From assembly GCF_900103885.1 (NCBI RefSeq), contig NZ_FNIM01000001.1:664138-728137 (forward strand): 64,000 bases of DNA. The letters run 5' to 3'. The stretch comes from Actinomyces ruminicola. GTDB lineage: Bacteria; Actinomycetota; Actinomycetes; Actinomycetales; Actinomycetaceae. How positions within the stretch are numbered: the first letter of the stretch is position 1; each line of letters begins with the position of its first letter. The position numbers and the translations under genes were made by a program. Below the pieces are notes generated by a model that had not been told where the DNA came from, did not search any database, and saw only the letters and a program-made list of their open reading frames with translations. Below are positions 1 to 64,000 of the stretch, piece by piece.

Positions 1-351
1 GTCGTGCTGGCGGCCGCCGCATGCGGTTGGGCGATCTCCTGGGTGTTCCTGATGCTGGGCACCCTGTTCAGCTCGGCGCAGGCGGTGACCTCATTCAACA
101 TCATCATTCTGTTCCCCCTGTGCTACCTGTCCAATGCGCTAGTGCCCGTTGATACGCTGCCGCACTGGCTGAAGATCTTCGCCGAGCACAATCCGGTGTC
201 CTATGCCGTCAGCGGGCTGCGCTACCTGCTCGACGGAACCGCCGGGACGGGAACGGCCGCCGACGCCGGCTGGGCCCTGCTGGGTTGTGTACTAATCGTG
301 GCCGTGGCGGCGCCGATAACCGTCACGCGCTACCAGCGCTCCGTCGCCTAA
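1..351 (+). CDS. ABC-2 type transporter permease, C-terminal part (partial)
   Basis: The reading frame is open from the first base and ends with TAA at 349-351, so only the last 116 or so residues of the protein are in the window. Two hydrophobic stretches are visible, one near the start (WVFLMLGTLFSSAQAV) and one at the end (LLGCVLIVAVAAPITV). Between them lies the pattern SNALVPVDTLPHWLKIFAEH followed by NPVSYAVSGLRYLLDG, which is typical of the last extracytoplasmic loop of DrrB-like ABC-2 permeases that export drugs or polyketides. The partner ATPase should lie upstream, outside the window. The gene converges on the SARP regulator and shares a hairpin terminator with it. Family assignment is good; the substrate is unknown. 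Confidence 0.8.
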   Translation, partial: VVLAAAACGWAISWVFLMLGTLFSSAQAVTSFNIIILFPLCYLSNALVPVDTLPHWLKIFAEHNPVSYAVSGLRYLLDGTAGTGTAADAGWALLGCVLIVAVAAPITVTRYQRSVA

Positions 352-361
352 GGCGGGAGCC

Positions 362-397
362 GGTGGTCTCCCCGGTCGAGCGGCCGGGGAGACCACC
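362..397. terminator. Bidirectional hairpin terminator between permease and regulator
   Basis: Perfect 14-bp inverted repeat (362-375 and 384-397, stem GGTGGTCTCCCCGG) with an 8-nt loop. It sits 10 bp after the permease stop and 4 bp after the regulator stop, so it can serve both convergent genes. A short run of Ts follows only weakly on either side. Confidence 0.8.
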
Positions 398-401
398 TTG
401 C

Positions 402-3400
402 TCACAACAGCTCAGCCAGTGAGCCGGTCAACGTCACCATGTGTTCTACGAGCGCCTCGGGATCGGAGGAATGAGCTTGCCTCAGCATCTCGTCGACGCG
501 GCCGGGGTCGATTCCGCGCGCCGCCTCCAGCAGGCGGGGTCGTGACAACAGCCGTGAGGTCTGATTGGGGCCGCAGGCCAGGGCCGCACAGAACAGTTCC
601 AGCCCCAGCCCAACTACCCGGGCGGAATCCACATCGCCGGGCTCCTCCCCGACCAACGCGGGCACGCCCGCATCTCCCCACTGCCCACCGTCCGCGGCCT
701 GCGCCGCAGACAGGCCGACGGCGCAGGCAAACGACGCCGTCGTCGGCAGATCGAAGCGGGTGGCGCTGGCCTGTTGCAAGGCCTGCGTCAGTGCCTGCAG
801 CCCCCGCCGCAGCATGGCGGTCGCCTCCAGGGCATGATCCCGCAGTGAGTCGCCTCGCGTGTCCGGCGCCGCCGCACCAGACCTGGCGATCTCCACGTCG
901 ATCAGCAGGCAGGTCGCCAGGCCGTAGAGCTCCCACGGGTTACCCGCGGGCACGTCGGCACCGGCCATGCGCTCAAGCAGACCCCGCGCCGCCGTGAAGG
1001 CCTCCTCCGGGCAGCCGCGCAGAAGCTCCATCTCACCGCCGAGGAACCCGGTGATGAACATCGCCATTCCGGGCACCGGCATGCTCTCGGCGTCCGCCAG
1101 TAGGGCGGCAGCGCGCTCCGGTGACGGCGCCAGATAGACCCTGCAGCAGTCCCGTTGCAGGCGCAGAGCGCTGCGGAGGGCATCTTGAAGCGGATGGCGG
1201 TCGGCCACCTGCAGCAGACGGGTGCACTCGCTCAGCCCGCCGCGGTAGTCCCCCATTTCCAGCAGCAGGCGCAAACCGTCGACGTCAAGCTCAAGCAGGC
1301 GGACGGGCGGCAGATCCGAGGCGCGCAGCCGTCGCCGCAGACTGCGATTGAGCTCCAGGGCACCGGTCACGTCACCGCGGTTCTCAAGCTCCGTGACCAC
1401 GCAACTACCTGCGGCCCAGGCGGTCCAGTGGTCTGGATCCTCCAGCAGCCCGCCCCACTCCTCGTGCCGGGTGCGGACCAGCCGGCGAATCGCGGCGACG
1501 TAGGCGCTCTCGCACGGGAATGACGCCGGAATACGGAGCCGGAGCTCCTCCGGGAGGGGGCCCAGCAGCCAGGAGTTGGCCACCGCACGATGGAGCACCA
1601 GCATCCGGGCGATGTTTCCAACGGAGTCCGACGCCGCAGTCACCGCATGCCCCAGGAGCCGCGGCACCCAGGCGGCGGTCTGGCTGTAGCCCCAGCTCGT
1701 GGACCAGGCGGTCAGCAGCGCCGCACCGAGCACCAGGGCGGCCTCAGGAGCCTGATGCCCATCGTCGTCGCCCAGTGCTCGTCCCAGCTCGGCGGCCACC
1801 CCGCGCTCCTCCGCAAGCAGGGCGTCAACGGCAGGAGCGACCTCATCCATACGGCTGCCATCCATCACGGCCAGCACCGGGCGAGCCAGGCCCAGCGCCC
1901 AGCGGCGCACGGCACTTTGAGCCTCCGCCGCATCTAAGGTGCCGGCGACGCGCTCACGAACCAGCGCACGCACGGAGGAGAGCATGTGGAAGCGGGGCGG
2001 ATCGTCCCCGTCCGCGGTCAGGAGCGACTGCGCCGCGAGCTGATCAAGCATGACGGCCGCGGCGGGACCGATCACGGCCTCGGCTGTCTCCAGGGTGAAG
2101 CCGTCGGCCAGCAGTGCGGCGCGCGTCAGGGCGCGTCGCTGCGGATCGTCCAACAGCGACCAGGACCATTCGATGACGGCGCTGAGGGTGCGCTGACGCT
2201 CCGGCAGATCCCGCGGACCGGTCATGGTCCTCAGGTCGCGTGGGAAGCGCTGCGCCACTTGCCGCACCGACATGACGCGGGTGCGCGCCGCGGCCAACTC
2301 GATGGCGAGTGGCAGCCCCTCCAGGGCGGGCAGTAGCCGAGCCAGGTCGTCGTCGTCGAGGGCCTGGTGCGGCCTGGCCGCCAGTGCCCGGTCACGGAAC
2401 AGGGCGGCCGCCGCCGTGCCCGTAAGCGGCGCCAGCCGATGCACGTACTCGGCCGACAGCTCCAGGACGCTCCTGGACGTCACCACCACATGCAGCCCCG
2501 GCAATGAGGCGAGCATGGGCCCGAGCAGATCGGCGAGCGCACCGGCCACGTGCTCACAGTCATCCAGCACCAGCAGCGTGCCGGGAGCCGCGAGCGCCTG
2601 CGCCAGGGCGACGCGGGCCGGCTGCGCGGCCGAGCCACTGCGCCCGATGGCGGCCAGCAGCTCGCGGGCGAGCCGATCCACGGGCGCCGCGCCGTCGGAG
2701 GCGTCCGCAGCCACCGGGTCGTGCCCACGTGGGGCGACCTCCGTCATGGACAGCACTCTGATCGTGGGAAACGGGCTGCGTGAGGCGAGCGCCTGCGCCA
2801 GAGCCGTCTTGCCGACCCCTCCCGGTCCGGTGATGGTCACCAGCTGGCTGGTGGCGACCGCGTCCTCCACCACCCGCAGGTCGTGCTCCCGCCCTATCAG
2901 GCCGATGGGCGCCCGCAGGCCCTGCCGAACCGGGTGCTCAGCGGCCAGCGCATGCTCGTGCGCGGCACGTAGCAGCGGCCCGGGCACGGCGCCGGCCTGG
3001 CGCAGACGACGTCGGTACCGTTCGTAACGCGCCAACGCCGCAGCCGGTGAACGGGTCCAGGCCTCACTGCGAATCAGGGCGGCGAGCACCGCCTCATCGG
3101 AGGGATTCTGCTCGGCCAGGGACGGAAGCAGCTCCATGGCCTGCGCGTAACGCCCCAGCTCTCCGAGTGCGAGTGCGCGCAGGCGGAGGGCACGGGCACT
3201 AAGGGCCGTTGCCTGCTCCAAGAGCCGACGGTGCGGCGGGCTCACGCCCGCCCCGCTGATCTCCCCCATGCCCTCGGTCAGGTCGACCACATCGGCCGGG
3301 CGATGGGCGCAGGCCGCGGCCTCGGCCCGACGACGGCGTTGCACCAGGTCCAGGTGATCCACCTGCGAGCGTGGCAGGGTCAGGGCGTACCCCTCACCGT

Positions 3401-3653
3401 GTCTTTGCAGAGCCTCGGCCCCCAGGCGGTTACGTGTGCGGGAGACGACTACCTGCAGCGCCTGGCGAGGTCGAGACGGCGGCGAGCAGTCCCATAGCCC
3501 CGCGATCAGTTGATCCTCGCCGCCGCGGGCGCCGGGCAGAGCGGCGAGCACGCAGAGCAGGTCGAGAACCCGCCCGCTGAGCGGCTCGCCGTTCCAGCTC
3601 GGTGCGTCGTCCAGCAGCCGCAGCCCGGCGCCGGCGGCGTCGGACCGGGTCAC
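402..3653 (-). CDS. AfsR/SARP-type transcriptional regulator with NB-ARC ATPase domain
   Basis: A 1083-residue protein. Residues about 12-95 form the winged-helix DNA-binding region of SARP/OmpR type, and about 100-235 the BTAD all-helical domain. Residues about 250-560 are an NB-ARC/STAND ATPase with P-loop GPGGVGKT (276-283) and Walker B LLVLDDCE near 360. The remaining half is helical and Ala/Leu-rich, resembling the TPR-like sensor half of AfsR and similar STAND activators. In that family, ligand sensing through the C-terminal half and ATP-driven oligomerisation switch on target promoters, often for secondary metabolism or stress. The GTG start overlaps the glmM stop (GTGA), so it is translationally coupled to a cell-wall precursor gene, which is an odd partner. 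The target and inducer cannot be read from the sequence; the neighbouring ABC exporter is one candidate. Confidence 0.82.
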   Translation of the reverse strand: MTRSDAAGAGLRLLDDAPSWNGEPLSGRVLDLLCVLAALPGARGGEDQLIAGLWDCSPPSRPRQALQVVVSRTRNRLGAEALQRHGEGYALTLPRSQVDHLDLVQRRRRAEAAACAHRPADVVDLTEGMGEISGAGVSPPHRRLLEQATALSARALRLRALALGELGRYAQAMELLPSLAEQNPSDEAVLAALIRSEAWTRSPAAALARYERYRRRLRQAGAVPGPLLRAAHEHALAAEHPVRQGLRAPIGLIGREHDLRVVEDAVATSQLVTITGPGGVGKTALAQALASRSPFPTIRVLSMTEVAPRGHDPVAADASDGAAPVDRLARELLAAIGRSGSAAQPARVALAQALAAPGTLLVLDDCEHVAGALADLLGPMLASLPGLHVVVTSRSVLELSAEYVHRLAPLTGTAAAALFRDRALAARPHQALDDDDLARLLPALEGLPLAIELAAARTRVMSVRQVAQRFPRDLRTMTGPRDLPERQRTLSAVIEWSWSLLDDPQRRALTRAALLADGFTLETAEAVIGPAAAVMLDQLAAQSLLTADGDDPPRFHMLSSVRALVRERVAGTLDAAEAQSAVRRWALGLARPVLAVMDGSRMDEVAPAVDALLAEERGVAAELGRALGDDDGHQAPEAALVLGAALLTAWSTSWGYSQTAAWVPRLLGHAVTAASDSVGNIARMLVLHRAVANSWLLGPLPEELRLRIPASFPCESAYVAAIRRLVRTRHEEWGGLLEDPDHWTAWAAGSCVVTELENRGDVTGALELNRSLRRRLRASDLPPVRLLELDVDGLRLLLEMGDYRGGLSECTRLLQVADRHPLQDALRSALRLQRDCCRVYLAPSPERAAALLADAESMPVPGMAMFITGFLGGEMELLRGCPEEAFTAARGLLERMAGADVPAGNPWELYGLATCLLIDVEIARSGAAAPDTRGDSLRDHALEATAMLRRGLQALTQALQQASATRFDLPTTASFACAVGLSAAQAADGGQWGDAGVPALVGEEPGDVDSARVVGLGLELFCAALACGPNQTSRLLSRPRLLEAARGIDPGRVDEMLRQAHSSDPEALVEHMVTLTGSLAELL

Positions 3654-5008
3654 AGCGCGAGGTTGTCCTTGACGACGGCGGCCAGGCCCTCGGCGACGCG
3701 GTCGGCCTCCTCCTGGCTGGCGGCCTCCACCATGACCCGCACCAGCGGCTCGGTGCCGGAGGGGCGCAGCAGCACCCGGCCGGTCTGCCCCAGCTGCTTC
3801 TCGGCGTCGGCGACGGCGTCCTGCACCGCCCGGTTGGTGCCGGCGGCGGCCTTGTCCACTCCACGGACGTTGATGAGCGTCTGCGGCAGGCGCTGCACGA
3901 TGCTGGCCAGCTCCGCCAGGGACTTGCCGGTGCGCTTCATTCGGGCGGCCACACGCAGGGACGTGAGCACGCCGTCCCCAGTGGTGGCGTGGAGGGTGTC
4001 GATGACGTGCCCGGACTGCTCGCCGCCGAGGGTGTAGCCGCCCTGCAGCATCTTCTCCAGCACGTAGCGGTCGCCCACGCCGGTCTGCACGATGCGGATG
4101 CCGTGCTCGCGCATGGCCAGGATCAGGCCCAGGTTGCTCATGACGGTGACGACGAGGGTGTCTGAGCCGAGGGTGCCGTCGGCCTTCATGCCCACGGCCA
4201 GCAGGCCCATGATCTGGTCGCCGTCAACAAGGTTGCCCTCGGCGTCCACGGCCAGGCAGCGGTCGGCGTCGCCGTCGTAGGCGACGCCCATGTCGGCGCC
4301 CACGCTGCGCACGTATGCCTGCAGCTGCTCGGGGTGGGTGGAGCCGCAGTCGGCGTTGATGTTCAGCCCGTCCGGGGAGGCGTTGATGGCAATCACCTCG
4401 GCGCCGGCGTTGCGCAGGGCGGCGGGGCCGACGTTGCTGGCGGCGCCGTTGGAGGCGTCCACCACGATGCGCAGCCCGGACAGGTCGGTGGCCACGGAGT
4501 CCACCAGGTGGTTGATGTAGGTCTGGTCGGCAACGGTCTCGCCCTTGATGACGCGCCCGACGGCGGCGCCGGTGGGGCGGGGCAGGTCCTCGGCCAGGGC
4601 CGCCTCGATGCGGTCCTCGACGGCGTCTTCCAGCTTGTAGCCGCCGCGGGCGAAGAACTTGATGCCGTTGTCCGGGAAGGGGTTGTGGGAGGCGGAGATG
4701 ACCACGCCGAGGCTGACGTCCTGGCTGGCGGTCAGGTGGGCGATGGCGGGGGTGGGCAGGACGCCCACGCGGGTGACGTCCATGCCGGAGGCGGCCAGGC
4801 CGGCGCTGATGGCGTGGTCGAGGAACTCGCCGCTGGCACGGGTGTCACGGCCGACGACCGCGCGCGGGCGACGGCCCAGCCGGTGGGGGGAGTCGTCCGT
4901 GCCGACCAGTACGCTCGCGGCAGCACGGCCGAGGTTGACTGCGAGATCAGGGGTGAGCAGTTCGTTGGCGAGTCCGCGGACGCCGTCGGTGCCGAAGAGT
5001 CGTGTCAT
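3650..5008 (-). CDS. glmM: Phosphoglucosamine mutase
   Basis: A 452-residue protein of usual family length. It converts glucosamine-6-phosphate to glucosamine-1-phosphate in the cytosol, on the way to UDP-GlcNAc and peptidoglycan. The N-terminus MTRLFGTDGVRG, the active-site loop ISASHNPFPDNG with the phosphoserine at residue 107, the Mg-binding DGDADR motif and the phosphate-binding RPSGTEP near the C-terminus are all intact. It starts with ATG and has GGAGGATCC upstream. It lies downstream of rplM-rpsI, as in many Actinobacteria, but a strong hairpin separates them. Its stop overlaps the start of the regulator downstream. Confidence 0.96.
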   Translation of the reverse strand: MTRLFGTDGVRGLANELLTPDLAVNLGRAAASVLVGTDDSPHRLGRRPRAVVGRDTRASGEFLDHAISAGLAASGMDVTRVGVLPTPAIAHLTASQDVSLGVVISASHNPFPDNGIKFFARGGYKLEDAVEDRIEAALAEDLPRPTGAAVGRVIKGETVADQTYINHLVDSVATDLSGLRIVVDASNGAASNVGPAALRNAGAEVIAINASPDGLNINADCGSTHPEQLQAYVRSVGADMGVAYDGDADRCLAVDAEGNLVDGDQIMGLLAVGMKADGTLGSDTLVVTVMSNLGLILAMREHGIRIVQTGVGDRYVLEKMLQGGYTLGGEQSGHVIDTLHATTGDGVLTSLRVAARMKRTGKSLAELASIVQRLPQTLINVRGVDKAAAGTNRAVQDAVADAEKQLGQTGRVLLRPSGTEPLVRVMVEAASQEEADRVAEGLAAVVKDNLAL

Positions 5009-5061
5009 GGGATCCTCCTGTTGGTTGACAGCGGCCCCATCATTTCACGCCGGAACGTAAT

Positions 5062-5096
5062 CCGGCGGCCACCTCCGCGAAGGAGGTGGCCGCCGG
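5062..5096 (-). terminator. Hairpin terminator after rpsI
   Basis: Perfect 15-bp inverted repeat (5062-5076 and 5082-5096, CCGGCGGCCACCTCC) with a 5-nt loop, 50 bp beyond the rpsI stop. It should end the rplM-rpsI transcript before glmM, whose own promoter would then lie between 5009 and 5061. Confidence 0.75.
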
Positions 5097-5145
5097 TGAG
5101 AAAGGTGCGGGTCGGCGCGGGTCCGAACGGACGGCGCCGCCGCGG

Positions 5146-5637
5146 TCAGCGCTTGGAGTACTGCGGGGCGCGGCGGGCCTTGTGCAGACCGGCCTTCTTC
5201 CGCTCGACGATGCGCGCGTCGCGGGTGAGGAAGCCGGCCTTCTTCAGGGCCGGGCGGTTGGCCTCACGGTCGATCTCGTTCAGGGCGCGGGCGATGCCCA
5301 GGCGCAGGGCGCCGGCCTGGCCGGAGATGCCGCCGCCGTTGATGCGGGCGATCACGTCGAAGCGGCCCTCGAGCTCGAGCAGGGTGAAGGGGGCGCGCAC
5401 GAGCTGCTGGTGCAGCTTGTTGGGGAAGTAGTCCTCCAGGGTGCGGCCGTTGATCTTCCACTGGCCGGTGCCGGGGATGAGGCGGACGCGGGCGACGGCC
5501 TCCTTGCGGCGGCCGAGCCCCATGCCGGGGGCGGTGATGGACTGGCCGCGGCCCTCGGTGGGGGTGGATTCGGTGGTGTAGCTGGCGGGGGCGTTGTCCT
5601 CGTCCAGCGCGTCGATGTCGACGGTGGTCTCAGCCAC
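5146..5637 (-). CDS. rpsI: 30S ribosomal protein S9
   Basis: A 163-residue protein. The S9 core begins at about residue 40 ([14 protein letters not shown]) and ends with the canonical basic tail RRAPQYSKR, whose last residues reach the ribosomal P site. The acidic, Thr/Ser-rich 35-40-residue N-terminal extension is usual for Actinobacteria. It is paired with rplM 40 bp upstream as one operon. The ATG start has AAAGGACAC upstream. Confidence 0.97.
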
Positions 5638-5677
5638 GATGTGTCCTTTGCTTGTCGGGTGCCGAGCGCTGGAGCGC

Positions 5678-6121
5678 TTACTGGGCGACCTGGGTGATCT
5701 CGAAGGTCTGCGGGTTCTGGGAGGCGTGCGGGTGCTCGGCGCCCGCGTACACCCTGAGCTTCTTCAGCTGGGCGCGGCCCAGCTTGTTGTGGGGCAGCAT
5801 GCCCTTGACAGCCTTGAGGACTGCGCGCTCGGGGTTGTTGGCCAGCAGCTCCCGGTAGGAGACGGCGGTGAGGCCGCCCGGGTAGCCGGAGTGGCGGTAG
5901 GCGAACTTCTTGTCGGCCTTGCCGCGGGTGAGGACGACCTTGTCGGCGTTGATGATGACGACGTAGTCGCCGCAGTCCTCGTTCGGCGCGAACTGCGGCT
6001 TGTGCTTCCCACGGAGCAGGGTTGCAGCCTGGGCTGCGAGACGGCCGAGAACGACGTCGCTGGCGTCGATGACGTACCAGTTCTTCTCGACGTCGCCGGG
6101 CTTCGGTGTGTACGTGCGCAC
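5678..6121 (-). CDS. rplM: 50S ribosomal protein L13
   Basis: A 147-residue protein beginning [21 protein letters not shown] chose the GTG at 6121, not the in-frame ATG 60 bases upstream, because L13 proteins begin at this point and GAAGG lies 9-13 nt before it; the extra 20 residues are Arg/Pro-rich and unlike L13. The core motifs [17 protein letters not shown] and the [10 protein letters not shown] loop are present. It is the first gene of the rplM-rpsI unit. Confidence 0.96.
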
Positions 6122-6359
6122 GGGCGTTGCCTTCGTTTCTCTTGGCGGGCGGGCACGCGGACGCAGCGCGGGCGCTGGCATCCTGCGGGACCGCCATGGT
6201 CAGATGAGGTGGTCGGAGCACCGGCCGCAAGTGGCGAGTGGGATGGCACCACGAACGTGATCGCGTGCTGCACGACGAGGCCCCACCCTACCGGCAGGCG
6301 TCGGGGACGGTCAAAGCCGGTGGCGCCGCCGCGGCCGTGAGACCTGACACGCCGCCCGG

Positions 6360-7307
6360 TCACTCGCAGCAGCCCGGTGACCGGCGCCGGATGCGGGCCC
6401 GCTCGGCCTGGGCCGCCAGGTCGGCATCGGCCGGGTAGGTGACCTCCTTCAGGGTGAGGCCGTGGGCGGGGGCGACGGGTGCGGCCAGCTGGCGGCTGCG
6501 GGCGGCCAGCAGCCGGGCGGGCCAGTCGGCATCGCGCCGCCCGGTCCCGACGGCGAGGGCGGCGCCGACCAGGGAGCGCACCATGGAGTGGCAGAAGGCG
6601 TCGGCGACGACGGTGAGGACCACCAGGCCGCCGTCGGGGCCGGGGGCGTCCGGGGCCAGGCGCCGCCAGGAGAGCTCCTTCAGCGTGCGGATGGTGGTGG
6701 CGCCCTCGCGGGGGCGGCAGTAGGACAGAAAGTCGTGCTCCCCCAGCAGGGGGCGGCCGGCGGCCTGCATGGCGGCGACGTCGAGGGTCTCGTTCAGCCA
6801 GAGGACCTGGCCGCGGCGAGCGGGGTCGCGCGGGGCACCGGCGGGGCCGCCGTCGGCAATCCGGTAGCAGTAGCGGCGGGTCAGGGCGGAGAAGCGGGCG
6901 TCGAAGGCAGCGGGGACTTGGCGCGCACCGTGGACCACCAGGTCACCGGCGCCGCGCGGGGCCGGGACGGGCCCGTGTTGGGCCTCGCGGGCCAGCACGC
7001 CGGCGAGCCGCTCCAGCAGGGCCTGCTCGGGGCTGCGGGTGGAGCGTCCGGGCAGGGCCAGCCAGGCGGCGGTGGGTACGTCCAGGTGGGCGACCTGTCC
7101 GGCGGCGTGGACGCCGGCGTCCGTGCGCCCGGCCACCGTCAGCCGCACCGGGGCGCGCAGCACGGTGGCCAGGGCATCGGTCAGCACGCCCTCGACGGTG
7201 CGCTGTCCGGGCTGGGCCGCCCAGCCGTGGAAGCCGGTGCCGTCGTAGGCCAGGTCCAGGCGCACGCGCACCGACTCGGGGCGTGTCGAGTCGGGGGCGT
7301 TGCTCAT
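6360..7307 (-). CDS. truA: tRNA pseudouridine(38-40) synthase
   Basis: A 315-residue protein that isomerises uridines 38-40 in the tRNA anticodon arm. The N-terminal LDLAYDGTGFHGWAAQPGQR and the catalytic-aspartate motif VAGRTDAGVHAAGQVAH are intact, as are the later CRPREG and VRSLVGAAL motifs. The open frame extends another 41 codons upstream, but that part crosses a dispersed 23-bp repeat and is not TruA-like. I therefore start at ATG 7307 (MSNAPDSTRPES); the ATG three codons upstream is an alternative. It lies 238 bp upstream of rplM and may be transcribed separately. Confidence 0.93.
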   Translation of the reverse strand: MSNAPDSTRPESVRVRLDLAYDGTGFHGWAAQPGQRTVEGVLTDALATVLRAPVRLTVAGRTDAGVHAAGQVAHLDVPTAAWLALPGRSTRSPEQALLERLAGVLAREAQHGPVPAPRGAGDLVVHGARQVPAAFDARFSALTRRYCYRIADGGPAGAPRDPARRGQVLWLNETLDVAAMQAAGRPLLGEHDFLSYCRPREGATTIRTLKELSWRRLAPDAPGPDGGLVVLTVVADAFCHSMVRSLVGAALAVGTGRRDADWPARLLAARSRQLAAPVAPAHGLTLKEVTYPADADLAAQAERARIRRRSPGCCE

Positions 7308-7354
7308 GGGCACCATGACACCACAGCCGGGGAGCGCCCGCCGCGTCCCCTCCC

Positions 7355-7386
7355 CGAGATCGGTAGAAGTTACGTGCCGAGATCGG
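7355..7386. repeat. 23-bp dispersed repeat, locus 1
   Basis: One full unit of the family ATCGGTAGAAGTTACGTGCCGAG plus the first bases of the next, in the intergenic space upstream of truA. The same unit recurs at 12.6, 32.5 and 45.9 kb. At this site it spoils the in-frame upstream extension of truA, which supports the later start. Confidence 0.85.
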
Positions 7387-7426
7387 TCGATATGACGGTG
7401 GGCAGGGAGTTTGGTCGTCCCCTGGG

Positions 7427-7981
7427 TCACTCGACCGCGCAGTCAGGCCGGGCCGTTGTAGCGCGAGTCGCCCCGCCTTGCGAAGGCTCTAGGCGCGCAG
7501 CTCGGCGGCGGCGACCACCTGCCAGCGCCACGAACACCCCCGTGAGCCCCACGATGGCGAGCGTGATCACCCAGTTGGCCTTGAGGAGGGTGTCCACGCC
7601 GGAGACGATCCACTCGGAGCGGAGGCCAACCACCGCACCCGGGATGCGCTCGCTGGCCAGCGTCTGCAGCTGGTTGATGTCCAGATCACTGCCGCCCAAA
7701 GAGATGAGCACCAAGGTCTGATCCTCTGAAACCCAGAAGACGTTATCACCGGCGGTGACATCCGCCAGGAACGCTCCGGCCACGTAGCGTTGGCGAGCCG
7801 TGGTCAGGGTGACGCGCTCGGCCTCCCCGGCGGGACACGTGAGTTCCAGGGCCTCCAGCGTGGTGCAGTTGGCGCTGAGCCTCACCGCCTCCTGTTGCAA
7901 CTGTTCGTTCCCATCAACCATGCCGACGCGGACCACGCCCGCATTCCCGGGCAGCGCCTCCACAAAGGGGTCGGTGTCCAT
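7427..7981 (-). CDS. Small membrane-anchored protein, possibly a permease remnant
   Basis: A 184-residue protein I cannot name. Residues 1-130 look like an extracytoplasmic alpha/beta region, one membrane span follows (about 134-153, WVITLAIVGLTGVFVALAGG), then a basic, short cytoplasmic tail. That order resembles the last loop and last span of an FtsX/MacB-like ABC permease. A stop lies 12 codons before the first ATG, with no upstream Met in between, so if this is a permease it is badly truncated. It could equally be a genuine small protein. It is co-directional with truA, about 120 bp upstream of it. Confidence 0.5.
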   Translation of the reverse strand: MDTDPFVEALPGNAGVVRVGMVDGNEQLQQEAVRLSANCTTLEALELTCPAGEAERVTLTTARQRYVAGAFLADVTAGDNVFWVSEDQTLVLISLGGSDLDINQLQTLASERIPGAVVGLRSEWIVSGVDTLLKANWVITLAIVGLTGVFVALAGGRRRRAARLEPSQGGATRATTARPDCAVE

Positions 7982-8221
7982 TCTTCTCAGGCACCAGTGC
8001 GTGAGGAAACGCTTCTACAGCACCGATCCTGCGAAGCCCTCGCCCAACATCCCAGCCCTCACGCCGACAGCCACCCCTTGGAATCAATCATCTCGGTGGG
8101 TCCGGCATCCGCCCGAGCGGTGACGGCACCTGCGCCGTTCCCTCAAAGGCTGGGCCTAGCCCAAGCTCCCCTGGTCGGCGACATACCGCTCCTCGACCGC
8201 CCGAGGCGGTAGCGTCGGGGC

Positions 8222-8980
8222 GTGAGCACTACGACCACCCTCAGCGTCGACTGCGGCGGCGGCGGCATCAAGGCCTCCGTGCTCGACGCCGACGGCGCCA
8301 TCATCTCCCGCGCCCTGCGCACCCCCACCCCCTACCCGCTGCCGCCCGAGCTGCTGGTGGACACCATCAAGGACCTGGCCGACCAGCTCCCGCCGGCCGA
8401 CCGGGTGACCGTGGGCATGCCCGGCATGATCCGGCACGGCGTCGTCATCGCCACCCCCCACTACATCACCAGGGACGGCCCCCGCTCCCGCGTCCTGCCC
8501 GAGCTGGCGGAGGCCTGGGCGCGCTTCGACATGGGCGGCCGCCTCGAGGCCGTCCTCGGCCGCCCGGTGCTGGTGCTCAACGACGCCGAGGTCGCCGGCG
8601 CCGGCGTCGTCACCGGCCACGGCCTGGAGATGATCGTGACCCTGGGCACGGGCCTGGGCAACGCCGTCTTCGACAACGGCGTGCTCGCCCCCCACGTGGA
8701 GGTCTCCCAGGGCCCGGTGCGCTGGGGGCTCACCTACGACGACTACATCGGCGAGCACGAGCGGCTGCGCCTGGGCGACGCCCACTGGTCGCGACGGGTG
8801 CGGCGCGTGGTCGAGGCGCTGCGCCCCATGTACCTGTGGGACCGCCTCTACCTCGGCGGCGGCAACTCCCGCCGCATCACCGCCCTCCAGCTGGGCAAGA
8901 TCGGCGACGACGTGGTCGTCGTCCCCAACGAGGCCGGCATGACCGGCGGCGCCCGCTGCTGGGAGATGGCGCGGCCCTGA
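8222..8980 (+). CDS. ROK-family sugar kinase, polyphosphate-glucokinase-like
   Basis: A 252-residue protein starting at GTG 8222. It has the actin-fold phosphate loop DCGGGGIKASVLD (10-22), a catalytic aspartate in VLNDAEVAGAG (about 117-127) and the adenosine/phosphate loop TLGTGLGNAVF. It lacks the Cys-rich zinc motif of repressor-type ROK proteins, like the strictly polyphosphate/ATP-dependent glucokinases (PpgK) of Actinobacteria, which have a similar length. Probable role: phosphorylation of glucose in the cytosol. Phosphoryl donor and sugar cannot be decided from sequence alone. It stands alone and convergent to rplQ, sharing a terminator. Confidence 0.8.
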   Translation: MSTTTTLSVDCGGGGIKASVLDADGAIISRALRTPTPYPLPPELLVDTIKDLADQLPPADRVTVGMPGMIRHGVVIATPHYITRDGPRSRVLPELAEAWARFDMGGRLEAVLGRPVLVLNDAEVAGAGVVTGHGLEMIVTLGTGLGNAVFDNGVLAPHVEVSQGPVRWGLTYDDYIGEHERLRLGDAHWSRRVRRVVEALRPMYLWDRLYLGGGNSRRITALQLGKIGDDVVVVPNEAGMTGGARCWEMARP

Positions 8981-8988
8981 GACGCTGA

Positions 8989-9020
8989 GAGGGCCGGTCA
9001 CCCGCAGGTGACCGGCCCTC
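8989..9020. terminator. Bidirectional terminator between ROK kinase and rplQ
   Basis: Perfect 14-bp inverted repeat GAGGGCCGGTCACC (8989-9002 and 9007-9020) with loop CGCA. It is 8 bp after the kinase stop and 39 bp after the rplQ stop, and marks the end of the infA-to-rplQ operon. Confidence 0.85.
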
Positions 9021-9059
9021 CCGTGCGCGTCGTAACGCGTGACCCTTAGCGGGTCCGGC

Positions 9060-9821
9060 TCACTTCTTGACCTTCTGCGCGGCGGCGCCACCGGCCGGGG
9101 CGAAGCCCGCGGCCTCGGCATCCTCGGCGGAGGCGAACCAGACCTCGGCCACCGTGTTGTCGTACCAGCGGGACCCGGGCACGTGGTACTTCATGGAGTC
9201 CTCGTTGCCCTTGACCTCGTGGTCGGCGTCGGGAGCCTCGGTGGAGCCCTTCTCCAGGCGCACCGAGCCGGCGTAGACGGGCTTGCCGGAGGCCGCGTCC
9301 TCCGCAGCCTCTTCAGCCTCCTCGACGGCGGCCTCCGCGGCCTCGTCGGCGGGGGTCTCCTCGGCCTCGACCTCGGCGGCGGCCTCCTCGACCTCGGCCA
9401 CGGCCCGCTCAGCCGCGCGCTTGGCGGTCTGCACGGCGTCGTTGACGACCTCCTTCTTGGCGACCGGCTCCAGCACCAGCGAGATCACCGCCATGGGGGC
9501 GTTGTCGCCCCGGCGCGGCGCGGTCTTGATGATGCGGGTGTAACCGCCGTCGCGGTCGGCCATCTGTGGGGCGATCTCGTCGAAGAGGCGGTAGACGGCG
9601 TACTTGTCCGTCACCTTCTTCATCACGGTGCGGCGGGCGTGGAGGTCGCCGCGCTTGCCCTTGGTGATGAGCTTCTCGACGTAGGGGCGCAGGCGCCGGG
9701 CGCGAGCCTCCGTGGTCGTGATCGACTCGTGGACGATGAGCTGCGTGGCCAGGTTGGCCAGCATGTGGCGCTCGTGCTGGGGGGATCCACCCAGCCGGGG
9801 ACCCTTGGTGGGGCGAGGCAT
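9060..9821 (-). CDS. rplQ: 50S ribosomal protein L17 with a C-terminal extra domain
   Basis: A 253-residue protein, about twice the bacterial L17 core. Residues 1-120 are canonical L17 ([20 protein letters not shown] at the start). Residues about 135-180 are an Ala/Glu-rich linker likely to be helical. Residues about 202-242 form a compact motif, [13 protein letters not shown] then [16 protein letters not shown], which resembles a small domain I recall from other actinobacterial proteins under the name sunset domain; that name is from memory. Such long tails are common on actinobacterial L17, but this ordered terminal module is worth noting. Last gene of the alpha operon, 30 bp after rpoA. 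Confidence 0.95.
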
Positions 9822-9851
9822 GTTGTCTCCTAGTGGAATGGCGAGCCGGCG

Positions 9852-10853
9852 TCAGGCCTGCTGCTCGTCGCTGAAGGTGGGGTTGGTGTAGTCGCCCTCC
9901 GGGGCGTAGTCGACCGGGGACCCCTTGAGGGACAGCCCGAGTTCGGCCAGCTTGTCCTTGATCTCGGAGATCGACTTGGCACCGAAGTTGCGGATGTCGA
10001 GGAGGTCTGCCTCGCTGCGCGCGACGAGCTCGCCGACGGTGTGAATGCCCTCGCGCTTGAGGGCGTTGGAGGAGCGGGCCTGCAGGTCCAGCTCATCGAT
10101 CATCATCGCCAGGTCCTGCTGGAGTGCCTGGTCCATCGGCGAGGGGCCGACCTCGATGCCCTCGGCCTCAACGTTGAGCTCCCGGGCCAGCCCGAACAGC
10201 TCGACCAGCGTCTTGCCGGCGGAGGCGAGCGCGTCGCGCGGGGTCATGGAGGCCTTGGTCTCCACGTCCACCACCAGCCGGTCGAAGTCGGTGCGCTGCT
10301 CAACACGGGTGGCCTCCACCGCGTAGGAGACCTTCTTGACCGGCGAGTAGATCGAGTCAACCGGGATCCGGGAGATCTCGGCGTTGGGGTCCTTGTTCTG
10401 GTTGGCGGACACGTAGCCGCGGCCGCGCTCGACCGTCAGCTCGATCTCCAGCTTGCCCTTCTCGTTAAGGGTGGCGATGACCAGGTCGGGGTTGTGGATC
10501 TCCACGCCCGCCGGCGGGGTGATGTCGCCGGCGACGACGACGCCCGGGCCGGACTTGCGCAGGTACATGACCACTGGCTCGTCGTTCTCCGACGACAGGA
10601 CGATCTCCTTGATGTTCAGGATGATCTGGGCGACGTCCTCCTTGACCCCGGCGATGGTGCGGAACTCGTGAGGCACGCCCTCGATGCGGACCGAGGTCAC
10701 GGCCGCGCCCGGGATGGACGACAGCAGCGTGCGCCGCAGGGAGTTTCCGAGCGTGTAGCCGAAGCCGGGCTCGAGGGGCTCCAGGATGAACCGCGAGCGG
10801 CGGTCCTCCTCGATGACCTCCTCGGAGAGTGTGGGTCGCTGTGCAATAAGCAC
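9852..10853 (-). CDS. rpoA: RNA polymerase alpha subunit
   Basis: A 333-residue protein. The N-terminal assembly domain (about 1-230) includes [19 protein letters not shown], and the C-terminal domain (about 245-320) includes the helix-hairpin-helix region [20 protein letters not shown] and [17 protein letters not shown] that contacts UP elements and activators. It starts with ATG near GGAAACC. It lies in the infA-rpmJ-rpsM-rpsK-rpoA-rplQ operon, 153 bp after rpsK. Confidence 0.98.
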
Positions 10854-11006
10854 TAGGGGTTTCCTTTCGTCGCGGCGCCCGCTATATGACGCCGTTCCTC
10901 ATGGTATTGGCCGCCGGCACGCGCCGACGGCCGGCCCGCCGCGTCGGGGCGGAGCCAATGGGTGCGGCCCTCCCCGCTCGCGCGGGGTCGGGCGCCGACC
11001 GTGTTG

Positions 11007-11408
11007 TCAGACGCGGCGCCGCTTCGGGGGACGGCAGCCGTTGTGGGCCTGAGGGGTGACGTCCGTGATGGAGCCGACCTCGAGGCCGGCGGCCTGCAGG
11101 GAGCGGATCGCGGTCTCGCGGCCGGAGCCGGGTCCCTTGACGAAGACGTCGACCTTTTTCATGCCGTGGTCCTGGGCGCGCCGGGCGGCGGCCTCGGCGG
11201 CGAGCTGGGCGGCGTACGGCGTCGACTTGCGCGAGCCCTTGAAGCCGACCTGGCCGGAGGAGGCCCAGGCGATGACGGAGCCGGCGGGGTCCGTCAGGGA
11301 CACGATGGTGTTGTTGAAGGTGGACTTGATGTAGGCGTGACCGTGGGTAACGTTCTTACGGTCCTTGCGCCGCGGCTTGCGCGCGGTCGAACGAGTCTTG
11401 GGGGGCAT
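11007..11408 (-). CDS. rpsK: 30S ribosomal protein S11
   Basis: A 133-residue protein. After a basic N-terminal tail it carries the S11 motifs [20 protein letters not shown] and the C-terminal [18 protein letters not shown]. It forms part of the platform of the 30S subunit. Starts at ATG, with GAAGGAAGC upstream, 59 bp after rpsM. Confidence 0.98.
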
Positions 11409-11467
11409 GCTTCCTTCTTCGGGTGAGGTCTATTGCCCGGGCTTACAGCGCCCGGATGAGCTGGCGA

Positions 11468-11842
11468 TTACTTGGCCTTCTTCTTACCGGCCACGGTGCG
11501 CTTGGGCCCCTTGCGGGTGCGGGCGTTCGTCTTGGTGCGCTGGCCGCGGACCGGCAGGTGCCGACGGTGGCGCAGGCCCTGGTAGCAGCCGATCTCGATC
11601 TTGCGGCGGATGTCCGCCTGGACCTCACGACGCAGGTCACCCTCAACCTGATAGCTGGAGTCGATGTGGTTGCGCAGCGCAACCAGCTCGGCCTCGGTGA
11701 GGTCCTTGACGCGGGTGTCCGGGTTGACCCCGGTGGCCTCGAGGGTCTTGAGGGCGCGGGTGCGTCCGATCCCGTAGATGTAGGTGAGCGCGACCTCGAC
11801 TCGCTTCTCGCGAGGCAGGTCGACGCCGGAAATGCGTGCCAC
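11468..11842 (-). CDS. rpsM: 30S ribosomal protein S13
   Basis: A 124-residue protein beginning [21 protein letters not shown] chose the GTG at 11842 because AGGAGA lies about 9 nt upstream and S13 proteins start with this sequence; the 12 extra in-frame codons upstream add a non-homologous peptide. The C-terminal [20 protein letters not shown] tail contacts the P-site tRNA and the subunit bridge. Confidence 0.96.
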
Positions 11843-12000
11843 TGTGTGGTTCTCCTGTGTGCTCCCGGAGGTCGTCACCCATCCCCTCCATCGCCTTCCG
11901 ATGGCCCCGGCCTCCAGGAACCGGGGGTGGTGGCGCGCTGCGCCACTGGGGTGAGTGCTGTTGTTCTTGCCGCCGACGCAAGGCCGACGGCGCGCGGGTG

Positions 12001-12114
12001 TCAGCCCTGACGCTGCTTGTGCCGCGGGTTGTCGCAGATGACCATGACACGGCCGTGGCGACGAATCACCTTGCAGTTGTCACAGATCTTCTTGACGCTC
12101 GGCTTGACCTTCAT
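12001..12114 (-). CDS. rpmJ: 50S ribosomal protein L36
   Basis: A 37-residue protein ([20 protein letters not shown], then [17 protein letters not shown]). The zinc ligands Cys11, Cys14, Cys27 and His32 are all present, so this is the zinc-binding (C+) form. It starts at ATG 12114 with GGAGGAAC upstream, 33 bp after infA, and precedes rpsM in the operon. Confidence 0.97.
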
Positions 12115-12147
12115 GATGTTCCTCCGTCCTCCCGGTGGGGAGGACTG

Positions 12148-12369
12148 TCACTTGTACCGGTAGACGATGCGGCCCCGGGACAGGTCGTAGGGGCTGAGCT
12201 CAACAACCACACGGTCCTCCGGCAGGATGCGGATGTAGTGCTGCCGCATCTTGCCCGAGATGTGTGCGAGCACGATGTGCCCGTTGCTCAGCTCAACCCG
12301 GAACATCGCGTTCGGAAGGGCCTCGACGACCGATCCCTCGACCTCGATGACGCCGTCCTTCTTAGCCAT
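12148..12369 (-). CDS. infA: Translation initiation factor IF-1
   Basis: A 73-residue protein beginning [20 protein letters not shown]. It has the standard IF-1 length and OB-fold motifs ([20 protein letters not shown]). The frame is open for another 34 codons upstream, but these are Arg-rich and GGAGG lies just before ATG 12369, so the later start is chosen. It is the first gene of the infA-to-rplQ operon, and four tandem 23-bp repeats lie about 280 bp upstream. Confidence 0.97.
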
Positions 12370-12778
12370 GTTCCTCCGTCGGTGCTTTCTCGCTGGATAC
12401 TCCAGCCGACGACGACGCCGCCGGCCTGGCGCGCTCGACCGGACGCCCTCGCCTTGCCCGGTGCCGCTCAATCGGCGGGCAAAACTGCCGGACGCCGGAT
12501 CTCAGGCGCGCCGCCCGCCAACGATACGGCAAACCTGCCACGTCTGACCACCGCGGAGGGGCATTATCCAGCGGTGTTTCCCGACACACTGCGCATCTCG
12601 GCCCCGGCGCGTCGCCGGTTTCAGCTGCTGAGGGCGGTCCCGACCGATCTCGGCACGTAAGTTCTACCGATCTCGGCACGTAAGTTCTACCGATCTCGGC
12701 ACGTAAGTTCTACCGATCTCGGCACGTAAGTTCTACCGATCTCGGCGAGATGGTCGACGCCGCCAGGCGGCCGACCAG
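12370..12778. other. Intergenic gap between map and infA
   Basis: About 409 bp without a believable gene; the open frames here are Arg-rich by-products of high GC. It separates secY-adk-map from the infA operon and must hold the infA promoter, which I could not place. The only clear structure is the 23-bp tandem repeat at 12645-12747. Confidence 0.7.
12645..12747. repeat. 23-bp repeat, four perfect tandem copies, locus 2
   Basis: Units CGATCTCGGCACGTAAGTTCTAC at 12645, 12668, 12691 and 12714, identical to each other, followed by an 11-bp partial unit. This is the largest array of the family in the window. It lies in the opposite orientation to the copies at 7.4, 32.5 and 45.9 kb and has one base changed at the centre of the AAGTT/AACTT core. 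Confidence 0.95.
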
Positions 12779-13660
12779 TCAGCCCGGGGGCCGGGGCGTG
12801 AGGCCGTAGGGGGCCAGCCCCTCCACTCCCCCATCGGGGGCGGTCAGCACCCATACGCCGCCGGGCACGAGCGCCACCGTGTGCTCCCACTGGGCGGCGC
12901 GGGAGTGGTCCCTGGTGACCACGGTCCAGCCGTCGTCGAGCTCATCCACCTCGGGGCCGCCGGCGGTCAGCATGGGCTCGATGGCGAGCACCATGCCCGG
13001 CCGCAGCCGTGGGCCCTTGCGCTTGACCGAGTAGTTGAGCACGTCGGGAGCCATGTGCATGGCGGTGCCGATGCCATGACCGACATACTCCTGCAGGATG
13101 CTCAGGTGCACGCCCTCACGGGCGACCGCGGCGGAAACCGTGGCCTCCACCGTGTCGCCGACCGTGTTCAGCCGCCCCGACCGGCCCTCGGCCCGGCCGG
13201 CCACGGCGCGGGCCACGGCGGCGATGGCGTCCCACAGGGCCTGCCGGGTGGTGGTGTCCAGCACCCGGTCGGACTCGGTGGCGTAGCTGCCGCCTACCAC
13301 CGTGGTGAAGGCGGCGTCGCCGTGCCACTGGGTGCCGTCGTCGTCGAGGATGTAGGCGCCGCAGTCGAAGGTGACCAGGTCGCCGGCCTGGAGCACCCGC
13401 TCGCCCGGGATGCCGTGGACCACCTCTTCGTTGACGGAGACGCACACGGTGGCCGGATAGCCGTAGTACCCCAGGAAGTTGGAGTGGGCACCGGCGCGGG
13501 CGATGGCGTCGGCGGAGACGGCGTCCAGCTCGGCGGTGGTGATGCCGGGTCGTACCGCCTCACGCAGCGCGGCGTGGATATCGGCGACAACCAGCCCGGC
13601 CCGGCGCATCAGGCGCACCTGGTCGGGGGTCTTGAACTGGATGCGCTCTCGCGTCAGCAT
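12779..13660 (-). CDS. map: Type I methionine aminopeptidase
   Basis: A 293-residue protein that removes initiator Met from nascent chains. The metal ligands are in FDCGA, HGDAAFT, GHGIG, AIEPML and QWEH, matching the Asp-Asp-His-Glu-Glu set of the family. The N-terminus (RERIQFKTPDQVRLMRRAGL) matches the short type I form. It lies 21 bp after adk and ends the secY-adk-map unit. Confidence 0.96.
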   Translation of the reverse strand: MLTRERIQFKTPDQVRLMRRAGLVVADIHAALREAVRPGITTAELDAVSADAIARAGAHSNFLGYYGYPATVCVSVNEEVVHGIPGERVLQAGDLVTFDCGAYILDDDGTQWHGDAAFTTVVGGSYATESDRVLDTTTRQALWDAIAAVARAVAGRAEGRSGRLNTVGDTVEATVSAAVAREGVHLSILQEYVGHGIGTAMHMAPDVLNYSVKRKGPRLRPGMVLAIEPMLTAGGPEVDELDDGWTVVTRDHSRAAQWEHTVALVPGGVWVLTAPDGGVEGLAPYGLTPRPPG

Positions 13661-13681
13661 CGCGATCCGCCTCGGAAGGAG

Positions 13682-14266
13682 TCAGGCGGTCACGCCGCGC
13701 GTGGCCAGCGCCGCCATGATGCGGTCGGTGACCTCGTCCAGCGCACCGACTCCGTCTACGCGCACCAGCAGACCGCGCTGCTCGTACAGGGCGGCCAGCG
13801 GCTCGGTCTGCTCGGCATACACCTCCAGGCGGCGACGAATCACCGGCTCGGTGTCGTCGGCGCGGCCCTGCTCCGCGGCGCGGCCCAGCAGACGCTTCAC
13901 CACCACCTCAGCGTCGGCGGTGATCTCCAGGACCACGTCCAGGGCGAGGTCGGCGCGGGCGAGCATGGCGTCGAGTTCGTGCACCTGCGCCTCGGTGCGG
14001 GGGTATCCGTCCAGCAGGAAGCCGGCGGAGGCGTCGTCGGCGGCCAGCCGGTCGGCGACCATGGCATTGGTGACCGAGTCGGGCACGTACTCGCCGGCGT
14101 CCATGTACTGCTTGGCCTGGCGACCCAGCTCAGTGCCGCCGGCGACGTTCGCGCGGAAGATGTCTCCGGTGGAGATCGCGGGAATGCCCAGGCGCTCGCA
14201 GATGCGGGCGGCCTGGGTGCCCTTGCCCGCTCCGGGAGGACCGAGGATGACCATGCGTGCGCTCAT
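13682..14266 (-). CDS. adk: Adenylate kinase
   Basis: A 194-residue protein that interconverts ATP+AMP and 2 ADP. P-loop GPPGAGKGT at 9-17, AMP-binding STGDIFR and LLDGYPRT are intact. The LID is the short, zinc-free type with no cysteines, usual for Actinobacteria. The ATG at 14266 overlaps the secY stop as ATGA; the longer frame that runs back through secY is a shadow. Confidence 0.97.
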   Translation of the reverse strand: MSARMVILGPPGAGKGTQAARICERLGIPAISTGDIFRANVAGGTELGRQAKQYMDAGEYVPDSVTNAMVADRLAADDASAGFLLDGYPRTEAQVHELDAMLARADLALDVVLEITADAEVVVKRLLGRAAEQGRADDTEPVIRRRLEVYAEQTEPLAALYEQRGLLVRVDGVGALDEVTDRIMAALATRGVTA

Positions 14267-15555
14267 GAGAGGAACCCTTCGTAGTGCCGCTGCTGCAGCT
14301 GGGAGTTGATTTCCTTGACCGTCTGCAGCCCGACCCCCACCATGATCAGGATGGTCGTGCCGCCGAACGGCAGATTCTGGGACACGCCCAGCCACATGAC
14401 GGCGAGCGTCGGCAGCAGGGCCAGGATCAGGAGGTACACGGCGCCCGCCGCGGTGACCCGGTTGATGACATAGCTGAGGTAGCGAGCGGTCGACTCTCCG
14501 GCGCGGATGCCGGGGATGAACCCGCCGTACCGCTTCATGTTGTCGGCGATCTCCTCGGGGTTGAAGGTGATCGCGGTGTAGAAGAACGTGAAGGCGAACA
14601 CCAGCAGCGCGTAGGCCACTAGGTAGACCGTGTCGGTCTGCCGCAGGTTGGTGGCGATCCACTGCACCCAGGAGCTGGTGGGCGAGCCGAACTGGGCGAC
14701 CAGCTGCGGCATGGCCAGCAGGGAGGAGGCGAAGATGACCGGGATGACGCCGGCGGTGTTGATCTTGATGGGGATGTAGGTGGTGGAGCCGCCGTACTGG
14801 CGCCGCCCCACCATGCGCTTGGCGTACTGGACCGGGATGCGGCGGGTGGCCTGCTCTACGAACACCACGGCGAGCGTCGCCACCAGGATCACGGCGATCA
14901 CCGCCAGGAAGCGGGACACGCCCCCGGAACCGCCCAGGACGGAGAACAGGTTCTGCGGCATGCGGGCCACGATCGAGGTGAAGATCAGCAGCGACATGCC
15001 GTTGCCGATGCCGCGCTCGGTGATGAGCTCGCCCAGCCACATGATCAGGCCGGTGCCGGCGGTCATGGTGACGATCATCAGGGCCAGGTTCAGGGGCGAG
15101 TCGTTCGGAATGACGTCCACCGAGCAACCGGTGAACAGGTTGCCGTTTGCCGCTGTGGCCACGATGGTGGCGGACTGCAGCACGCCCAGGCCGATGGTCA
15201 GATAGCGGGTGTACTCGGTGAGCTTGGCGGTGCCCGCCTGCCCCTCCTTGTACAGCTCCTCGAAGCGGGGGATCACCACGCGCAACAGCTGAATAATGAT
15301 GGAGGCGGTGATGTAGGGCATGATGCCCAGCGCGAATACGCTCAGCTGCAGCAGGGCACCGCCGGAGAAGACGTTGATCAGGCCGAGCAGGCCCTCGTCC
15401 TGGCTCTCCCCCACACAGATCTGGACGTTGGCCAGGTCCACGCCCGGGGTCGGCAGCACCGAACCGAACCGGAACAGCGCCATGATGCCCAGGGTGAACA
15501 GGAGCTTTCTCCTCAGATCCGGCGTCTTGAACGCCTGGACGAACGCACTGAACAC
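14263..15555 (-). CDS. secY: Preprotein translocase subunit SecY
   Basis: A 430-residue, ten-span membrane protein that forms the Sec channel. It starts MFSAFVQAFKTPDLRRKLLF and contains the family signatures GIMPYITASIIIQLL in the second span and the conserved cytoplasmic loop RRIPVQYAKRMVG. It is the first gene of secY-adk-map. Unlike in many bacteria it is not directly attached to rplO: 1.28 kb with a strong terminator and a 19-bp repeat array lies between them. Confidence 0.98.
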   Translation of the reverse strand: MFSAFVQAFKTPDLRRKLLFTLGIMALFRFGSVLPTPGVDLANVQICVGESQDEGLLGLINVFSGGALLQLSVFALGIMPYITASIIIQLLRVVIPRFEELYKEGQAGTAKLTEYTRYLTIGLGVLQSATIVATAANGNLFTGCSVDVIPNDSPLNLALMIVTMTAGTGLIMWLGELITERGIGNGMSLLIFTSIVARMPQNLFSVLGGSGGVSRFLAVIAVILVATLAVVFVEQATRRIPVQYAKRMVGRRQYGGSTTYIPIKINTAGVIPVIFASSLLAMPQLVAQFGSPTSSWVQWIATNLRQTDTVYLVAYALLVFAFTFFYTAITFNPEEIADNMKRYGGFIPGIRAGESTARYLSYVINRVTAAGAVYLLILALLPTLAVMWLGVSQNLPFGGTTILIMVGVGLQTVKEINSQLQQRHYEGFLS

Positions 15556-16250
15556 TCGGTGTCTCCTGTGGGCGGCTGGTGATGAATGTGGGATAAGGCG
15601 GGCGCCGACGCGGCTCGTGCGCCGACTACCGAGGCTGCCCGGGGAAGCACGTACCGCACCTTCCCGGGCATATTCCCTGGGCTACCCTACCCCGCTCGGC
15701 CGGTGGCGCCAGCCGCCGGGGCGCCAAGCCGGCGGGGTATCGGTCACGCACCCCGCACGAATGGCCCCCGGCTTCCACCCCGAGACCGCATCAGCCCCCG
15801 GCTAACCCAGCCCCAGAGGATGTGCGAGCCCAGGTGCGATTCGGCTTTCAAGCCAGGCTCCGTCAGTCCGTGGCGGAGCGCACCGCTACACTCCGCCCAC
15901 CTCCCCCTCCCGGGCACGGCTCTGCGAGCATCACCGGCAAGCCCGCGAGCTGCAGCATCCACCACCCCTTGAGGACGCCCACGAGCCCGCCAGGGCGGCG
16001 GCTCGCCTCGAGGAGGTCCCTGCGTCGACGCGTGTCGTCTGATGGCGTCTGGGACTACTGAGTCTCGTGCATTCTGGGGCCTCGGAGGTCGTGAGACTCT
16101 GGCGCTGGCACTACGGGGGTGCCTGCTGAGGAGACGCCGCAGTCGGCCGGGACCAGTCGGCCCGGACCAGGGGGCGTGGTTGTGCGAGGAGTGACAACCA
16201 GGGCATGCGACGGGCAACATCCGACCCCTCGGGTCTTGGGACGTGCCGAT

Positions 16251-16409
16251 CGGACCCCCTTTCTCCATTCGGACCCCCATTCTCCACTTGGACCGCGCGT
16301 GTCCACTCGGACCGCCTCAGAGCGCGTCTTGGACGGTCCAAACGGCGGCAGACGGTCCAAACGGCGGCAGGCGGTCCAACTAGCGGCAGACGGTCCAACC
16401 GTGCGCGGA
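16251..16409. repeat. 19-bp inverted periodic array A
   Basis: Left half: four units at 16251, 16270, 16289 and 16308, core (T/C)GGACC. Right half: four units at 16334, 16353, 16372 and 16391, core CGGTCCAA, reading as the inverse of the left core. Spacing is exactly 19 bp on each side. An imperfect palindrome at about 16308-16341 forms the centre. Same design as the arrays at 33.3 and 46.2 kb. Confidence 0.9.
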
Positions 16410-16724
16410 CGCCGAGAGCGCCCGTTCAATGCGGGGCCGCCGGCGTCGCGAGGGTGGCGCGAGGTCCTGGCGATAATGGATGCACCGGCACCCCCGCACC
16501 CTTCAGACCCACAAGTCCCAAGAACTCATGAGACTCGAATTGCCCCAGCACCGTGGAGACAACACAGCTGTCCAGACCCGCGCGCTCGAGGGCGTGAGCT
16601 GGCGCTCAAGGTGGATCCCGCGCACCCGATGGCAAGCCGGAATGCGTGAGGCGCGCGCGCAAAGTTGGGCGCCATCGCCCGACACCGGTCCACCCGGCAG
16701 TACCGACCGAGGCCAACCATGACG

Positions 16725-16770
16725 ACGGCTCCGGCCGGGCAGGGCCACTACCCTGCCCGGCCGGAGCCGT
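16725..16770 (-). terminator. Hairpin terminator of the spc operon after rplO
   Basis: Perfect 20-bp inverted repeat (16725-16744 and 16751-16770) with loop CCACTA, 69 bp beyond the rplO stop. It is the longest perfect stem in the window and separates rplO from secY. Confidence 0.85.
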
Positions 16771-16839
16771 TGCATTGACCGTGCACACCCTCCCGGCGGT
16801 TGCGGAGATAACCCCGAGACCACCGCGGCGCGGACGTGC

Positions 16840-17313
16840 TCAGCGGCCGATGATCGTGCCGCCCGCGGCCTCGACCTTCTCCTTGGCGGAGTTGGACCAG
16901 GCGTCGACGGTGAGGTCGAGCTTGACCGAGACCTCGCCGCCGCCCAGGACCTTGACCAGGTGGCCCTTGCGCACCGCGCCCTTGGCAACCAGGTCCTCGA
17001 CCGTAACGGCACCACCGGCCGGGAACAGCTCGGCGATGCGGCCGACGTTCACGGGCTGGTACTCGACCCGGTTCGGGTTGCGGAAGCCGCGCAGCTTGGG
17101 CAGACGCATGTGCAGCGGCATCTGGCCACCCTCGAAGCCGGGGCGGACCTGGTAACGGGCCTTGGTGCCCTTGGTACCGCGGCCGGCGGTCTTGCCCTTG
17201 GAGGCCTCACCACGGCCGACGCGGGTCTTGGCCTTCTTGGCGCCCGGGGCGGGCCGGAGGTCGTGCAGGCGAATGATCTGGCCGGCCTCCTCGTGCTTCT
17301 TCGTGTCAGCCAT
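16840..17313 (-). CDS. rplO: 50S ribosomal protein L15
   Basis: A 157-residue protein starting [20 protein letters not shown], with the L15 signature [20 protein letters not shown] and the conserved [14 protein letters not shown]. The ATG at 17313 is preferred over a frame five codons longer that overlaps rpmD. It is the last gene of the spc operon before the terminator. Confidence 0.97.
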
Positions 17314-17314
17314 C

Positions 17315-17530
17315 TCAGGCCTCCTCAACGGTGACGAGGTGCGCCACCTTGGCGATCATGCCGCGCACGGACGGGTTGTCCTCGCGGACCACGGACTGGC
17401 GGATCCGGCGCAGGCCGAGGGCCTTCAGGGTCTCGCGCTGACGGCGCGTGCCCCCGATACCGGAGCGAACCTGGGTCACCTTGATCTGCCCCGCGTCCTG
17501 CTGTGTCTTGTCGGTAGCGGCGTCAGCCAT
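17315..17530 (-). CDS. rpmD: 50S ribosomal protein L30
   Basis: A 71-residue protein with the L30 core [20 protein letters not shown] and [23 protein letters not shown] 17530 shares its first base with the rpsE stop (TGATG), so it is coupled to rpsE; its own stop ends 1 bp before rplO begins. Confidence 0.97.
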
Positions 17531-18237
17531 CACGCACCCACTCCTTCAGCGGCCTTCTCGGCCTCCTTCTTCTCGGCCTCGGCGCGCTTGGCGGCCTCAC
17601 CCTCGGCGCGGGCGCGCAGCAGCGACTGCGGCGCGACCTCCTCCAGGGGCAGGCCACGGCGGACCGCGACCGACTCGGGCTGCTCGAGCTGCTTGAGCGC
17701 GGCCACCGTCGCGTGGACGATGTTGATCGCGTTCGAGGAGCCGAGCGACTTCGACAGAATGTCGTGCACGCCCGCGCACTCGAGGACGGCGCGCACCGGG
17801 CCGCCGGCAATAACACCGGTACCGGGTGAGGCCGGGCGCAGCAGCACCACGCCGGCGGCGTCCTCGCCCTGCACCAGGTGCGGGATGGTGCGGCGGATCA
17901 TCGGGACGTGGAAGAACTCCTTCTTCGCCGCCTCGACGGCCTTGGCAATGGCGGCGGGAACTTCCTTCGCCTTGCCGTAGCCGACGCCGACAGTGCCCTC
18001 ACCGTCACCAACCACGACCAGCGCGGTGAAGGTGAAGCGGCGGCCGCCCTTGACGACCTTGGACACGCGGTTGATGGTGACGACGCGCTCGATGTACTTG
18101 TCGTCGTTGCCCCGACCGCCGTTGCGGTCGCGGCGGTCAGTGTTGCGGTCACGGCGGCCGCGGCTCTCGCCGCGGTCGCTCTCGCGCCGGGCCGAGCCGT
18201 CGGACGACGCGGACCTGTCTCGCTGCGGTGCAGCCAT
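17530..18237 (-). CDS. rpsE: 30S ribosomal protein S5
   Basis: A 235-residue protein. The S5 core (about 45-205) has the double-stranded RNA-binding motif [20 protein letters not shown] and [21 protein letters not shown] 45-residue Arg/Asp/Gly-rich N-terminal tail and a charged Ala/Glu/Lys C-terminal tail extend it, as is common in Actinobacteria. Confidence 0.97.
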
Positions 18238-18268
18238 CAGAAACTCCTTAGCTTTCTCGTCGTCTGGC

Positions 18269-18643
18269 TCAGAACTCCAGGCCGCCCTCGCGGGCGCCCT
18301 CGGCTACGGCCGCGACGCGACCGTGGTACTTGTGGCCGCCGCGGTCGAACACGACCTTGTCAATGCCCAGCGCCTTGGCGCGCTCGGCAACCAGCTCGCC
18401 GACGCGGCGGGCCGCGCCGACCTTGTGGCCCTCAACGCCCTGAAGCGCGGCCTCATGGGTGGAGGCGGAGCAGAGCGTGTGCCCGATGGTGTCGTCGATA
18501 ACCTGCGCCACCATGTGACGGTTGGAGCGGCTGACGACCAGCCGGGGGCGCTCGGCCGTACCGGACACGTGCTTGCGCACGCGCTGGTGGCGGATCTTGC
18601 GGGCGACGCTCTTGGTCTTGTCCCTCTTGATCGCGTAAGCCAT
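18269..18643 (-). CDS. rplR: 50S ribosomal protein L18
   Basis: A 124-residue protein from [20 protein letters not shown]. It contains the 5S-rRNA-binding motif [20 protein letters not shown] use ATG 18643; a GTG two codons upstream overlaps the rplF stop and is less likely. Confidence 0.96.
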
Positions 18644-18645
18644 GG

Positions 18646-19185
18646 TCACTTACCAGCCTTTCCGACCTTGCGGCGCACGTTCTCGCCGGCGTAGCGCACG
18701 CCCTTGCCCTTGTAGGGCTCCGGCGGGCGGATCTTGCGAATGTTCGCGGCGACCTCGCCGACCTGCTCCTTGGAGATGCCCGAGACGATCACCTTGGAGG
18801 GACCGTCCACCTTCAGCTCGATGCCCTCGGGGGCGTCGACGACGACGGTGTGGGAGAAGCCGAGCGACAGCTCGATGCTGCTGCCCTTCTGCATGGCCCG
18901 GTAACCGGTGCCGACGATCTCCAGCTGCTTGGAGTAGCCATCGGTGACGCCGACAACCATGTTGTGGATCAGCGTCCGGGAGAGGCCGTGCAGCGAGCGC
19001 GAGCGGCGCTCGTCGTCGGGACGGGACACCAGAATGGAGCCGTCCTCCTGGCGGGCGACCGTCAGCGGCTGGGCGATGGTGCGGGTCAGGGTGCCCTTGG
19101 GGCCCTTGACCGTCACTTCGTTTCCTTCAATGGTGACGTCCACTCCGGCGGGGACCGGAACGGGAAGGCGTCCAATACGAGACAT
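18646..19185 (-). CDS. rplF: 50S ribosomal protein L6
   Basis: A 179-residue protein starting [20 protein letters not shown], with two internally similar L6 domains and the signature [15 protein letters not shown] near the C-terminus. Standard spc operon position between rpsH and rplR. Confidence 0.98.
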
Positions 19186-19206
19186 GGTTCTCCTCCGCTC
19201 CTTCTC

Positions 19207-19605
19207 TCACCAGACGTAGGCGAGCACTTCGCCGCCTACGCCCCGGGACTCCGCCTGCCGGTCGGTCAGGAGGCCGGAGGAGGTGGACAGGATGGCCACC
19301 CCCAGGCCGCCGAGGACCTTGGGCAGGTTCGTGGACTTCGCGTACACGCGCAGACCGGGCTTGGAGACGCGCTTGAGGCCCTGGATGGCACGCTGCCGGT
19401 TGGCACCGTACTTCAGGTTCAGGGTGAGCGTCTTGCCGACCTGTGCGTCGGTGACCTCGTAGCCGTCGATGTAGCCCTCGGACTGCAGCATCTTGGCGAT
19501 GTTCACCTTGAGCTTGCTGGAGGGCATGGAGACGGTCTCGTGGTATGCGTTGTTTGCGTTACGCAGACGAGTCAGCATGTCTGCGATCGGGTCTGTCATT
19601 GTCAT
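19207..19605 (-). CDS. rpsH: 30S ribosomal protein S8
   Basis: A 132-residue protein ([20 protein letters not shown]). The S8 C-terminal motif [20 protein letters not shown] is intact. ATG 19605 and 19599 are both possible starts; S8 often begins MTMTDP. In other bacteria S8 also represses the spc operon by binding its mRNA; I could not locate such a site here. Confidence 0.97.
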
Positions 19606-19663
19606 TAGTGGGCCTGCGCCCTTCCTCGTCGCGGTTTCCTCCTCGGACCTGCGACGTAAGTTC

Positions 19664-19849
19664 TTACCAGCTGGACTTGCTCACGCCGGGGAGCTGGCCG
19701 CTCAGGGCCATCTCGCGCAGGCAGATGCGGCACAGGCCGAACTTGCGGTACACCGAGCGCGGCCGGCCGCAGCGCTGGCAGCGCGTGTAGGCCCGGACGC
19801 CGAACTTGGGCTTGCGGTTCGCCTTCGCGATCAGAGAGGTCTTTGCCAT
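19664..19849 (-). CDS. rpsN: 30S ribosomal protein S14, zinc-binding type
   Basis: A 61-residue protein starting [20 protein letters not shown]. Cys24, Cys27, Cys40 and Cys43 form the zinc ribbon of the short (type Z) S14. ATG 19849 follows GGAGAAGTGAC directly after rplE; the longer open frame upstream is part of rplE in another frame. Confidence 0.97.
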
Positions 19850-19850
19850 G

Positions 19851-20441
19851 TCACTTCTCCTTGAAGGGGAAGCCGAGCTGCTTGAGCAGCGAGCGGGCCT
19901 CCTCATCGGTCTTGGCCGTGGTTACAACGGTGATGTCCATGCCGCGCACGCGGTCGATGGCGTCGGGGTCGATCTCGTGGAACACCGACTGCTCGGTGAG
20001 ACCGAAGGTGTAGTTGCCGTTGCCGTCGAACTGCTTGGGGCTGAGCCCGCGGAAGTCGCGGATACGCGGCAGCGAGATCGAGATGAGCCGGTCGAGGAAC
20101 TCCCACATGCGGTCACCGCGCAGCGTGGCGTGGGCACCGATGGGCTGGCCCGCGCGCAGCTTGAACTGAGCAATCGACTTGCGGGCCCGAGTGATCTGCG
20201 GCTTCTGGCCGGTGATCGCCGCGAGGTCGCGGACGGCGCCCTCGATCAGCTTGGAGTCGTGGGCGGCCTCACCCACTCCCATGTTGACGACGACCTTGAC
20301 GACGCGCCCGACCTCCATGACGTTGGAGTGGTTGAACTCCTCCTGGAGGGCGGGGCGCACCTCCTCGTTGTACTTGGCCTTCAGCCGGGGGGCAACGGCG
20401 ACCCCGGTGGTGGCGGCTGTGTTCTCAGCGTTCTCAGCCAT
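19851..20441 (-). CDS. rplE: 50S ribosomal protein L5
   Basis: A 196-residue protein with a short acidic/Ala-rich lead, then the L5 core ([17 protein letters not shown] and the later [20 protein letters not shown]). It binds 5S rRNA. ATG 20441 is 10 nt after GGAGG; a GTG two codons upstream is only 4 nt from it and overlaps the rplX stop, so the ATG is preferred. Confidence 0.96.
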
Positions 20442-20443
20442 GG

Positions 20444-20788
20444 TCACAGATCCTCCCCGGACTTCTTGGCGTAGCGCACACGGACGGTGCGCTTGCGGCC
20501 GTTGGGACGCACGCCCTCCTCGACCCGGAAGCCGACGCGGGTGCGCTGCTTGGTCTTGGGGTCGATCGGCATGACGTTGGAGATGTGGATGGGGGCCTCG
20601 ACGGTCTCGATGCCGCCGGCGCGGGCGCCCTGGGCGGTCTGGCGGGGGCGCGTGTGCTTGGTGACACGCTGAACGCCCTCGACCACGACGCGGTCCTCCT
20701 TCGGGATAACCCGCAGGACGCGGCCGGTCTTGCCCTTGTCCTTGCCGGCGATGACCATGACCTGGTCACCCTTCTTGACGCGAGCCAT
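20444..20788 (-). CDS. rplX: 50S ribosomal protein L24
   Basis: A 114-residue protein with the KOW motif [20 protein letters not shown] at the N-terminus, and typical L24 features further on ([20 protein letters not shown]). Starts 3 bp after rplN; the stop nearly abuts the rplE start. Confidence 0.97.
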
Positions 20789-20791
20789 GGG

Positions 20792-21163
20792 TCAGATCAC
20801 CTCCGGGGCGAGTGAGACGATGCGCATGAACTTCTTGTCACGAAGCTCACGGCCGACGGGGCCGAAGATGCGCGTACCGCGCGGCTCGCCGTCGTTGTTC
20901 TTGATGATGACGGCCGCGTTCTCGTCGAAGCGGATGTACGAGCCGTCCGGGCGGCGACGTTCCTTGGCGGCGCGCACGACGACCGCCCTGACGACCTCGC
21001 CCTTCTTGACGCTGCCGCCGGGGATGGCGTCCTTGACAGTGGCGACGATCTGGTCGCCGATGCCCGCATAGCGCCGACCCGAGCCGCCGAGCACACGGAT
21101 GCACAGGATCTCCTTGGCACCGGTGTTGTCGGCGACCTTTAGTCGCGACTCCTGCTGGATCAT
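20792..21163 (-). CDS. rplN: 50S ribosomal protein L14
   Basis: A 123-residue protein from [20 protein letters not shown], with the L14 signatures [20 protein letters not shown] and [23 protein letters not shown] 21163 has CAGGAGAACACTC upstream. It is the first gene of the spc operon; the open frame 47 codons upstream lies in intergenic DNA and is rejected. Confidence 0.97.
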
Positions 21164-21589
21164 TGAGTGTTCTCCTGTCGTCGAGCCGGTTCTCACCCCG
21201 CACTGGGCGACGCGAGCCTGGCCGAACGTTCTTTCTTCATGTGCGCACGGGCCGCCGACGGCGAGCCGACCCCGGCACGCGGGCCCCGACAGACACAGGC
21301 GCACGGGCGCGAGGTCTCTGTCGGGCGCACCGAGGGCGCGCGCAACTCCCCAACCCTAGTGCAACGCGGGGAATCGCCGGTAGTCGAGCGGGATCCCCAC
21401 CCCTGTGCCTTTGCTCACCACGACGAGGGACGACATCGAAACCGATCCCGAGGGTGAGATGTTCTGCGCGTACCGCCCCGCGTCCTCAAGGCCCCGGCCA
21501 CAGCAGAATCAGTCGACCGGTCGCTGGGGGCCGGAGCTTCCGCTCAATGCCTCGGACCGCGATGTCAGTCAGCGGGGGTGCCTCGCCCT

Positions 21590-21770
21590 TGTCAGGTGGC
21601 GGGGCACACTTGCGCCGGGCGGGTCTCGTAGTCCGCTTCCTCTATTACGCCACTTCGACGTTGGGTACGCCGGTTAGCAGTTGATTGAACGCCCAGCAGC
21701 CATACAACCAACCGCCAACCGGCGTATTAGACGACGAACCGGCGTACTACACCGCCCCGTCCGCCCCGCC
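21590..21770. repeat. Diverged intergenic element, copy 1
   Basis: Shares patchy identity with 33640-33840: GGTGGCGGGGC, then ACGCCACTTCGACGT, ACGCCGGTTAG and CCGGCGTA(T/G)TAGACGAC occur in the same order in both. The borders are uncertain because the copies have drifted. Confidence 0.55.
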
Positions 21771-21907
21771 AACACAACCCAAACCGGGACAACCGCGTAT
21801 CCCTACTCGAACCCCTTGCGCGCACCGACCGCTGTAACCGACGGCTACGGCGGTCCAGCCGGGGATTTCGCACCGCTGTCCCCCTGGATCCGCCGCCTTC
21901 ACGGCAA

Positions 21908-21954
21908 ACGACGACGCCGCAGTCGCGGGCGAACCCGGGCTGCGGCGTCGTCGT
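21908..21954 (-). terminator. Hairpin terminator of the S10 operon after rpsQ
   Basis: Perfect 15-bp inverted repeat ACGACGACGCCGCAG (21908-21922 and 21940-21954) with a 17-nt loop that itself holds a small GC hairpin. It lies 50 bp beyond the rpsQ stop. Confidence 0.75.
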
Positions 21955-22004
21955 ACTCGGTTTCGGCGGACCGGATCAGCCGACCTGCCGGATCCGGCGA
22001 GAGG

Positions 22005-22310
22005 TCACTTGGCCTTCTCGATGATCTCCACCAGCCGCCAGCGCTTGGTGGCGCTCAGCGGGCGGGTCTCCATGATGAGCACGAGGTCGCCGGGGTGGGC
22101 GTCGTTGTGCTCGTCGTGCACCTTGTACTTCTTCGAACGACGCAGCACCTTGCCGTACAGGGAGTGCTTGTAGCGCTCCTCGACCTCGACGACGATGGTC
22201 TTCTGCATCTTGTCCGAGACCACGTAGCCGCGGCGCACCTTGCGGTGGTTGCGCTCGGGCGCACCGGTCTGGGTCTCGACGTTCTCGTTCTGAGTGGTCT
22301 GCTCGCTCAC
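22005..22310 (-). CDS. rpsQ: 30S ribosomal protein S17
   Basis: A 101-residue protein. After a 20-residue polar lead come the S17 OB-fold motifs [20 protein letters not shown] and [17 protein letters not shown]. The GTG start overlaps the rpmC stop (GTGA). It is the last gene of the S10 operon here. Confidence 0.97.
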
Positions 22311-22555
22311 TTGGCCTCCTCCTGAGTGCTCGGCGCGGTGCGAATACCGAGCTCACGCTCGCGCACGATGGTGTAGATGCGGGCAATGTCGCGACGCACG
22401 GCCTTCAGACGGCCGTGGTCCTCGAGCTGCCCGGTCGCGGAAGCGAACCGGAGATTGAACAGCTCCGCCTTGGCCTTGGAGAGCTCCTCTGCGAGTCGCT
22501 CATTGTCCATGGCGTCGAGGTCGGCGGGGGTCAGCCCCTTGGATCCGATAGCCAT
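22307..22555 (-). CDS. rpmC: 50S ribosomal protein L29
   Basis: An 82-residue, mostly helical protein ([20 protein letters not shown], then [20 protein letters not shown]). ATG 22555 overlaps the rplP stop as TGATG. It sits at the polypeptide exit tunnel with L23 and helps dock SRP and trigger factor. Confidence 0.97.
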
Positions 22556-22974
22556 CAGACGTCACCACCCTCACGAGTCACGAAACGGGTTTTCATCGGA
22601 AGCTTGGCCTGAGCGCGTCGCATGGCCTCACGAGCGAGGTCGACGTCAACGCCGCCCAGCTCGAACATGACGCGTCCGGGCTTGACATTGGCGACCCACC
22701 ACTCCGGTGCACCCTTACCGGAACCCATGCGGGTCTCGGCGGGCTTCTTGGTCAGCGGGCGGTCCGGGAAGATGTTGATCCACACCTTGCCGCCACGCTT
22801 GATGTGGCGGGTCATGGCGATACGGGCCGCCTCGATCTGCCGGTTGGTGACGTAGGCCGGCTCGAGGGCCTGAATGCCGTAGTCACCGAAGGCGATCTGG
22901 TTGCCGCCCTTGGACATGCCCGAACGGTGCGGACGGTGCTGCTTGCGGTACTTGGTCCGGCGGGGGATGAGCAC
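22555..22974 (-). CDS. rplP: 50S ribosomal protein L16
   Basis: A 139-residue protein starting [20 protein letters not shown]. The conserved [20 protein letters not shown] motif is intact. Separated from rpsC by 3 bp and coupled to rpmC by overlap. Confidence 0.98.
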
Positions 22975-22977
22975 GGC

Positions 22978-23778
22978 TCAGGCCTCCGTTCCCTGATCAG
23001 GGGCAGCGTTCTCGGTGGCCGGCGCCTGCTCGGCCTGCTGCTCGTTCTGGCGCGGGGCGCGCTCGCCACGACGACCGCGGCGCTCGCCACGACCGCGGCC
23101 GCGCGGGGCGGACTCGGCCTGCTGGCGGGCGAACTCGCGCTCGGTCATGTCGCCCTTGTAGATCCACACCTTCACGCCGATGCGGCCGAAGGTGGTCCTG
23201 GCCTCGTAGAAGCCGTAGTCGATGTTCGCCCGCAGGGTGTGCAGCGGCACGCGACCCTCGCGGTAGAACTCGCTGCGGCTCATCTCGGCGCCGCCAAGAC
23301 GGCCGGAGCACTGCACGCGCACGCCCTTGGCGCCGGCGCGCATGGCCGACTGCAGTCCGCGGCGCATGGCGCGGCGGAAGGACACGCGGCTGGCGAGCTG
23401 CTCGGCAATGCCCTGGGCGACCAACTGGGCGTCGAGGTCGGGGTTGCGGACCTCGAGGATGTTGAGCTGGACCTGCTTGCCGGTCAGCTTCTCCAGCGAG
23501 CCGCGCAGCCGCTCGGCCTCGACACCGCGACGGCCGATGACAATGCCGGGGCGCGCCGTGTGCAGATCGACGCGGACCCGGTCGCGGGTGCGCTCGATGT
23601 CGACCTTGGAGATGCCGGCACGCTCCATGCCGTCCTCCATGAGGCGGCGGATCTTGACGTCCTCGTCCACGAAGTCGCGGTAGCGCTGACCGGGCTTGGT
23701 GGAGTCGGCGAACCAGCGCGAACGGTGGTCCGTGGTGATGCCCAGGCGGAACCCGGTCGGGTTGACCTTCTGCCCCAT
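22978..23778 (-). CDS. rpsC: 30S ribosomal protein S3
   Basis: A 266-residue protein starting [20 protein letters not shown]. The KH domain contains [20 protein letters not shown], and the S3 C-terminal domain is complete. A 50-residue Arg/Gln/Glu-rich tail extends it, as in other Actinobacteria. The start overlaps the rplV stop as TAATG. Confidence 0.97.
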
Positions 23779-24155
23779 TACCGGGCTCCTTCCTGCTTCT
23801 GGGCGTCGGCCTTGTCGCCGACGACGACGGTGATGTGACTGGTGCGCTTCAGGATCCGGCCGGCGCGCCCCTGGGCGCGCGGGCGGAACCGCTTGAGGGT
23901 CGGGCCCTCGTCTGCGTACACCTCGGTGATGAACAGGTCGTTCTCGTCGAAGCGCTCGCCGTCACGCTCGGCCTGGTACCGGGCGTTGGCGATGGCGGAC
24001 TCGATGACCTTGCGGACGGGCACCGCAGCGGCCTGCGGTGCGAAACGCAGCACGCCCACGGCGTCGACGGCGCGCTTGCCGCGGACGACGTCCACGACCC
24101 GGCGTGCCTTCATCGGCGTGCAGCGCACGTATTTGGCCTGCGCCTTGGCTTCCAT
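23778..24155 (-). CDS. rplV: 50S ribosomal protein L22
   Basis: A 125-residue protein starting [20 protein letters not shown]. The tunnel-lining beta-hairpin region ([20 protein letters not shown]) is present and shows no insertion or deletion of the macrolide-resistance kind. Confidence 0.97.
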
Positions 24156-24187
24156 GTTCTTCAGCCTCTCAAACTCTCCGGCGCCCG

Positions 24188-24466
24188 TCAGCGACGCGCC
24201 TTGCGGTCGTCCTTGACGTGCCCACGGAAGGTCCGGGTGGGGGCGAACTCACCGAGCTTGTGCCCCACCATCGACTCGGTGACGAACACCGGGACGTGCT
24301 TGCGGCCGTCGTGGACAGCGAACGTGTGCCCGATGAAGTCCGGCGTGATGACCGAACGACGGGACCAGGTCTTGATGACGTTCTTGGTGCCCTTCTCGTT
24401 CTGGACGTCCACCTTCTTCTGCAGGTGGTCGTCGACGAAGGGGCCCTTCTTCAGGCTTCGCGACAT
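24188..24466 (-). CDS. rpsS: 30S ribosomal protein S19
   Basis: A 92-residue protein starting [20 protein letters not shown] with the signature [20 protein letters not shown] and the C-terminal [20 protein letters not shown]. Lies 11 bp after rplB. Confidence 0.98.
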
Positions 24467-24477
24467 GATGGCTCCTA

Positions 24478-25314
24478 TCAGCGCTTCTTGCCGGTCCGAC
24501 GACGACGCACGATGAGCCGGTCGCTGGACTTGTTGGGACGGCGGGTACGGCCCTCAGGCTTGCCCCAGGGCGAGACGGGGTGGCGACCGCCGGAGGTACG
24601 GCCCTCACCACCACCGTGCGGGTGGTCGACGGGGTTCATGACCACACCGCGGACGGTCGGGCGCACGCCCTTCCAGCGCATGCGGCCGGCCTTACCCCAG
24701 TTGATGTTGGACTGCTCGGCGTTGCCGACCTCGCCGACGGTTGCGCGGCAGGCGGCCTCCACGTTGCGGATCTCGCCGGAGGGCATGCGCAGCTGCGCGT
24801 ACTTGCCCTCCTTGGCGACCAGCTGCACCGAGGTGCCGGCGCTGCGGGCGATCTTCGCACCGCCGCCGGGGCGCAGCTCGACGGCGTGCACCACGGTACC
24901 GGTGGGGATGTTGCGCAGCGGCAGGCAGTTGCCGGGCTTGATGTCGGCCCCGGGGCCGGACTCGATGCGGTCGCCCTGACGCAGCCCGTTGGGGGCGAGG
25001 ATGTAACGCTTCTCGCCGTCCAGGTAGTGCAGCAGCGCGATGCGGGCGGTGCGGTTGGGGTCGTACTCGATGTGCGCGACCTTGGCGGGCACGCCGTCCT
25101 TGTCGTGCCGGCGGAAGTCGATCAGCCGGTAGGCGCGCTTGTGGCCACCGCCCTTGTGGCGGGTGGTGATGCGCCCGGAGGAGTTGCGCCCACCGGACTT
25201 GCTCAGCGGCCGCACCAGCGACTTCTCGGGCCGGTTGCGGGTCAGCTCGCTGAAGTCGGCGACGGAGGAGCCGCGACGACCGGGGGTCGTCGGCTTGTAC
25301 TTACGGATTCCCAT
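24478..25314 (-). CDS. rplB: 50S ribosomal protein L2
   Basis: A 278-residue protein starting [20 protein letters not shown]. The catalytic-region motif [20 protein letters not shown], with the conserved histidine near the peptidyl-transferase centre, is intact. Confidence 0.98.
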
Positions 25315-25335
25315 GTCGATCTTCTACCTTCCGTG

Positions 25336-25641
25336 TCATTCCGTCACGTCGCCGAAGATGTCGATGGTGCCCTCGCGCAGCGTTACGATCGCGCGCTTGG
25401 TGTCCTTCGACTTGCCGATGCCCGTGCGGGTGCGGCGGGTCTTGCCGCGGCGGTTGATCGTGTTCACCGACCCGACCTTGACGCCGAAGATGGCCTCAAT
25501 GGCGATCTTGATCTCGGTCTTGTTGGCCGCCGGGTCGACCAGGAAGGTGTACTGCCCACGGTCCATGCAGGTGTACGACTTCTCGGATACGACCGGGGCG
25601 ACGATGACGTCGCGGGGGTTCTTGCTCTTCTCGAGGCTCAC
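25336..25641 (-). CDS. rplW: 50S ribosomal protein L23
   Basis: A 101-residue protein with [20 protein letters not shown] and the C-terminal beta region. The GTG start overlaps the rplD stop (GTGA). It docks chaperones and SRP at the exit tunnel. Confidence 0.97.
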
Positions 25642-26285
25642 TTGGACTCCTCCTCACCCTTGCCGAGGAAGGCGTCCAGGGCAGCGGCGGTGAAGACGAC
25701 GTCGTCGCAGTTGAGGACGTCGTAGGTGTTCAGCTGGTCGGCCTGGAGCACGTGCGCCTCGGGGGCGTTGCGCAGGCTGAGGCGGGTGAGCTCGTCGGCC
25801 CTGGTGGCCACGATCAGGGACCGGGGCCGGTCCGTGAGGTTGCGCAGGGCGGCGAGGGCCGACTTGGTGGACGGCTTCTCGGAGGTGACGAACTCGGTGA
25901 TGACGTGGATCCGGCCGTTGCGGGCGCGGTCCGACAGGGCCGAGCGCAGGGCGGCGGCCTTCATCTTCTTGGGCGTGCGCTGGGAGTAGTCGCGCGGCTG
26001 CGGGCCGTGCACGGTGCCGCCGCCGGCGAACTGCGGAGCGCGGATGGAGCCCTGACGGGCGCGGCCGGTGCCCTTCTGACGGTAGGGCTTGCGGCCACCG
26101 CCGCGGACCATGCCGCGGGTCTTGGTCGCGTGCGTGCCCTGGCGGGCCGCGGCCAGCTGGGCGACGACGACCTGGTGCATCAGGGGGATGTTGGGCTCGA
26201 CGTCGAAGATCTCGCCGGGGAGCTCGGCAGTGCCGGTCTTGGCGCCCTTGGAGTCGACGATGTCGACGGTGATGGTCTCGGCCAT
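25638..26285 (-). CDS. rplD: 50S ribosomal protein L4
   Basis: A 215-residue protein. The tunnel loop [20 protein letters not shown] and [20 protein letters not shown] is intact. In other bacteria L4 represses the S10 operon; no leader site could be recognised here. Starts 4 bp after rplC. Confidence 0.97.
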
Positions 26286-26289
26286 GGTG

Positions 26290-26952
26290 TCAGGCTCCCT
26301 TCACGGCGGTGCGGATGACGACCACCGAGCCCTTGGGGCCAGGGATGGCGCCGCCCATGAGCAGCACGCCCTTGTCGGTGTCTACACCGCGGACCTTCAG
26401 GTTCTGTACGGTCGTGGTGGCGTGGCCCATGCGGCCGGCCATGCGCAGGCCCTTGAAGATGCGGCCCGGAGTGGCGCAGGCGCCGACGGACCCGGGCTTG
26501 CGGTGGTTGCGGTGGGCACCGTGGGAGGCGCCGACGCCGGAGAAGCCGTGACGCTTCATGGTGCCGGCAAAGCCCTTGCCCTTGGAGGTGCCGGTGACGT
26601 CGACGAGCTGGCCGACCTCGAAGGTGTCGACGTTCAACTCCTGGCCGGGAGTGAAGTCTCCGGCGAGCGAGGTGCGGACCTCGGCGACGTGGCGGCGGGG
26701 AGTGACCCCGGCCTTGGCGAAGTGGCCGGCGAGCGGCTTGGTGACCTTGCGCTCGTCGATGTCGCCGAAGGCGAGCTGGACGGCCTCGTAGCCGTCGTTC
26801 TCGACGGTGCGGACCTGGGTAACGACGTTGGTGTCGACGCGCACGACCGTGACCGGGCGCAGGACGCCGTTCTCGTCCCAGACCTGAGTCATGCCGAGCT
26901 TGGTGCCGAGCAGCGCCTTCGTGGGCGCGGCGGACCGCTGGTTGGTTGTCAT
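26290..26952 (-). CDS. rplC: 50S ribosomal protein L3
   Basis: A 220-residue protein: [20 protein letters not shown] at the N-terminus and the conserved [13 protein letters not shown] with [20 protein letters not shown]. Lies 11 bp after rpsJ. Confidence 0.98.
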
Positions 26953-26963
26953 GGCTTCAGTCC

Positions 26964-27272
26964 TCAGAGCTTGATCTCAATGTTGACGTCGGCCGGCAGG
27001 TCGAGCCGCATGAGCGAGTCGACGGCCTTCGGCGTCGGGTCGACGATGTCGATCAGCCGCTTGTGGGTGCGCATCTCGAAGTGCTCGCGGCTGTCCTTGT
27101 ACTTGTGGGGCGACCGGATGACGCAGAACACGTTCTTCTCGGTCGGCAGCGGCACCGGGCCCACGACCGTCGCGCCCGCGCGGGTCACGACGTCGACGAT
27201 CTTGCGCGCCGAGGAGTCGATGACCTCGTGGTCGTAGGACTTGAGCCGGATGCGGATCTTCTGTCCCGCCAT
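26964..27272 (-). CDS. rpsJ: 30S ribosomal protein S10
   Basis: A 102-residue protein starting [20 protein letters not shown], first gene of the S10 operon and also the NusE transcription factor. ATG 27272 matches the family start. The open frame continues 36 codons upstream into the leader and is rejected. A 26-bp direct repeat occurs twice in the 260 bp upstream. Confidence 0.98.
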
Positions 27273-27300
27273 GGCGCCTAACCTCTCTTGCTTTCGGTGA

Positions 27301-27561
27301 CCGGTCCACGCGCTCGGGCGTGTCGCTTGGCGACGCGCACCTCGGCCCGGTGAAGGGCTGGTGAGCCGGTCTGGACACACGGAAGCCCGATGGCGATCGG
27401 GTCCGTCAGACTGGATTCCGGGGTGGGCCCCCGGTGCGGCCGGGCGGGCTGGCGCCCGTCGGCTGGCCTACGTTATCAGCGCCCCGCCCGCCGGTGAAAG
27501 CCGAACCGGGCCCCCGGGACTGTGAGACCGCGCACCCGGTCCACGCGCTCGGGCGTGTCGC
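27301..27561. repeat. 26-bp direct repeat upstream of rpsJ
   Basis: CCGGTCCACGCGCTCGGGCG followed by TGTCGC occurs identically at 27301-27326 and 27536-27561, 235 bp apart, the nearer copy 29 bp before the rpsJ start. This may be a duplicated leader or regulatory segment of the S10 operon. Confidence 0.85.
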
Positions 27562-27598
27562 GCTCGCGGCGACCGCCCCACGCGCCGAGACACAAGCG

Positions 27599-27633
27599 AG
27601 GAGGCCCGCCACCGGTCGGGTGGCGGGCCTCCT
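27599..27633 (-). terminator. Hairpin terminator after tuf
   Basis: Perfect 15-bp inverted repeat AGGAGGCCCGCCACC (27599-27613 and 27619-27633) with loop GGTCG, 62 bp after the tuf stop. It ends the rpsL-rpsG-fusA-tuf unit. Confidence 0.85.
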
Positions 27634-27694
27634 GCGAGCCTCACCGCGGGCCGGAGCCCGCCGGGAGGTCAGCGCACGGGGCGCTGGAGCCGAG

Positions 27695-28885
27695 TCACTT
27701 GATGATCTTGGTGACGCGGCCGGAGCCGACGGTGCGGCCACCCTCACGGATGGCGAAGCCGAGGCCCTCCTCCATGGCGATGGGCTGGATCAGCTCGACC
27801 GACATCTCGGTGGTGTCGCCGGGCATGACCATCTCGGTGCCCTCGGGCAGCGTGATGACGCCGGTGACGTCCGTGGTGCGGAAGTAGAACTGCGGGCGGT
27901 AGTTCGAGTAGAAGGGGTTGTGGCGGCCACCCTCGTCCTTGGTCAGGATGTAGACGTGGCCCTCGAACTCGGTGTGCGGGGTGATGGAGCCGGGCTTGCA
28001 GACGACCTGTCCGCGCTCGACGTCCTCGCGGCGGGTACCGCGCAGCAGCAGACCGCAGTTCTCACCGGCCCAGGCCTCGTCCATGGACTTGTGGAACATC
28101 TCGATGCCGGTGACGGTGGTCTTCTGCGGCTCGCGGATACCGAGGATCTCGACCTCGGAGTTGATCGGCAGCTTGCCGCGCTCGACGCGGCCGGTGACCA
28201 CGGTGCCGCGACCGGTGATGGTGAAGACGTCCTCGATCGGCATGAGGAACGGCTTGTCCATGTCGCGCTCGGGGGTCGGGATGTACTCGTCGACCGCGTC
28301 CATGAGCTCCTTGATCTTGGCGGTCCACTCGGGGTCACCCTCGAGGGCCTTGAGGGCGGAGACGCGCACAACCGGAGCCTCGTCGCCGTCGTAGTCCTGG
28401 GAGGACAGCAGCTCGCGGACCTCCATCTCGACCAGCTCGAGGAGCTCCTCGTCGTCGACCATGTCGGACTTGTTGAGGGCGACCAGCAGGGCGGGGACGC
28501 CGACCTGGCGGGCGAGCAGCACGTGCTCGCGGGTCTGGGCCATGGGACCGTCGGTGGCGGCGACCACCAGGATGGCGCCGTCCATCTGCGCGGCACCGGT
28601 GATCATGTTCTTGATGTAGTCGGCGTGACCGGGGGCGTCGACGTGCGCGTAGTGACGCTTGGCGGTCTCGTACTCGACGTGCGCGATGTTGATGGTGATA
28701 CCGCGCTGGCGCTCCTCGGGAGCCTTGTCGATCTCGTCGAAGGGGGTGAAGGGGTTGAGGTCCGGGTACTCGTCGTGCAGGACCTTGGAGATCGCGGCGG
28801 TCAGCGTCGTCTTACCGTGGTCGACGTGACCGATCGTTCCGATGTTGACGTGCGGCTTGGTCCGCTCGAACTTGGCCTTGGCCAC
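27695..28885 (-). CDS. tuf: Elongation factor Tu
   Basis: A 396-residue GTPase that delivers aminoacyl-tRNA to the ribosome. G1 GHVDHGKTT, the switch I region [22 protein letters not shown] and NKSD are all intact, as are domains 2 and 3. It follows fusA after 201 bp, which could hold an extra promoter; a candidate -10 (TAACAT, 28938-28943) is visible there but its -35 spacing is poor. Confidence 0.98.
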
Positions 28886-29003
28886 TGGTGTCCTCCTGGG
28901 ACTCGGGTAGTTCTCTTCGTCGGGAGTCGACTAGCACATGTTAGCCGTACCGACTGCCAGAGTGTCTACGGGTGAATTGTTGGAAATCTTACTTGGATGG
29001 GAT

Positions 29004-29025
29004 GCCCCGGGTGCAATTCCGGGGC
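29004..29025 (-). terminator. Weak hairpin between fusA and tuf
   Basis: A 7-bp stem GCCCCGG (29004-29010 and 29019-29025) with an 8-nt loop, 62 bp after the fusA stop. It is too short to be a sure terminator and may only attenuate read-through into tuf. Confidence 0.4.
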
Positions 29026-29086
29026 CTGGGGGCCCGGGAGCGAGTCGGCAGCGGCCGCCACGCCCCCGGGCCCGGTGGCCTGCGGG

Positions 29087-31222
<2,136 letters not shown>

Positions 31223-31300
31223 TAGAGATGTCCTTCGTTCGTGTGGTGAGGGAGATGGGCTCCGTCCGGACCCGGCGGGGCCCGGACGGCGTGCGGATGA

Positions 31301-31771
31301 TTACCAGCGGTAGTGAGCGAAGGCCTTGTTGGACTCGGCCATTCGGTGCATGTCCTCGCGCCGCTTGACGGCGGCGCCGAGGCCGTTGGAGGCGTCCAGG
31401 ATCTCGTTCATGAGCCGCTCGGTCATGGTGTTCTCACGCCGCTGGCGGGAGAAGTCGACGAGCCAGCGCAGCGCGAGAGTGGTGGCGCGGTTCGGACGTA
31501 CCTCGACCGGAACCTGGTAGGTCGCACCACCGACGCGGCGGGAACGGACCTCCAGGGAGGGGCGGATGTTGTCCAGGGCGCGCTTGAGCACCGAGACCGG
31601 ATCCTGGTCGGTCTTGGAGCGCACGCCCTCGAGGGCGCCGTAGACGATGCGCTCAGCGGTCGCCTTCTTGCCATCGAGCAGTACGCGGTTGACGAGCTGG
31701 GTGACGACCGGTGAGCCGTAGACCGGGTCGACGGCCAGGGGGCGCCGGGGGGCGGGACCCTTACGGGGCAT
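31301..31771 (-). CDS. rpsG: 30S ribosomal protein S7
   Basis: A 156-residue protein starting [20 protein letters not shown], with the signature [18 protein letters not shown] and the C-terminal [23 protein letters not shown] 31771 overlaps the rpsL stop as TAATG. Confidence 0.98.
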
Positions 31772-32145
31772 TAGTTCTTCTCCTTCTTGGCGCCGTACTT
31801 GGAGCGTGCCTGCTGACGCCCCTTGACACCCTGGGTGTCGAGGGAGCCGCGCACAATGTGGTAGCGGACACCGGGAAGGTCCTTCACACGACCGCCGCGG
31901 ACGAGCACGATCGAGTGCTCCTGGAGGTTGTGGCCCTCACCGGGGATGTACGCCGTGACCTCGATGCCGGTCGACAGGCGCACACGGGCGACCTTACGCA
32001 GGGCGGAGTTCGGCTTCTTCGGGGTCGTGGTGTACACGCGGGTGCATACGCCACGGCGCTGCGGACTGGACTTGAGCGCCGGCGTCTTGGACGCTGCGCG
32101 CTTGGTCGAGCGGCCCTTGCGGACCAGCTGCTGAATCGTGGGCAC
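31771..32145 (-). CDS. rpsL: 30S ribosomal protein S12
   Basis: A 124-residue decoding-site protein beginning [23 protein letters not shown] 32145 is chosen because GGAG lies about 8 nt upstream and S12 proteins begin here; the 83 upstream in-frame codons are Arg/Gly-rich non-homologous sequence. Lys43 ([13 protein letters not shown]) and the GGRVKDLPG loop are wild type, so no streptomycin-resistance substitution is visible. Confidence 0.97.
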
Positions 32146-32510
32146 TACTGATTCTCCATCTTGAAGTGCTTGCGGGCTATCGCTGCCCACGTGCCGGCCC
32201 GCTCCCCCGAGACGGCGCAGACCGCCACGGTGAGGGCCGGCCCGCCCGGCGTCGGCGCGGCCGACGGCGATGCGTCCGGAGCCCCGTGACGGGGCCCGTC
32301 GGTTCCCGCCGCGGCAGACCCGCGTCACCTGACCGGCATCTGGACGCCGACCGGCTGGGAACGGAATGGAGAACGGTGGCCCGCACGCGGGCACCGAGGG
32401 TGAAGCCTACCGGGCCGCAGTGCTCGTCGCCATCCCTTGCGAGGGTGTTCCCGGCCACGTACGCCGACATCGGTAGAAGTCACGCGCCCAGATCGGTAGC
32501 TGTGGCAGCG
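32146..32510. other. Gap between tpx and rpsL
   Basis: 365 bp containing the rpsL promoter region (not resolved) and a 23-bp repeat at 32465-32499 close to the tpx stop. No gene-like frame apart from the in-frame extension of rpsL. Confidence 0.7.
32465..32499. repeat. 23-bp dispersed repeat, locus 3
   Basis: CATCGGTAGAAGTCACGCGC then CCAGATCGGTAG: one full, slightly diverged unit plus part of the next, 11 bp downstream of the tpx stop. Confidence 0.8.
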
Positions 32511-33008
32511 CTATGCGAGTGCGGCGACGGCGGCGTCGTAGTCGGGCTCCTGGCGGATCTCAGGCACCTGCTGCGCATACAGGACGGTGCCGTCGGCGTC
32601 GAGCACGATGACCGCGCGGGACATGAGGCCGGCCATGGGTCCGTCCGCCAGGGCGACGCCGTAGTCGGTGCCGAAGCTGGAGCGGAAGGTGGAACCGGTG
32701 ATCACATTGTCCAGGCCCTCGGCGCCGCAGAAGCGGGCGGCGGCAAAGGGCAGATCGGCAGAGACGCACACTACGGTCGTGTTCCCCAGGCCCGCGGCCA
32801 GCTGGTTGAACTGGCGCACGGAGGTGGCGCAGATGCCGGTGTCCACCGACGGGAAGATATTGAGCACTACGCGGCGACCGGCGAGCTGCGCCGAGGTGAC
32901 CGGAGCCAGGTCCGCGCCGGCGAGTTCGAAGTCAGGGGCCTTGCTCCCGACCGCGGGCAGGGTTCCCACGGTGTTGATCGGGTTGCCTTCAAGCGTGATC
33001 GTAGCCAT
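32511..33008 (-). CDS. tpx: Thiol peroxidase (Tpx, atypical 2-Cys peroxiredoxin)
   Basis: A 165-residue protein starting [20 protein letters not shown]. The peroxidatic Cys60 ([16 protein letters not shown]) and the resolving Cys94 ([12 protein letters not shown]) have the Tpx spacing. It reduces H2O2 and alkyl peroxides, with thioredoxin as usual reductant. ATG 33008 fits the family; the much longer open frame upstream runs into the 19-bp array. It stands alone between rpsL and a long repeat-rich gap. Confidence 0.95.
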
Positions 33009-33331
33009 GAAATAATAGTGGCATCTTTTCGGTTCTGCGAACAGTGCCCGATGCAGCTTATGTGGCGCCTTAGGTTTGCCGACGTGGTGGGGTGGGTGTG
33101 GGCCCAGGCGCCCGCGGGGGTGTCCGAGTTCGGCACAAAGGCTGTCGGCAGCCCCTAGTGCCGATCGAGAAACCGCATGATACCAACGCTCTGCCTGCCG
33201 CTGGCGGCGGCGCCGGAGCCGTTTGTGCCGATCTCGGACACTTTGGGCCGACGCGCACGGGAGCAGGCGCCAGCGGCCGGCAGCGGGGAGCTCCTCGGGA
33301 CCCGGCGCCCGTGCCCGTCCCGGCCCCCTGC

Positions 33332-33472
33332 TTGGACCGGGTCCCTCCAGTTGGACCCCGTTTGCCTGGATGGACCCCGTCCCTCCAGTTGGACCGCCTG
33401 AGACAGCGTCTAGGACGGTCCAAGCAGAGCCAGGCGGTCCAAGCAGGGCTGGGCGGTCCAACTAGAACCAGG
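33332..33472. repeat. 19-bp inverted periodic array C
   Basis: Left units with core TTGGACC start at 33332, 33351, 33370 and 33389. Right units with core CGGTCCAA start at 33416, 33435 and 33454. The central palindrome spans 33389-33423. Exact 19-bp period on both sides, same orientation as arrays A and B. Confidence 0.92.
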
Positions 33473-33639
33473 CGCGGGCCGGCCGACCGAACCACAAGCA
33501 CCCACACACCCCAGGCACAACACCAACCTCCACCACCACACCCCCAAATCGAAGCAGCCGCTTATGTGGCGCTTCTGGCGTGAGAGTGTGGTGGCTACTG
33601 CGGAGCCGGAGACATCCTTAGTGCCCGGCTCTTCGTGCA

Positions 33640-33840
33640 TGTGGGGATACGGTGGGTGGCGGGGCGCTGAGCCGGGGCGTTACCGAGGGGCCTTTCGGAC
33701 ACGGTCCCTCAGGAAGACATTGGGGACGCCACTTCGACGTCTGCGACGCCGGTTAGGTGTGTGCTGAAGGCTTCCGAGGCCTTCAGCACACACCTTTGTG
33801 GCGTACCAGAGCGCATTCCGGCGTAGTAGACGACACCGAC
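33640..33840. repeat. Diverged intergenic element, copy 2
   Basis: Counterpart of 21590-21770; blocks ACGCCACTTCGACGT, ACGCCGGTTAG and CCGGCGTAGTAGACGAC in the same order. Copy 2 has in addition the long palindrome at 33755-33795, which copy 1 lacks. Confidence 0.55.
33755..33795. terminator. Long palindrome, possible terminator
   Basis: Perfect 17-bp inverted repeat AGGTGTGTGCTGAAGGC (33755-33771 and 33779-33795) with loop TTCCGAG. It lies 239 bp beyond the stop of the gene at 34034, farther than usual for a terminator, so it may belong to the repeat element instead. Confidence 0.5.
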
Positions 33841-34033
33841 CACAGGCGCGAGGAGCGCCCGGCCCCAAAGCTCAGCAGCTTCGCGGAACAACAGGCACAA
33901 GGCGGCGAAGTCCTTGGCTCAGCCGCGGGCGCCCGCCTCTTCCTGGAGCGCAATGCCCCCAGAAGTACCACCCGCGCCGCCCCGGTCGCAGGCCGGGGCC
34001 AAGCCCCGCTAACCGTCAGGGACCGGAAGCCGA

Positions 34034-34930
34034 CTAGCCCTCGCCCTTGGCGGCGCGGAGGATGTCCAGGATCTTCTCCTTGCCGGGAATGTCCACCCCC
34101 CACGACTCGACCTCGGTAATGACGGCGTCGACCCGGTCGACATCGATCGCGCCGACGTAGGCCTGGGCCTGCGCACTGGTCCGCTCCTTAAGTGCTGTGG
34201 CCCCGTAGTAGGCGCCGCCCACCGTGGCCGCCGTCGGCAGCACGAGCGAGGCCAGCAGCAGAAGCGCCGCAGCCGTCTTCGGGCGCGCCCGCGCCACGGC
34301 TACCCCGGCAACGACGAAGGCGACGAAGGCGAGTACTCCCCCACCGACAAAGGCCGCTGCGGCCGTCGTATCGATGTGCAGATCGCCGCTCTGGACCACC
34401 GCGAACACGTCCACTGAGGTGAGCAACGTGTAAATGCCCCAGCCGAGCAGCGCGGAGGCGACAAGCACCAGGATCGTGCCCAGCGGGGTGGCGGCCGTAT
34501 GGCGGCGGGCCGGAGGCGCGGGCAGGCGCACGGGCGCGGACCGGGCGGCCTGAGCGGCCGACTGCGCGCGCCCATCACCGGGCGCGTATGTCGGCCGGTC
34601 CGGCGACGCTGCGTAGTTGGGGTCGACAGGCATGGCCCTGGTGGGAGGCGAGCCCGCATCGGCAGACACATAGTCGGTGTCCGCGTAACCGGCATCTGCG
34701 TAATCAGCGGGAGCGTACGACTCCGGCAGCGCGGTGGTCGCAGCGACGTCGCTGAGTGCGGCACCGGTACTGACCGCCTGGGTGGCCTGGGCGTCCTGCC
34801 ACTCGGCTTCGGCCGCGTCACGGTCGAGCCGCCCGTCCCGGCCATTGCGGCCGAACACGCTCACGCGCCGGGTGGCGCCGCCCGCAGGGTGCCGATCGGG
34901 CTGGTGCTCGGGTGCGGATGACGTGGTCAT
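34034..34930 (-). CDS. Membrane protein with Ala/Pro-rich N-terminal half, unknown function
   Basis: A 298-residue protein I do not recognise. ATG 34930 has AAGGAG 8 nt upstream; a 14-codon longer frame is less likely. Residues 1-145 are low-complexity, polar and probably cytoplasmic, with repeated Tyr-Ala-Asp steps (YADAGYADTDY). Three membrane spans follow (TILVLVASALLGWGIYTLLT; GGGVLAFVAFVVAGVAVA; TAAALLLLASLVLPTAATVG), then a 60-residue charged tail (VDRVDAVITEVESWGVDIPG). It lies 129 bp downstream of the 922-residue membrane protein and may share its transcript. Confidence 0.7.
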   Translation of the reverse strand: MTTSSAPEHQPDRHPAGGATRRVSVFGRNGRDGRLDRDAAEAEWQDAQATQAVSTGAALSDVAATTALPESYAPADYADAGYADTDYVSADAGSPPTRAMPVDPNYAASPDRPTYAPGDGRAQSAAQAARSAPVRLPAPPARRHTAATPLGTILVLVASALLGWGIYTLLTSVDVFAVVQSGDLHIDTTAAAAFVGGGVLAFVAFVVAGVAVARARPKTAAALLLLASLVLPTAATVGGAYYGATALKERTSAQAQAYVGAIDVDRVDAVITEVESWGVDIPGKEKILDILRAAKGEG

Positions 34931-35059
34931 GGGTGTTCTCCTTACCGACGGCGCGGACAGGTACGCCCTCAACCGTACCGACGCGCCGCGACGGCGCGGG
35001 CGTGCGCTTGGACACGGTCCCGGGCTCGTGGATCACGCCCGCGCCGCCGTGCGCCGGCC

Positions 35060-37828
35060 TCAGTATCCGTAGTACACGTATGAGTCGGTGACGGTGATGG
35101 TGGGTTCGTCGTCACCATCCTCCGGCCATTCGATCGTGCCCGAGAAGGTGTAATTCCACTCCTGATCCTTGGGATTCTTGTTCCAGCTGGTCGGATTGTT
35201 GCGGGTGGTGAAGGTGATCGAGCCGCTCTTGAAGGAGTCGCCGTCCACCGTCACCTCCGTGGCCTCGGCGGTCACCTTCAAGGAGTCCAGTTCCGTGGAC
35301 TGCAGCGCGTAAGGGCACACCTCGTCCATGTTTCCGGGCGGGGTGACGCAGTCGGTCGCCTGCGCATTGACCGCGTCGAGCACGAGGGTCTCCAGCGTCT
35401 CGGTCGCCTCGCCCTCAACCGCCACCTCGGATGCGTAAACGGGCTTGATCGCCATTGAGGTCGTGTCGGGCTCCAGGTAGTCGGATACATCCGCGCCGAC
35501 GCCGAGGCCGTAGACGCCGTAGTAGACGTACTGCGTCGCTGTTGCAGCGCCGTATTCGGAGTCCTCCAGGGCGATCTCGGTGCCGCCGACCGTGACGGCA
35601 TCGAGCGAGGAGGAGTACAGGGTGACAGCCTGTATCAGCGAGGTCTCCACCTCCCAGGTGTTCAGCAGGCCGTACTCCTTGTCCCCCGCCCTGACCGTGA
35701 TGGGAACCTCGAAGCGCTCGCCGTCCAGCGACAGCGTCGCGGTAACGGTGACCGAGTCGCCGTCGCTCGTGTCCGTGTCTGCAGGAGCCTTCACGTCCAC
35801 CACCTCGATGCGCGAGGTGGCGGCTCCCAACACCTCGTCGGTGAGCAGCAGGCGCTGGTCGTTGGGGACGCCGGGATCGACCATGGCGGTGGCGTCGGCG
35901 GCATGGCCATCAGCGATCAGGCCCAGGTAGGACTCGACGACGCCCTCCGGGCCGCGTCGGGAGTTGAGCACGTGCACCGCGATGGCGCCGGCTCCGACGA
36001 CGACCACACAGGCGAGTACGACGCCCGCGATCAGCTTCATGCGCCGACGGGCGGCCGCAGTCATGGGTTTGGGCTCGGGCAGCGGAGGCGGCGGGGCGGC
36101 CGCGGCCGTGTCGGCGGACAGCGGTGCCGCGGCGGACTCGGCCGACACGGCGTAGGCGGGCGCTGGAGTCCCGGCGACCGCAGGCGGCGCCGGCGTGCCC
36201 GCCGAGTCGGGCGGTAGAGGTGCGGATGCGGTCGGGCCGACGCTCGGTGCCGTCCCATACCCCGCGGTAGCGGCGGGTTCCGCAGCGACGCCGTATCCGG
36301 CGGGCGAAGCGCTCGGTGCCGATGCTGCGGCGGGCGGTTGGGTGGTCGTGGCCGCCAGCGGGGACGGGGTTGCTGCCGGAGGGGCTGGCTGTGCCCGGCC
36401 CGCGATCCAGTCGTCGACCGGCCGAGCTCCCGCGCACAGCCGCAGCAGGCCGCCGGTGTTGGCGTACATCCACGCCGGCAGCACTTCCGCCAGTACGGAC
36501 ACTGCCGCCACGAAGACGGCGAGGGTCAGACTCGACCACCACGCCGGGCCCGCGCTCGCCGACGCCCGTGGCCCCAGGAATGCCACCGAGACACGTACAG
36601 GAACCAGCAGGTGCAGCACCACCAGGCTCAGGACGAAGGCGACGACCGGCAGCTGCCAGGCACGCCCCAGGTCCGCGGCTGCCAGCCGCTGCCTGCGCAC
36701 GCCGATGCGGGCGGCCGCGGCACCGGCAACCAGCACCGTGGCGATGAACAGCAGCACCGCCCAGGGACCCAGCGCAGTCCACGCGAACACGCCGCCGGAC
36801 AGCTCGGGAATGTCGTCGATGCCCATCTCGGCGCCCAGCGCGGAGCCCGAGCCGGTGATGGCGCCGAAGGTACCCAGCGTGAGCAGGTAGATGATCAGGT
36901 TCCCCAGCAGCACCGGGATCACGGGAATCAGCGCCACCGCATCGTTGGCGAGCGCGCCCAGCACGCACCCGACGACGCTGATCGCGCCGAGGCCGGCTCC
37001 GACCACGGCCACCAGCGCGCCGAGTTCCCGCAGTACCTGGCGCAGGCCGAGCGGCATTCGCGCGGCCAGCAGGGAGCCGGCCCGGGCCAGGAGCAGGGCG
37101 CCGAAGACGATCACCCACACCATGAAAAGGATCCAGCCCGGGGACGTCTTGAAGGTCGTCCCGTCGGCGTCACCGAGCCTGAAGGAGCCCAGCCCGGTCA
37201 GCAGGCAGGTTACCACGGCGACCGCGGCGGACTCGACTCCGGCGCGCAGTGCGACCGCGCCCAGGGGCCCGGCCGAGAGGTCAGTCGCCGTCCTACGTCT
37301 TGCAAGGATGAAGACGCCGACGGCCACGGCCACCAGTGTCCCCAGGGGCAGCAGGGTGATGCCCGCTGCGAGCGAGACGCCGAACGCGGCGGCAGCCATT
37401 TGCAGCTGCCCGCTGAGGCTGAACCCCATCATCACGGGCAGCATGCTCGCGGAGACGGACAGGTCCTCCTCCCCCGTCATGCTGAGTCCAGCCAGCAACA
37501 GGGCCGCCGACACCAGCGCGGTGCCGAGTACCACCAGCGCCGTTAGTCCCACGGTCGCGAGCGCAGGCCCACGAGTCAGCGGCATCAGGGCGGCGTTGAC
37601 GACGCCGGGGACCGCCGGCTGGGCCGGTGCTGCCGCCGCTCCCGGTGCGGCCGGCGGCGGCGCCTCCGGGGGCGAAGGCGGTGCGGCCGGCGGCGGTGCG
37701 GCCGACGGCGCGGCGCCATAGTCCGGGTACGGGGAGGCCGGGTACGCGCCGGCGGTGGGCGCCGTGTCGGGGCCGGGCACGGATCCGACACCGGGCGCGG
37801 AGTCGGGAGGAATCGGGGTGTCGCTCAT
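35060..37828 (-). CDS. Large polytopic membrane protein with extracytoplasmic C-terminal domain
   Basis: A 922-residue protein without a name I can support. Residues 1-80 are Pro/Ala-rich; about nine membrane spans follow (about 95-470). Then comes a 150-residue Pro/Ala/Ser linker, one more span (LIAGVVLACVVVVGAGAIAV, near 605) and a 290-residue extracytoplasmic region rich in Asp, Thr and Tyr that ends DSYVYYGY. The tail has two similar parts, each around the YVYYG motif, suggesting beta-rich repeats. The architecture (spans, linker, anchored exported domain) suggests a sensor or cell-envelope scaffold. It lies directly downstream of rpoC but behind a terminator. Confidence 0.7.
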   Translation of the reverse strand: MSDTPIPPDSAPGVGSVPGPDTAPTAGAYPASPYPDYGAAPSAAPPPAAPPSPPEAPPPAAPGAAAAPAQPAVPGVVNAALMPLTRGPALATVGLTALVVLGTALVSAALLLAGLSMTGEEDLSVSASMLPVMMGFSLSGQLQMAAAAFGVSLAAGITLLPLGTLVAVAVGVFILARRRTATDLSAGPLGAVALRAGVESAAVAVVTCLLTGLGSFRLGDADGTTFKTSPGWILFMVWVIVFGALLLARAGSLLAARMPLGLRQVLRELGALVAVVGAGLGAISVVGCVLGALANDAVALIPVIPVLLGNLIIYLLTLGTFGAITGSGSALGAEMGIDDIPELSGGVFAWTALGPWAVLLFIATVLVAGAAAARIGVRRQRLAAADLGRAWQLPVVAFVLSLVVLHLLVPVRVSVAFLGPRASASAGPAWWSSLTLAVFVAAVSVLAEVLPAWMYANTGGLLRLCAGARPVDDWIAGRAQPAPPAATPSPLAATTTQPPAAASAPSASPAGYGVAAEPAATAGYGTAPSVGPTASAPLPPDSAGTPAPPAVAGTPAPAYAVSAESAAAPLSADTAAAAPPPPLPEPKPMTAAARRRMKLIAGVVLACVVVVGAGAIAVHVLNSRRGPEGVVESYLGLIADGHAADATAMVDPGVPNDQRLLLTDEVLGAATSRIEVVDVKAPADTDTSDGDSVTVTATLSLDGERFEVPITVRAGDKEYGLLNTWEVETSLIQAVTLYSSSLDAVTVGGTEIALEDSEYGAATATQYVYYGVYGLGVGADVSDYLEPDTTSMAIKPVYASEVAVEGEATETLETLVLDAVNAQATDCVTPPGNMDEVCPYALQSTELDSLKVTAEATEVTVDGDSFKSGSITFTTRNNPTSWNKNPKDQEWNYTFSGTIEWPEDGDDEPTITVTDSYVYYGY

Positions 37829-37941
37829 GAGATCCCTAAGTGGGCGAGTAACGGTTGACGATGCCTCATCGTTACACGACGCCCCCGGTGTCGCAATTCA
37901 CGTGCGACAGATGAGACGGCGCCCCCGGGCGACGACGCCGA

Positions 37942-37969
37942 CCCCGGCGAGCACTGTAGCTCGCCGGGG
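37942..37969 (-). terminator. Hairpin terminator after rpoC
   Basis: Perfect 11-bp inverted repeat CCCCGGCGAGC (37942-37952 and 37959-37969) with loop ACTGTA, 58 bp after the rpoC stop. Confidence 0.8.
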
Positions 37970-38026
37970 CCGATCTACGGGTCTCCGCGGTGCAGCGGCT
38001 TGGCGGCGCCCGTTAGCGCGCACGCC

Positions 38027-41992
<3,966 letters not shown>

Positions 41993-42081
41993 AGTTCCTA
42001 CTTCCGAATCAGAGTGGTCAGCTCAAAAGTTGTGGGGTCCCCGGTGCTGCGGTTCCACGGCGGCACGGAGCCCGTTGGCCT

Positions 42082-42113
42082 CCGGGAGGGGCGCTCGGCG
42101 GCGCCCCTCCCGG
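42082..42113 (-). terminator. Hairpin between rpoB and rpoC
   Basis: Perfect 13-bp inverted repeat CCGGGAGGGGCGC (42082-42094 and 42101-42113) with a 6-nt loop, starting 11 bp after the rpoB stop. There is no clear T-tract on the minus strand. It could attenuate or be a processing site rather than a full terminator, because rpoC needs the rpoB transcript unless it has its own promoter. Confidence 0.6.
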
Positions 42114-42124
42114 GGCCGTTGCGG

Positions 42125-45100
42125 TCAGATCTCGTCCACCGTCACGGCGTTTCCGCCGGGGCGGCGACCCAGGTCGAAGCCGAGTTCCTCGGAGGCGCGC
42201 CGACCGTCGTCGTCGGTGTCATCCAGGCCGATGGCGTTGCCCTCGGCGTCCAGGGCCTCGACGTTCAGGCACAGCGACTGCATCTCCTTCATGAGCACCT
42301 TGAAGGACTCGGGGATGCCGGGCTCGGGGATGTCCTCGCCCTTGACAATGGCCTCGTAGACCTTCACGCGGCCCGACACATCGTCGGACTTGACGGTGAG
42401 CAGCTCCTGGAGGGCGTGGGCGGCGCCGTACGCCTCCATGGCCCACACCTCCATCTCGCCGAAGCGCTGACCGCCGAACTGCGCCTTACCGCCCAGCGGC
42501 TGCTGGGTGATCATCGAGTACGGGCCGGTGGAGCGGGCGTGGATCTTGTCGTCCACCAGGTGGTGGAGCTTGAGGATGTACATGTAGCCGACCGAGATCG
42601 GGTACGGGAAGGGCTCGCCCGAGCGGCCGTCGAACAGGCGCGCCTTGCCGTTGGGCTGCATCAGCTGGACGCCGTCCCGGCCCGGCAGCGCGGAGTCCAG
42701 CAGACCCATCAGCTCGTCGTCGCGCACGCCGTCGAACACCGGGGTGGCCACGGGCGTGCGGGGCTCGGCCACCACGCCGTTCTCGGGCAGGCGCCGAGCC
42801 CACTCCTCGCCGGCCTCGCGGGCGGCGGAGGCGTCCCAACCGCGGGAGGCCACCCAGCCCAGGTGCAGCTCGAGTACCTGGCCAACGTTCATGCGGCTGG
42901 GCACGCCCAACGGGTTGAGGATGACGTCCACCGGGGTGCCGTCGGCGAGGAAGGGCATGTCCTCCACGGGCAGGATCTTGGAGATGACGCCCTTGTTGCC
43001 GTGGCGGCCGGAGAGCTTGTCACCCACGGTGATCTTGCGGCGCTGGGCGATGTACACGCGCACCATCCGGTTGACGCCGGCGGGCAACTCGGCGTCCTCG
43101 GAGGAGGCGTCGAACTCGCGCACGCCGGTGACGATGCCGTACTCGCCGTGGGGGACGCGCAGGGAGGTGTCGCGCACCTCGCGGGCCTTCTCGCCGAAGA
43201 TCGCGCGCAGCAGCCGCTCCTCGCTGGTCAGCTCGGTCTCTCCCTTGGGGGTGACCTTGCCCACCAGGATGTCGCCGCTGCGGACCTCGGCGCCGATGCG
43301 GATGATGCCGCGCTCGTCCAGGTTCGCCAGCGCCTCCTCGGAGACGTTGGGGATGTCGCGGGTGATCTCCTCGGCGCCGAGCTTGGTGTCGCGGGCGTCG
43401 ACCTCGTGCTCCTCGATGTGGATCGAGGTCAGGATGTCCTCGGCGACCACGCGCTGGGAGACGATGATGGCGTCCTCGTAGTTCAGGCCCTCCCAGGTCA
43501 TGAAGGCGACCAGGAGGTTCTGCCCCAGGGCCAGGTCGCCGTCGGCGGTGGCCGGGCCGTCCGCCAGCACGGAGCCGACCTCGACGCGCTCGCCCTCGGA
43601 GGCGACCACGCGCTGGTTGTAGCAGTTGCCCTGGTTGGAGCGGCGGAACTTGGCGACCTTGTAGACGGTCTCGGTGCCGTCGTCGTTGGCCACGCGCACG
43701 AAGTCGGCGCACACCTCGGTGACCACACCGCCCTTGGAGGCGACCAGCACGTCACCGGCGTCGACGGCGGTGCGCCGCTCCATGCCGGTGCCCACGAGCG
43801 GGGCGTCGGGACGGATGAGCGGGACCGCCTGCCGCTGCATGTTGGCGCCCATGAGCGCACGGTTTGCGTCGTCGTGCTCGAGGAAGGGGATCAGCGAGGT
43901 GCCCACGGAGACCATCTGCCGCGGGGACACGTCCATGAGGTCCACCTGCGAGGCCGGCACCAGGGCGGGCTCGCCCCCGGTCACGCGGCACAGCACGTGG
44001 TCCTCGGCGAAGTGACCGTCGGCGGTGAGCTCGACGTTCGCCTGGGCGATGACGTGGCGGTCCTCGTCGTCGGCCGTGAGGTAGTGGGTCTCGTCGGTGA
44101 CCTGGCCGTCGCGCACCACGCGGTAGGGGGTCTCGATGAAGCCGAAGGGGTTGATGCGCCCGAAGGTGGCCAGCGAGCCGATCAGACCGATGTTCGGGCC
44201 CTCGGGGGACTCGATGGGGCACATGCGCCCGTAGTGGGAGGTGTGCACGTCGCGGACCTCCATGGAGGCGCGCTCGCGCGACAGACCACCGGGACCGAGC
44301 GCGGACAGGCGCCGCTTGTGGGTCAGGCCGGCCAGCGGGTTGTTCTGGTCCATGAACTGGGACAGCTGGCTGGTGCCGAAGAACTCCTTGATCGCGGCGG
44401 TGACGGGCCGGATGTTGATCAGGGTGTTCGGGGTGATGGCCTCGACGTCCTGGGTGGTCATGCGCTCGCGCACCTGCCGCTCCATGCGGCTCATGCCGGT
44501 GCGCACCTGCGCCTGGATGAGCTCACCGACGGCGCGGATGCGCCGGTTGCCCAGGTGGTCGATGTCGTCGAACTCGACGGCGATGTCGACGATCTCGCCG
44601 TCGCGCACGCCCTCAATGGTCTCGGCGCCGGCGTGCAGGGCGAGCAGGTACTTGACGGCGGCGACGATGTCCTCGATGCGCAGCACCGACTCGTTCAGGT
44701 CCGCGGCCAGACCGAGCTTCTTGTTGATCTTGTAGCGGCCGACCTTGGCCAGGTCGTAGCGCTTGGCGTTGAAGTAGAAGTTCTCCAGCAGGGTGCGGCC
44801 GGCCTCGACGCTCGGCGGCTCACCAGGGCGGATCTTCTTGTAGATGTCCAGCAGCGCCTCGTCCTGGGCGGTGACCTTGCGGTCCTCGTCCAGGGCGGTG
44901 GTCAGCGCCGGGTAGTCCTTGAACTCCTCGCGGATCTCGGCCTCGTCCAGGCCCAGGGCGAGCAGGAAGACGGCGATGTCCTGCTTGCGCTTGCGGTCGA
45001 TGCGCACGGCCACGCGGTCGTTCTTGTCGACCTCGAACTCCAGCCAGGCGCCGCGCGAGGGGATGAACTTGACGTTGTACACGTACTTGTCCGAGGCCTT

Positions 45101-45643
45101 CTCGGTGGTGCGCTCGAAGTACACGCCCGGGGAGCGGACCAGCTGGGAGACGACGACGCGCTCGGAGCCGTTGACGATGAAGGTGCCCTTGTCGGTCATG
45201 AGCGGGAAGTCACCCATGAAGACCGTCTGGGACTTGATCTCACCGGTGGTGAAGTTCTCGAAGTCCGCCACCACGTAAAGGGGCGCGGAGTAGGTCAGGT
45301 CCTTCTCCTGGCACTCCTCGGCGGTGTACTTCGGCTCTTCGAAGCGGTGGTCGTGGAAGGACAGGGCCATGGTCTGGCCGAAGTCCTCGATCGGTGAGAT
45401 CTCGTCGAAGATCTCCTCCAGCCCGGAGGTCTCCGGCAGCGAGCCCGGCTGGGCGGCATTGGCGGCGTCCACCCGGGCGCGCCACTTCTCGTTGCCCACG
45501 AGCCAGTCGAAGCTCTCGGTCTGCAGGCCGAGAAGGTTCGGAGCCTGCATCGGCTCGGCGATCTTGGCGAAATTGATACGACGCGACGCGGTGCGCGCGG
45601 CGATGTCAGCGGCAGTTGGTGCAGAGGTGCGCGAGGCAGCCAA
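42125..45643 (-). CDS. rpoB: RNA polymerase beta subunit
   Basis: A 1172-residue protein. I chose TTG 45643: GGAAGG lies 7 nt before it, and the resulting start [20 protein letters not shown] resembles TTG-initiated actinobacterial RpoB. An ATG six codons upstream (45661) is the alternative; the longer frame to 45781 is rejected. The rifampicin region [20 protein letters not shown] then [12 protein letters not shown] is wild type at the Asp, His and Ser resistance positions. The active-site [10 protein letters not shown]-type loop ([20 protein letters not shown]) is intact. A 1-kb repeat-rich gap separates it from rplL. Confidence 0.96.
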
Positions 45644-45906
45644 AGGGGATCCTTCCCTCATCTCGGGATCACTCTGCGTACACTGCGGTGCGGGCCTGGT
45701 GGACGCCTCCCCCACTCCCCTCGCGGGGCGGCCGGCCGGTCGGGCCGGCTGACGGGCAGCACCACTGAGGCCAGTACACACAAGGTACGCGAAGAGCTAG
45801 CCTACACGGTCGCTACGCCCGGTTCCACGCCGAGACGGCGTTCCTCCTTGCGATTCCCACCACAATCCTCCATACTGCCCCGCTCCCCCGCGTACTCCTC
45901 CCCCAC

Positions 45907-45964
45907 GCCGAGATCGGTAGAAGTCACGTGCCGAGATCGGTAGAAGTTACGTGCCGAGGTCGGT
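45907..45964. repeat. 23-bp dispersed repeat, locus 4
   Basis: Two direct units (GAGATCGGTAGAAGTCACGT and GAGATCGGTAGAAGTTACGT, each followed by GCC) plus a partial third, about 265 bp upstream of the rpoB start. Same orientation as at 7.4 and 32.5 kb. Confidence 0.92.
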
Positions 45965-46162
45965 TGTGGGTGGGTTGTGGGCGCGGAGCGGCCCGGCTCA
46001 GGGACCACAGTCTTTTCTGGGTCACGGCGCGCCTGGAGGCTGGGGCTTGTCGGATTCGTCAACGTTCTTGGTGGCGGTGGGCTCCACGCGATCCTCGTGG
46101 GCACTGGTGCCGGCGGGTGGATCGTTCGGGCCAGGCCGGGCTCCGCGCCCCCCGGCCGGCCT

Positions 46163-46333
46163 GGTAACTCCACTTGGACCGGGAAACTCCACTTGGACCG
46201 GGTAACTCCACTTGGACCGGGTAACTCCACTTGGACCGGGTAACTCCACTTGGACTGCCTGAGAACGCGTCTCAGGCGGTCCAACCGCACGCAGGCGGTC
46301 CATCGGCACGTAGGCGGTCCATCCGTGCGCAGG
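46163..46333. repeat. 19-bp inverted periodic array B
   Basis: Five left units GGTAACTCCACTTGGACCG start at 46163, 46182, 46201, 46220 and 46239 and are nearly identical. The 19-bp centre is 46258-46276. Three right units with core CGGTCCA start at 46277, 46296 and 46315. The central palindrome (46250-46284) has a 15-bp stem with one T-G pair and a 5-nt loop. This is the cleanest of the three arrays. Confidence 0.96.
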
Positions 46334-46608
46334 CCGGCGCGTCCCCGCCAGTGGCCGGCGCGTGCCGCCCGGCGGTTCGCGTGTTGCGACGACGGTCCGT
46401 CACTTGGCGCCGGCGCTTCGCTGCTTGTTGCGACGGTTCGCGGGGTAGGCGCGCGAACCGACGCGGTACCTGACGAACCACCATCCCCACCGACCACCAC
46501 AGCACACCCGAACCGCGCACCCCCCGATAACCCGATAACCTCCGCATCGATAACCAGACAACCCGGCGGCGACCCGCAGCTCGTACCCACGCATCCCCCG
46601 AAACATGA

Positions 46609-46644
46609 CGTCTCCCCAACCACTCACCGGTGGTTGGGGAGACG
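46609..46644 (-). terminator. Hairpin terminator after rplL
   Basis: Perfect 15-bp inverted repeat CGTCTCCCCAACCAC (46609-46623 and 46630-46644) with a 6-nt loop, 57 bp after the rplL stop. Confidence 0.85.
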
Positions 46645-46701
46645 CTGGAGTTGAGACAGTCCCTAGCCGTCAGCAAAACGCATATGACATAGGGGCCGGA
46701 C

Positions 46702-47088
46702 TCACTTGAGGGTGACGGTGGCGCCGGCGCCCTCGAGCTGAGCCTTGGCCTTCTCGGCGGCATCCTTGGCGGCGCCCTCGAGGATGGCCTTGGGGGCGGC
46801 CTCAACGAGGTCCTTGGCCTCCTTCAGGCCGAGGGAGGTCAGGGCACGCACCTCCTTGATGACCTGGATCTTCTTGTCGCCGGCGGACTCGAGAACGACG
46901 TCGAACTCGGTCTTCTCCTCCTCGGCGGCCGGGGCTGCGGCACCGGGGGCGGCGGCGACGACCGCGGCGGCCGGAGCGGCGGCGGTCACGTCGAAGGTCT
47001 CCTCGAAGGCCTTGACGAACTCGGACAGCTCGATGAGGGAGAGCTCCTTGAAGGCCTCAATGAGCTCGTCGGTGGTCAGCTTCGCCAT
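46702..47088 (-). CDS. rplL: 50S ribosomal protein L7/L12
   Basis: A 128-residue stalk protein: N-terminal dimerisation domain ([20 protein letters not shown]), Ala-rich hinge, and the C-terminal factor-binding domain with [20 protein letters not shown]. It forms (L7/L12)n-L10 with rplJ, 100 bp upstream. Confidence 0.98.
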
Positions 47089-47188
47089 GATGGGCGTTCC
47101 TTCCTGGAAAAGGGGTCCTGCACTGCTTCTGCTGTTGCTGCTGTGTTGGAGCGCAGGCCAATGGGTTGAAGTTGGTGGCGCACGCGGC

Positions 47189-47710
47189 TCAGGCCGCGCT
47201 CTCCTGCTTCTCGCGCAGGGCGTCGACGGTGCGGACCGCCTTGGAGGCGGGCGCGACGAACAGGTATGCAGCCTTGGACAGGGACGCCTTCATAGCGCCC
47301 GCGGCCTTGGCCAGCAGGACCTCGCGGGATTCGAGCGAGGCGAGCTTGTCGACCTCATCGGCGCTCAGGGCGTTGCCGTCCATGACGCCACCCTTGACGA
47401 TGAGGTTCTTGTTGTCCTTGGCGAAGTCACGCAGCGCCTTGGCGGCCTCGACCGGCTCACCGGTGACGAAGGTCAGAGCGGTGGGGCCCTTGAGGTCGTC
47501 CACGATCGCGTCGAGTCCGACGCGGCGGGCGGCGATGGCGGCCAGCGTGTTCTTCGCCACGGTGTACTCGGCGTTGCCGGCGAGCGAGCGGCGCAGTTCC
47601 CTGAGGTCGGCGACGCTCAGCCCACGGTACTCGGTGAGCAGAACGGCGTTGGCCTCACGGAATTTGTCCGCCAGCTGTGCAACAGCCGCGTCCTTCTCAG
47701 GCCTTGCCAT
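47189..47710 (-). CDS. rplJ: 50S ribosomal protein L10
   Basis: A 173-residue protein starting [23 protein letters not shown] 47710 has GGAAGGAGG upstream. [20 protein letters not shown] and the C-terminal L12-binding helix are present. The 21-codon longer frame reads through the leader hairpin and is rejected. Confidence 0.97.
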
Positions 47711-47753
47711 GGGCCCTCCTTCCGTGGTCTGCCGCAGGCTCCGACACCAGAAA

Positions 47754-47779
47754 AGCCCCGCGCCGGTGGGCACGGGGCT
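47754..47779 (-). promoter_or_regulatory. Leader hairpin upstream of rplJ, candidate L10 attenuator
   Basis: On the minus strand AGCCCCG and CGGGGCT form a 7-bp stem with a 12-nt GC-rich loop, followed by TTTTC, 43 bp before the rplJ ATG. This has the form of a small intrinsic terminator. In other bacteria L10-L12 binds its own mRNA leader to limit synthesis; this hairpin could be part of such a leader. The L10-binding kink-turn itself was not identified. Confidence 0.5.
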
Positions 47780-47998
47780 CGCAGCCGCGCTCGTACATCC
47801 GAGTCAGCGGTCGGGCTCGTTCTCACCTGCGCCGGCTCCGCTTGCTGCGGACTTGGCCCCGCTAGTGCGGGAGACCTGCGGTCTTTGGCAGGCGCCACCA
47901 TACACGCGGGCCCGCCCTGCGGCGCAAGCCCGGCGACGGCGGACGGCGGTGCTCTTGGTCACGCGACCGCCGACCGCGGCAGACGACCAGGGACTCAC

Positions 47999-49546
47999 TC
48001 AGGGCTCGACGACGGGGATGTCGGTAAGCCGGACCGCGAGGTGTTGCCCGAATGCGTCATCCTCACCGATCATATCCATGATTACCGTATCCTCGCCCGT
48101 GTCCGGCCACACTACCGGGAGACTACGCGTGTCACCCGCCACGAGGTTGGACATTTCATGATTTGCGAGAATACGATTATCTTCTCCGGAGTCCGTGAAG
48201 TCAACAACGAGGTGACGGGACTCCCCCTTGAGCAGGGTGAAACCAGTGGCAGCATAGGAAGACCACATTCTGATATAAAGCAACTCATCAGGAATCCGCA
48301 GTAAGAACAACGGAACGCTCACCTCTTGTTCAGGGGAGATCTTGACCGTGCCGATAAGGTAACCCTCATACCTGACGACGGAATCGAGGGAGATACGGGC
48401 CGGGACCCCGTCGATCTCGATATCCACGCCGTCCGGGCCACGCCCAACCGGCCCCTTGGGCTCGGGCACGTCACCCGACCCACCAGCCGAGCCCGCGTTA
48501 GGCGCCGTGGCACTGGCCTCGCTGGGATCCGTGGGGGTCAATACGATCTCCACCCGCCGGTTCAGTTGCCGGTTCTCATCGGAGTCATTCGCCACCCGCG
48601 GCTCAGACTCACCCTTCCCCGACACCGACACCTCCCATGCAGACAGCTCAGTCAACTCACCCAATCGATCCGACACCGCCTTGGCACGACGCTCCGACAA
48701 GCCCTGGTTATACGCATCGTCAGCCACATCGTCGGTATGCCCCGTAATCGCCAACTCACCACCCGAGGGGTACAGCTCCAGCTGCTCCACCACCGAGCCC
48801 AGCAACTCATCGGCCCGGTCAGTAAGCTCCGCCGAGTCCGTCGCGAACAACACATCGCCCGACACATTAACCGTCGTCGACACATCGTCCTTCTCCGTAT
48901 CCGCGGAACGATCCGCAGCCACCACCAACGAGCTCAGCTCGAACGGACCCGAATGAATATCCTCATCGATCTTCGAACCAGCGATCGCCGCAGTGACGTC
49001 AAATCCGGCCTCGCCGGCATCCACCACCGGCACGCCCAATGCCACACCAGCGTTCGGAAACAGCAGGTCCACCGACTTCATGTCTTCCGGTGCCGCGCCA
49101 AACACCGGAAACAGCTCCACCGACGCCCCCGCCTCGACGTCAGCAGTCAGGCCCTCCTTACTCCGACCTACTTCGAGGAACGCAATCTTGTCCCGCAAGG
49201 ACAACAGTCTCACTGCAGCCATTGTATAAGCGTCCAACCCACCCCCGAACAACCAGCCACTCAGCGAAAAAGACTCATCGGAGTCCGCCGACACCACCAC
49301 GCGCACAATCGTGTAACCGCTTTGAACAACCGCGGGGCCTACACGAGAGGTCAGAGCCTGACCCTTCCACGTCCATTTCAGCACCACCGGATCGGAGTTC
49401 GCCGACGCCGTCACCCCACCGCTGGCACTACCCGAGGGGACCACCGAAGCATCGGTCACGCTACCGCCGTCGTCCGCACAGGCGGCAAGCGCCGCAGCCA
49501 CAGCTACCGCCGCAGAACCCGTCAGCACCTCACGCCGACACAACAT
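47999..49546 (-). CDS. OmpA-domain lipoprotein, copy 1
   Basis: A 515-residue protein. The signal MLCRREVLTGSAAVAVAAAL ends in the lipobox LAAC and has a paired arginine of Tat type. A domain of about 200 residues follows, then an OmpA-C-like peptidoglycan-binding domain (about 240-345: DVLFATDSAEL, ITGHTDDVADDAYNQGLSER, GKGESEPRVANDSDENRQLN then RRVEIVLTP), a Gly/Pro linker and a 150-residue C-terminal domain. It would tether the envelope to the wall. I chose ATG 49546 over a GTG eight codons upstream. It is nearly identical to the copy at 61645 from the OmpA domain onward and diverges before it. Confidence 0.85.
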   Translation of the reverse strand: MLCRREVLTGSAAVAVAAALAACADDGGSVTDASVVPSGSASGGVTASANSDPVVLKWTWKGQALTSRVGPAVVQSGYTIVRVVVSADSDESFSLSGWLFGGGLDAYTMAAVRLLSLRDKIAFLEVGRSKEGLTADVEAGASVELFPVFGAAPEDMKSVDLLFPNAGVALGVPVVDAGEAGFDVTAAIAGSKIDEDIHSGPFELSSLVVAADRSADTEKDDVSTTVNVSGDVLFATDSAELTDRADELLGSVVEQLELYPSGGELAITGHTDDVADDAYNQGLSERRAKAVSDRLGELTELSAWEVSVSGKGESEPRVANDSDENRQLNRRVEIVLTPTDPSEASATAPNAGSAGGSGDVPEPKGPVGRGPDGVDIEIDGVPARISLDSVVRYEGYLIGTVKISPEQEVSVPLFLLRIPDELLYIRMWSSYAATGFTLLKGESRHLVVDFTDSGEDNRILANHEMSNLVAGDTRSLPVVWPDTGEDTVIMDMIGEDDAFGQHLAVRLTDIPVVEP

Positions 49547-49735
49547 CACCAAAACCACCCCTTTGGGCACACACCGAAGTGCTCAGCATCTTGAACCCGC
49601 CAACCGTAACAAGACGATCAACCCCACACCATGGGGAGCCCACCCCCACTCCGCGGGTATACCCGGGCACCCCTCGCCGTCCCTAACCTGCAACCCACCC
49701 GTGACAACACTCCCCGAGCATGAGACGGTGGCCCC

Positions 49736-50113
49736 ATGAGTACTTCCCGTCCCGTCTGGGCCGCCGACGCCCCCGAGCGAGTGCTGGTTGTGGACGGCGC
49801 GCCGACCTCCGTGAGAACGTGGATTGCCCGCACTCGCAAGCAGCGAAACACGGGCCTACTGGGCACGGACGGGCTCGACGGCGCACTGTGGATCAAGGCA
49901 TGCAACTGGGTGCACACCTTCGGTATGCGTTACGCCCTCGACCTCGTATACGTCGGACGCCACGGCCGTGTAGTCGCCGTCACCACAGCCCCGCCGCGTC
50001 GACTCTGCCTACCCCGCTTGAACGCGCACGCCACCATAGAGATGCCCACAGGCACGGCCGCACAGCTCAACATAGTGCGCGGAACCATCATCGACACGAC
50101 GCCTCGCATTTGA
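49736..50113 (+). CDS. DUF192-family protein
   Basis: A 125-residue protein with the DUF192 pattern: RTRKQRNTGLLG, then WIKACNWVHTFGMRYALDLV and a later VVAVTTAPPRR. Family members are small, beta-rich, often exported, of unknown biochemical role. No signal peptide is visible, so this one may act in the cytosol. In several actinobacteria it lies by Flp/Tad pilus genes, as here; that association is from memory. A decayed second copy is at 51690-51810. Confidence 0.8.
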   Translation: MSTSRPVWAADAPERVLVVDGAPTSVRTWIARTRKQRNTGLLGTDGLDGALWIKACNWVHTFGMRYALDLVYVGRHGRVVAVTTAPPRRLCLPRLNAHATIEMPTGTAAQLNIVRGTIIDTTPRI

Positions 50114-50167
50114 CTGCGACGCGTAGCCCAGTGCCGAGCATCAGTGACTTCCACCCGAGTTCAGAAG

Positions 50168-50475
50168 TCAGAGCGGTAGCCGTGGCGCACCTGCTTCCTT
50201 CACGATCCGTCTACCGGTCGTGAGCACGGGCTGCCAGGAGGCGAGATCCTCCACCGGTTCCCCAGGCTGCGCGCGTGCACTGATCCGCCAACTGCCCGTC
50301 GCACCATCCGCGATGAAGAACGCCGCTTCGTCTGTGGTGACGCGACCCCAGTCTTGAACCTTAGCCTGATGGGTCCACGTCATCATGTGCATCCACCGTC
50401 GCCCGGCCAAGCGGCCACACCTCCGGCCGACGTACACTCATCTATCCGAAGGCCGCCAAGACGGTCTCTGCGTTT
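50168..50475 (-). pseudogene. Truncated paralog of the lipoprotein at 52298
   Basis: The 3' part codes MMTWTHQAKVQDWGRVTTDE, IADGATGSWRISARAQPGEP and VEDLASWQPVLT, clearly homologous to the C-terminus of the 52298 lipoprotein (MLTWTHDEPQ, VADGPTGRWRIIAAAQPGEL, DSIAWQAMLTA). Upstream, DNA similarity continues to about 50475 in a different frame, with an internal TAG and at least one frameshift. The signal peptide and N-terminal half are missing. The end of the 146-residue membrane gene (50438) runs into this remnant. Confidence 0.82.
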
Positions 50476-50878
50476 CACCGACGCCCCAGCATGCGCGTCC
50501 AATGAGCGCACCAATGGTGGCGCCGATCAGCGTCAAGACAAACGTAGCCACCGGCACGTACGTCGGGACATAGTCGGGCAATCCGATCCGAGTCTGTATC
50601 CCCCAGAACACCGGCACAGGAAAGACAGCCGCAGCAAGCAGACCCCATTCGCGGACCCGCTGTCGCGGCAGCGTCAAAGCGACCACGAACGCCACGACAG
50701 CCGGCATCAAAACCGACGGGCTCACATTCAGGACCAAAGCCAGTACGCCGCCCTGCGTTGCGCCGCCGAGCACGCGAAGCCCGGTCCGCAACAACCACCA
50801 CAGGAGAATGCCTACGATCCAAGCCACGAGCAAAATCAGCGCCGTGGGCCGCTTCGCCTTACCATTCCGCTCAGCCAC
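50438..50878 (-). CDS. Small four-span membrane protein
   Basis: A 146-residue protein with four hydrophobic spans (ALILLVAWIVGILLWWLL; VLMPAVVAFVVALTL; WGLLAAAVFPVPVFWGI; VATFVLTLIGATIGALIG) and a basic N-terminus. Function unknown. It overlaps the upstream lipoprotein gene by 8 bp, so the two are co-transcribed. Its last 12 or so codons (ETQRPSWRPSDR) lie in DNA of the neighbouring pseudogene, so the true C-terminus may have been replaced by recombination. Confidence 0.65.
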   Translation of the reverse strand: MAERNGKAKRPTALILLVAWIVGILLWWLLRTGLRVLGGATQGGVLALVLNVSPSVLMPAVVAFVVALTLPRQRVREWGLLAAAVFPVPVFWGIQTRIGLPDYVPTYVPVATFVLTLIGATIGALIGRACWGVGETQRPSWRPSDR

Positions 50879-51452
50879 GATGAACCACCTCTATACCAGC
50901 CGCGACCGTCTCCAGCAGATTCTCATCGACACCAGGCCCCGTCAAACCGACTACGAGCATTTCGTCATAGTCATCATCTTTAGCGGTCAACAGGTAAGAC
51001 AGCGTCACGGGATCGTCATTGGGGTAGTCGATCCTCCAAATCTCGTCCGCCACCCCTTCCATTCGAACCGCATGCACAGACTTGGCCTTGTAGTCATTGA
51101 ACAGCGCAAAGCCGGCCATGTCACTCGCGAGGTCTTCCGCAGACTCCGGCGGATACACCAAATACTCGTTGTACCCGCCGTTCGTCATGGCACCGAACCG
51201 CACCTGCGTATCCGGGTCACCGAATTCAGCAGCATCCTGCACGATGTAGTCCCAACCAAGAAGGTTAGCATCCGCGGGAATCTCAACCTCATGCCAATCA
51301 TTCCGCAGATCGAACGCGCCACACCCGTGCGTAGCTCTATACCACCCGTCCGGGGTCGAATGCCCGGACCTCGAGCAGCCAGCGGACACACTTAGAGCGC
51401 CAAGCAGCGCCGCACCAAGAGTAAGAGAAAACGTTCTACGCCTCACAACCAT
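50871..51452 (-). CDS. Lipoprotein, C-terminal domain of Mog1/PsbP-like type
   Basis: A 193-residue protein starting MVVRRRTFSLTLGAALLGAL with lipobox SAGC and a Tat-like RRR. The mature part (WYRATHGCGAFDLRNDWHEV, then YNEYLVYPPESAEDLASDMA and ETVAAGIEVV) has the strand order seen in other small lipoproteins of this locus. The first 45 residues are nearly identical to those of the lipoprotein at 53043, and then the two diverge completely. Confidence 0.75.
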   Translation of the reverse strand: MVVRRRTFSLTLGAALLGALSVSAGCSRSGHSTPDGWYRATHGCGAFDLRNDWHEVEIPADANLLGWDYIVQDAAEFGDPDTQVRFGAMTNGGYNEYLVYPPESAEDLASDMAGFALFNDYKAKSVHAVRMEGVADEIWRIDYPNDDPVTLSYLLTAKDDDYDEMLVVGLTGPGVDENLLETVAAGIEVVHRG

Positions 51453-51496
51453 ATCCTTACACTCAAGCATAATATCACCAACATCACAGCCTCACC

Positions 51497-51736
51497 CTAG
51501 TCGTCAAAGCACAACTCATTCTCCTTCAATTGCCTTTGCGCACCCGGCACCGAGGGCGACGCAAAATACTGCGACGAGACCGTAACAGATTCCTCACGAC
51601 TCATGCCGAACCCTCCTCCAACCTTGACGCCGAGCGCGACTTCGGTACCGACATCTAAACCATAATGCCTGACATGGGCACACATCCGCGACAGCACTAC
51701 GCTCGCTACGTCTTCAGTATCGCGCATGTCGGGCAC
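51497..51736 (-). pseudogene. Orphan C-terminal fragment, Gly-rich
   Basis: A 79-codon open frame. Its first 25 codons are antisense to the DUF192 remnant and unlikely to be real; the rest (GTEVALGVKVGGGFGMSREE, SVTVSSQYFASPSVPGAQ) resembles in pattern the C-terminus of the 53043 lipoprotein (VGGGYKDESASTEYGNGEYW). It may be a displaced C-terminal cassette. No signal peptide or convincing start is present. Confidence 0.5.
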
Positions 51737-51810
51737 AGGGGCGCGTGGCGGCGGTCACGACCGCCCCGCATCGACTCTGCTAACGGAGTCACCGCGCAAC
51801 TCAGCATCGT
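51690..51810 (+). pseudogene. Decayed second copy of the DUF192 gene
   Basis: The DNA matches the 3' half of the DUF192 gene at 49.9-50.1 kb in blocks: TACGC..CG, GTCGG.C.CA.GG.CG, ACCGCCCCGC.TCGACTCTGC and CCGCGCAACTCAGCAT.GTGC. It is interrupted by small insertions and deletions and lacks the 5' half. Confidence 0.75.
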
Positions 51811-51844
51811 GCATAGCCGCAACAAGAACGCAGCCCTGGCACCC

Positions 51845-52293
51845 CTAACCCGTGTAGGATTTCACCCCCGGTGACGTCGGCACGTTCTCTCCAGAATTAG
51901 GACGTACCACAGCAGCAGCTATGAGCGAACCAACAAGCAAAGCCACAGCTTCGACCAACATGGGCATTCCGGTTTGGCCAAGCGTCGCCAACTGGAACAA
52001 CAGCACCAACAGAGAAGCTCCGATGGCATACGCACATGCATGAGCGAGGCCCTGAGTCCAGTTTCGCAACCCACCGCCGGAGCCAACACCATTAGCATGG
52101 CACAACTCACGACCAGTTGCCGCAAACTTTCCAAGAACACATACGGGGTCACCAAACTCGTAGACTACGCCCCTGTGGCGGAAACCAGCCCTGGAACCAA
52201 CATGACAACAACGGCCATCACAAGAGCGGTGACGAACCCCGCCAAGCAACCTCCGACTATATTGCGTAGTCTACGCAAAGACTCCACAATCAT
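51845..52293 (-). pseudogene. Membrane protein gene broken by a stop and a frameshift
   Basis: From ATG 52293 the frame codes MIVESLRRLRNIVGGCLAGF and VTALVMAVVVMLVPGLVSATG, then meets TAG at 52165-52167. The same frame continues with VTPYVFLESLRQLVVSCAML. Near 52065 the hydrophobic coding switches to another frame (AHACAYAIGASLLVLLFQLA, VEAVALLVGSLIAAAVV). Together these would give a four-span protein of about 145 residues, the same size as the intact one at 50438, though similarity is weak. Confidence 0.72.
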
Positions 52294-52297
52294 CCTT

Positions 52298-53041
52298 TCA
52301 TGGCCGGTCAATTGTGGCGGTGAGCATGGCCTGCCAAGCGATGCTGTCCTCAGTCAGCTCTCCGGGCTGCGCTGCTGCAATGATCCGCCACCTTCCGGTA
52401 GGCCCATCCGCGACCAACAGCGCAGCGCGATCCGTCGTCACGCTGGTCCCATCTGCCTGCGGTTCGTCGTGGGTCCACGTCAGCATGTACGCATCCGCCA
52501 TCTCCGAACCTACGGGCCACGTCTCCGGCGTACGCGCCACATATGTGTCCTCTCTCCCAGGACCGGCGAGCAGGGTCTCCTGAAGGTAAGACTCCTGCTC
52601 CAACGTATTACCCGAGCTGTCAACGTGGCTCACTACTAGATACGGGAACTCCTCATCCGCTCCGGCAAGCATCACCGATGTCATCGGCGAGCCCCGGTCG
52701 TTAGTCCATTCCCGTATGCTCGACTCCTCTGGAACTGTCAGCGTGAGTCCGTACATCTCCACCTGCTTACCTGATGCACCCGACACCGGTTGGATTCCCC
52801 TCGTCGGCAGGTCCGGCGTCTGCGAGATCTCCGACGGGGGGCGCCACTGCGGCACCGTAGGCGTGGCCGTGGGCTCAGCGGACGCAGTCACACTATCGGT
52901 CCCCTGGCCACGGGACGAGGCGCTACCGGCAGACCTGTCGACACCACCCGAGCACGCCGTCAACGCTGCCAGCAGAGTCGTCATTCCTCCTATGCAGGCA
53001 GCGCGCCGCCCAACATTGTTTACGAGCATGACGCGACCCAT
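52298..53041 (-). CDS. Lipoprotein of the 48-60 kb family
   Basis: A 247-residue protein. ATG 53041 has GGGGAGG 8 nt upstream, within the end of the preceding gene. The signal ends at lipobox LTAC; a Ser/Thr/Pro linker (about 30-75) precedes a domain starting YGLTLTVPEESSIREW and ending QPGELTEDSIAWQAMLTATI. This strand pattern (G-h-x-L-x-h-P) recurs in the other lipoproteins here and suggests a Mog1p/PsbP-like (LpqN-type) fold, which is inference. A truncated paralog lies at 50168. Confidence 0.75.
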   Translation of the reverse strand: MGRVMLVNNVGRRAACIGGMTTLLAALTACSGGVDRSAGSASSRGQGTDSVTASAEPTATPTVPQWRPPSEISQTPDLPTRGIQPVSGASGKQVEMYGLTLTVPEESSIREWTNDRGSPMTSVMLAGADEEFPYLVVSHVDSSGNTLEQESYLQETLLAGPGREDTYVARTPETWPVGSEMADAYMLTWTHDEPQADGTSVTTDRAALLVADGPTGRWRIIAAAQPGELTEDSIAWQAMLTATIDRP

Positions 53042-53042
53042 C

Positions 53043-53429
53043 TCAGCATCCTCCCCAGTCGACCCATTTGCTACCATTCCAGTACTCCCCATTTCCATAC
53101 TCTGTAGACGCGCTCTCATCCTTGTAACCGCCACCGACATTAATGCCTTCGAATTTCCCCGTCGCCTCTATGGCCAGGCTTGTCGAGCCATTCTTCGAGA
53201 TAAGATCTCTCCGCACGGACACTCCGTTATTCTTCGCCTCTTGTATAAAGTCAGCGTACGGATCCTCTCTCTGGATGGTCCTTGCGGCGGTATCTAACGC
53301 GCCCCACCCGTGCGTAGCTCTATACCACACGTCCGGGGTCGAATACCCGAACCTCGAGCAGCCAGCGGACACGCTTATGGCGCCAAGCAGCGCCGCACCA
53401 AGAGTAAGAGTAAACGCTCTACGCTTCAA
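53043..53429 (-). CDS. Small lipoprotein with Gly-rich C-terminus
   Basis: A 128-residue protein. I use TTG 53429 (LKRRAFTLTLGAALLGAISV) with GAGGG 7 nt upstream; a longer frame adds an unlikely lead. Lipobox SAGC. The first 45 residues match the lipoprotein at 50871, with about 90% DNA identity by eye. The rest is unrelated: a helical piece (DPYADFIQEAKNNG), then INVGGGYKDESASTEYGNGE and a Trp-rich end (WNGSKWVDWGGC). It has the look of an exchanged C-terminal cassette. One bp separates it from the next gene. Confidence 0.65.
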   Translation of the reverse strand: MKRRAFTLTLGAALLGAISVSAGCSRFGYSTPDVWYRATHGWGALDTAARTIQREDPYADFIQEAKNNGVSVRRDLISKNGSTSLAIEATGKFEGINVGGGYKDESASTEYGNGEYWNGSKWVDWGGC

Positions 53430-53562
53430 AACACTGCCCTCGTTTCTGGCTAACGGCGCATGCACCACGGGCCATTCGGCACCGCACAATACATGAACAC
53501 CTCTTGTCCATCGGACAGGCTTCACCGACGCGCTCAGTGACATCGCAAATCAAGTCCACTGG

Positions 53563-54585
53563 TCACGCGGCCACGAAGGCCAATGTGCCTTCGATCGCAT
53601 CGCGAACAGACGTATCAAGCTGACCGGCGCAGTTGTACTGAGCAGCCGCCACGGTCGAACCATTGGAGAACACCCACAAACAGCCCTGGTCTTCACCCGC
53701 CTTGCCCGAGACGAAGTCAGTACGAACTGCCTCCGTCATTCCCTCCAATGTCAGTGGGTTCCTGGAACGCATTGTGTAGCCATCCAACGAGCCGCCCTGA
53801 TGGTCAACTTCTATCTGAGCCAGCGCCTCGGACACCGATTCTTGTGGCATGCTCGGAGCGACCAGCAGACGCGCTTTGACAATCTCATCGTCATCAATCA
53901 TCGCCCAACCCACCGTCCAGCGCTGGGATCCCTCGATGCCTTCGGTGTCATACCACCCCAAGGGCACCGCTAGCCTTACGCCCGAGCGCTCAAGCAGTGC
54001 CGTGCCTTCGGGTGCGACCAGAGGCGCCGCAGACGTTGGTACGGCGCTCGCCGCCTGCGCAAACGAGTCGCCTACCTCAAAGCTCGCGCCGACGCCTTCC
54101 CGCTCCTCTGAGGAGACGTCTACTCCCGTCAGGTCTACCAGCGCGTGCCTGGCGCCTGAGCTGATGCACCAAAGCGTCCCATCAGCATTCAGCGGCCAGG
54201 AGGTACGGTAGTCCTGGCGGATGACGAGTAAATCACCAATGCGTGCAGCGGTACGTACCCCGACAGGCGCATACCCCCGGGTAACCGCACGCGCCGCATC
54301 CATCGCTATATCGATAGCAGCATAGGCATCGTCCGCCTCCAGGTCGCTGGCAACCAGTAGCCGGTTCTGTTCGTCGTCGCTGTCCCACCGCGCCGTCCAG
54401 GCCCCGTCTTCAAGATCCTTGCGCGTCCAATCGGAACGGACGAGCAAAGAGAGTCCATCTACTTCCGCGCTCTCCCAGTTCTGCATGACGTTCGGCTCAT
54501 CCTTAGAACACGCAACCAGCAACGTTACAGCTCCCGCCAGGCAGGCCGCCCTCAACCCAGCACGGCGCCGAACCGCCCGTTTCAT
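53563..54585 (-). CDS. Two-domain lipoprotein, paralog of the one at 58062
   Basis: A 340-residue protein; signal MKRAVRRRAGLRAACLAGAV and lipobox LVAC. The mature region is two repeats of a similar domain: VDGLSLLVRSDWTRK (from about 42) and SGVRLAVPLGWYD (from about 205). The second also has ARLLVAPSMPQESVSEALAQ, matching ARVLLAPDTGEPGVVDALAQ in the 58062 protein. Known family unclear; a PsbP/Mog1-like fold is possible. Coupled to the upstream gene by ATGA. Confidence 0.75.
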   Translation of the reverse strand: MKRAVRRRAGLRAACLAGAVTLLVACSKDEPNVMQNWESAEVDGLSLLVRSDWTRKDLEDGAWTARWDSDDEQNRLLVASDLEADDAYAAIDIAMDAARAVTRGYAPVGVRTAARIGDLLVIRQDYRTSWPLNADGTLWCISSGARHALVDLTGVDVSSEEREGVGASFEVGDSFAQAASAVPTSAAPLVAPEGTALLERSGVRLAVPLGWYDTEGIEGSQRWTVGWAMIDDDEIVKARLLVAPSMPQESVSEALAQIEVDHQGGSLDGYTMRSRNPLTLEGMTEAVRTDFVSGKAGEDQGCLWVFSNGSTVAAAQYNCAGQLDTSVRDAIEGTLAFVAA

Positions 54586-55190
54586 GACCGCCCCTGATCG
54601 AAAGCGAGCGACTCCTCGATACCGTTGCGAAGCCCGTCGTCGAAGTAGTCTCCGTACAACGTCACGAAGGCCACCACGCCATTACTAGCCGCCAACCAGC
54701 ACGTCCCCGCTCCTGCAGCGTCGTCGCCCCATTTGAAAGTAACCCGCTCAATCGCCATATCCTCGTCCTGTTCCCAACTCACCCGGTCGAGCTCTTGATA
54801 ACCGGAAATAAGCAACTTGTTGGTGAAGGTCGCCGTGCGTCGCATGCCTTCGGCGCTCGACGTCTCACTGAGCACGCCGAGCATGAGCCGCTGCACCATA
54901 GCACCGGAAGCGTCATTCAGGTCATACGAATCCGTGTACCACCCCCAGTCATCGTGTGTCGTCGGCCCCTCAAAGGCAGTCGGGATGGCAAGTTTCAAGC
55001 CTTCGGTTAGCTCGATGCCCACCCACGCCGAAGGTTCCTCTGTCGGTGCCGCCATCGGCGTCGCAGGCTGAGGAACGTCCTCAACCGGGGTCGCGGAGTC
55101 CGCTGCCTCTGCACTCTCATCATGACTGCATGCAGACAGCACCAGAATCGCGGGCAGCACAACCCGGGTGATCGCCGCACGCCGCCTCAC
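54582..55190 (-). CDS. Lipoprotein, unknown function
   Basis: A 202-residue protein: signal MRRRAAITRVVLPAILVLSA with lipobox LSAC, an acidic/Pro linker, then a domain from GLKLAIPTAFEG to DGLRNGIEESLAF. Its conserved C-terminal helix (h..hIEeSL.F) is shared by other lipoproteins in the cluster. Both ends overlap neighbouring genes. Confidence 0.75.
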   Translation of the reverse strand: MRRRAAITRVVLPAILVLSACSHDESAEAADSATPVEDVPQPATPMAAPTEEPSAWVGIELTEGLKLAIPTAFEGPTTHDDWGWYTDSYDLNDASGAMVQRLMLGVLSETSSAEGMRRTATFTNKLLISGYQELDRVSWEQDEDMAIERVTFKWGDDAAGAGTCWLAASNGVVAFVTLYGDYFDDGLRNGIEESLAFDQGRS

Positions 55191-55840
55191 TACTGGCCCA
55201 CCTCGATCGATTCGATTACGGATGCAACGGCAGTAAGCGACGCCTCGCTAGTCGAATCACCCGCCGTATATACAGCATAGGTGTAACCGTCCTGGCCATC
55301 AAAGATAATAGCTGCGCATTCCACCTCGATCTCGGTTGTATCTTCTGCAGACCAAGGCACCTCCGCACGCTGCGTCCAGTCCAATCGATACGCCTCGTAG
55401 CTACCAGATACCTGCACCGTCGTTTGCGCAATGTCCCCTTCCGAAGCCCCCTGTAACTCAAATGTCTCGAGCTCCGTCGCTAACACTTCGCTGGCATTCT
55501 TTACACCGGGTTCATAATACTCGACGATAACCGTGTATGGCGCACGTTCGTCGGCTACATCGTAGCTCGTAACCCAGCGGCCATCATAGTCCTGTTGCGG
55601 CATTCTTACTGCCGCATCCGCAGAGACCTCTAACGTCAAGCCAGGCGCCACATCCGCCACCATTACGTCATCAGGTTCAACGTCCGCCGTCGGAGATGAT
55701 GATGACGCAACATCACTCATGCGTTCGTCCGCCCGCTCATTCCCATTTCCTGCCGAGCAGCAGGATAGCCCAAATACCAGCGACACTATTGACGCTGCCG
55801 ACATCACGGTCACAACTCTACGTCGTCCAGCCTGGTTCAC
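55190..55840 (-). CDS. Lipoprotein, unknown function
   Basis: A 216-residue protein with signal MNQAGRRRVVTVMSAASIVS and a lipobox-like LSCC, then an Asp/Ser-rich linker and a domain from GLTLEVSADAAVRM to ASLTAVASVIESIEVG. The overall plan is the same as the other small lipoproteins. ATGA overlap with the pilin-like gene upstream suggests it works with that protein. Confidence 0.75.
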   Translation of the reverse strand: MNQAGRRRVVTVMSAASIVSLVFGLSCCSAGNGNERADERMSDVASSSSPTADVEPDDVMVADVAPGLTLEVSADAAVRMPQQDYDGRWVTSYDVADERAPYTVIVEYYEPGVKNASEVLATELETFELQGASEGDIAQTTVQVSGSYEAYRLDWTQRAEVPWSAEDTTEIEVECAAIIFDGQDGYTYAVYTAGDSTSEASLTAVASVIESIEVGQ

Positions 55841-57273
55841 GGAAGATCACTCTCCTTGTAAGCACGAGTCCCATCACTGCCTGGCTCACCTAGAACCTCA
55901 ACGCTCTTGGTCTCAGTGCTAGTTGTCTGCTCGGTTTCCTCATACTTTAGCACCCACGCATCGATACCTCCACTGTCTGTGATAGTTGTTCCCTCCGTGA
56001 TTATACGTGTAACTTTACCCTGTTCATACAGAAGGTTCTCGAATGCGTCATCGGAAGGCGTGCTTGGATTCAAGACGGACTCCGACACAAGCAGAGCTCC
56101 ATTGGTCAGCGAAGAACTCACATACTCCTCGGCGATCTTACGATCAGCGTCGCTCAACGACGCAACATCAAGCGTCGTAGTGACGGTCGATGTGACCGTT
56201 TCCTTTCCGCTAGCACTCGCAGTTATACCGTTCTTGTCTCCGTTCTTCGCCGCGCCTTTAGCGCTAGCCGACTGACTCCCCTCAGCTACGCTCGTGAACG
56301 TGATAGCTTTGAGCCTCCCATTTTCGTCATAGGTCACTTTATATTTTCCGGCGTAACTAGCGGAACCATTTTTCTCAAGCCCAAACACCTCGCTAGTCTG
56401 CGCACCCCCGCGACTTAGTTCGCCTTTATAGCTGAATTGATGCGACGTCTCCCTTCGATCATCGCCTTCACCATCACCGTCTTTGACTACCTTGTCAGTG
56501 AAAGTGTATCCGATTTCTCCGGATATCCCCACACTCCGGCCGTTCGAGATTCCTGCCCCCGCCTCGACGGTGAGCTTCGCACTCTTCGAATTGGAAACAG
56601 AGTCTGGCTCCTCGTCAATTTCCCTTCCGTGGTTTCCGATCCGCCCAAAGCCGTTTTTGTTCAACTGGTCTTGAATTGCATCTTCATTCGCTTCATCAAA
56701 GTCCTCACAAGACCGTTCGTCATCACCACCGCAGTTCCACGTCTTTTCTTCGGTCTGGCTTAAGCCAATGGCGCCGCTCGCTTCAAGTTCCGCACCGAAG
56801 GGGTTTGGATCTTTGTTCTCGCTGCCCTTGTCTCCCTTGTCCGTCTTGACAGAGTATTCGACGTCAATTCCTTGCGAGGTTCGCACCGCCCTCGTCCCAG
56901 ATCCGTCGTAATTCTCGGTTTGGGTTGCCGTTACGCCATCTGTGCCAGAGACAGTCAGGTCCCCCGGACCTACCTTCCCTCCTACGCCGGCACTGGTGGA
57001 TTGAGATCTCTCATTGGACGTTTTAGAGACTTCTGACGGATCAACTTCGTACTGGTTATTAGTCGCTGTTGCGGGTTCACATGCGTATCCTTCTCCGCCG
57101 GTGATCTTATCGATAGCGGAGCCGACCTCGCATGCGATCCTGTCTCCAATTGGAGTCGCAGCCACAATGAGCGCCAGTACCAGGATCGCGGCGGCGATGA
57201 TGACACCGGCGTACTCGGCAGCGGTCGCCCCTACTTCTGCGCTCTGCCTGATCCTTTGACGCAATGCGGTCAT
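55837..57273 (-). CDS. Pilin-like (Flp/TadE-type) protein with large exported passenger
   Basis: A 478-residue protein. The N-terminus has a prepilin-like site GATAAEYAGVIIAAAILVLA: cleavage after Gly would leave Glu at +5 and Tyr at +6, as in Flp pilins, followed by one hydrophobic helix. About 430 polar residues follow, rich in Ser/Thr/Asp/Gly, with Cys pairs near 68 and 79. Flp pilins are normally 50-70 residues, so this looks like a minor tip pilin or adhesin. ATG follows GAGGAAGCACC. Its promoter carries the 28-bp motif also present upstream of the Flp pilin gene. Confidence 0.72.
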   Translation of the reverse strand: MTALRQRIRQSAEVGATAAEYAGVIIAAAILVLALIVAATPIGDRIACEVGSAIDKITGGEGYACEPATATNNQYEVDPSEVSKTSNERSQSTSAGVGGKVGPGDLTVSGTDGVTATQTENYDGSGTRAVRTSQGIDVEYSVKTDKGDKGSENKDPNPFGAELEASGAIGLSQTEEKTWNCGGDDERSCEDFDEANEDAIQDQLNKNGFGRIGNHGREIDEEPDSVSNSKSAKLTVEAGAGISNGRSVGISGEIGYTFTDKVVKDGDGEGDDRRETSHQFSYKGELSRGGAQTSEVFGLEKNGSASYAGKYKVTYDENGRLKAITFTSVAEGSQSASAKGAAKNGDKNGITASASGKETVTSTVTTTLDVASLSDADRKIAEEYVSSSLTNGALLVSESVLNPSTPSDDAFENLLYEQGKVTRIITEGTTITDSGGIDAWVLKYEETEQTTSTETKSVEVLGEPGSDGTRAYKESDLP

Positions 57274-57312
57274 GGTGCTTCCTCACATGGGTATTCCATA
57301 CAACTAGCGGGT

Positions 57313-57318
57313 AGCCTA
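57313..57318 (-). promoter_or_regulatory. Candidate -10 box for the pilin-like gene
   Basis: TAGGCT on the minus strand, 22 nt downstream of the conserved 28-bp motif, 40 bp before the ATG. No good -35 is visible, as expected for an activator-dependent promoter. Confidence 0.45.
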
Positions 57319-57340
57319 CGTTTGGCTATTGCTTCGCACC

Positions 57341-57368
57341 TAGGGGCGAACGCCCCAAACCTCGCCCC
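57341..57368 (-). promoter_or_regulatory. Candidate operator, copy 1
   Basis: A 28-bp site sharing 23 bases with 63644-63671; core TAGGGGCG(A/T)ACGCCC is near-palindromic. It lies 68 bp before the pilin-like gene and 4 bp after the stop of the gene at 57373. Confidence 0.65.
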
Positions 57369-57372
57369 CTGG

Positions 57373-58086
57373 CTACCCCTGTGAGCTCTCAGCGCTGTCC
57401 ATCGCCGTTGCGCTGCACAGCGCCGCGTAGGCATACGTCTTCTCGAGCGTGTTCCTTGGCCCGTACGCCACCACCGTGTACGCCCGGCCGCCCTCCGCAA
57501 CGCAGAGCAGCGCGAGGGCATCCACCGGCGTCTCCTGCGACCAGCCCGGCGGCACGGTGCGCTGGCTCCAGGTCAGCTGCACGCATTGGGCGAAGCCCTC
57601 CCACTCGAGCTTTCGGGGCTCGGAGGGGGTGATGAGCGCAGCTATCAGGCGCTGCCGCTCGGCATTCGCCGCGATCATGGCGGCTGACTGCTCGTCCGCG
57701 GCGTATGAGTTCGGCCCCTCGACGACCAGGTATCCCCAGTCGTCACCGTCGGCCCATACGTAGGTGACCTGAGTTCGGCCTTCTCCGACTCGCTCGGGAG
57801 TCAGTGCCTGCACGTCCCCGGGCAGCGTCAGCTGTATGCCGGTCACGGGCTGAACCGCCTGACCGGTGACCGCTAGGGGAGCTGCCTTGACATCCGGCGC
57901 GTCTGCGGAGCCTGCGTCGCTGTCCCGCGTGGTTCGGCCTTCCGCCCCGCCTGCGTCTTCTGACGGCTCATTGGGCGAGCAGGCGGCGAGCATTCCCGCC
58001 GCCGCGACGGCGGAGGAGCCGGCAATGAGCCCCAGCAGACGGCGGCGCGGCGTGCCTACGGCTATTGGTCGGGGGCTGTAAGCCAT
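57373..58086 (-). CDS. Lipoprotein, unknown function
   Basis: A 237-residue protein. ATG 58086 (MAYSPRPIAVGTPRRRLLGL) lies within the end of the preceding gene; longer frames are not lipoprotein-like. Lipobox LAAC after a Tat-like RRR. The domain runs from GIQLTLPGDVQALTPE to LEKTYAYAALCSATAMDSAE. Last gene of the 63.2-57.4 kb group. Confidence 0.75.
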   Translation of the reverse strand: MAYSPRPIAVGTPRRRLLGLIAGSSAVAAAGMLAACSPNEPSEDAGGAEGRTTRDSDAGSADAPDVKAAPLAVTGQAVQPVTGIQLTLPGDVQALTPERVGEGRTQVTYVWADGDDWGYLVVEGPNSYAADEQSAAMIAANAERQRLIAALITPSEPRKLEWEGFAQCVQLTWSQRTVPPGWSQETPVDALALLCVAEGGRAYTVVAYGPRNTLEKTYAYAALCSATAMDSAESSQG

Positions 58087-59081
58087 ATGCTCCGCTCCAT
58101 CCTTGAGACAATGCCCTGGTCGGCGGGTCCGGAGAAGGACAGTTGAATTGCGCTGACGGTTCCCGCGATGCCCAGCACCCACAGAGCTCCCTGCGCGGCT
58201 CTGCCGTTCCCATAGGCGAAGTAGACCCGAATGCCGGAAGCGTTCTCCTGTCCGTCGAGCTCCAGCTCCACGGGCTCCGACAGCCGTACGTACCGGGACA
58301 GGGCGCCGGCGACGGCGTCGGACTCGATTTGGGCGAGCGCGTCCACCACACCTGGTTCCCCGGTGTCGGGCGCGAGCAGTACCCTCGCCCGCGCGGCGCC
58401 GTCCATGTCTGCGTCTGCCCAGCTGTCGGTCCAGCGTTCGGACTTCGTGGGAGCGCCGGTGACCGCCCAGGTGCCCGGCACGGCGAAGCTGGTGGTACCC
58501 CGCCCGACCCTGGTCCAGCCGGAATCGACGGCAGGCAGGTCAGAGGACTGCAATGAGAGCTCCGCGTCTACGACGTCGCGATAGCTCTCATCGAGATTCT
58601 CCGCCATCAGGACGACGGCGATCGCCGACTTCTCATTCGTCAGCAGCCAGATTCGCCCGCTGGTCGCACCGGTGAACGTGGTGGTGAAGTCCTCGTACAG
58701 GAGCTGCCCGCCGGAGCGCTCGGCCGCCGCCTGCTGGCTGGTCACCCGGAATCCGGGCAGGCTGCTGCGCAAGGCGTCCTCGGTCTCGGCCAGCATGCCC
58801 TGGAGGTCGAGCCCTGCGGAGGGGCTGCCGACAGCAAGTACATGTGAGGGCGAAGCCGCCTCCTGCCACATGTCGGAGAACAGGCCGATGCCCCCGGGGG
58901 CCGCCATGTGCTGCCAGTCGCTGCGCACCGGTACATAGGCCCCTGAGACAACGGCGCGATCCCAGCCCGCAGGCATGACCGAGGAACCGGAGCAGGCGGT
59001 CATGCCAATCAGCGGTACGACACCGAATAGCCCGACGGCGCGGCGACGGCTGATCCCTGCGCGATGCGGGCTGCCGCTCAT
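58062..59081 (-). CDS. Two-domain lipoprotein, paralog of the one at 53563
   Basis: A 339-residue protein with signal SRRRAVGLFGVVPLIGMTAC (Tat-like, lipobox MTAC). Two similar halves: GAYVPVRSDWQHM near 47 and RGTTSFAVPGTWAVTG near 197. The second half contains ARVLLAPDTGEPGVVDALAQ and ends GIVSRMERSIWLTAP. Same length and plan as the 53563 protein, so it is probably an old duplicate. Overlaps both neighbours. Confidence 0.75.
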   Translation of the reverse strand: MSGSPHRAGISRRRAVGLFGVVPLIGMTACSGSSVMPAGWDRAVVSGAYVPVRSDWQHMAAPGGIGLFSDMWQEAASPSHVLAVGSPSAGLDLQGMLAETEDALRSSLPGFRVTSQQAAAERSGGQLLYEDFTTTFTGATSGRIWLLTNEKSAIAVVLMAENLDESYRDVVDAELSLQSSDLPAVDSGWTRVGRGTTSFAVPGTWAVTGAPTKSERWTDSWADADMDGAARARVLLAPDTGEPGVVDALAQIESDAVAGALSRYVRLSEPVELELDGQENASGIRVYFAYGNGRAAQGALWVLGIAGTVSAIQLSFSGPADQGIVSRMERSIWLTAPDQ

Positions 59082-59773
59082 GTTCCGCCTCCCGTCAGTG
59101 AGGCCTCGATCGCCGTGCGGATCGAGTCGTCGTCGTCCAGCAGCACGACGACGACGTAGCCCTCCTCGGCAGGCACGATCCAGGCGGTTCCACTCGTATG
59201 GACCTCGCCTCGCTCATAAGCGAAGGCAATCCGCGCGACCGTCTCCGCCATAGGAGCTGGCGCAGCGGAAGACGACGGTGTCGGCTCGGCTGCGTCATCC
59301 GGCACAGCAGCCGTCTCCTGCGTGCTCGTCGGCGTCGGTACCTGTGGGGCGTCGGAGTGGGCGGGCGTGGGGAAGCTGAAGGCACCGGTCAGGCGATAGC
59401 CGGTGATGCTGGACGACAGCAGTGCCGACGCCGCCTGGTATGCCTGCTCGCCGCTGGCGGTGCGCAGCACGTCGCTGATGGCCAGCACCGGCGCGGCGTC
59501 TCCGTCGGGGTCGGTCATGTGGAGCGACCAGGGATCGTCGTCCGTGCCGTTGCCCGCCGTCGCCACCGTATGCGGGTGGGATACCCACGTGCTGGGAACT
59601 TGCAGGGTGATGCCGTTCGCGTCAGCGGTCTTGGTCTGCACCGTCGCGGCCGGGATGGGAGTCGTGGCCGGCAGCGCGGATCCGCCCGCGGAGCATGCGC
59701 CCAGAGCCGCCAGCAGCGCCCCGAGGCAGGCGAGCCGCGCCAAGCGCCGTTGCCTTGCAGCACACGCCTTCAT
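59078..59773 (-). CDS. Lipoprotein, unknown function
   Basis: A 231-residue protein: signal QRRLARLACLGALLAALGAC (lipobox LGAC), a domain starting GITLQVPSTWVSHP, a Pro/Thr/Ser insertion around 145-175 and an end DDDSIRTAIEASLTG. Same pattern as the other small lipoproteins. ATGA overlaps at both ends. Confidence 0.75.
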   Translation of the reverse strand: MKACAARQRRLARLACLGALLAALGACSAGGSALPATTPIPAATVQTKTADANGITLQVPSTWVSHPHTVATAGNGTDDDPWSLHMTDPDGDAAPVLAISDVLRTASGEQAYQAASALLSSSITGYRLTGAFSFPTPAHSDAPQVPTPTSTQETAAVPDDAAEPTPSSSAAPAPMAETVARIAFAYERGEVHTSGTAWIVPAEEGYVVVVLLDDDDSIRTAIEASLTGGGT

Positions 59774-60906
59774 TTGTCCTCCTCGGCTTTGAGCTCGCGG
59801 CGGCCGAGTGCGTCGGGCTCGCCGAGAGTCTCGGTGCTGGTGACCGCCAGGCCGGCGCCGACGTGCTCAGGATCGTCGCGGAGCACCTGAGGGGTGATTC
59901 CCGGGAATCCGTCGCCGGTGGAGAGGGTTTCGCGCGTGACCTGGCCGGTTGCGTGGACTAGGCGGAGCAGGACGTCGTCGTCTGGGCCGACGGCGGCGGT
60001 GGGTTCCCACAGATCGTCTGACAGTGCCGGGCCGTCCACGGTGAATGCGGATACCCACTGGTCCAGCGCCTCCCGACTGGAGTCGGTGACCGGAATACGT
60101 ATTGTGGTCCATATCACCTGGTTGTCGGCCCCCGTGGTCGCGCCGATTATCTTCACGGAGTGGAGCAGGCCGCCCCGCAGGCGCTCGACGCTTACCAGGG
60201 CAACGGTCTCCGGGGACGCCTGCCACGCCCACGTCTCGGTTGTGGCGCCGTCGCGCAGGCGTTGAGAGTGGCGGTACAGGATTGCCGAGCTGCCGGAACC
60301 GCCTTGCCGCAGGGGGCTGTTGGCCAGCGTCAGGTCGAGCGTGCTGGTCTCGGACTCGATCCCGACGAAGGGGTCGAGCCCGAGCAGTGAGAGCCGATCG
60401 GCTCCCTGCGTGTGCTCTGCCGTGGAGTCGCTCTGAAGCCCCTCCCAGGTGTCGCAGGGCCCGGTGACGGAAGTGCCGCAGGCCATATCCTCCAGCGGGA
60501 TGAGCACCGTAGTGTCCGTCAACCCGGCCTGCTCTACACCGGTGAGCGGCGTCCACAACTGCTCGAGCGACGCCGCCGAGCCGGCCGTGAGCGCGGGTGC
60601 CTTTCCCACTGCGGTCTTGTGGCGGCCGGGAGGTACCGCATCGAGTCCTGCCCCCGTGGCAACGGCGCGTTCGTCGGACGCGGCGGGCAGTGCGCCGGTG
60701 CCGAAGTAGGTGGGGCTGGCGCCGCCGGATGGGGTGGTTGTGCACGAGTCCGGGTCAAGAGCGCAGAGTCCACGCCGGAAGGTTCCGGTCAGGGCGAGCA
60801 CGGCGACGAGCGCGATCATGACAATGACCGCGATCATGCCCCGGTACCCGCGCAGGCCTCGCTCCGCGCGGTGGCGCCGGGGACGCCTTGGGAGAAGGCG
60901 CTTCAT
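59770..60906 (-). CDS. Membrane-anchored exported protein of the pilus locus
   Basis: A 378-residue protein. A basic N-terminus (RRPRRHRAERGLRGYRG) precedes one membrane span (MIAVIVMIALVAVLALTG, about 24-41), then a 335-residue exported region. It has two Cys pairs (CALDPDSC near 48-55, CGTSVTGPC near 144-152) that could form disulfides. No family name. Its place between the TadG-like gene (5 bp upstream) and lipoproteins (ATGA) suggests a surface-complex role. Confidence 0.65.
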   Translation of the reverse strand: MKRLLPRRPRRHRAERGLRGYRGMIAVIVMIALVAVLALTGTFRRGLCALDPDSCTTTPSGGASPTYFGTGALPAASDERAVATGAGLDAVPPGRHKTAVGKAPALTAGSAASLEQLWTPLTGVEQAGLTDTTVLIPLEDMACGTSVTGPCDTWEGLQSDSTAEHTQGADRLSLLGLDPFVGIESETSTLDLTLANSPLRQGGSGSSAILYRHSQRLRDGATTETWAWQASPETVALVSVERLRGGLLHSVKIIGATTGADNQVIWTTIRIPVTDSSREALDQWVSAFTVDGPALSDDLWEPTAAVGPDDDVLLRLVHATGQVTRETLSTGDGFPGITPQVLRDDPEHVGAGLAVTSTETLGEPDALGRRELKAEEDK

Positions 60907-60911
60907 CTGGA

Positions 60912-61625
60912 TCAGACGAGTCTGGTTTTGACTGTGGCCGAGTCGGGCAGCCCGTCCGTGAGATCGAACGACTCCTCCTCGGCGTCCTCTTCACCTTCGG
61001 AGCCGGTGCCCTCCTCCTTCTGAGTGGATGTGTCCTGTCCGAAGCCGACCCCCGGGGCCGTGTAGCACGAGCCGTTCACCGATACGCCGAGCAGGCCCCG
61101 GGACACGCACACGCCTTGCTCAAAGGTCATCTTGGCCGTGGCCGTGGACGTCGATTGCAGGCCCGTTTCGGCGATCTCGTCGTCCATCCGCACGGAGACC
61201 TGGAATCGCAGTCCCGAGAGCTGGCTGTAGGACGTCAGCGTCGCGTCGTTACTGCTCGCGTACCGCGTGGCCTGTGTGGAGGCGCCCGAGCAGTACGAGA
61301 AGACCGGCTTGCCGAAGTAGCTCCAGAACGTCTCGGCGTCTGTGGCCTCCAGGGCGTCCTCATACACATCCTCGAGCCGGTCAGCACAGTAGCCGGCCGC
61401 CGCCAGCGCCGCCGCGTCGGACGCCGTGTTGGCGTTCCGGCGATCCGCAATCGCGTCACCCAATGGAATGATGATGATCATTCCGACCGTCAGCAGCGCA
61501 ACGAGCACACTGACCAGGAAGATATTGACCGCTCCGCGCTCTCCATCACGAAGCCGACTGTCTAAGCGCCGTAGCCGACGAGAACCGATACTGTGGACAG
61601 CGAACACGGAATATACATCCTTCAT
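60912..61625 (-). CDS. TadG/TadE-like pilus assembly protein
   Basis: A 237-residue protein from ATG 61625; a GTG ten codons upstream overlapping the OmpA gene is also possible, and neither has a good ribosome site. The segment DGERGAVNIFLVSVLVALLT then DRRNANTASDAAALAAAGYC is the hallmark of TadG-like/pseudopilin proteins: one span followed by a helix with NAADAAALA-type sequence. An exported domain with Cys and a Glu-rich tail follows. Confidence 0.75.
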   Translation of the reverse strand: MKDVYSVFAVHSIGSRRLRRLDSRLRDGERGAVNIFLVSVLVALLTVGMIIIIPLGDAIADRRNANTASDAAALAAAGYCADRLEDVYEDALEATDAETFWSYFGKPVFSYCSGASTQATRYASSNDATLTSYSQLSGLRFQVSVRMDDEIAETGLQSTSTATAKMTFEQGVCVSRGLLGVSVNGSCYTAPGVGFGQDTSTQKEEGTGSEGEEDAEEESFDLTDGLPDSATVKTRLV

Positions 61626-61644
61626 ATAGAGAACAAACCAGAGA

Positions 61645-63201
61645 TTACACTTCACTTACGGGGATGTCGGTAAGGCGTACCGCCAGGTGCTGCCCAAACG
61701 TGTCATCCTCACCGATCATGTCCATGGTTACCGTATCCTCACCGGTATCCGGCCACACCACCGGAACGCTACGAACATCATTCGCCGTCAAGTTATCATG
61801 GAGCAGGCCCCCCAATACCCTGTGCTCTTCGTTGGAGTCCGTGAAGTCAACAACCAAGTACCGAGACTTCCCCTTCAAAAGCGTGCAGCCCGTGGCCGCA
61901 TAAGACGACCACATCCTATCAAAAAGCAAATCATCAGGGATCTGCAGCAAGAACAACGGAACGCGCACCTCTTGATCAGAGGAGATCTTAACCGTACCGA
62001 TCAGGTATCCCTCATACCTGGTGACGCTGTCAAGGGAGATACGGGCCAAGACCCCGTCGATCTCGATCTCCACACCGTCCGGCCCACGCCCAACCGGCCC
62101 CTTGGGCTCGGGCATATCACCCGACCCACCAGCCGAGCCCGCGTCCGGCGTCGTGGGGCTGGCTTCACTGGGATCCGTGGGGGTCAACACGATCTCCACC
62201 CGCCGGTTCAGCTGCCGGTTCTCATCGGAGTCATTCGCCACCCGCGGCTCAGACTCGCCCTTCCCCGACACGGTCGTCTCCCAACCCGACAGCGCAGTCA
62301 ACTCACCCAGACGGTCGGACACCGCCTTGGCGCGACGCTCCGACAAACCCTGGTTATACGCGTCGTCAGCCACGTCATCTGTGTGACCAGTAATCGCCAA
62401 CTCGCCACCCGAGGAGTAAAGCTCGAGCTGCTCCACCACCAATCCCAACATCTCATCGGCCTTACCGGACAGCTCCGCCGAATCCGTCGCAAACAACACA
62501 TCCCCCGACACGTTCACCGTCGTGGACACATCATCCTTCTCCGTGTCAGACGAACGATCCGCTGCCACCACCAGCGAATTCAACTCAAACGGCCCAGAAT
62601 GAATATCCTCATCGATCTTCGCATCAGCAATCGCCGCGGTCACATCAAAACCAGCAGAGGCTGCGTCCACCACTGGTACACCCAAAGCTACACCCACATT
62701 CGGCAAAAACATCTCGACCGACTCCGTACCATCCGGCAGCCCGCCAAACACCGCAAACAATTCCCGGGAAGACCCCCCGTCAAGTGGACTAGCAAGCCCA
62801 TCGACGCGCGATTGAACATCAATATACGCCACTTTATCGCGAAGCGAAATCAACCTGGCGGCCGCCATCGTGAACATATCCACACCGGCACCCAACATTG
62901 TATTAACAGGAATTCGCTCAGCAGAATCCGTAGACATGCTCAGCTTCACCACTGTATATCCGCCTTGCACCACCGCAGGCCCAACGCGCGTCGTCAATGC
63001 GGCACCCTTCCACACCGATTCCAACACCACCGGACCGGAACTCGTTGACGCTGACGCAGTCGTCGCCTCAATGGCCCCGCCAGAAGAACTGTCTGACGGA
63101 GTTTCCGTGCGTCCGCCGCCATCCGAGCAAGCAGCCAAAACCGCACCCGCCGGCATCAAAGCAACGCCTGACAAAAAAAGACGTCGAGTAAGTGTTTCCA
63201 T
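61645..63201 (-). CDS. OmpA-domain lipoprotein, copy 2
   Basis: A 518-residue protein starting METLTRRLFLSGVALMPAGA, with a clear Tat motif (TRRLFLSG) and lipobox LAAC. Domain order is as in the 47999 copy. The OmpA-C-like domain and all sequence after it are almost identical to that copy, while residues about 30-150 differ. Peptidoglycan binding through the conserved Asp/Arg of the domain is likely (family knowledge). It is the first gene of a run of seven closely spaced genes down to 57373. Confidence 0.85.
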   Translation of the reverse strand: METLTRRLFLSGVALMPAGAVLAACSDGGGRTETPSDSSSGGAIEATTASASTSSGPVVLESVWKGAALTTRVGPAVVQGGYTVVKLSMSTDSAERIPVNTMLGAGVDMFTMAAARLISLRDKVAYIDVQSRVDGLASPLDGGSSRELFAVFGGLPDGTESVEMFLPNVGVALGVPVVDAASAGFDVTAAIADAKIDEDIHSGPFELNSLVVAADRSSDTEKDDVSTTVNVSGDVLFATDSAELSGKADEMLGLVVEQLELYSSGGELAITGHTDDVADDAYNQGLSERRAKAVSDRLGELTALSGWETTVSGKGESEPRVANDSDENRQLNRRVEIVLTPTDPSEASPTTPDAGSAGGSGDMPEPKGPVGRGPDGVEIEIDGVLARISLDSVTRYEGYLIGTVKISSDQEVRVPLFLLQIPDDLLFDRMWSSYAATGCTLLKGKSRYLVVDFTDSNEEHRVLGGLLHDNLTANDVRSVPVVWPDTGEDTVTMDMIGEDDTFGQHLAVRLTDIPVSEV

Positions 63202-63265
63202 GGTGTCACATTACCACATGCGCTACAGGATGCAAGCGAAGTCACGTGCTATCCCATGAACGCGA

Positions 63266-63300
63266 GATTGGGCGGCGCGCCTCATACGCGCCGCCCAATC
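63266..63300 (-). terminator. Hairpin terminator after the Flp pilin gene
   Basis: Perfect 14-bp inverted repeat GATTGGGCGGCGCG (63266-63279 and 63287-63300) with a 7-nt loop, 17 bp after the pilin stop. It would isolate abundant pilin mRNA from the OmpA gene. Confidence 0.85.
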
Positions 63301-63317
63301 ATCAGGCGGTACACAGA

Positions 63318-63536
63318 CTAGTGACCAGGGTTCAAGACCTTGTCAATACGCTCCTCGACAGCACCCTGAAGGTCCACATTGTTGAACGCGGCGTAAACCA
63401 AGCCCACTACCAGTGCGACAATCACGATCAGACCTGCGTACTCAACCGCGCCCTGCCCGTCCTCAGTCGCGCGGTTCTTGATGTCATCAAGCCACATGCG
63501 AGCACGGACCTGAGCGGCAAGAACTGAGTTCGACAT
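63318..63536 (-). CDS. Flp-family type IVb pilin
   Basis: A 72-residue prepilin. The site GQGAVEYAGLIVIVALVVGL gives Glu +5 and Tyr +6 after cleavage behind the first Gly (TEDG^Q), matching Flp pilins cut by a TadV-type peptidase. One hydrophobic helix is followed by a short tail (DLQGAVEERIDKVLNPGH). AGGAGG lies 8 nt before the ATG, a strong site fitting the major pilin. The Tad motor genes are not in the window; they may lie beyond 64 kb. Confidence 0.88.
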   Translation of the reverse strand: MSNSVLAAQVRARMWLDDIKNRATEDGQGAVEYAGLIVIVALVVGLVYAAFNNVDLQGAVEERIDKVLNPGH

Positions 63537-63615
63537 GATGCTTCCTCCTGTTTATGAGTTCCGAGTCACTGACTCGGATGGTTGACTCCGGGGTTCGTTC
63601 CCGTTGACGATTTCA

Positions 63616-63621
63616 ACATTA
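63616..63621 (-). promoter_or_regulatory. Candidate -10 box for the Flp pilin gene
   Basis: TAATGT on the minus strand, 80 bp before the ATG and 22 nt from the 28-bp motif, the same spacing as at the pilin-like gene. Confidence 0.5.
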
Positions 63622-63643
63622 CGGATACTGACCGGCCCACGCG

Positions 63644-63671
63644 TAGGGGCGTACGCCCTAACCTGCGCCCC
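63644..63671 (-). promoter_or_regulatory. Candidate operator, copy 2
   Basis: TAGGGGCGTACGCCCTAACC then TGCGCCCC. The TAGGGGCGTACGCCCTA core is nearly palindromic. On the minus strand it is preceded by repeats of GGGGCG-AGGT. It lies 31 bp after the stop of the LuxR-type regulator. Confidence 0.65.
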
Positions 63672-63701
63672 GACCTTCGCCCCTGCGCTCGCCCCCCCCG
63701 C

Positions 63702-64000
63702 TCACGAGCCTTCTGCCTCCTTCCACAGCAGGATCGCCTCCGCTCGGCTGTGGACGCCCAGCTTGACGTACGCGGAGTTGATGTAGTTCTTGACCGTGCG
63801 AGCAGACAGGAACTGTTCCGCGGCGATGTCCTGGTTGCTCATGCCCCGCGCGGCCGCCTCCAGAACCTCGGCCTCACGCTCGGTCAGTCGCTCAGCCAAC
63901 AGGTTAGCGCGCGGCTCGCTCTTGGTGGACACGGACGCGGCTTGGAGGCTGAGCTTGTCGCCAACACCTGGTCCGAGCACCATACCTCCGCCCCGGCATG
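63702..64000 (-). CDS. LuxR/NarL-type response regulator, C-terminal part (partial)
   Basis: At least 98 residues; the frame is open to the window edge, so the receiver domain is probably outside. An ATG at 63983 is internal. The DNA-binding domain LTEREAEVLEAAARGMSNQD then TVKNYINSAYVKLGVHSRAE is a complete LuxR helix-turn-helix. It may activate the pilin promoters through the shared 28-bp motif (inference from position). Confidence 0.85.
   Translation of the reverse strand, partial: CRGGGMVLGPGVGDKLSLQAASVSTKSEPRANLLAERLTEREAEVLEAAARGMSNQDIAAEQFLSARTVKNYINSAYVKLGVHSRAEAILLWKEAEGS

Follow-up and report, generated by a model that had tools for sequence, protein, structure and literature searches.

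Inverted 19-bp repeat arrays around a central palindrome in Actinomyces: probably a REP-like intergenic module, carried in part by miniature mobile elements and entered by an IS481-family element

Repeats of the REP/BIME type are associated with a RAYT (Y1) transposase, while miniature elements of the MITE type are short, lack a transposase and have inverted outer ends that match those of an autonomous element. According to excerpts of the papers cited here, a REP carries a GTAG or CGTC tag beside a palindrome of 20–40 bp (PMC3733652), and REPs serve as targets of insertion sequences, all nine copies of ISRm22 being located in REPs (PMC1525189). The excerpts further describe BrickBuilt of Porphyromonas gingivalis as a MITE that carries a 23-nt minisatellite (PMC4596501). 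Elements of the IS1202 family target dif/pdif (PMC10132070); the IS1202 group has been placed inside the IS481 family, whose members make duplications of 2 to 15 bp (PMC10045372). The arrays described below share features with each of these systems. They probably represent a genus-limited, REP-like intergenic module that is spread in part by miniature elements, is read by a protein and serves as a landing site for an IS481-family element.

The window, a 64-kb stretch of the Actinomyces ruminicola genome, contains three copies (A, B and C) of the array. In copy C (46163-46334), units with the core TTGGACC follow each other head-to-tail, and those of both sides point inward to a central palindrome. 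The features are as follows.

16250..16313, plus strand: left array of copy A, 4 units, three of which read TCGGACC
16307..16341, no strand: central palindrome of copy A
16335..16404, minus strand: right array of copy A, 4 units
33332..33395, plus strand: left array of copy B, 4 units
33389..33423, no strand: central palindrome of copy B
33417..33474, minus strand: right array of copy B, 3 units
33536..33559, minus strand: ISL3-like outer end flanking copy B on the right, with 4 mismatches in 23 positions
46163..46256, plus strand: left array of copy C, a partial unit followed by four TTGGACC units and, innermost, the core TTGGACT, at 19-bp period
46250..46284, no strand: central palindrome of copy C, 35 bp, a 15-bp stem with one T-G pair and a 5-nt loop
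46278..46334, minus strand: right array of copy C, three GGTCCA(A/T) units, 19-bp period

The cores of copy C start at 46174, 46193, 46212, 46231 and 46250 on the left (the last one reading TTGGACT) and at 46278, 46297 and 46316 on the right, every step on either side being exactly 19 bp. These coordinates bear out the five left and three right units of the first-pass annotation of this DNA. A tandem finder reported the sides as separate rows, 46163-46255 (97% matches) and 46273-46334 (83%). The centre had been taken for a separate palindrome of 19 bp; it is better described as the 35-bp palindrome 46250-46284, which includes the two innermost cores, 28 bp apart from core start to core start. 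The common layout claimed for copies A (16250-16404) and C was found, and copy B (33332-33474) has it as well. Copy C is located in the gap between two genes on the minus strand, which we take, by their translations, to be rplL and rpoB. A second dispersed family is also present, with one-directional arrays, a near-palindromic core (CCGAGATCGG) and a period of 22–23 bp, at 12643-12746 and 45907-45975 of the window and at loci L059, L061, L098, L145, L333, L379 and L209. One such array is about 200 bp from copy C, and the rplL-rpoB gap of genome G024 has both kinds.

The pattern F-F-centre-R-R, with at most 3 mismatches, occurred at 22 places in the A. ruminicola genome and at none with a reversed-pattern control, so the pattern of copy C is not due to chance. 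Overall, at least 38 array places, the window copies included, were found in this genome. Twelve of them, located at contig ends, are halves only, and some of the halves belong together as one array; four others (L050, L051, the first in L053, and L059) have units on one side only at the threshold of the script. The first-pass annotation had proposed a scan of this and related genomes, and the scan yielded dozens of copies in several Actinomyces species; the array is thus confirmed as a real and general feature. With the exact pattern and one genome each for 84,980 species, a set that may omit the A. ruminicola genome itself, all 79 stretches found (79/79) were from Actinomyces. The array-bearing species with names are Actinomyces succiniciruminis, A. 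ruminis, A. glycerinitolerans, A. haliotis and A. massiliensis. At up to 3 mismatches, 12 of the 49 genomes of the genus had arrays (the reversed control gave 0 in all). In the family, 13 of the 213 genomes had them, in 1 of 36 genera, with 0 of 164 genomes outside Actinomyces. The copy number was highest in G025 (76 arrays) and G024 (56). The viral contigs searched contained no exact array. The titles and abstract beginnings of the papers listed in full-text searches, and passages of PMC5313611 on array-bearing species, do not describe the arrays, which is weak evidence of absence. On the complete chromosome of G024 the polarity of the arrays seems, by eye and among the matches listed, to flip between the chromosome halves.

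The presence of arrays differs between species. The rplL-rpoB gap has an array in A. ruminicola, G024 and G028 and none in G025, G041 and G010 (6 of 30 rplL loci were parsed). When the gap of A. ruminis was aligned with 13 genomes scored as array-less, 12 were confirmed empty and one (L219) gave a weak signal, of a kind seen in 19 of 591 random 250-bp stretches. L135 and L163 lack the stretch of about 626 bp that holds the array of L055, and L055 in turn lacks the array of these two loci. The empty sites, first scored with exact cores, were rechecked with one mismatch, upon which L154 versus L399 was counted as occupied; among the occupied pairs, L106/L107 was dropped as being within one species. 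With these corrections, 9 arrays at 8 loci had an orthologous empty site in another species, and 7 arrays (L053, L099, L112, L116, L119, L143 and L154) had an occupied partner in another genome. The L041 locus is occupied in four species, with differing spacers. Presence and absence at orthologous sites, as expected of a MITE, was thus observed. The arrays were intergenic in 93 of the 96 cases with genes called on both sides, versus 4074 of 20000 random 100-bp segments of the same loci; 31 of the 93 were in convergent gaps, versus 27 of 216 array-less gaps of at least 120 bp. Genes were called with a simple caller based on codon usage, and 14 arrays at locus edges were left out.

Some of these data would also be explained by a platform used by the host, in which the cores are coated head to tail, starting at the palindrome, by a nucleoid protein or a regulator, and mobile elements merely disperse the arrays. 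The same gap keeps an array in several species, and the core is kept while the spacers drift. The arrays also end abruptly, with no decay: the next position past the outermost unit had 2 mismatches in 42 of 220 cases, versus about 29 of 220 at random. However, 36 or 37 of the 49 genomes of the genus have no arrays, no link to particular genes was seen and the copies turn over between species, and we consider host use unlikely.

The geometry was determined from 110 distinct arrays of the A. ruminicola genome and of loci of the five named Actinomyces species, collected with a script that required the centre distance and at least 4 units and accepted units with at most 1 mismatch. Among the 506 unit steps, 475 were 19 bp and 28 were 20 bp, with one each of 17, 18 and 21 bp; the exact period claimed before therefore holds for copy C and is not absolute for the family. 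When the centre was not imposed, the distance between the innermost cores (start of TGGACC to start of GGTCCA) was 27 bp in 87 of 91 cases, 46 bp in 3 and 28 bp in 1. The per-base conservation of TGGACC was 97–100% over 726 units, which is partly an artefact of the search because units were accepted with at most one mismatch; the rest of the unit was conserved more weakly, best at positions 7 (C, 87%), 6 (G, 77%) and 14 (C, 75%). With matched ascertainment (116 outer neighbour pairs) the core showed 0.155 differences per 6 bases and spacer hexamers 0.286, that is, the core is kept only about 1.8 times better than the spacers, so the contrast is smaller than the raw conservation implies. The claim that period, inversion and core are kept while the spacers drift holds, also across species. 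At spacer positions 8–12 the identity was 0.68–0.78 for neighbouring units on the same side, 0.12–0.34 for opposite left and right units and 0.11–0.34 for non-opposite ones (110 arrays, 200 opposite pairs). In G005, G017, G032 and a few copies of G011 the palindromes are longer because the left and right spacers are also alike. As had been stated, the array is neither a simple tandem repeat nor a CRISPR; it inverts and its spacers repeat within a side, unlike a CRISPR with its unique spacers and its direct repeats of one orientation. The number of units is variable: in 18 otherwise similar copies the distance of the right end from the centre ranged from 92 to 170 bp, in steps of about 19 bp. 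The numbers on the left and right were weakly related (equal in 40 of 110 arrays, shuffled 31 ± 4).

These properties bring to mind a neutral minisatellite within miniature elements, in which slippage multiplies the units, these serve no recognized function and conservation reflects recent spread. It would account for the differing unit number of similar copies, for spacers that are alike on one side and differ between the sides, and for the modest advantage of the core under matched ascertainment. Against it, the cores are near-invariant in the five named species, changes on both sides of the centre preserve pairing and the IS481 element uses the core base-precisely (see below); we judge a neutral minisatellite to be decidedly unlikely.

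Related A. ruminicola copies share similar flanks of up to 755 bp. Three types of outer inverted ends recur: GGCTCTTCCGGTTT (first type), GTTATCGGCGCGA (second type) and GTCCTGTTGTGTAAGT (third type, flanked by CTAG). At least one type was present within 700 bp of 65 of 95 arrays, versus 13 of 227 places drawn at random from the same set of loci, and the same type was present on both sides of 36 arrays and of 0 random places; the test is partly circular, because array loci were the original source of two of the three end sequences. The 15 of 110 arrays without 700 bp on both sides were dropped. As for the matching ends of a MITE, 36 of the 95 arrays thus lie between such ends, and none of the three types was found within 700 bp of 30 of the 95 arrays and of copy C. 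IS1249-like ends around copy C were rejected, being no better than chance at the 2% level. For the ISL3-like right end of copy B, an equally good match occurred in 1% of 200 random 700-bp stretches.

The first type corresponds to the ends of intact ISL3 elements of about 1448 bp (G025, G041) and the second to those of intact IS1249 elements of about 1350–1370 bp (G025, G024). Inside these intact elements no array signal was found in 9 of 9 copies tested. Of the ISL3 and IS1249 transposases, the A. ruminicola genome contains fragments only. Each of the 8 IS1249 matches in G010 (8/8) runs from profile position 2 no further than 27 or 28 and is at most 300 bp from arrays, and 9 of the 11 copies shown for G027 come after a putative IS481 transposase start (read by eye). 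These associations with ISL3, IS1249 and a piece of IS481 suggest that the module was picked up by several unrelated kinds of element. CTAG is present at both ends of the third type (e.g. L098, L137 and L168), either as a duplication or as a portion of the ends themselves; in L055, the copy of the ISL3 type lacks an exact target-site duplication. Location inside a known insertion element, or mere drift of period and core in other genomes, had been named beforehand as outcomes that would refute the observation. The first is half true, many copies being in small derivatives with ISL3 or IS1249 ends; the second is not, as period and core stay conserved across genomes. In part, then, the arrays appear to be cargo, and often so, of small non-autonomous mobile elements. 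Insertions of about 1.3 kb in L114 and L158 were considered as autonomous array elements and rejected, no transposase-like ORF being seen by eye in the ORF lists; they look like nested remnants. The one in L114 (6315-7607, A. ruminis) consists of 1.3 kb of apparent element remnants with an array, downstream of a gene that we presume from its translation to be tuf, and is absent at the matching place of the window, around 27562-27694.

The visitor to the arrays was assigned to the IS481 family since both parts of its transposase match NCBIfam NF033577 (3.4e-19 and 4.8e-18); each scores below the whole-protein cut-off because each is partial. The element ends in TGT. It carries tandem end repeats (CAGGACATCGGTGACAGTT, period about 25 bp; L056, L060, L243 and other ends), of which most copies have two on one side and four on the other, the two sets being inverted relative to each other. 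Its plasmid relatives are distant only (5 records). In A. ruminicola the end repeat was found at 13 contig ends and at one degraded place (C25). All 13 clear junctions are within arrays, one falling in the first right unit, immediately beyond the centre; the count includes L186, which repeats the last bases of L171. The offset from the first base of TTGGACC was 20 or 30 in 10 of the 13, which are two mirror views of one cut; one other junction was at offset 19 and two came from a shifted insertion. The rule is TTGGA^CC with a 15-bp duplication. Duplications with matched sides, read by eye, were CCGTCTGAGAGCGCA, GCGCGTTTAAGACGG and CTGTTTGGACCGCCG in A. ruminicola, CCGCCGCAACCGGTG in G024 and CCACCTGAAACGCAC in G025. 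A core followed by the tip of the element was found in 3 of the 49 genomes; in G024 and G025, 5 of 6 junctions, obtained with a pattern that demands a nearby core, were at offset 20 or 30, and L332 was at 27 with an apparent extra tip in between. The preference is not exclusive: the same IS481 type is present outside arrays in G025 (2) and G041 (1), with 15-bp duplications, despite the 76 arrays of G025, and relatives in other genomes also insert outside arrays. That the array might be part of IS481, which is found at contig ends, was considered and rejected: the element makes its own 15-bp duplications, and most A. ruminicola array places are not split by it. In L260 (G010) an IS481-related copy lies within a different palindrome, CACGAACCGTCGTG, a possible hint that IS481 favours palindromes more broadly. 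In L039 and L040 an IS3-type element, the first protein of which matches HTH_Tnp_1, is seemingly inserted in an IS481 end and an array unit. In the draft assembly, 13 contig ends fall in IS481 copies inserted in arrays. An IS481-family element is available whose target rule is resolved to the base, and since cut and duplication are visible at this resolution, target choice by the transposase can be tested directly.

The IS481 ends, with their inverted tandem repeats (two and four), have a layout similar to that of the arrays, and insertion sequences that target end-like sites exist. The arrays might accordingly be clusters of binding sites from the ends of another transposon, for instance two abutted ones, targeted by a second insertion sequence. 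However, no gene-bearing element with TTGGACC arrays at both ends was noticed in the loci read, and the arrays have a conserved centre and a variable outside, the reverse of transposon ends; such an origin is highly improbable.

Pairing in the centre was analysed for 82 unique centres and 15 stem pairs. The stem was paired at 85.6%, versus 79.1 ± 0.7% in shuffles, and 108 changes were both-sided, versus 60.5 ± 6.5. Changes on both sides were present in 10 of the 15 pairs, versus 8.4 ± 0.9 in shuffles, a value reached by 56 of 500; pair 12 was mostly unpaired (60 of 82 centres). Controls in which the positions were slid gave far lower pairing. The covariation is support and not proof, because the shuffles leave relatedness in. 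The check for covariation of left and right units that had been called for was negative for the spacers, with none in 110 arrays and, in G011, 14 unit pairs without a clear difference; only the centre covaries. Judged by these comparisons, the centre is a maintained palindrome and the arms have no paired structure. The suggested structured RNA, in which left and right units would form stacked 8-bp stems, is hardly tenable: the left and right cores are complementary, copy C folds modestly better than shuffles (z of −1.68 on the minus and −2.35 on the plus strand) and the central hairpin covaries, but opposite spacers do not covary and agree no better than others, the unit numbers of the two sides are weakly related and an Rfam scan of the 64-kb window gave 0 families at gathering score.

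The observations thus comprise the architecture, the limits to the genus, carriage in part by small elements, turnover between species and IS481 at one exact place. In the preferred reading, that of a genus-limited REP-like module, spread would have occurred at least partly as cargo of miniature elements with ISL3, IS1249 and CTAG-flanked ends, and the number of units would change by local duplication and deletion. The module would act as DNA: its cores and palindrome would be recognized by a sequence-specific protein, most likely one involved in transposition. For the core, a protein-binding array is the likeliest interpretation; conservation in each unit, the fixed spacing and insertion precise to the base suggest that every core may be recognized. 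The array centre would then be a preferred, base-precise landing site for the IS481-family element, and the main consequence would be a tolerated intergenic landing pad. It is conceivable, though quite unlikely, that a DNA-binding protein that acts cooperatively or forms filaments nucleates on the arrays and proceeds from the palindrome outward over cores about 1.8 helical turns apart, and that IS481 reads the bound protein, as some transposons do with host factors, and is thereby led to one exact spot. If so, miniature elements that acquired the module would occupy genomic positions that are protected and tolerated.

The earlier statement that the array is not a REP is correct as to form, whereas its behaviour is REP-like: dispersed, intergenic, palindromic and a target of insertion sequences. 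The arrays are dispersed short intergenic palindromes, as REP/BIME repeats are, and they share with these, as described in part of PMC1525189, the frequent position between convergent genes and the specific insertion of an IS. They differ in their inverted arrays of a 7-base core, the 19-bp period, the fixed centre and the frequent location in IS-ended miniature elements. The visitor also differs, as the IS481 family is outside the five IS families named for REPs in that part of the source (PMC1525189). With BrickBuilt, as far as the excerpt goes, the arrays have in common a tandem array in a miniature element with inverted ends, the intergenic position and a limited host range (PMC4596501); BrickBuilt has a single run of repeats, whereas the Actinomyces arrays have two facing runs around a palindrome and at least three types of carrier end. 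The IS1202 elements, in the passages cited, are alike in that an IS has its target at a fixed distance from a recognized site (PMC10132070), this target being a Xer site for IS1202 and the TTGGACC array for the Actinomyces IS481 element. The 15-bp duplication of the latter conforms to the family range, 2 to 15 bp (PMC10045372), and the element is a visitor to the arrays, not the array itself. Overall, the arrays would constitute an additional REP-like class of repeats, with an unusual geometry.
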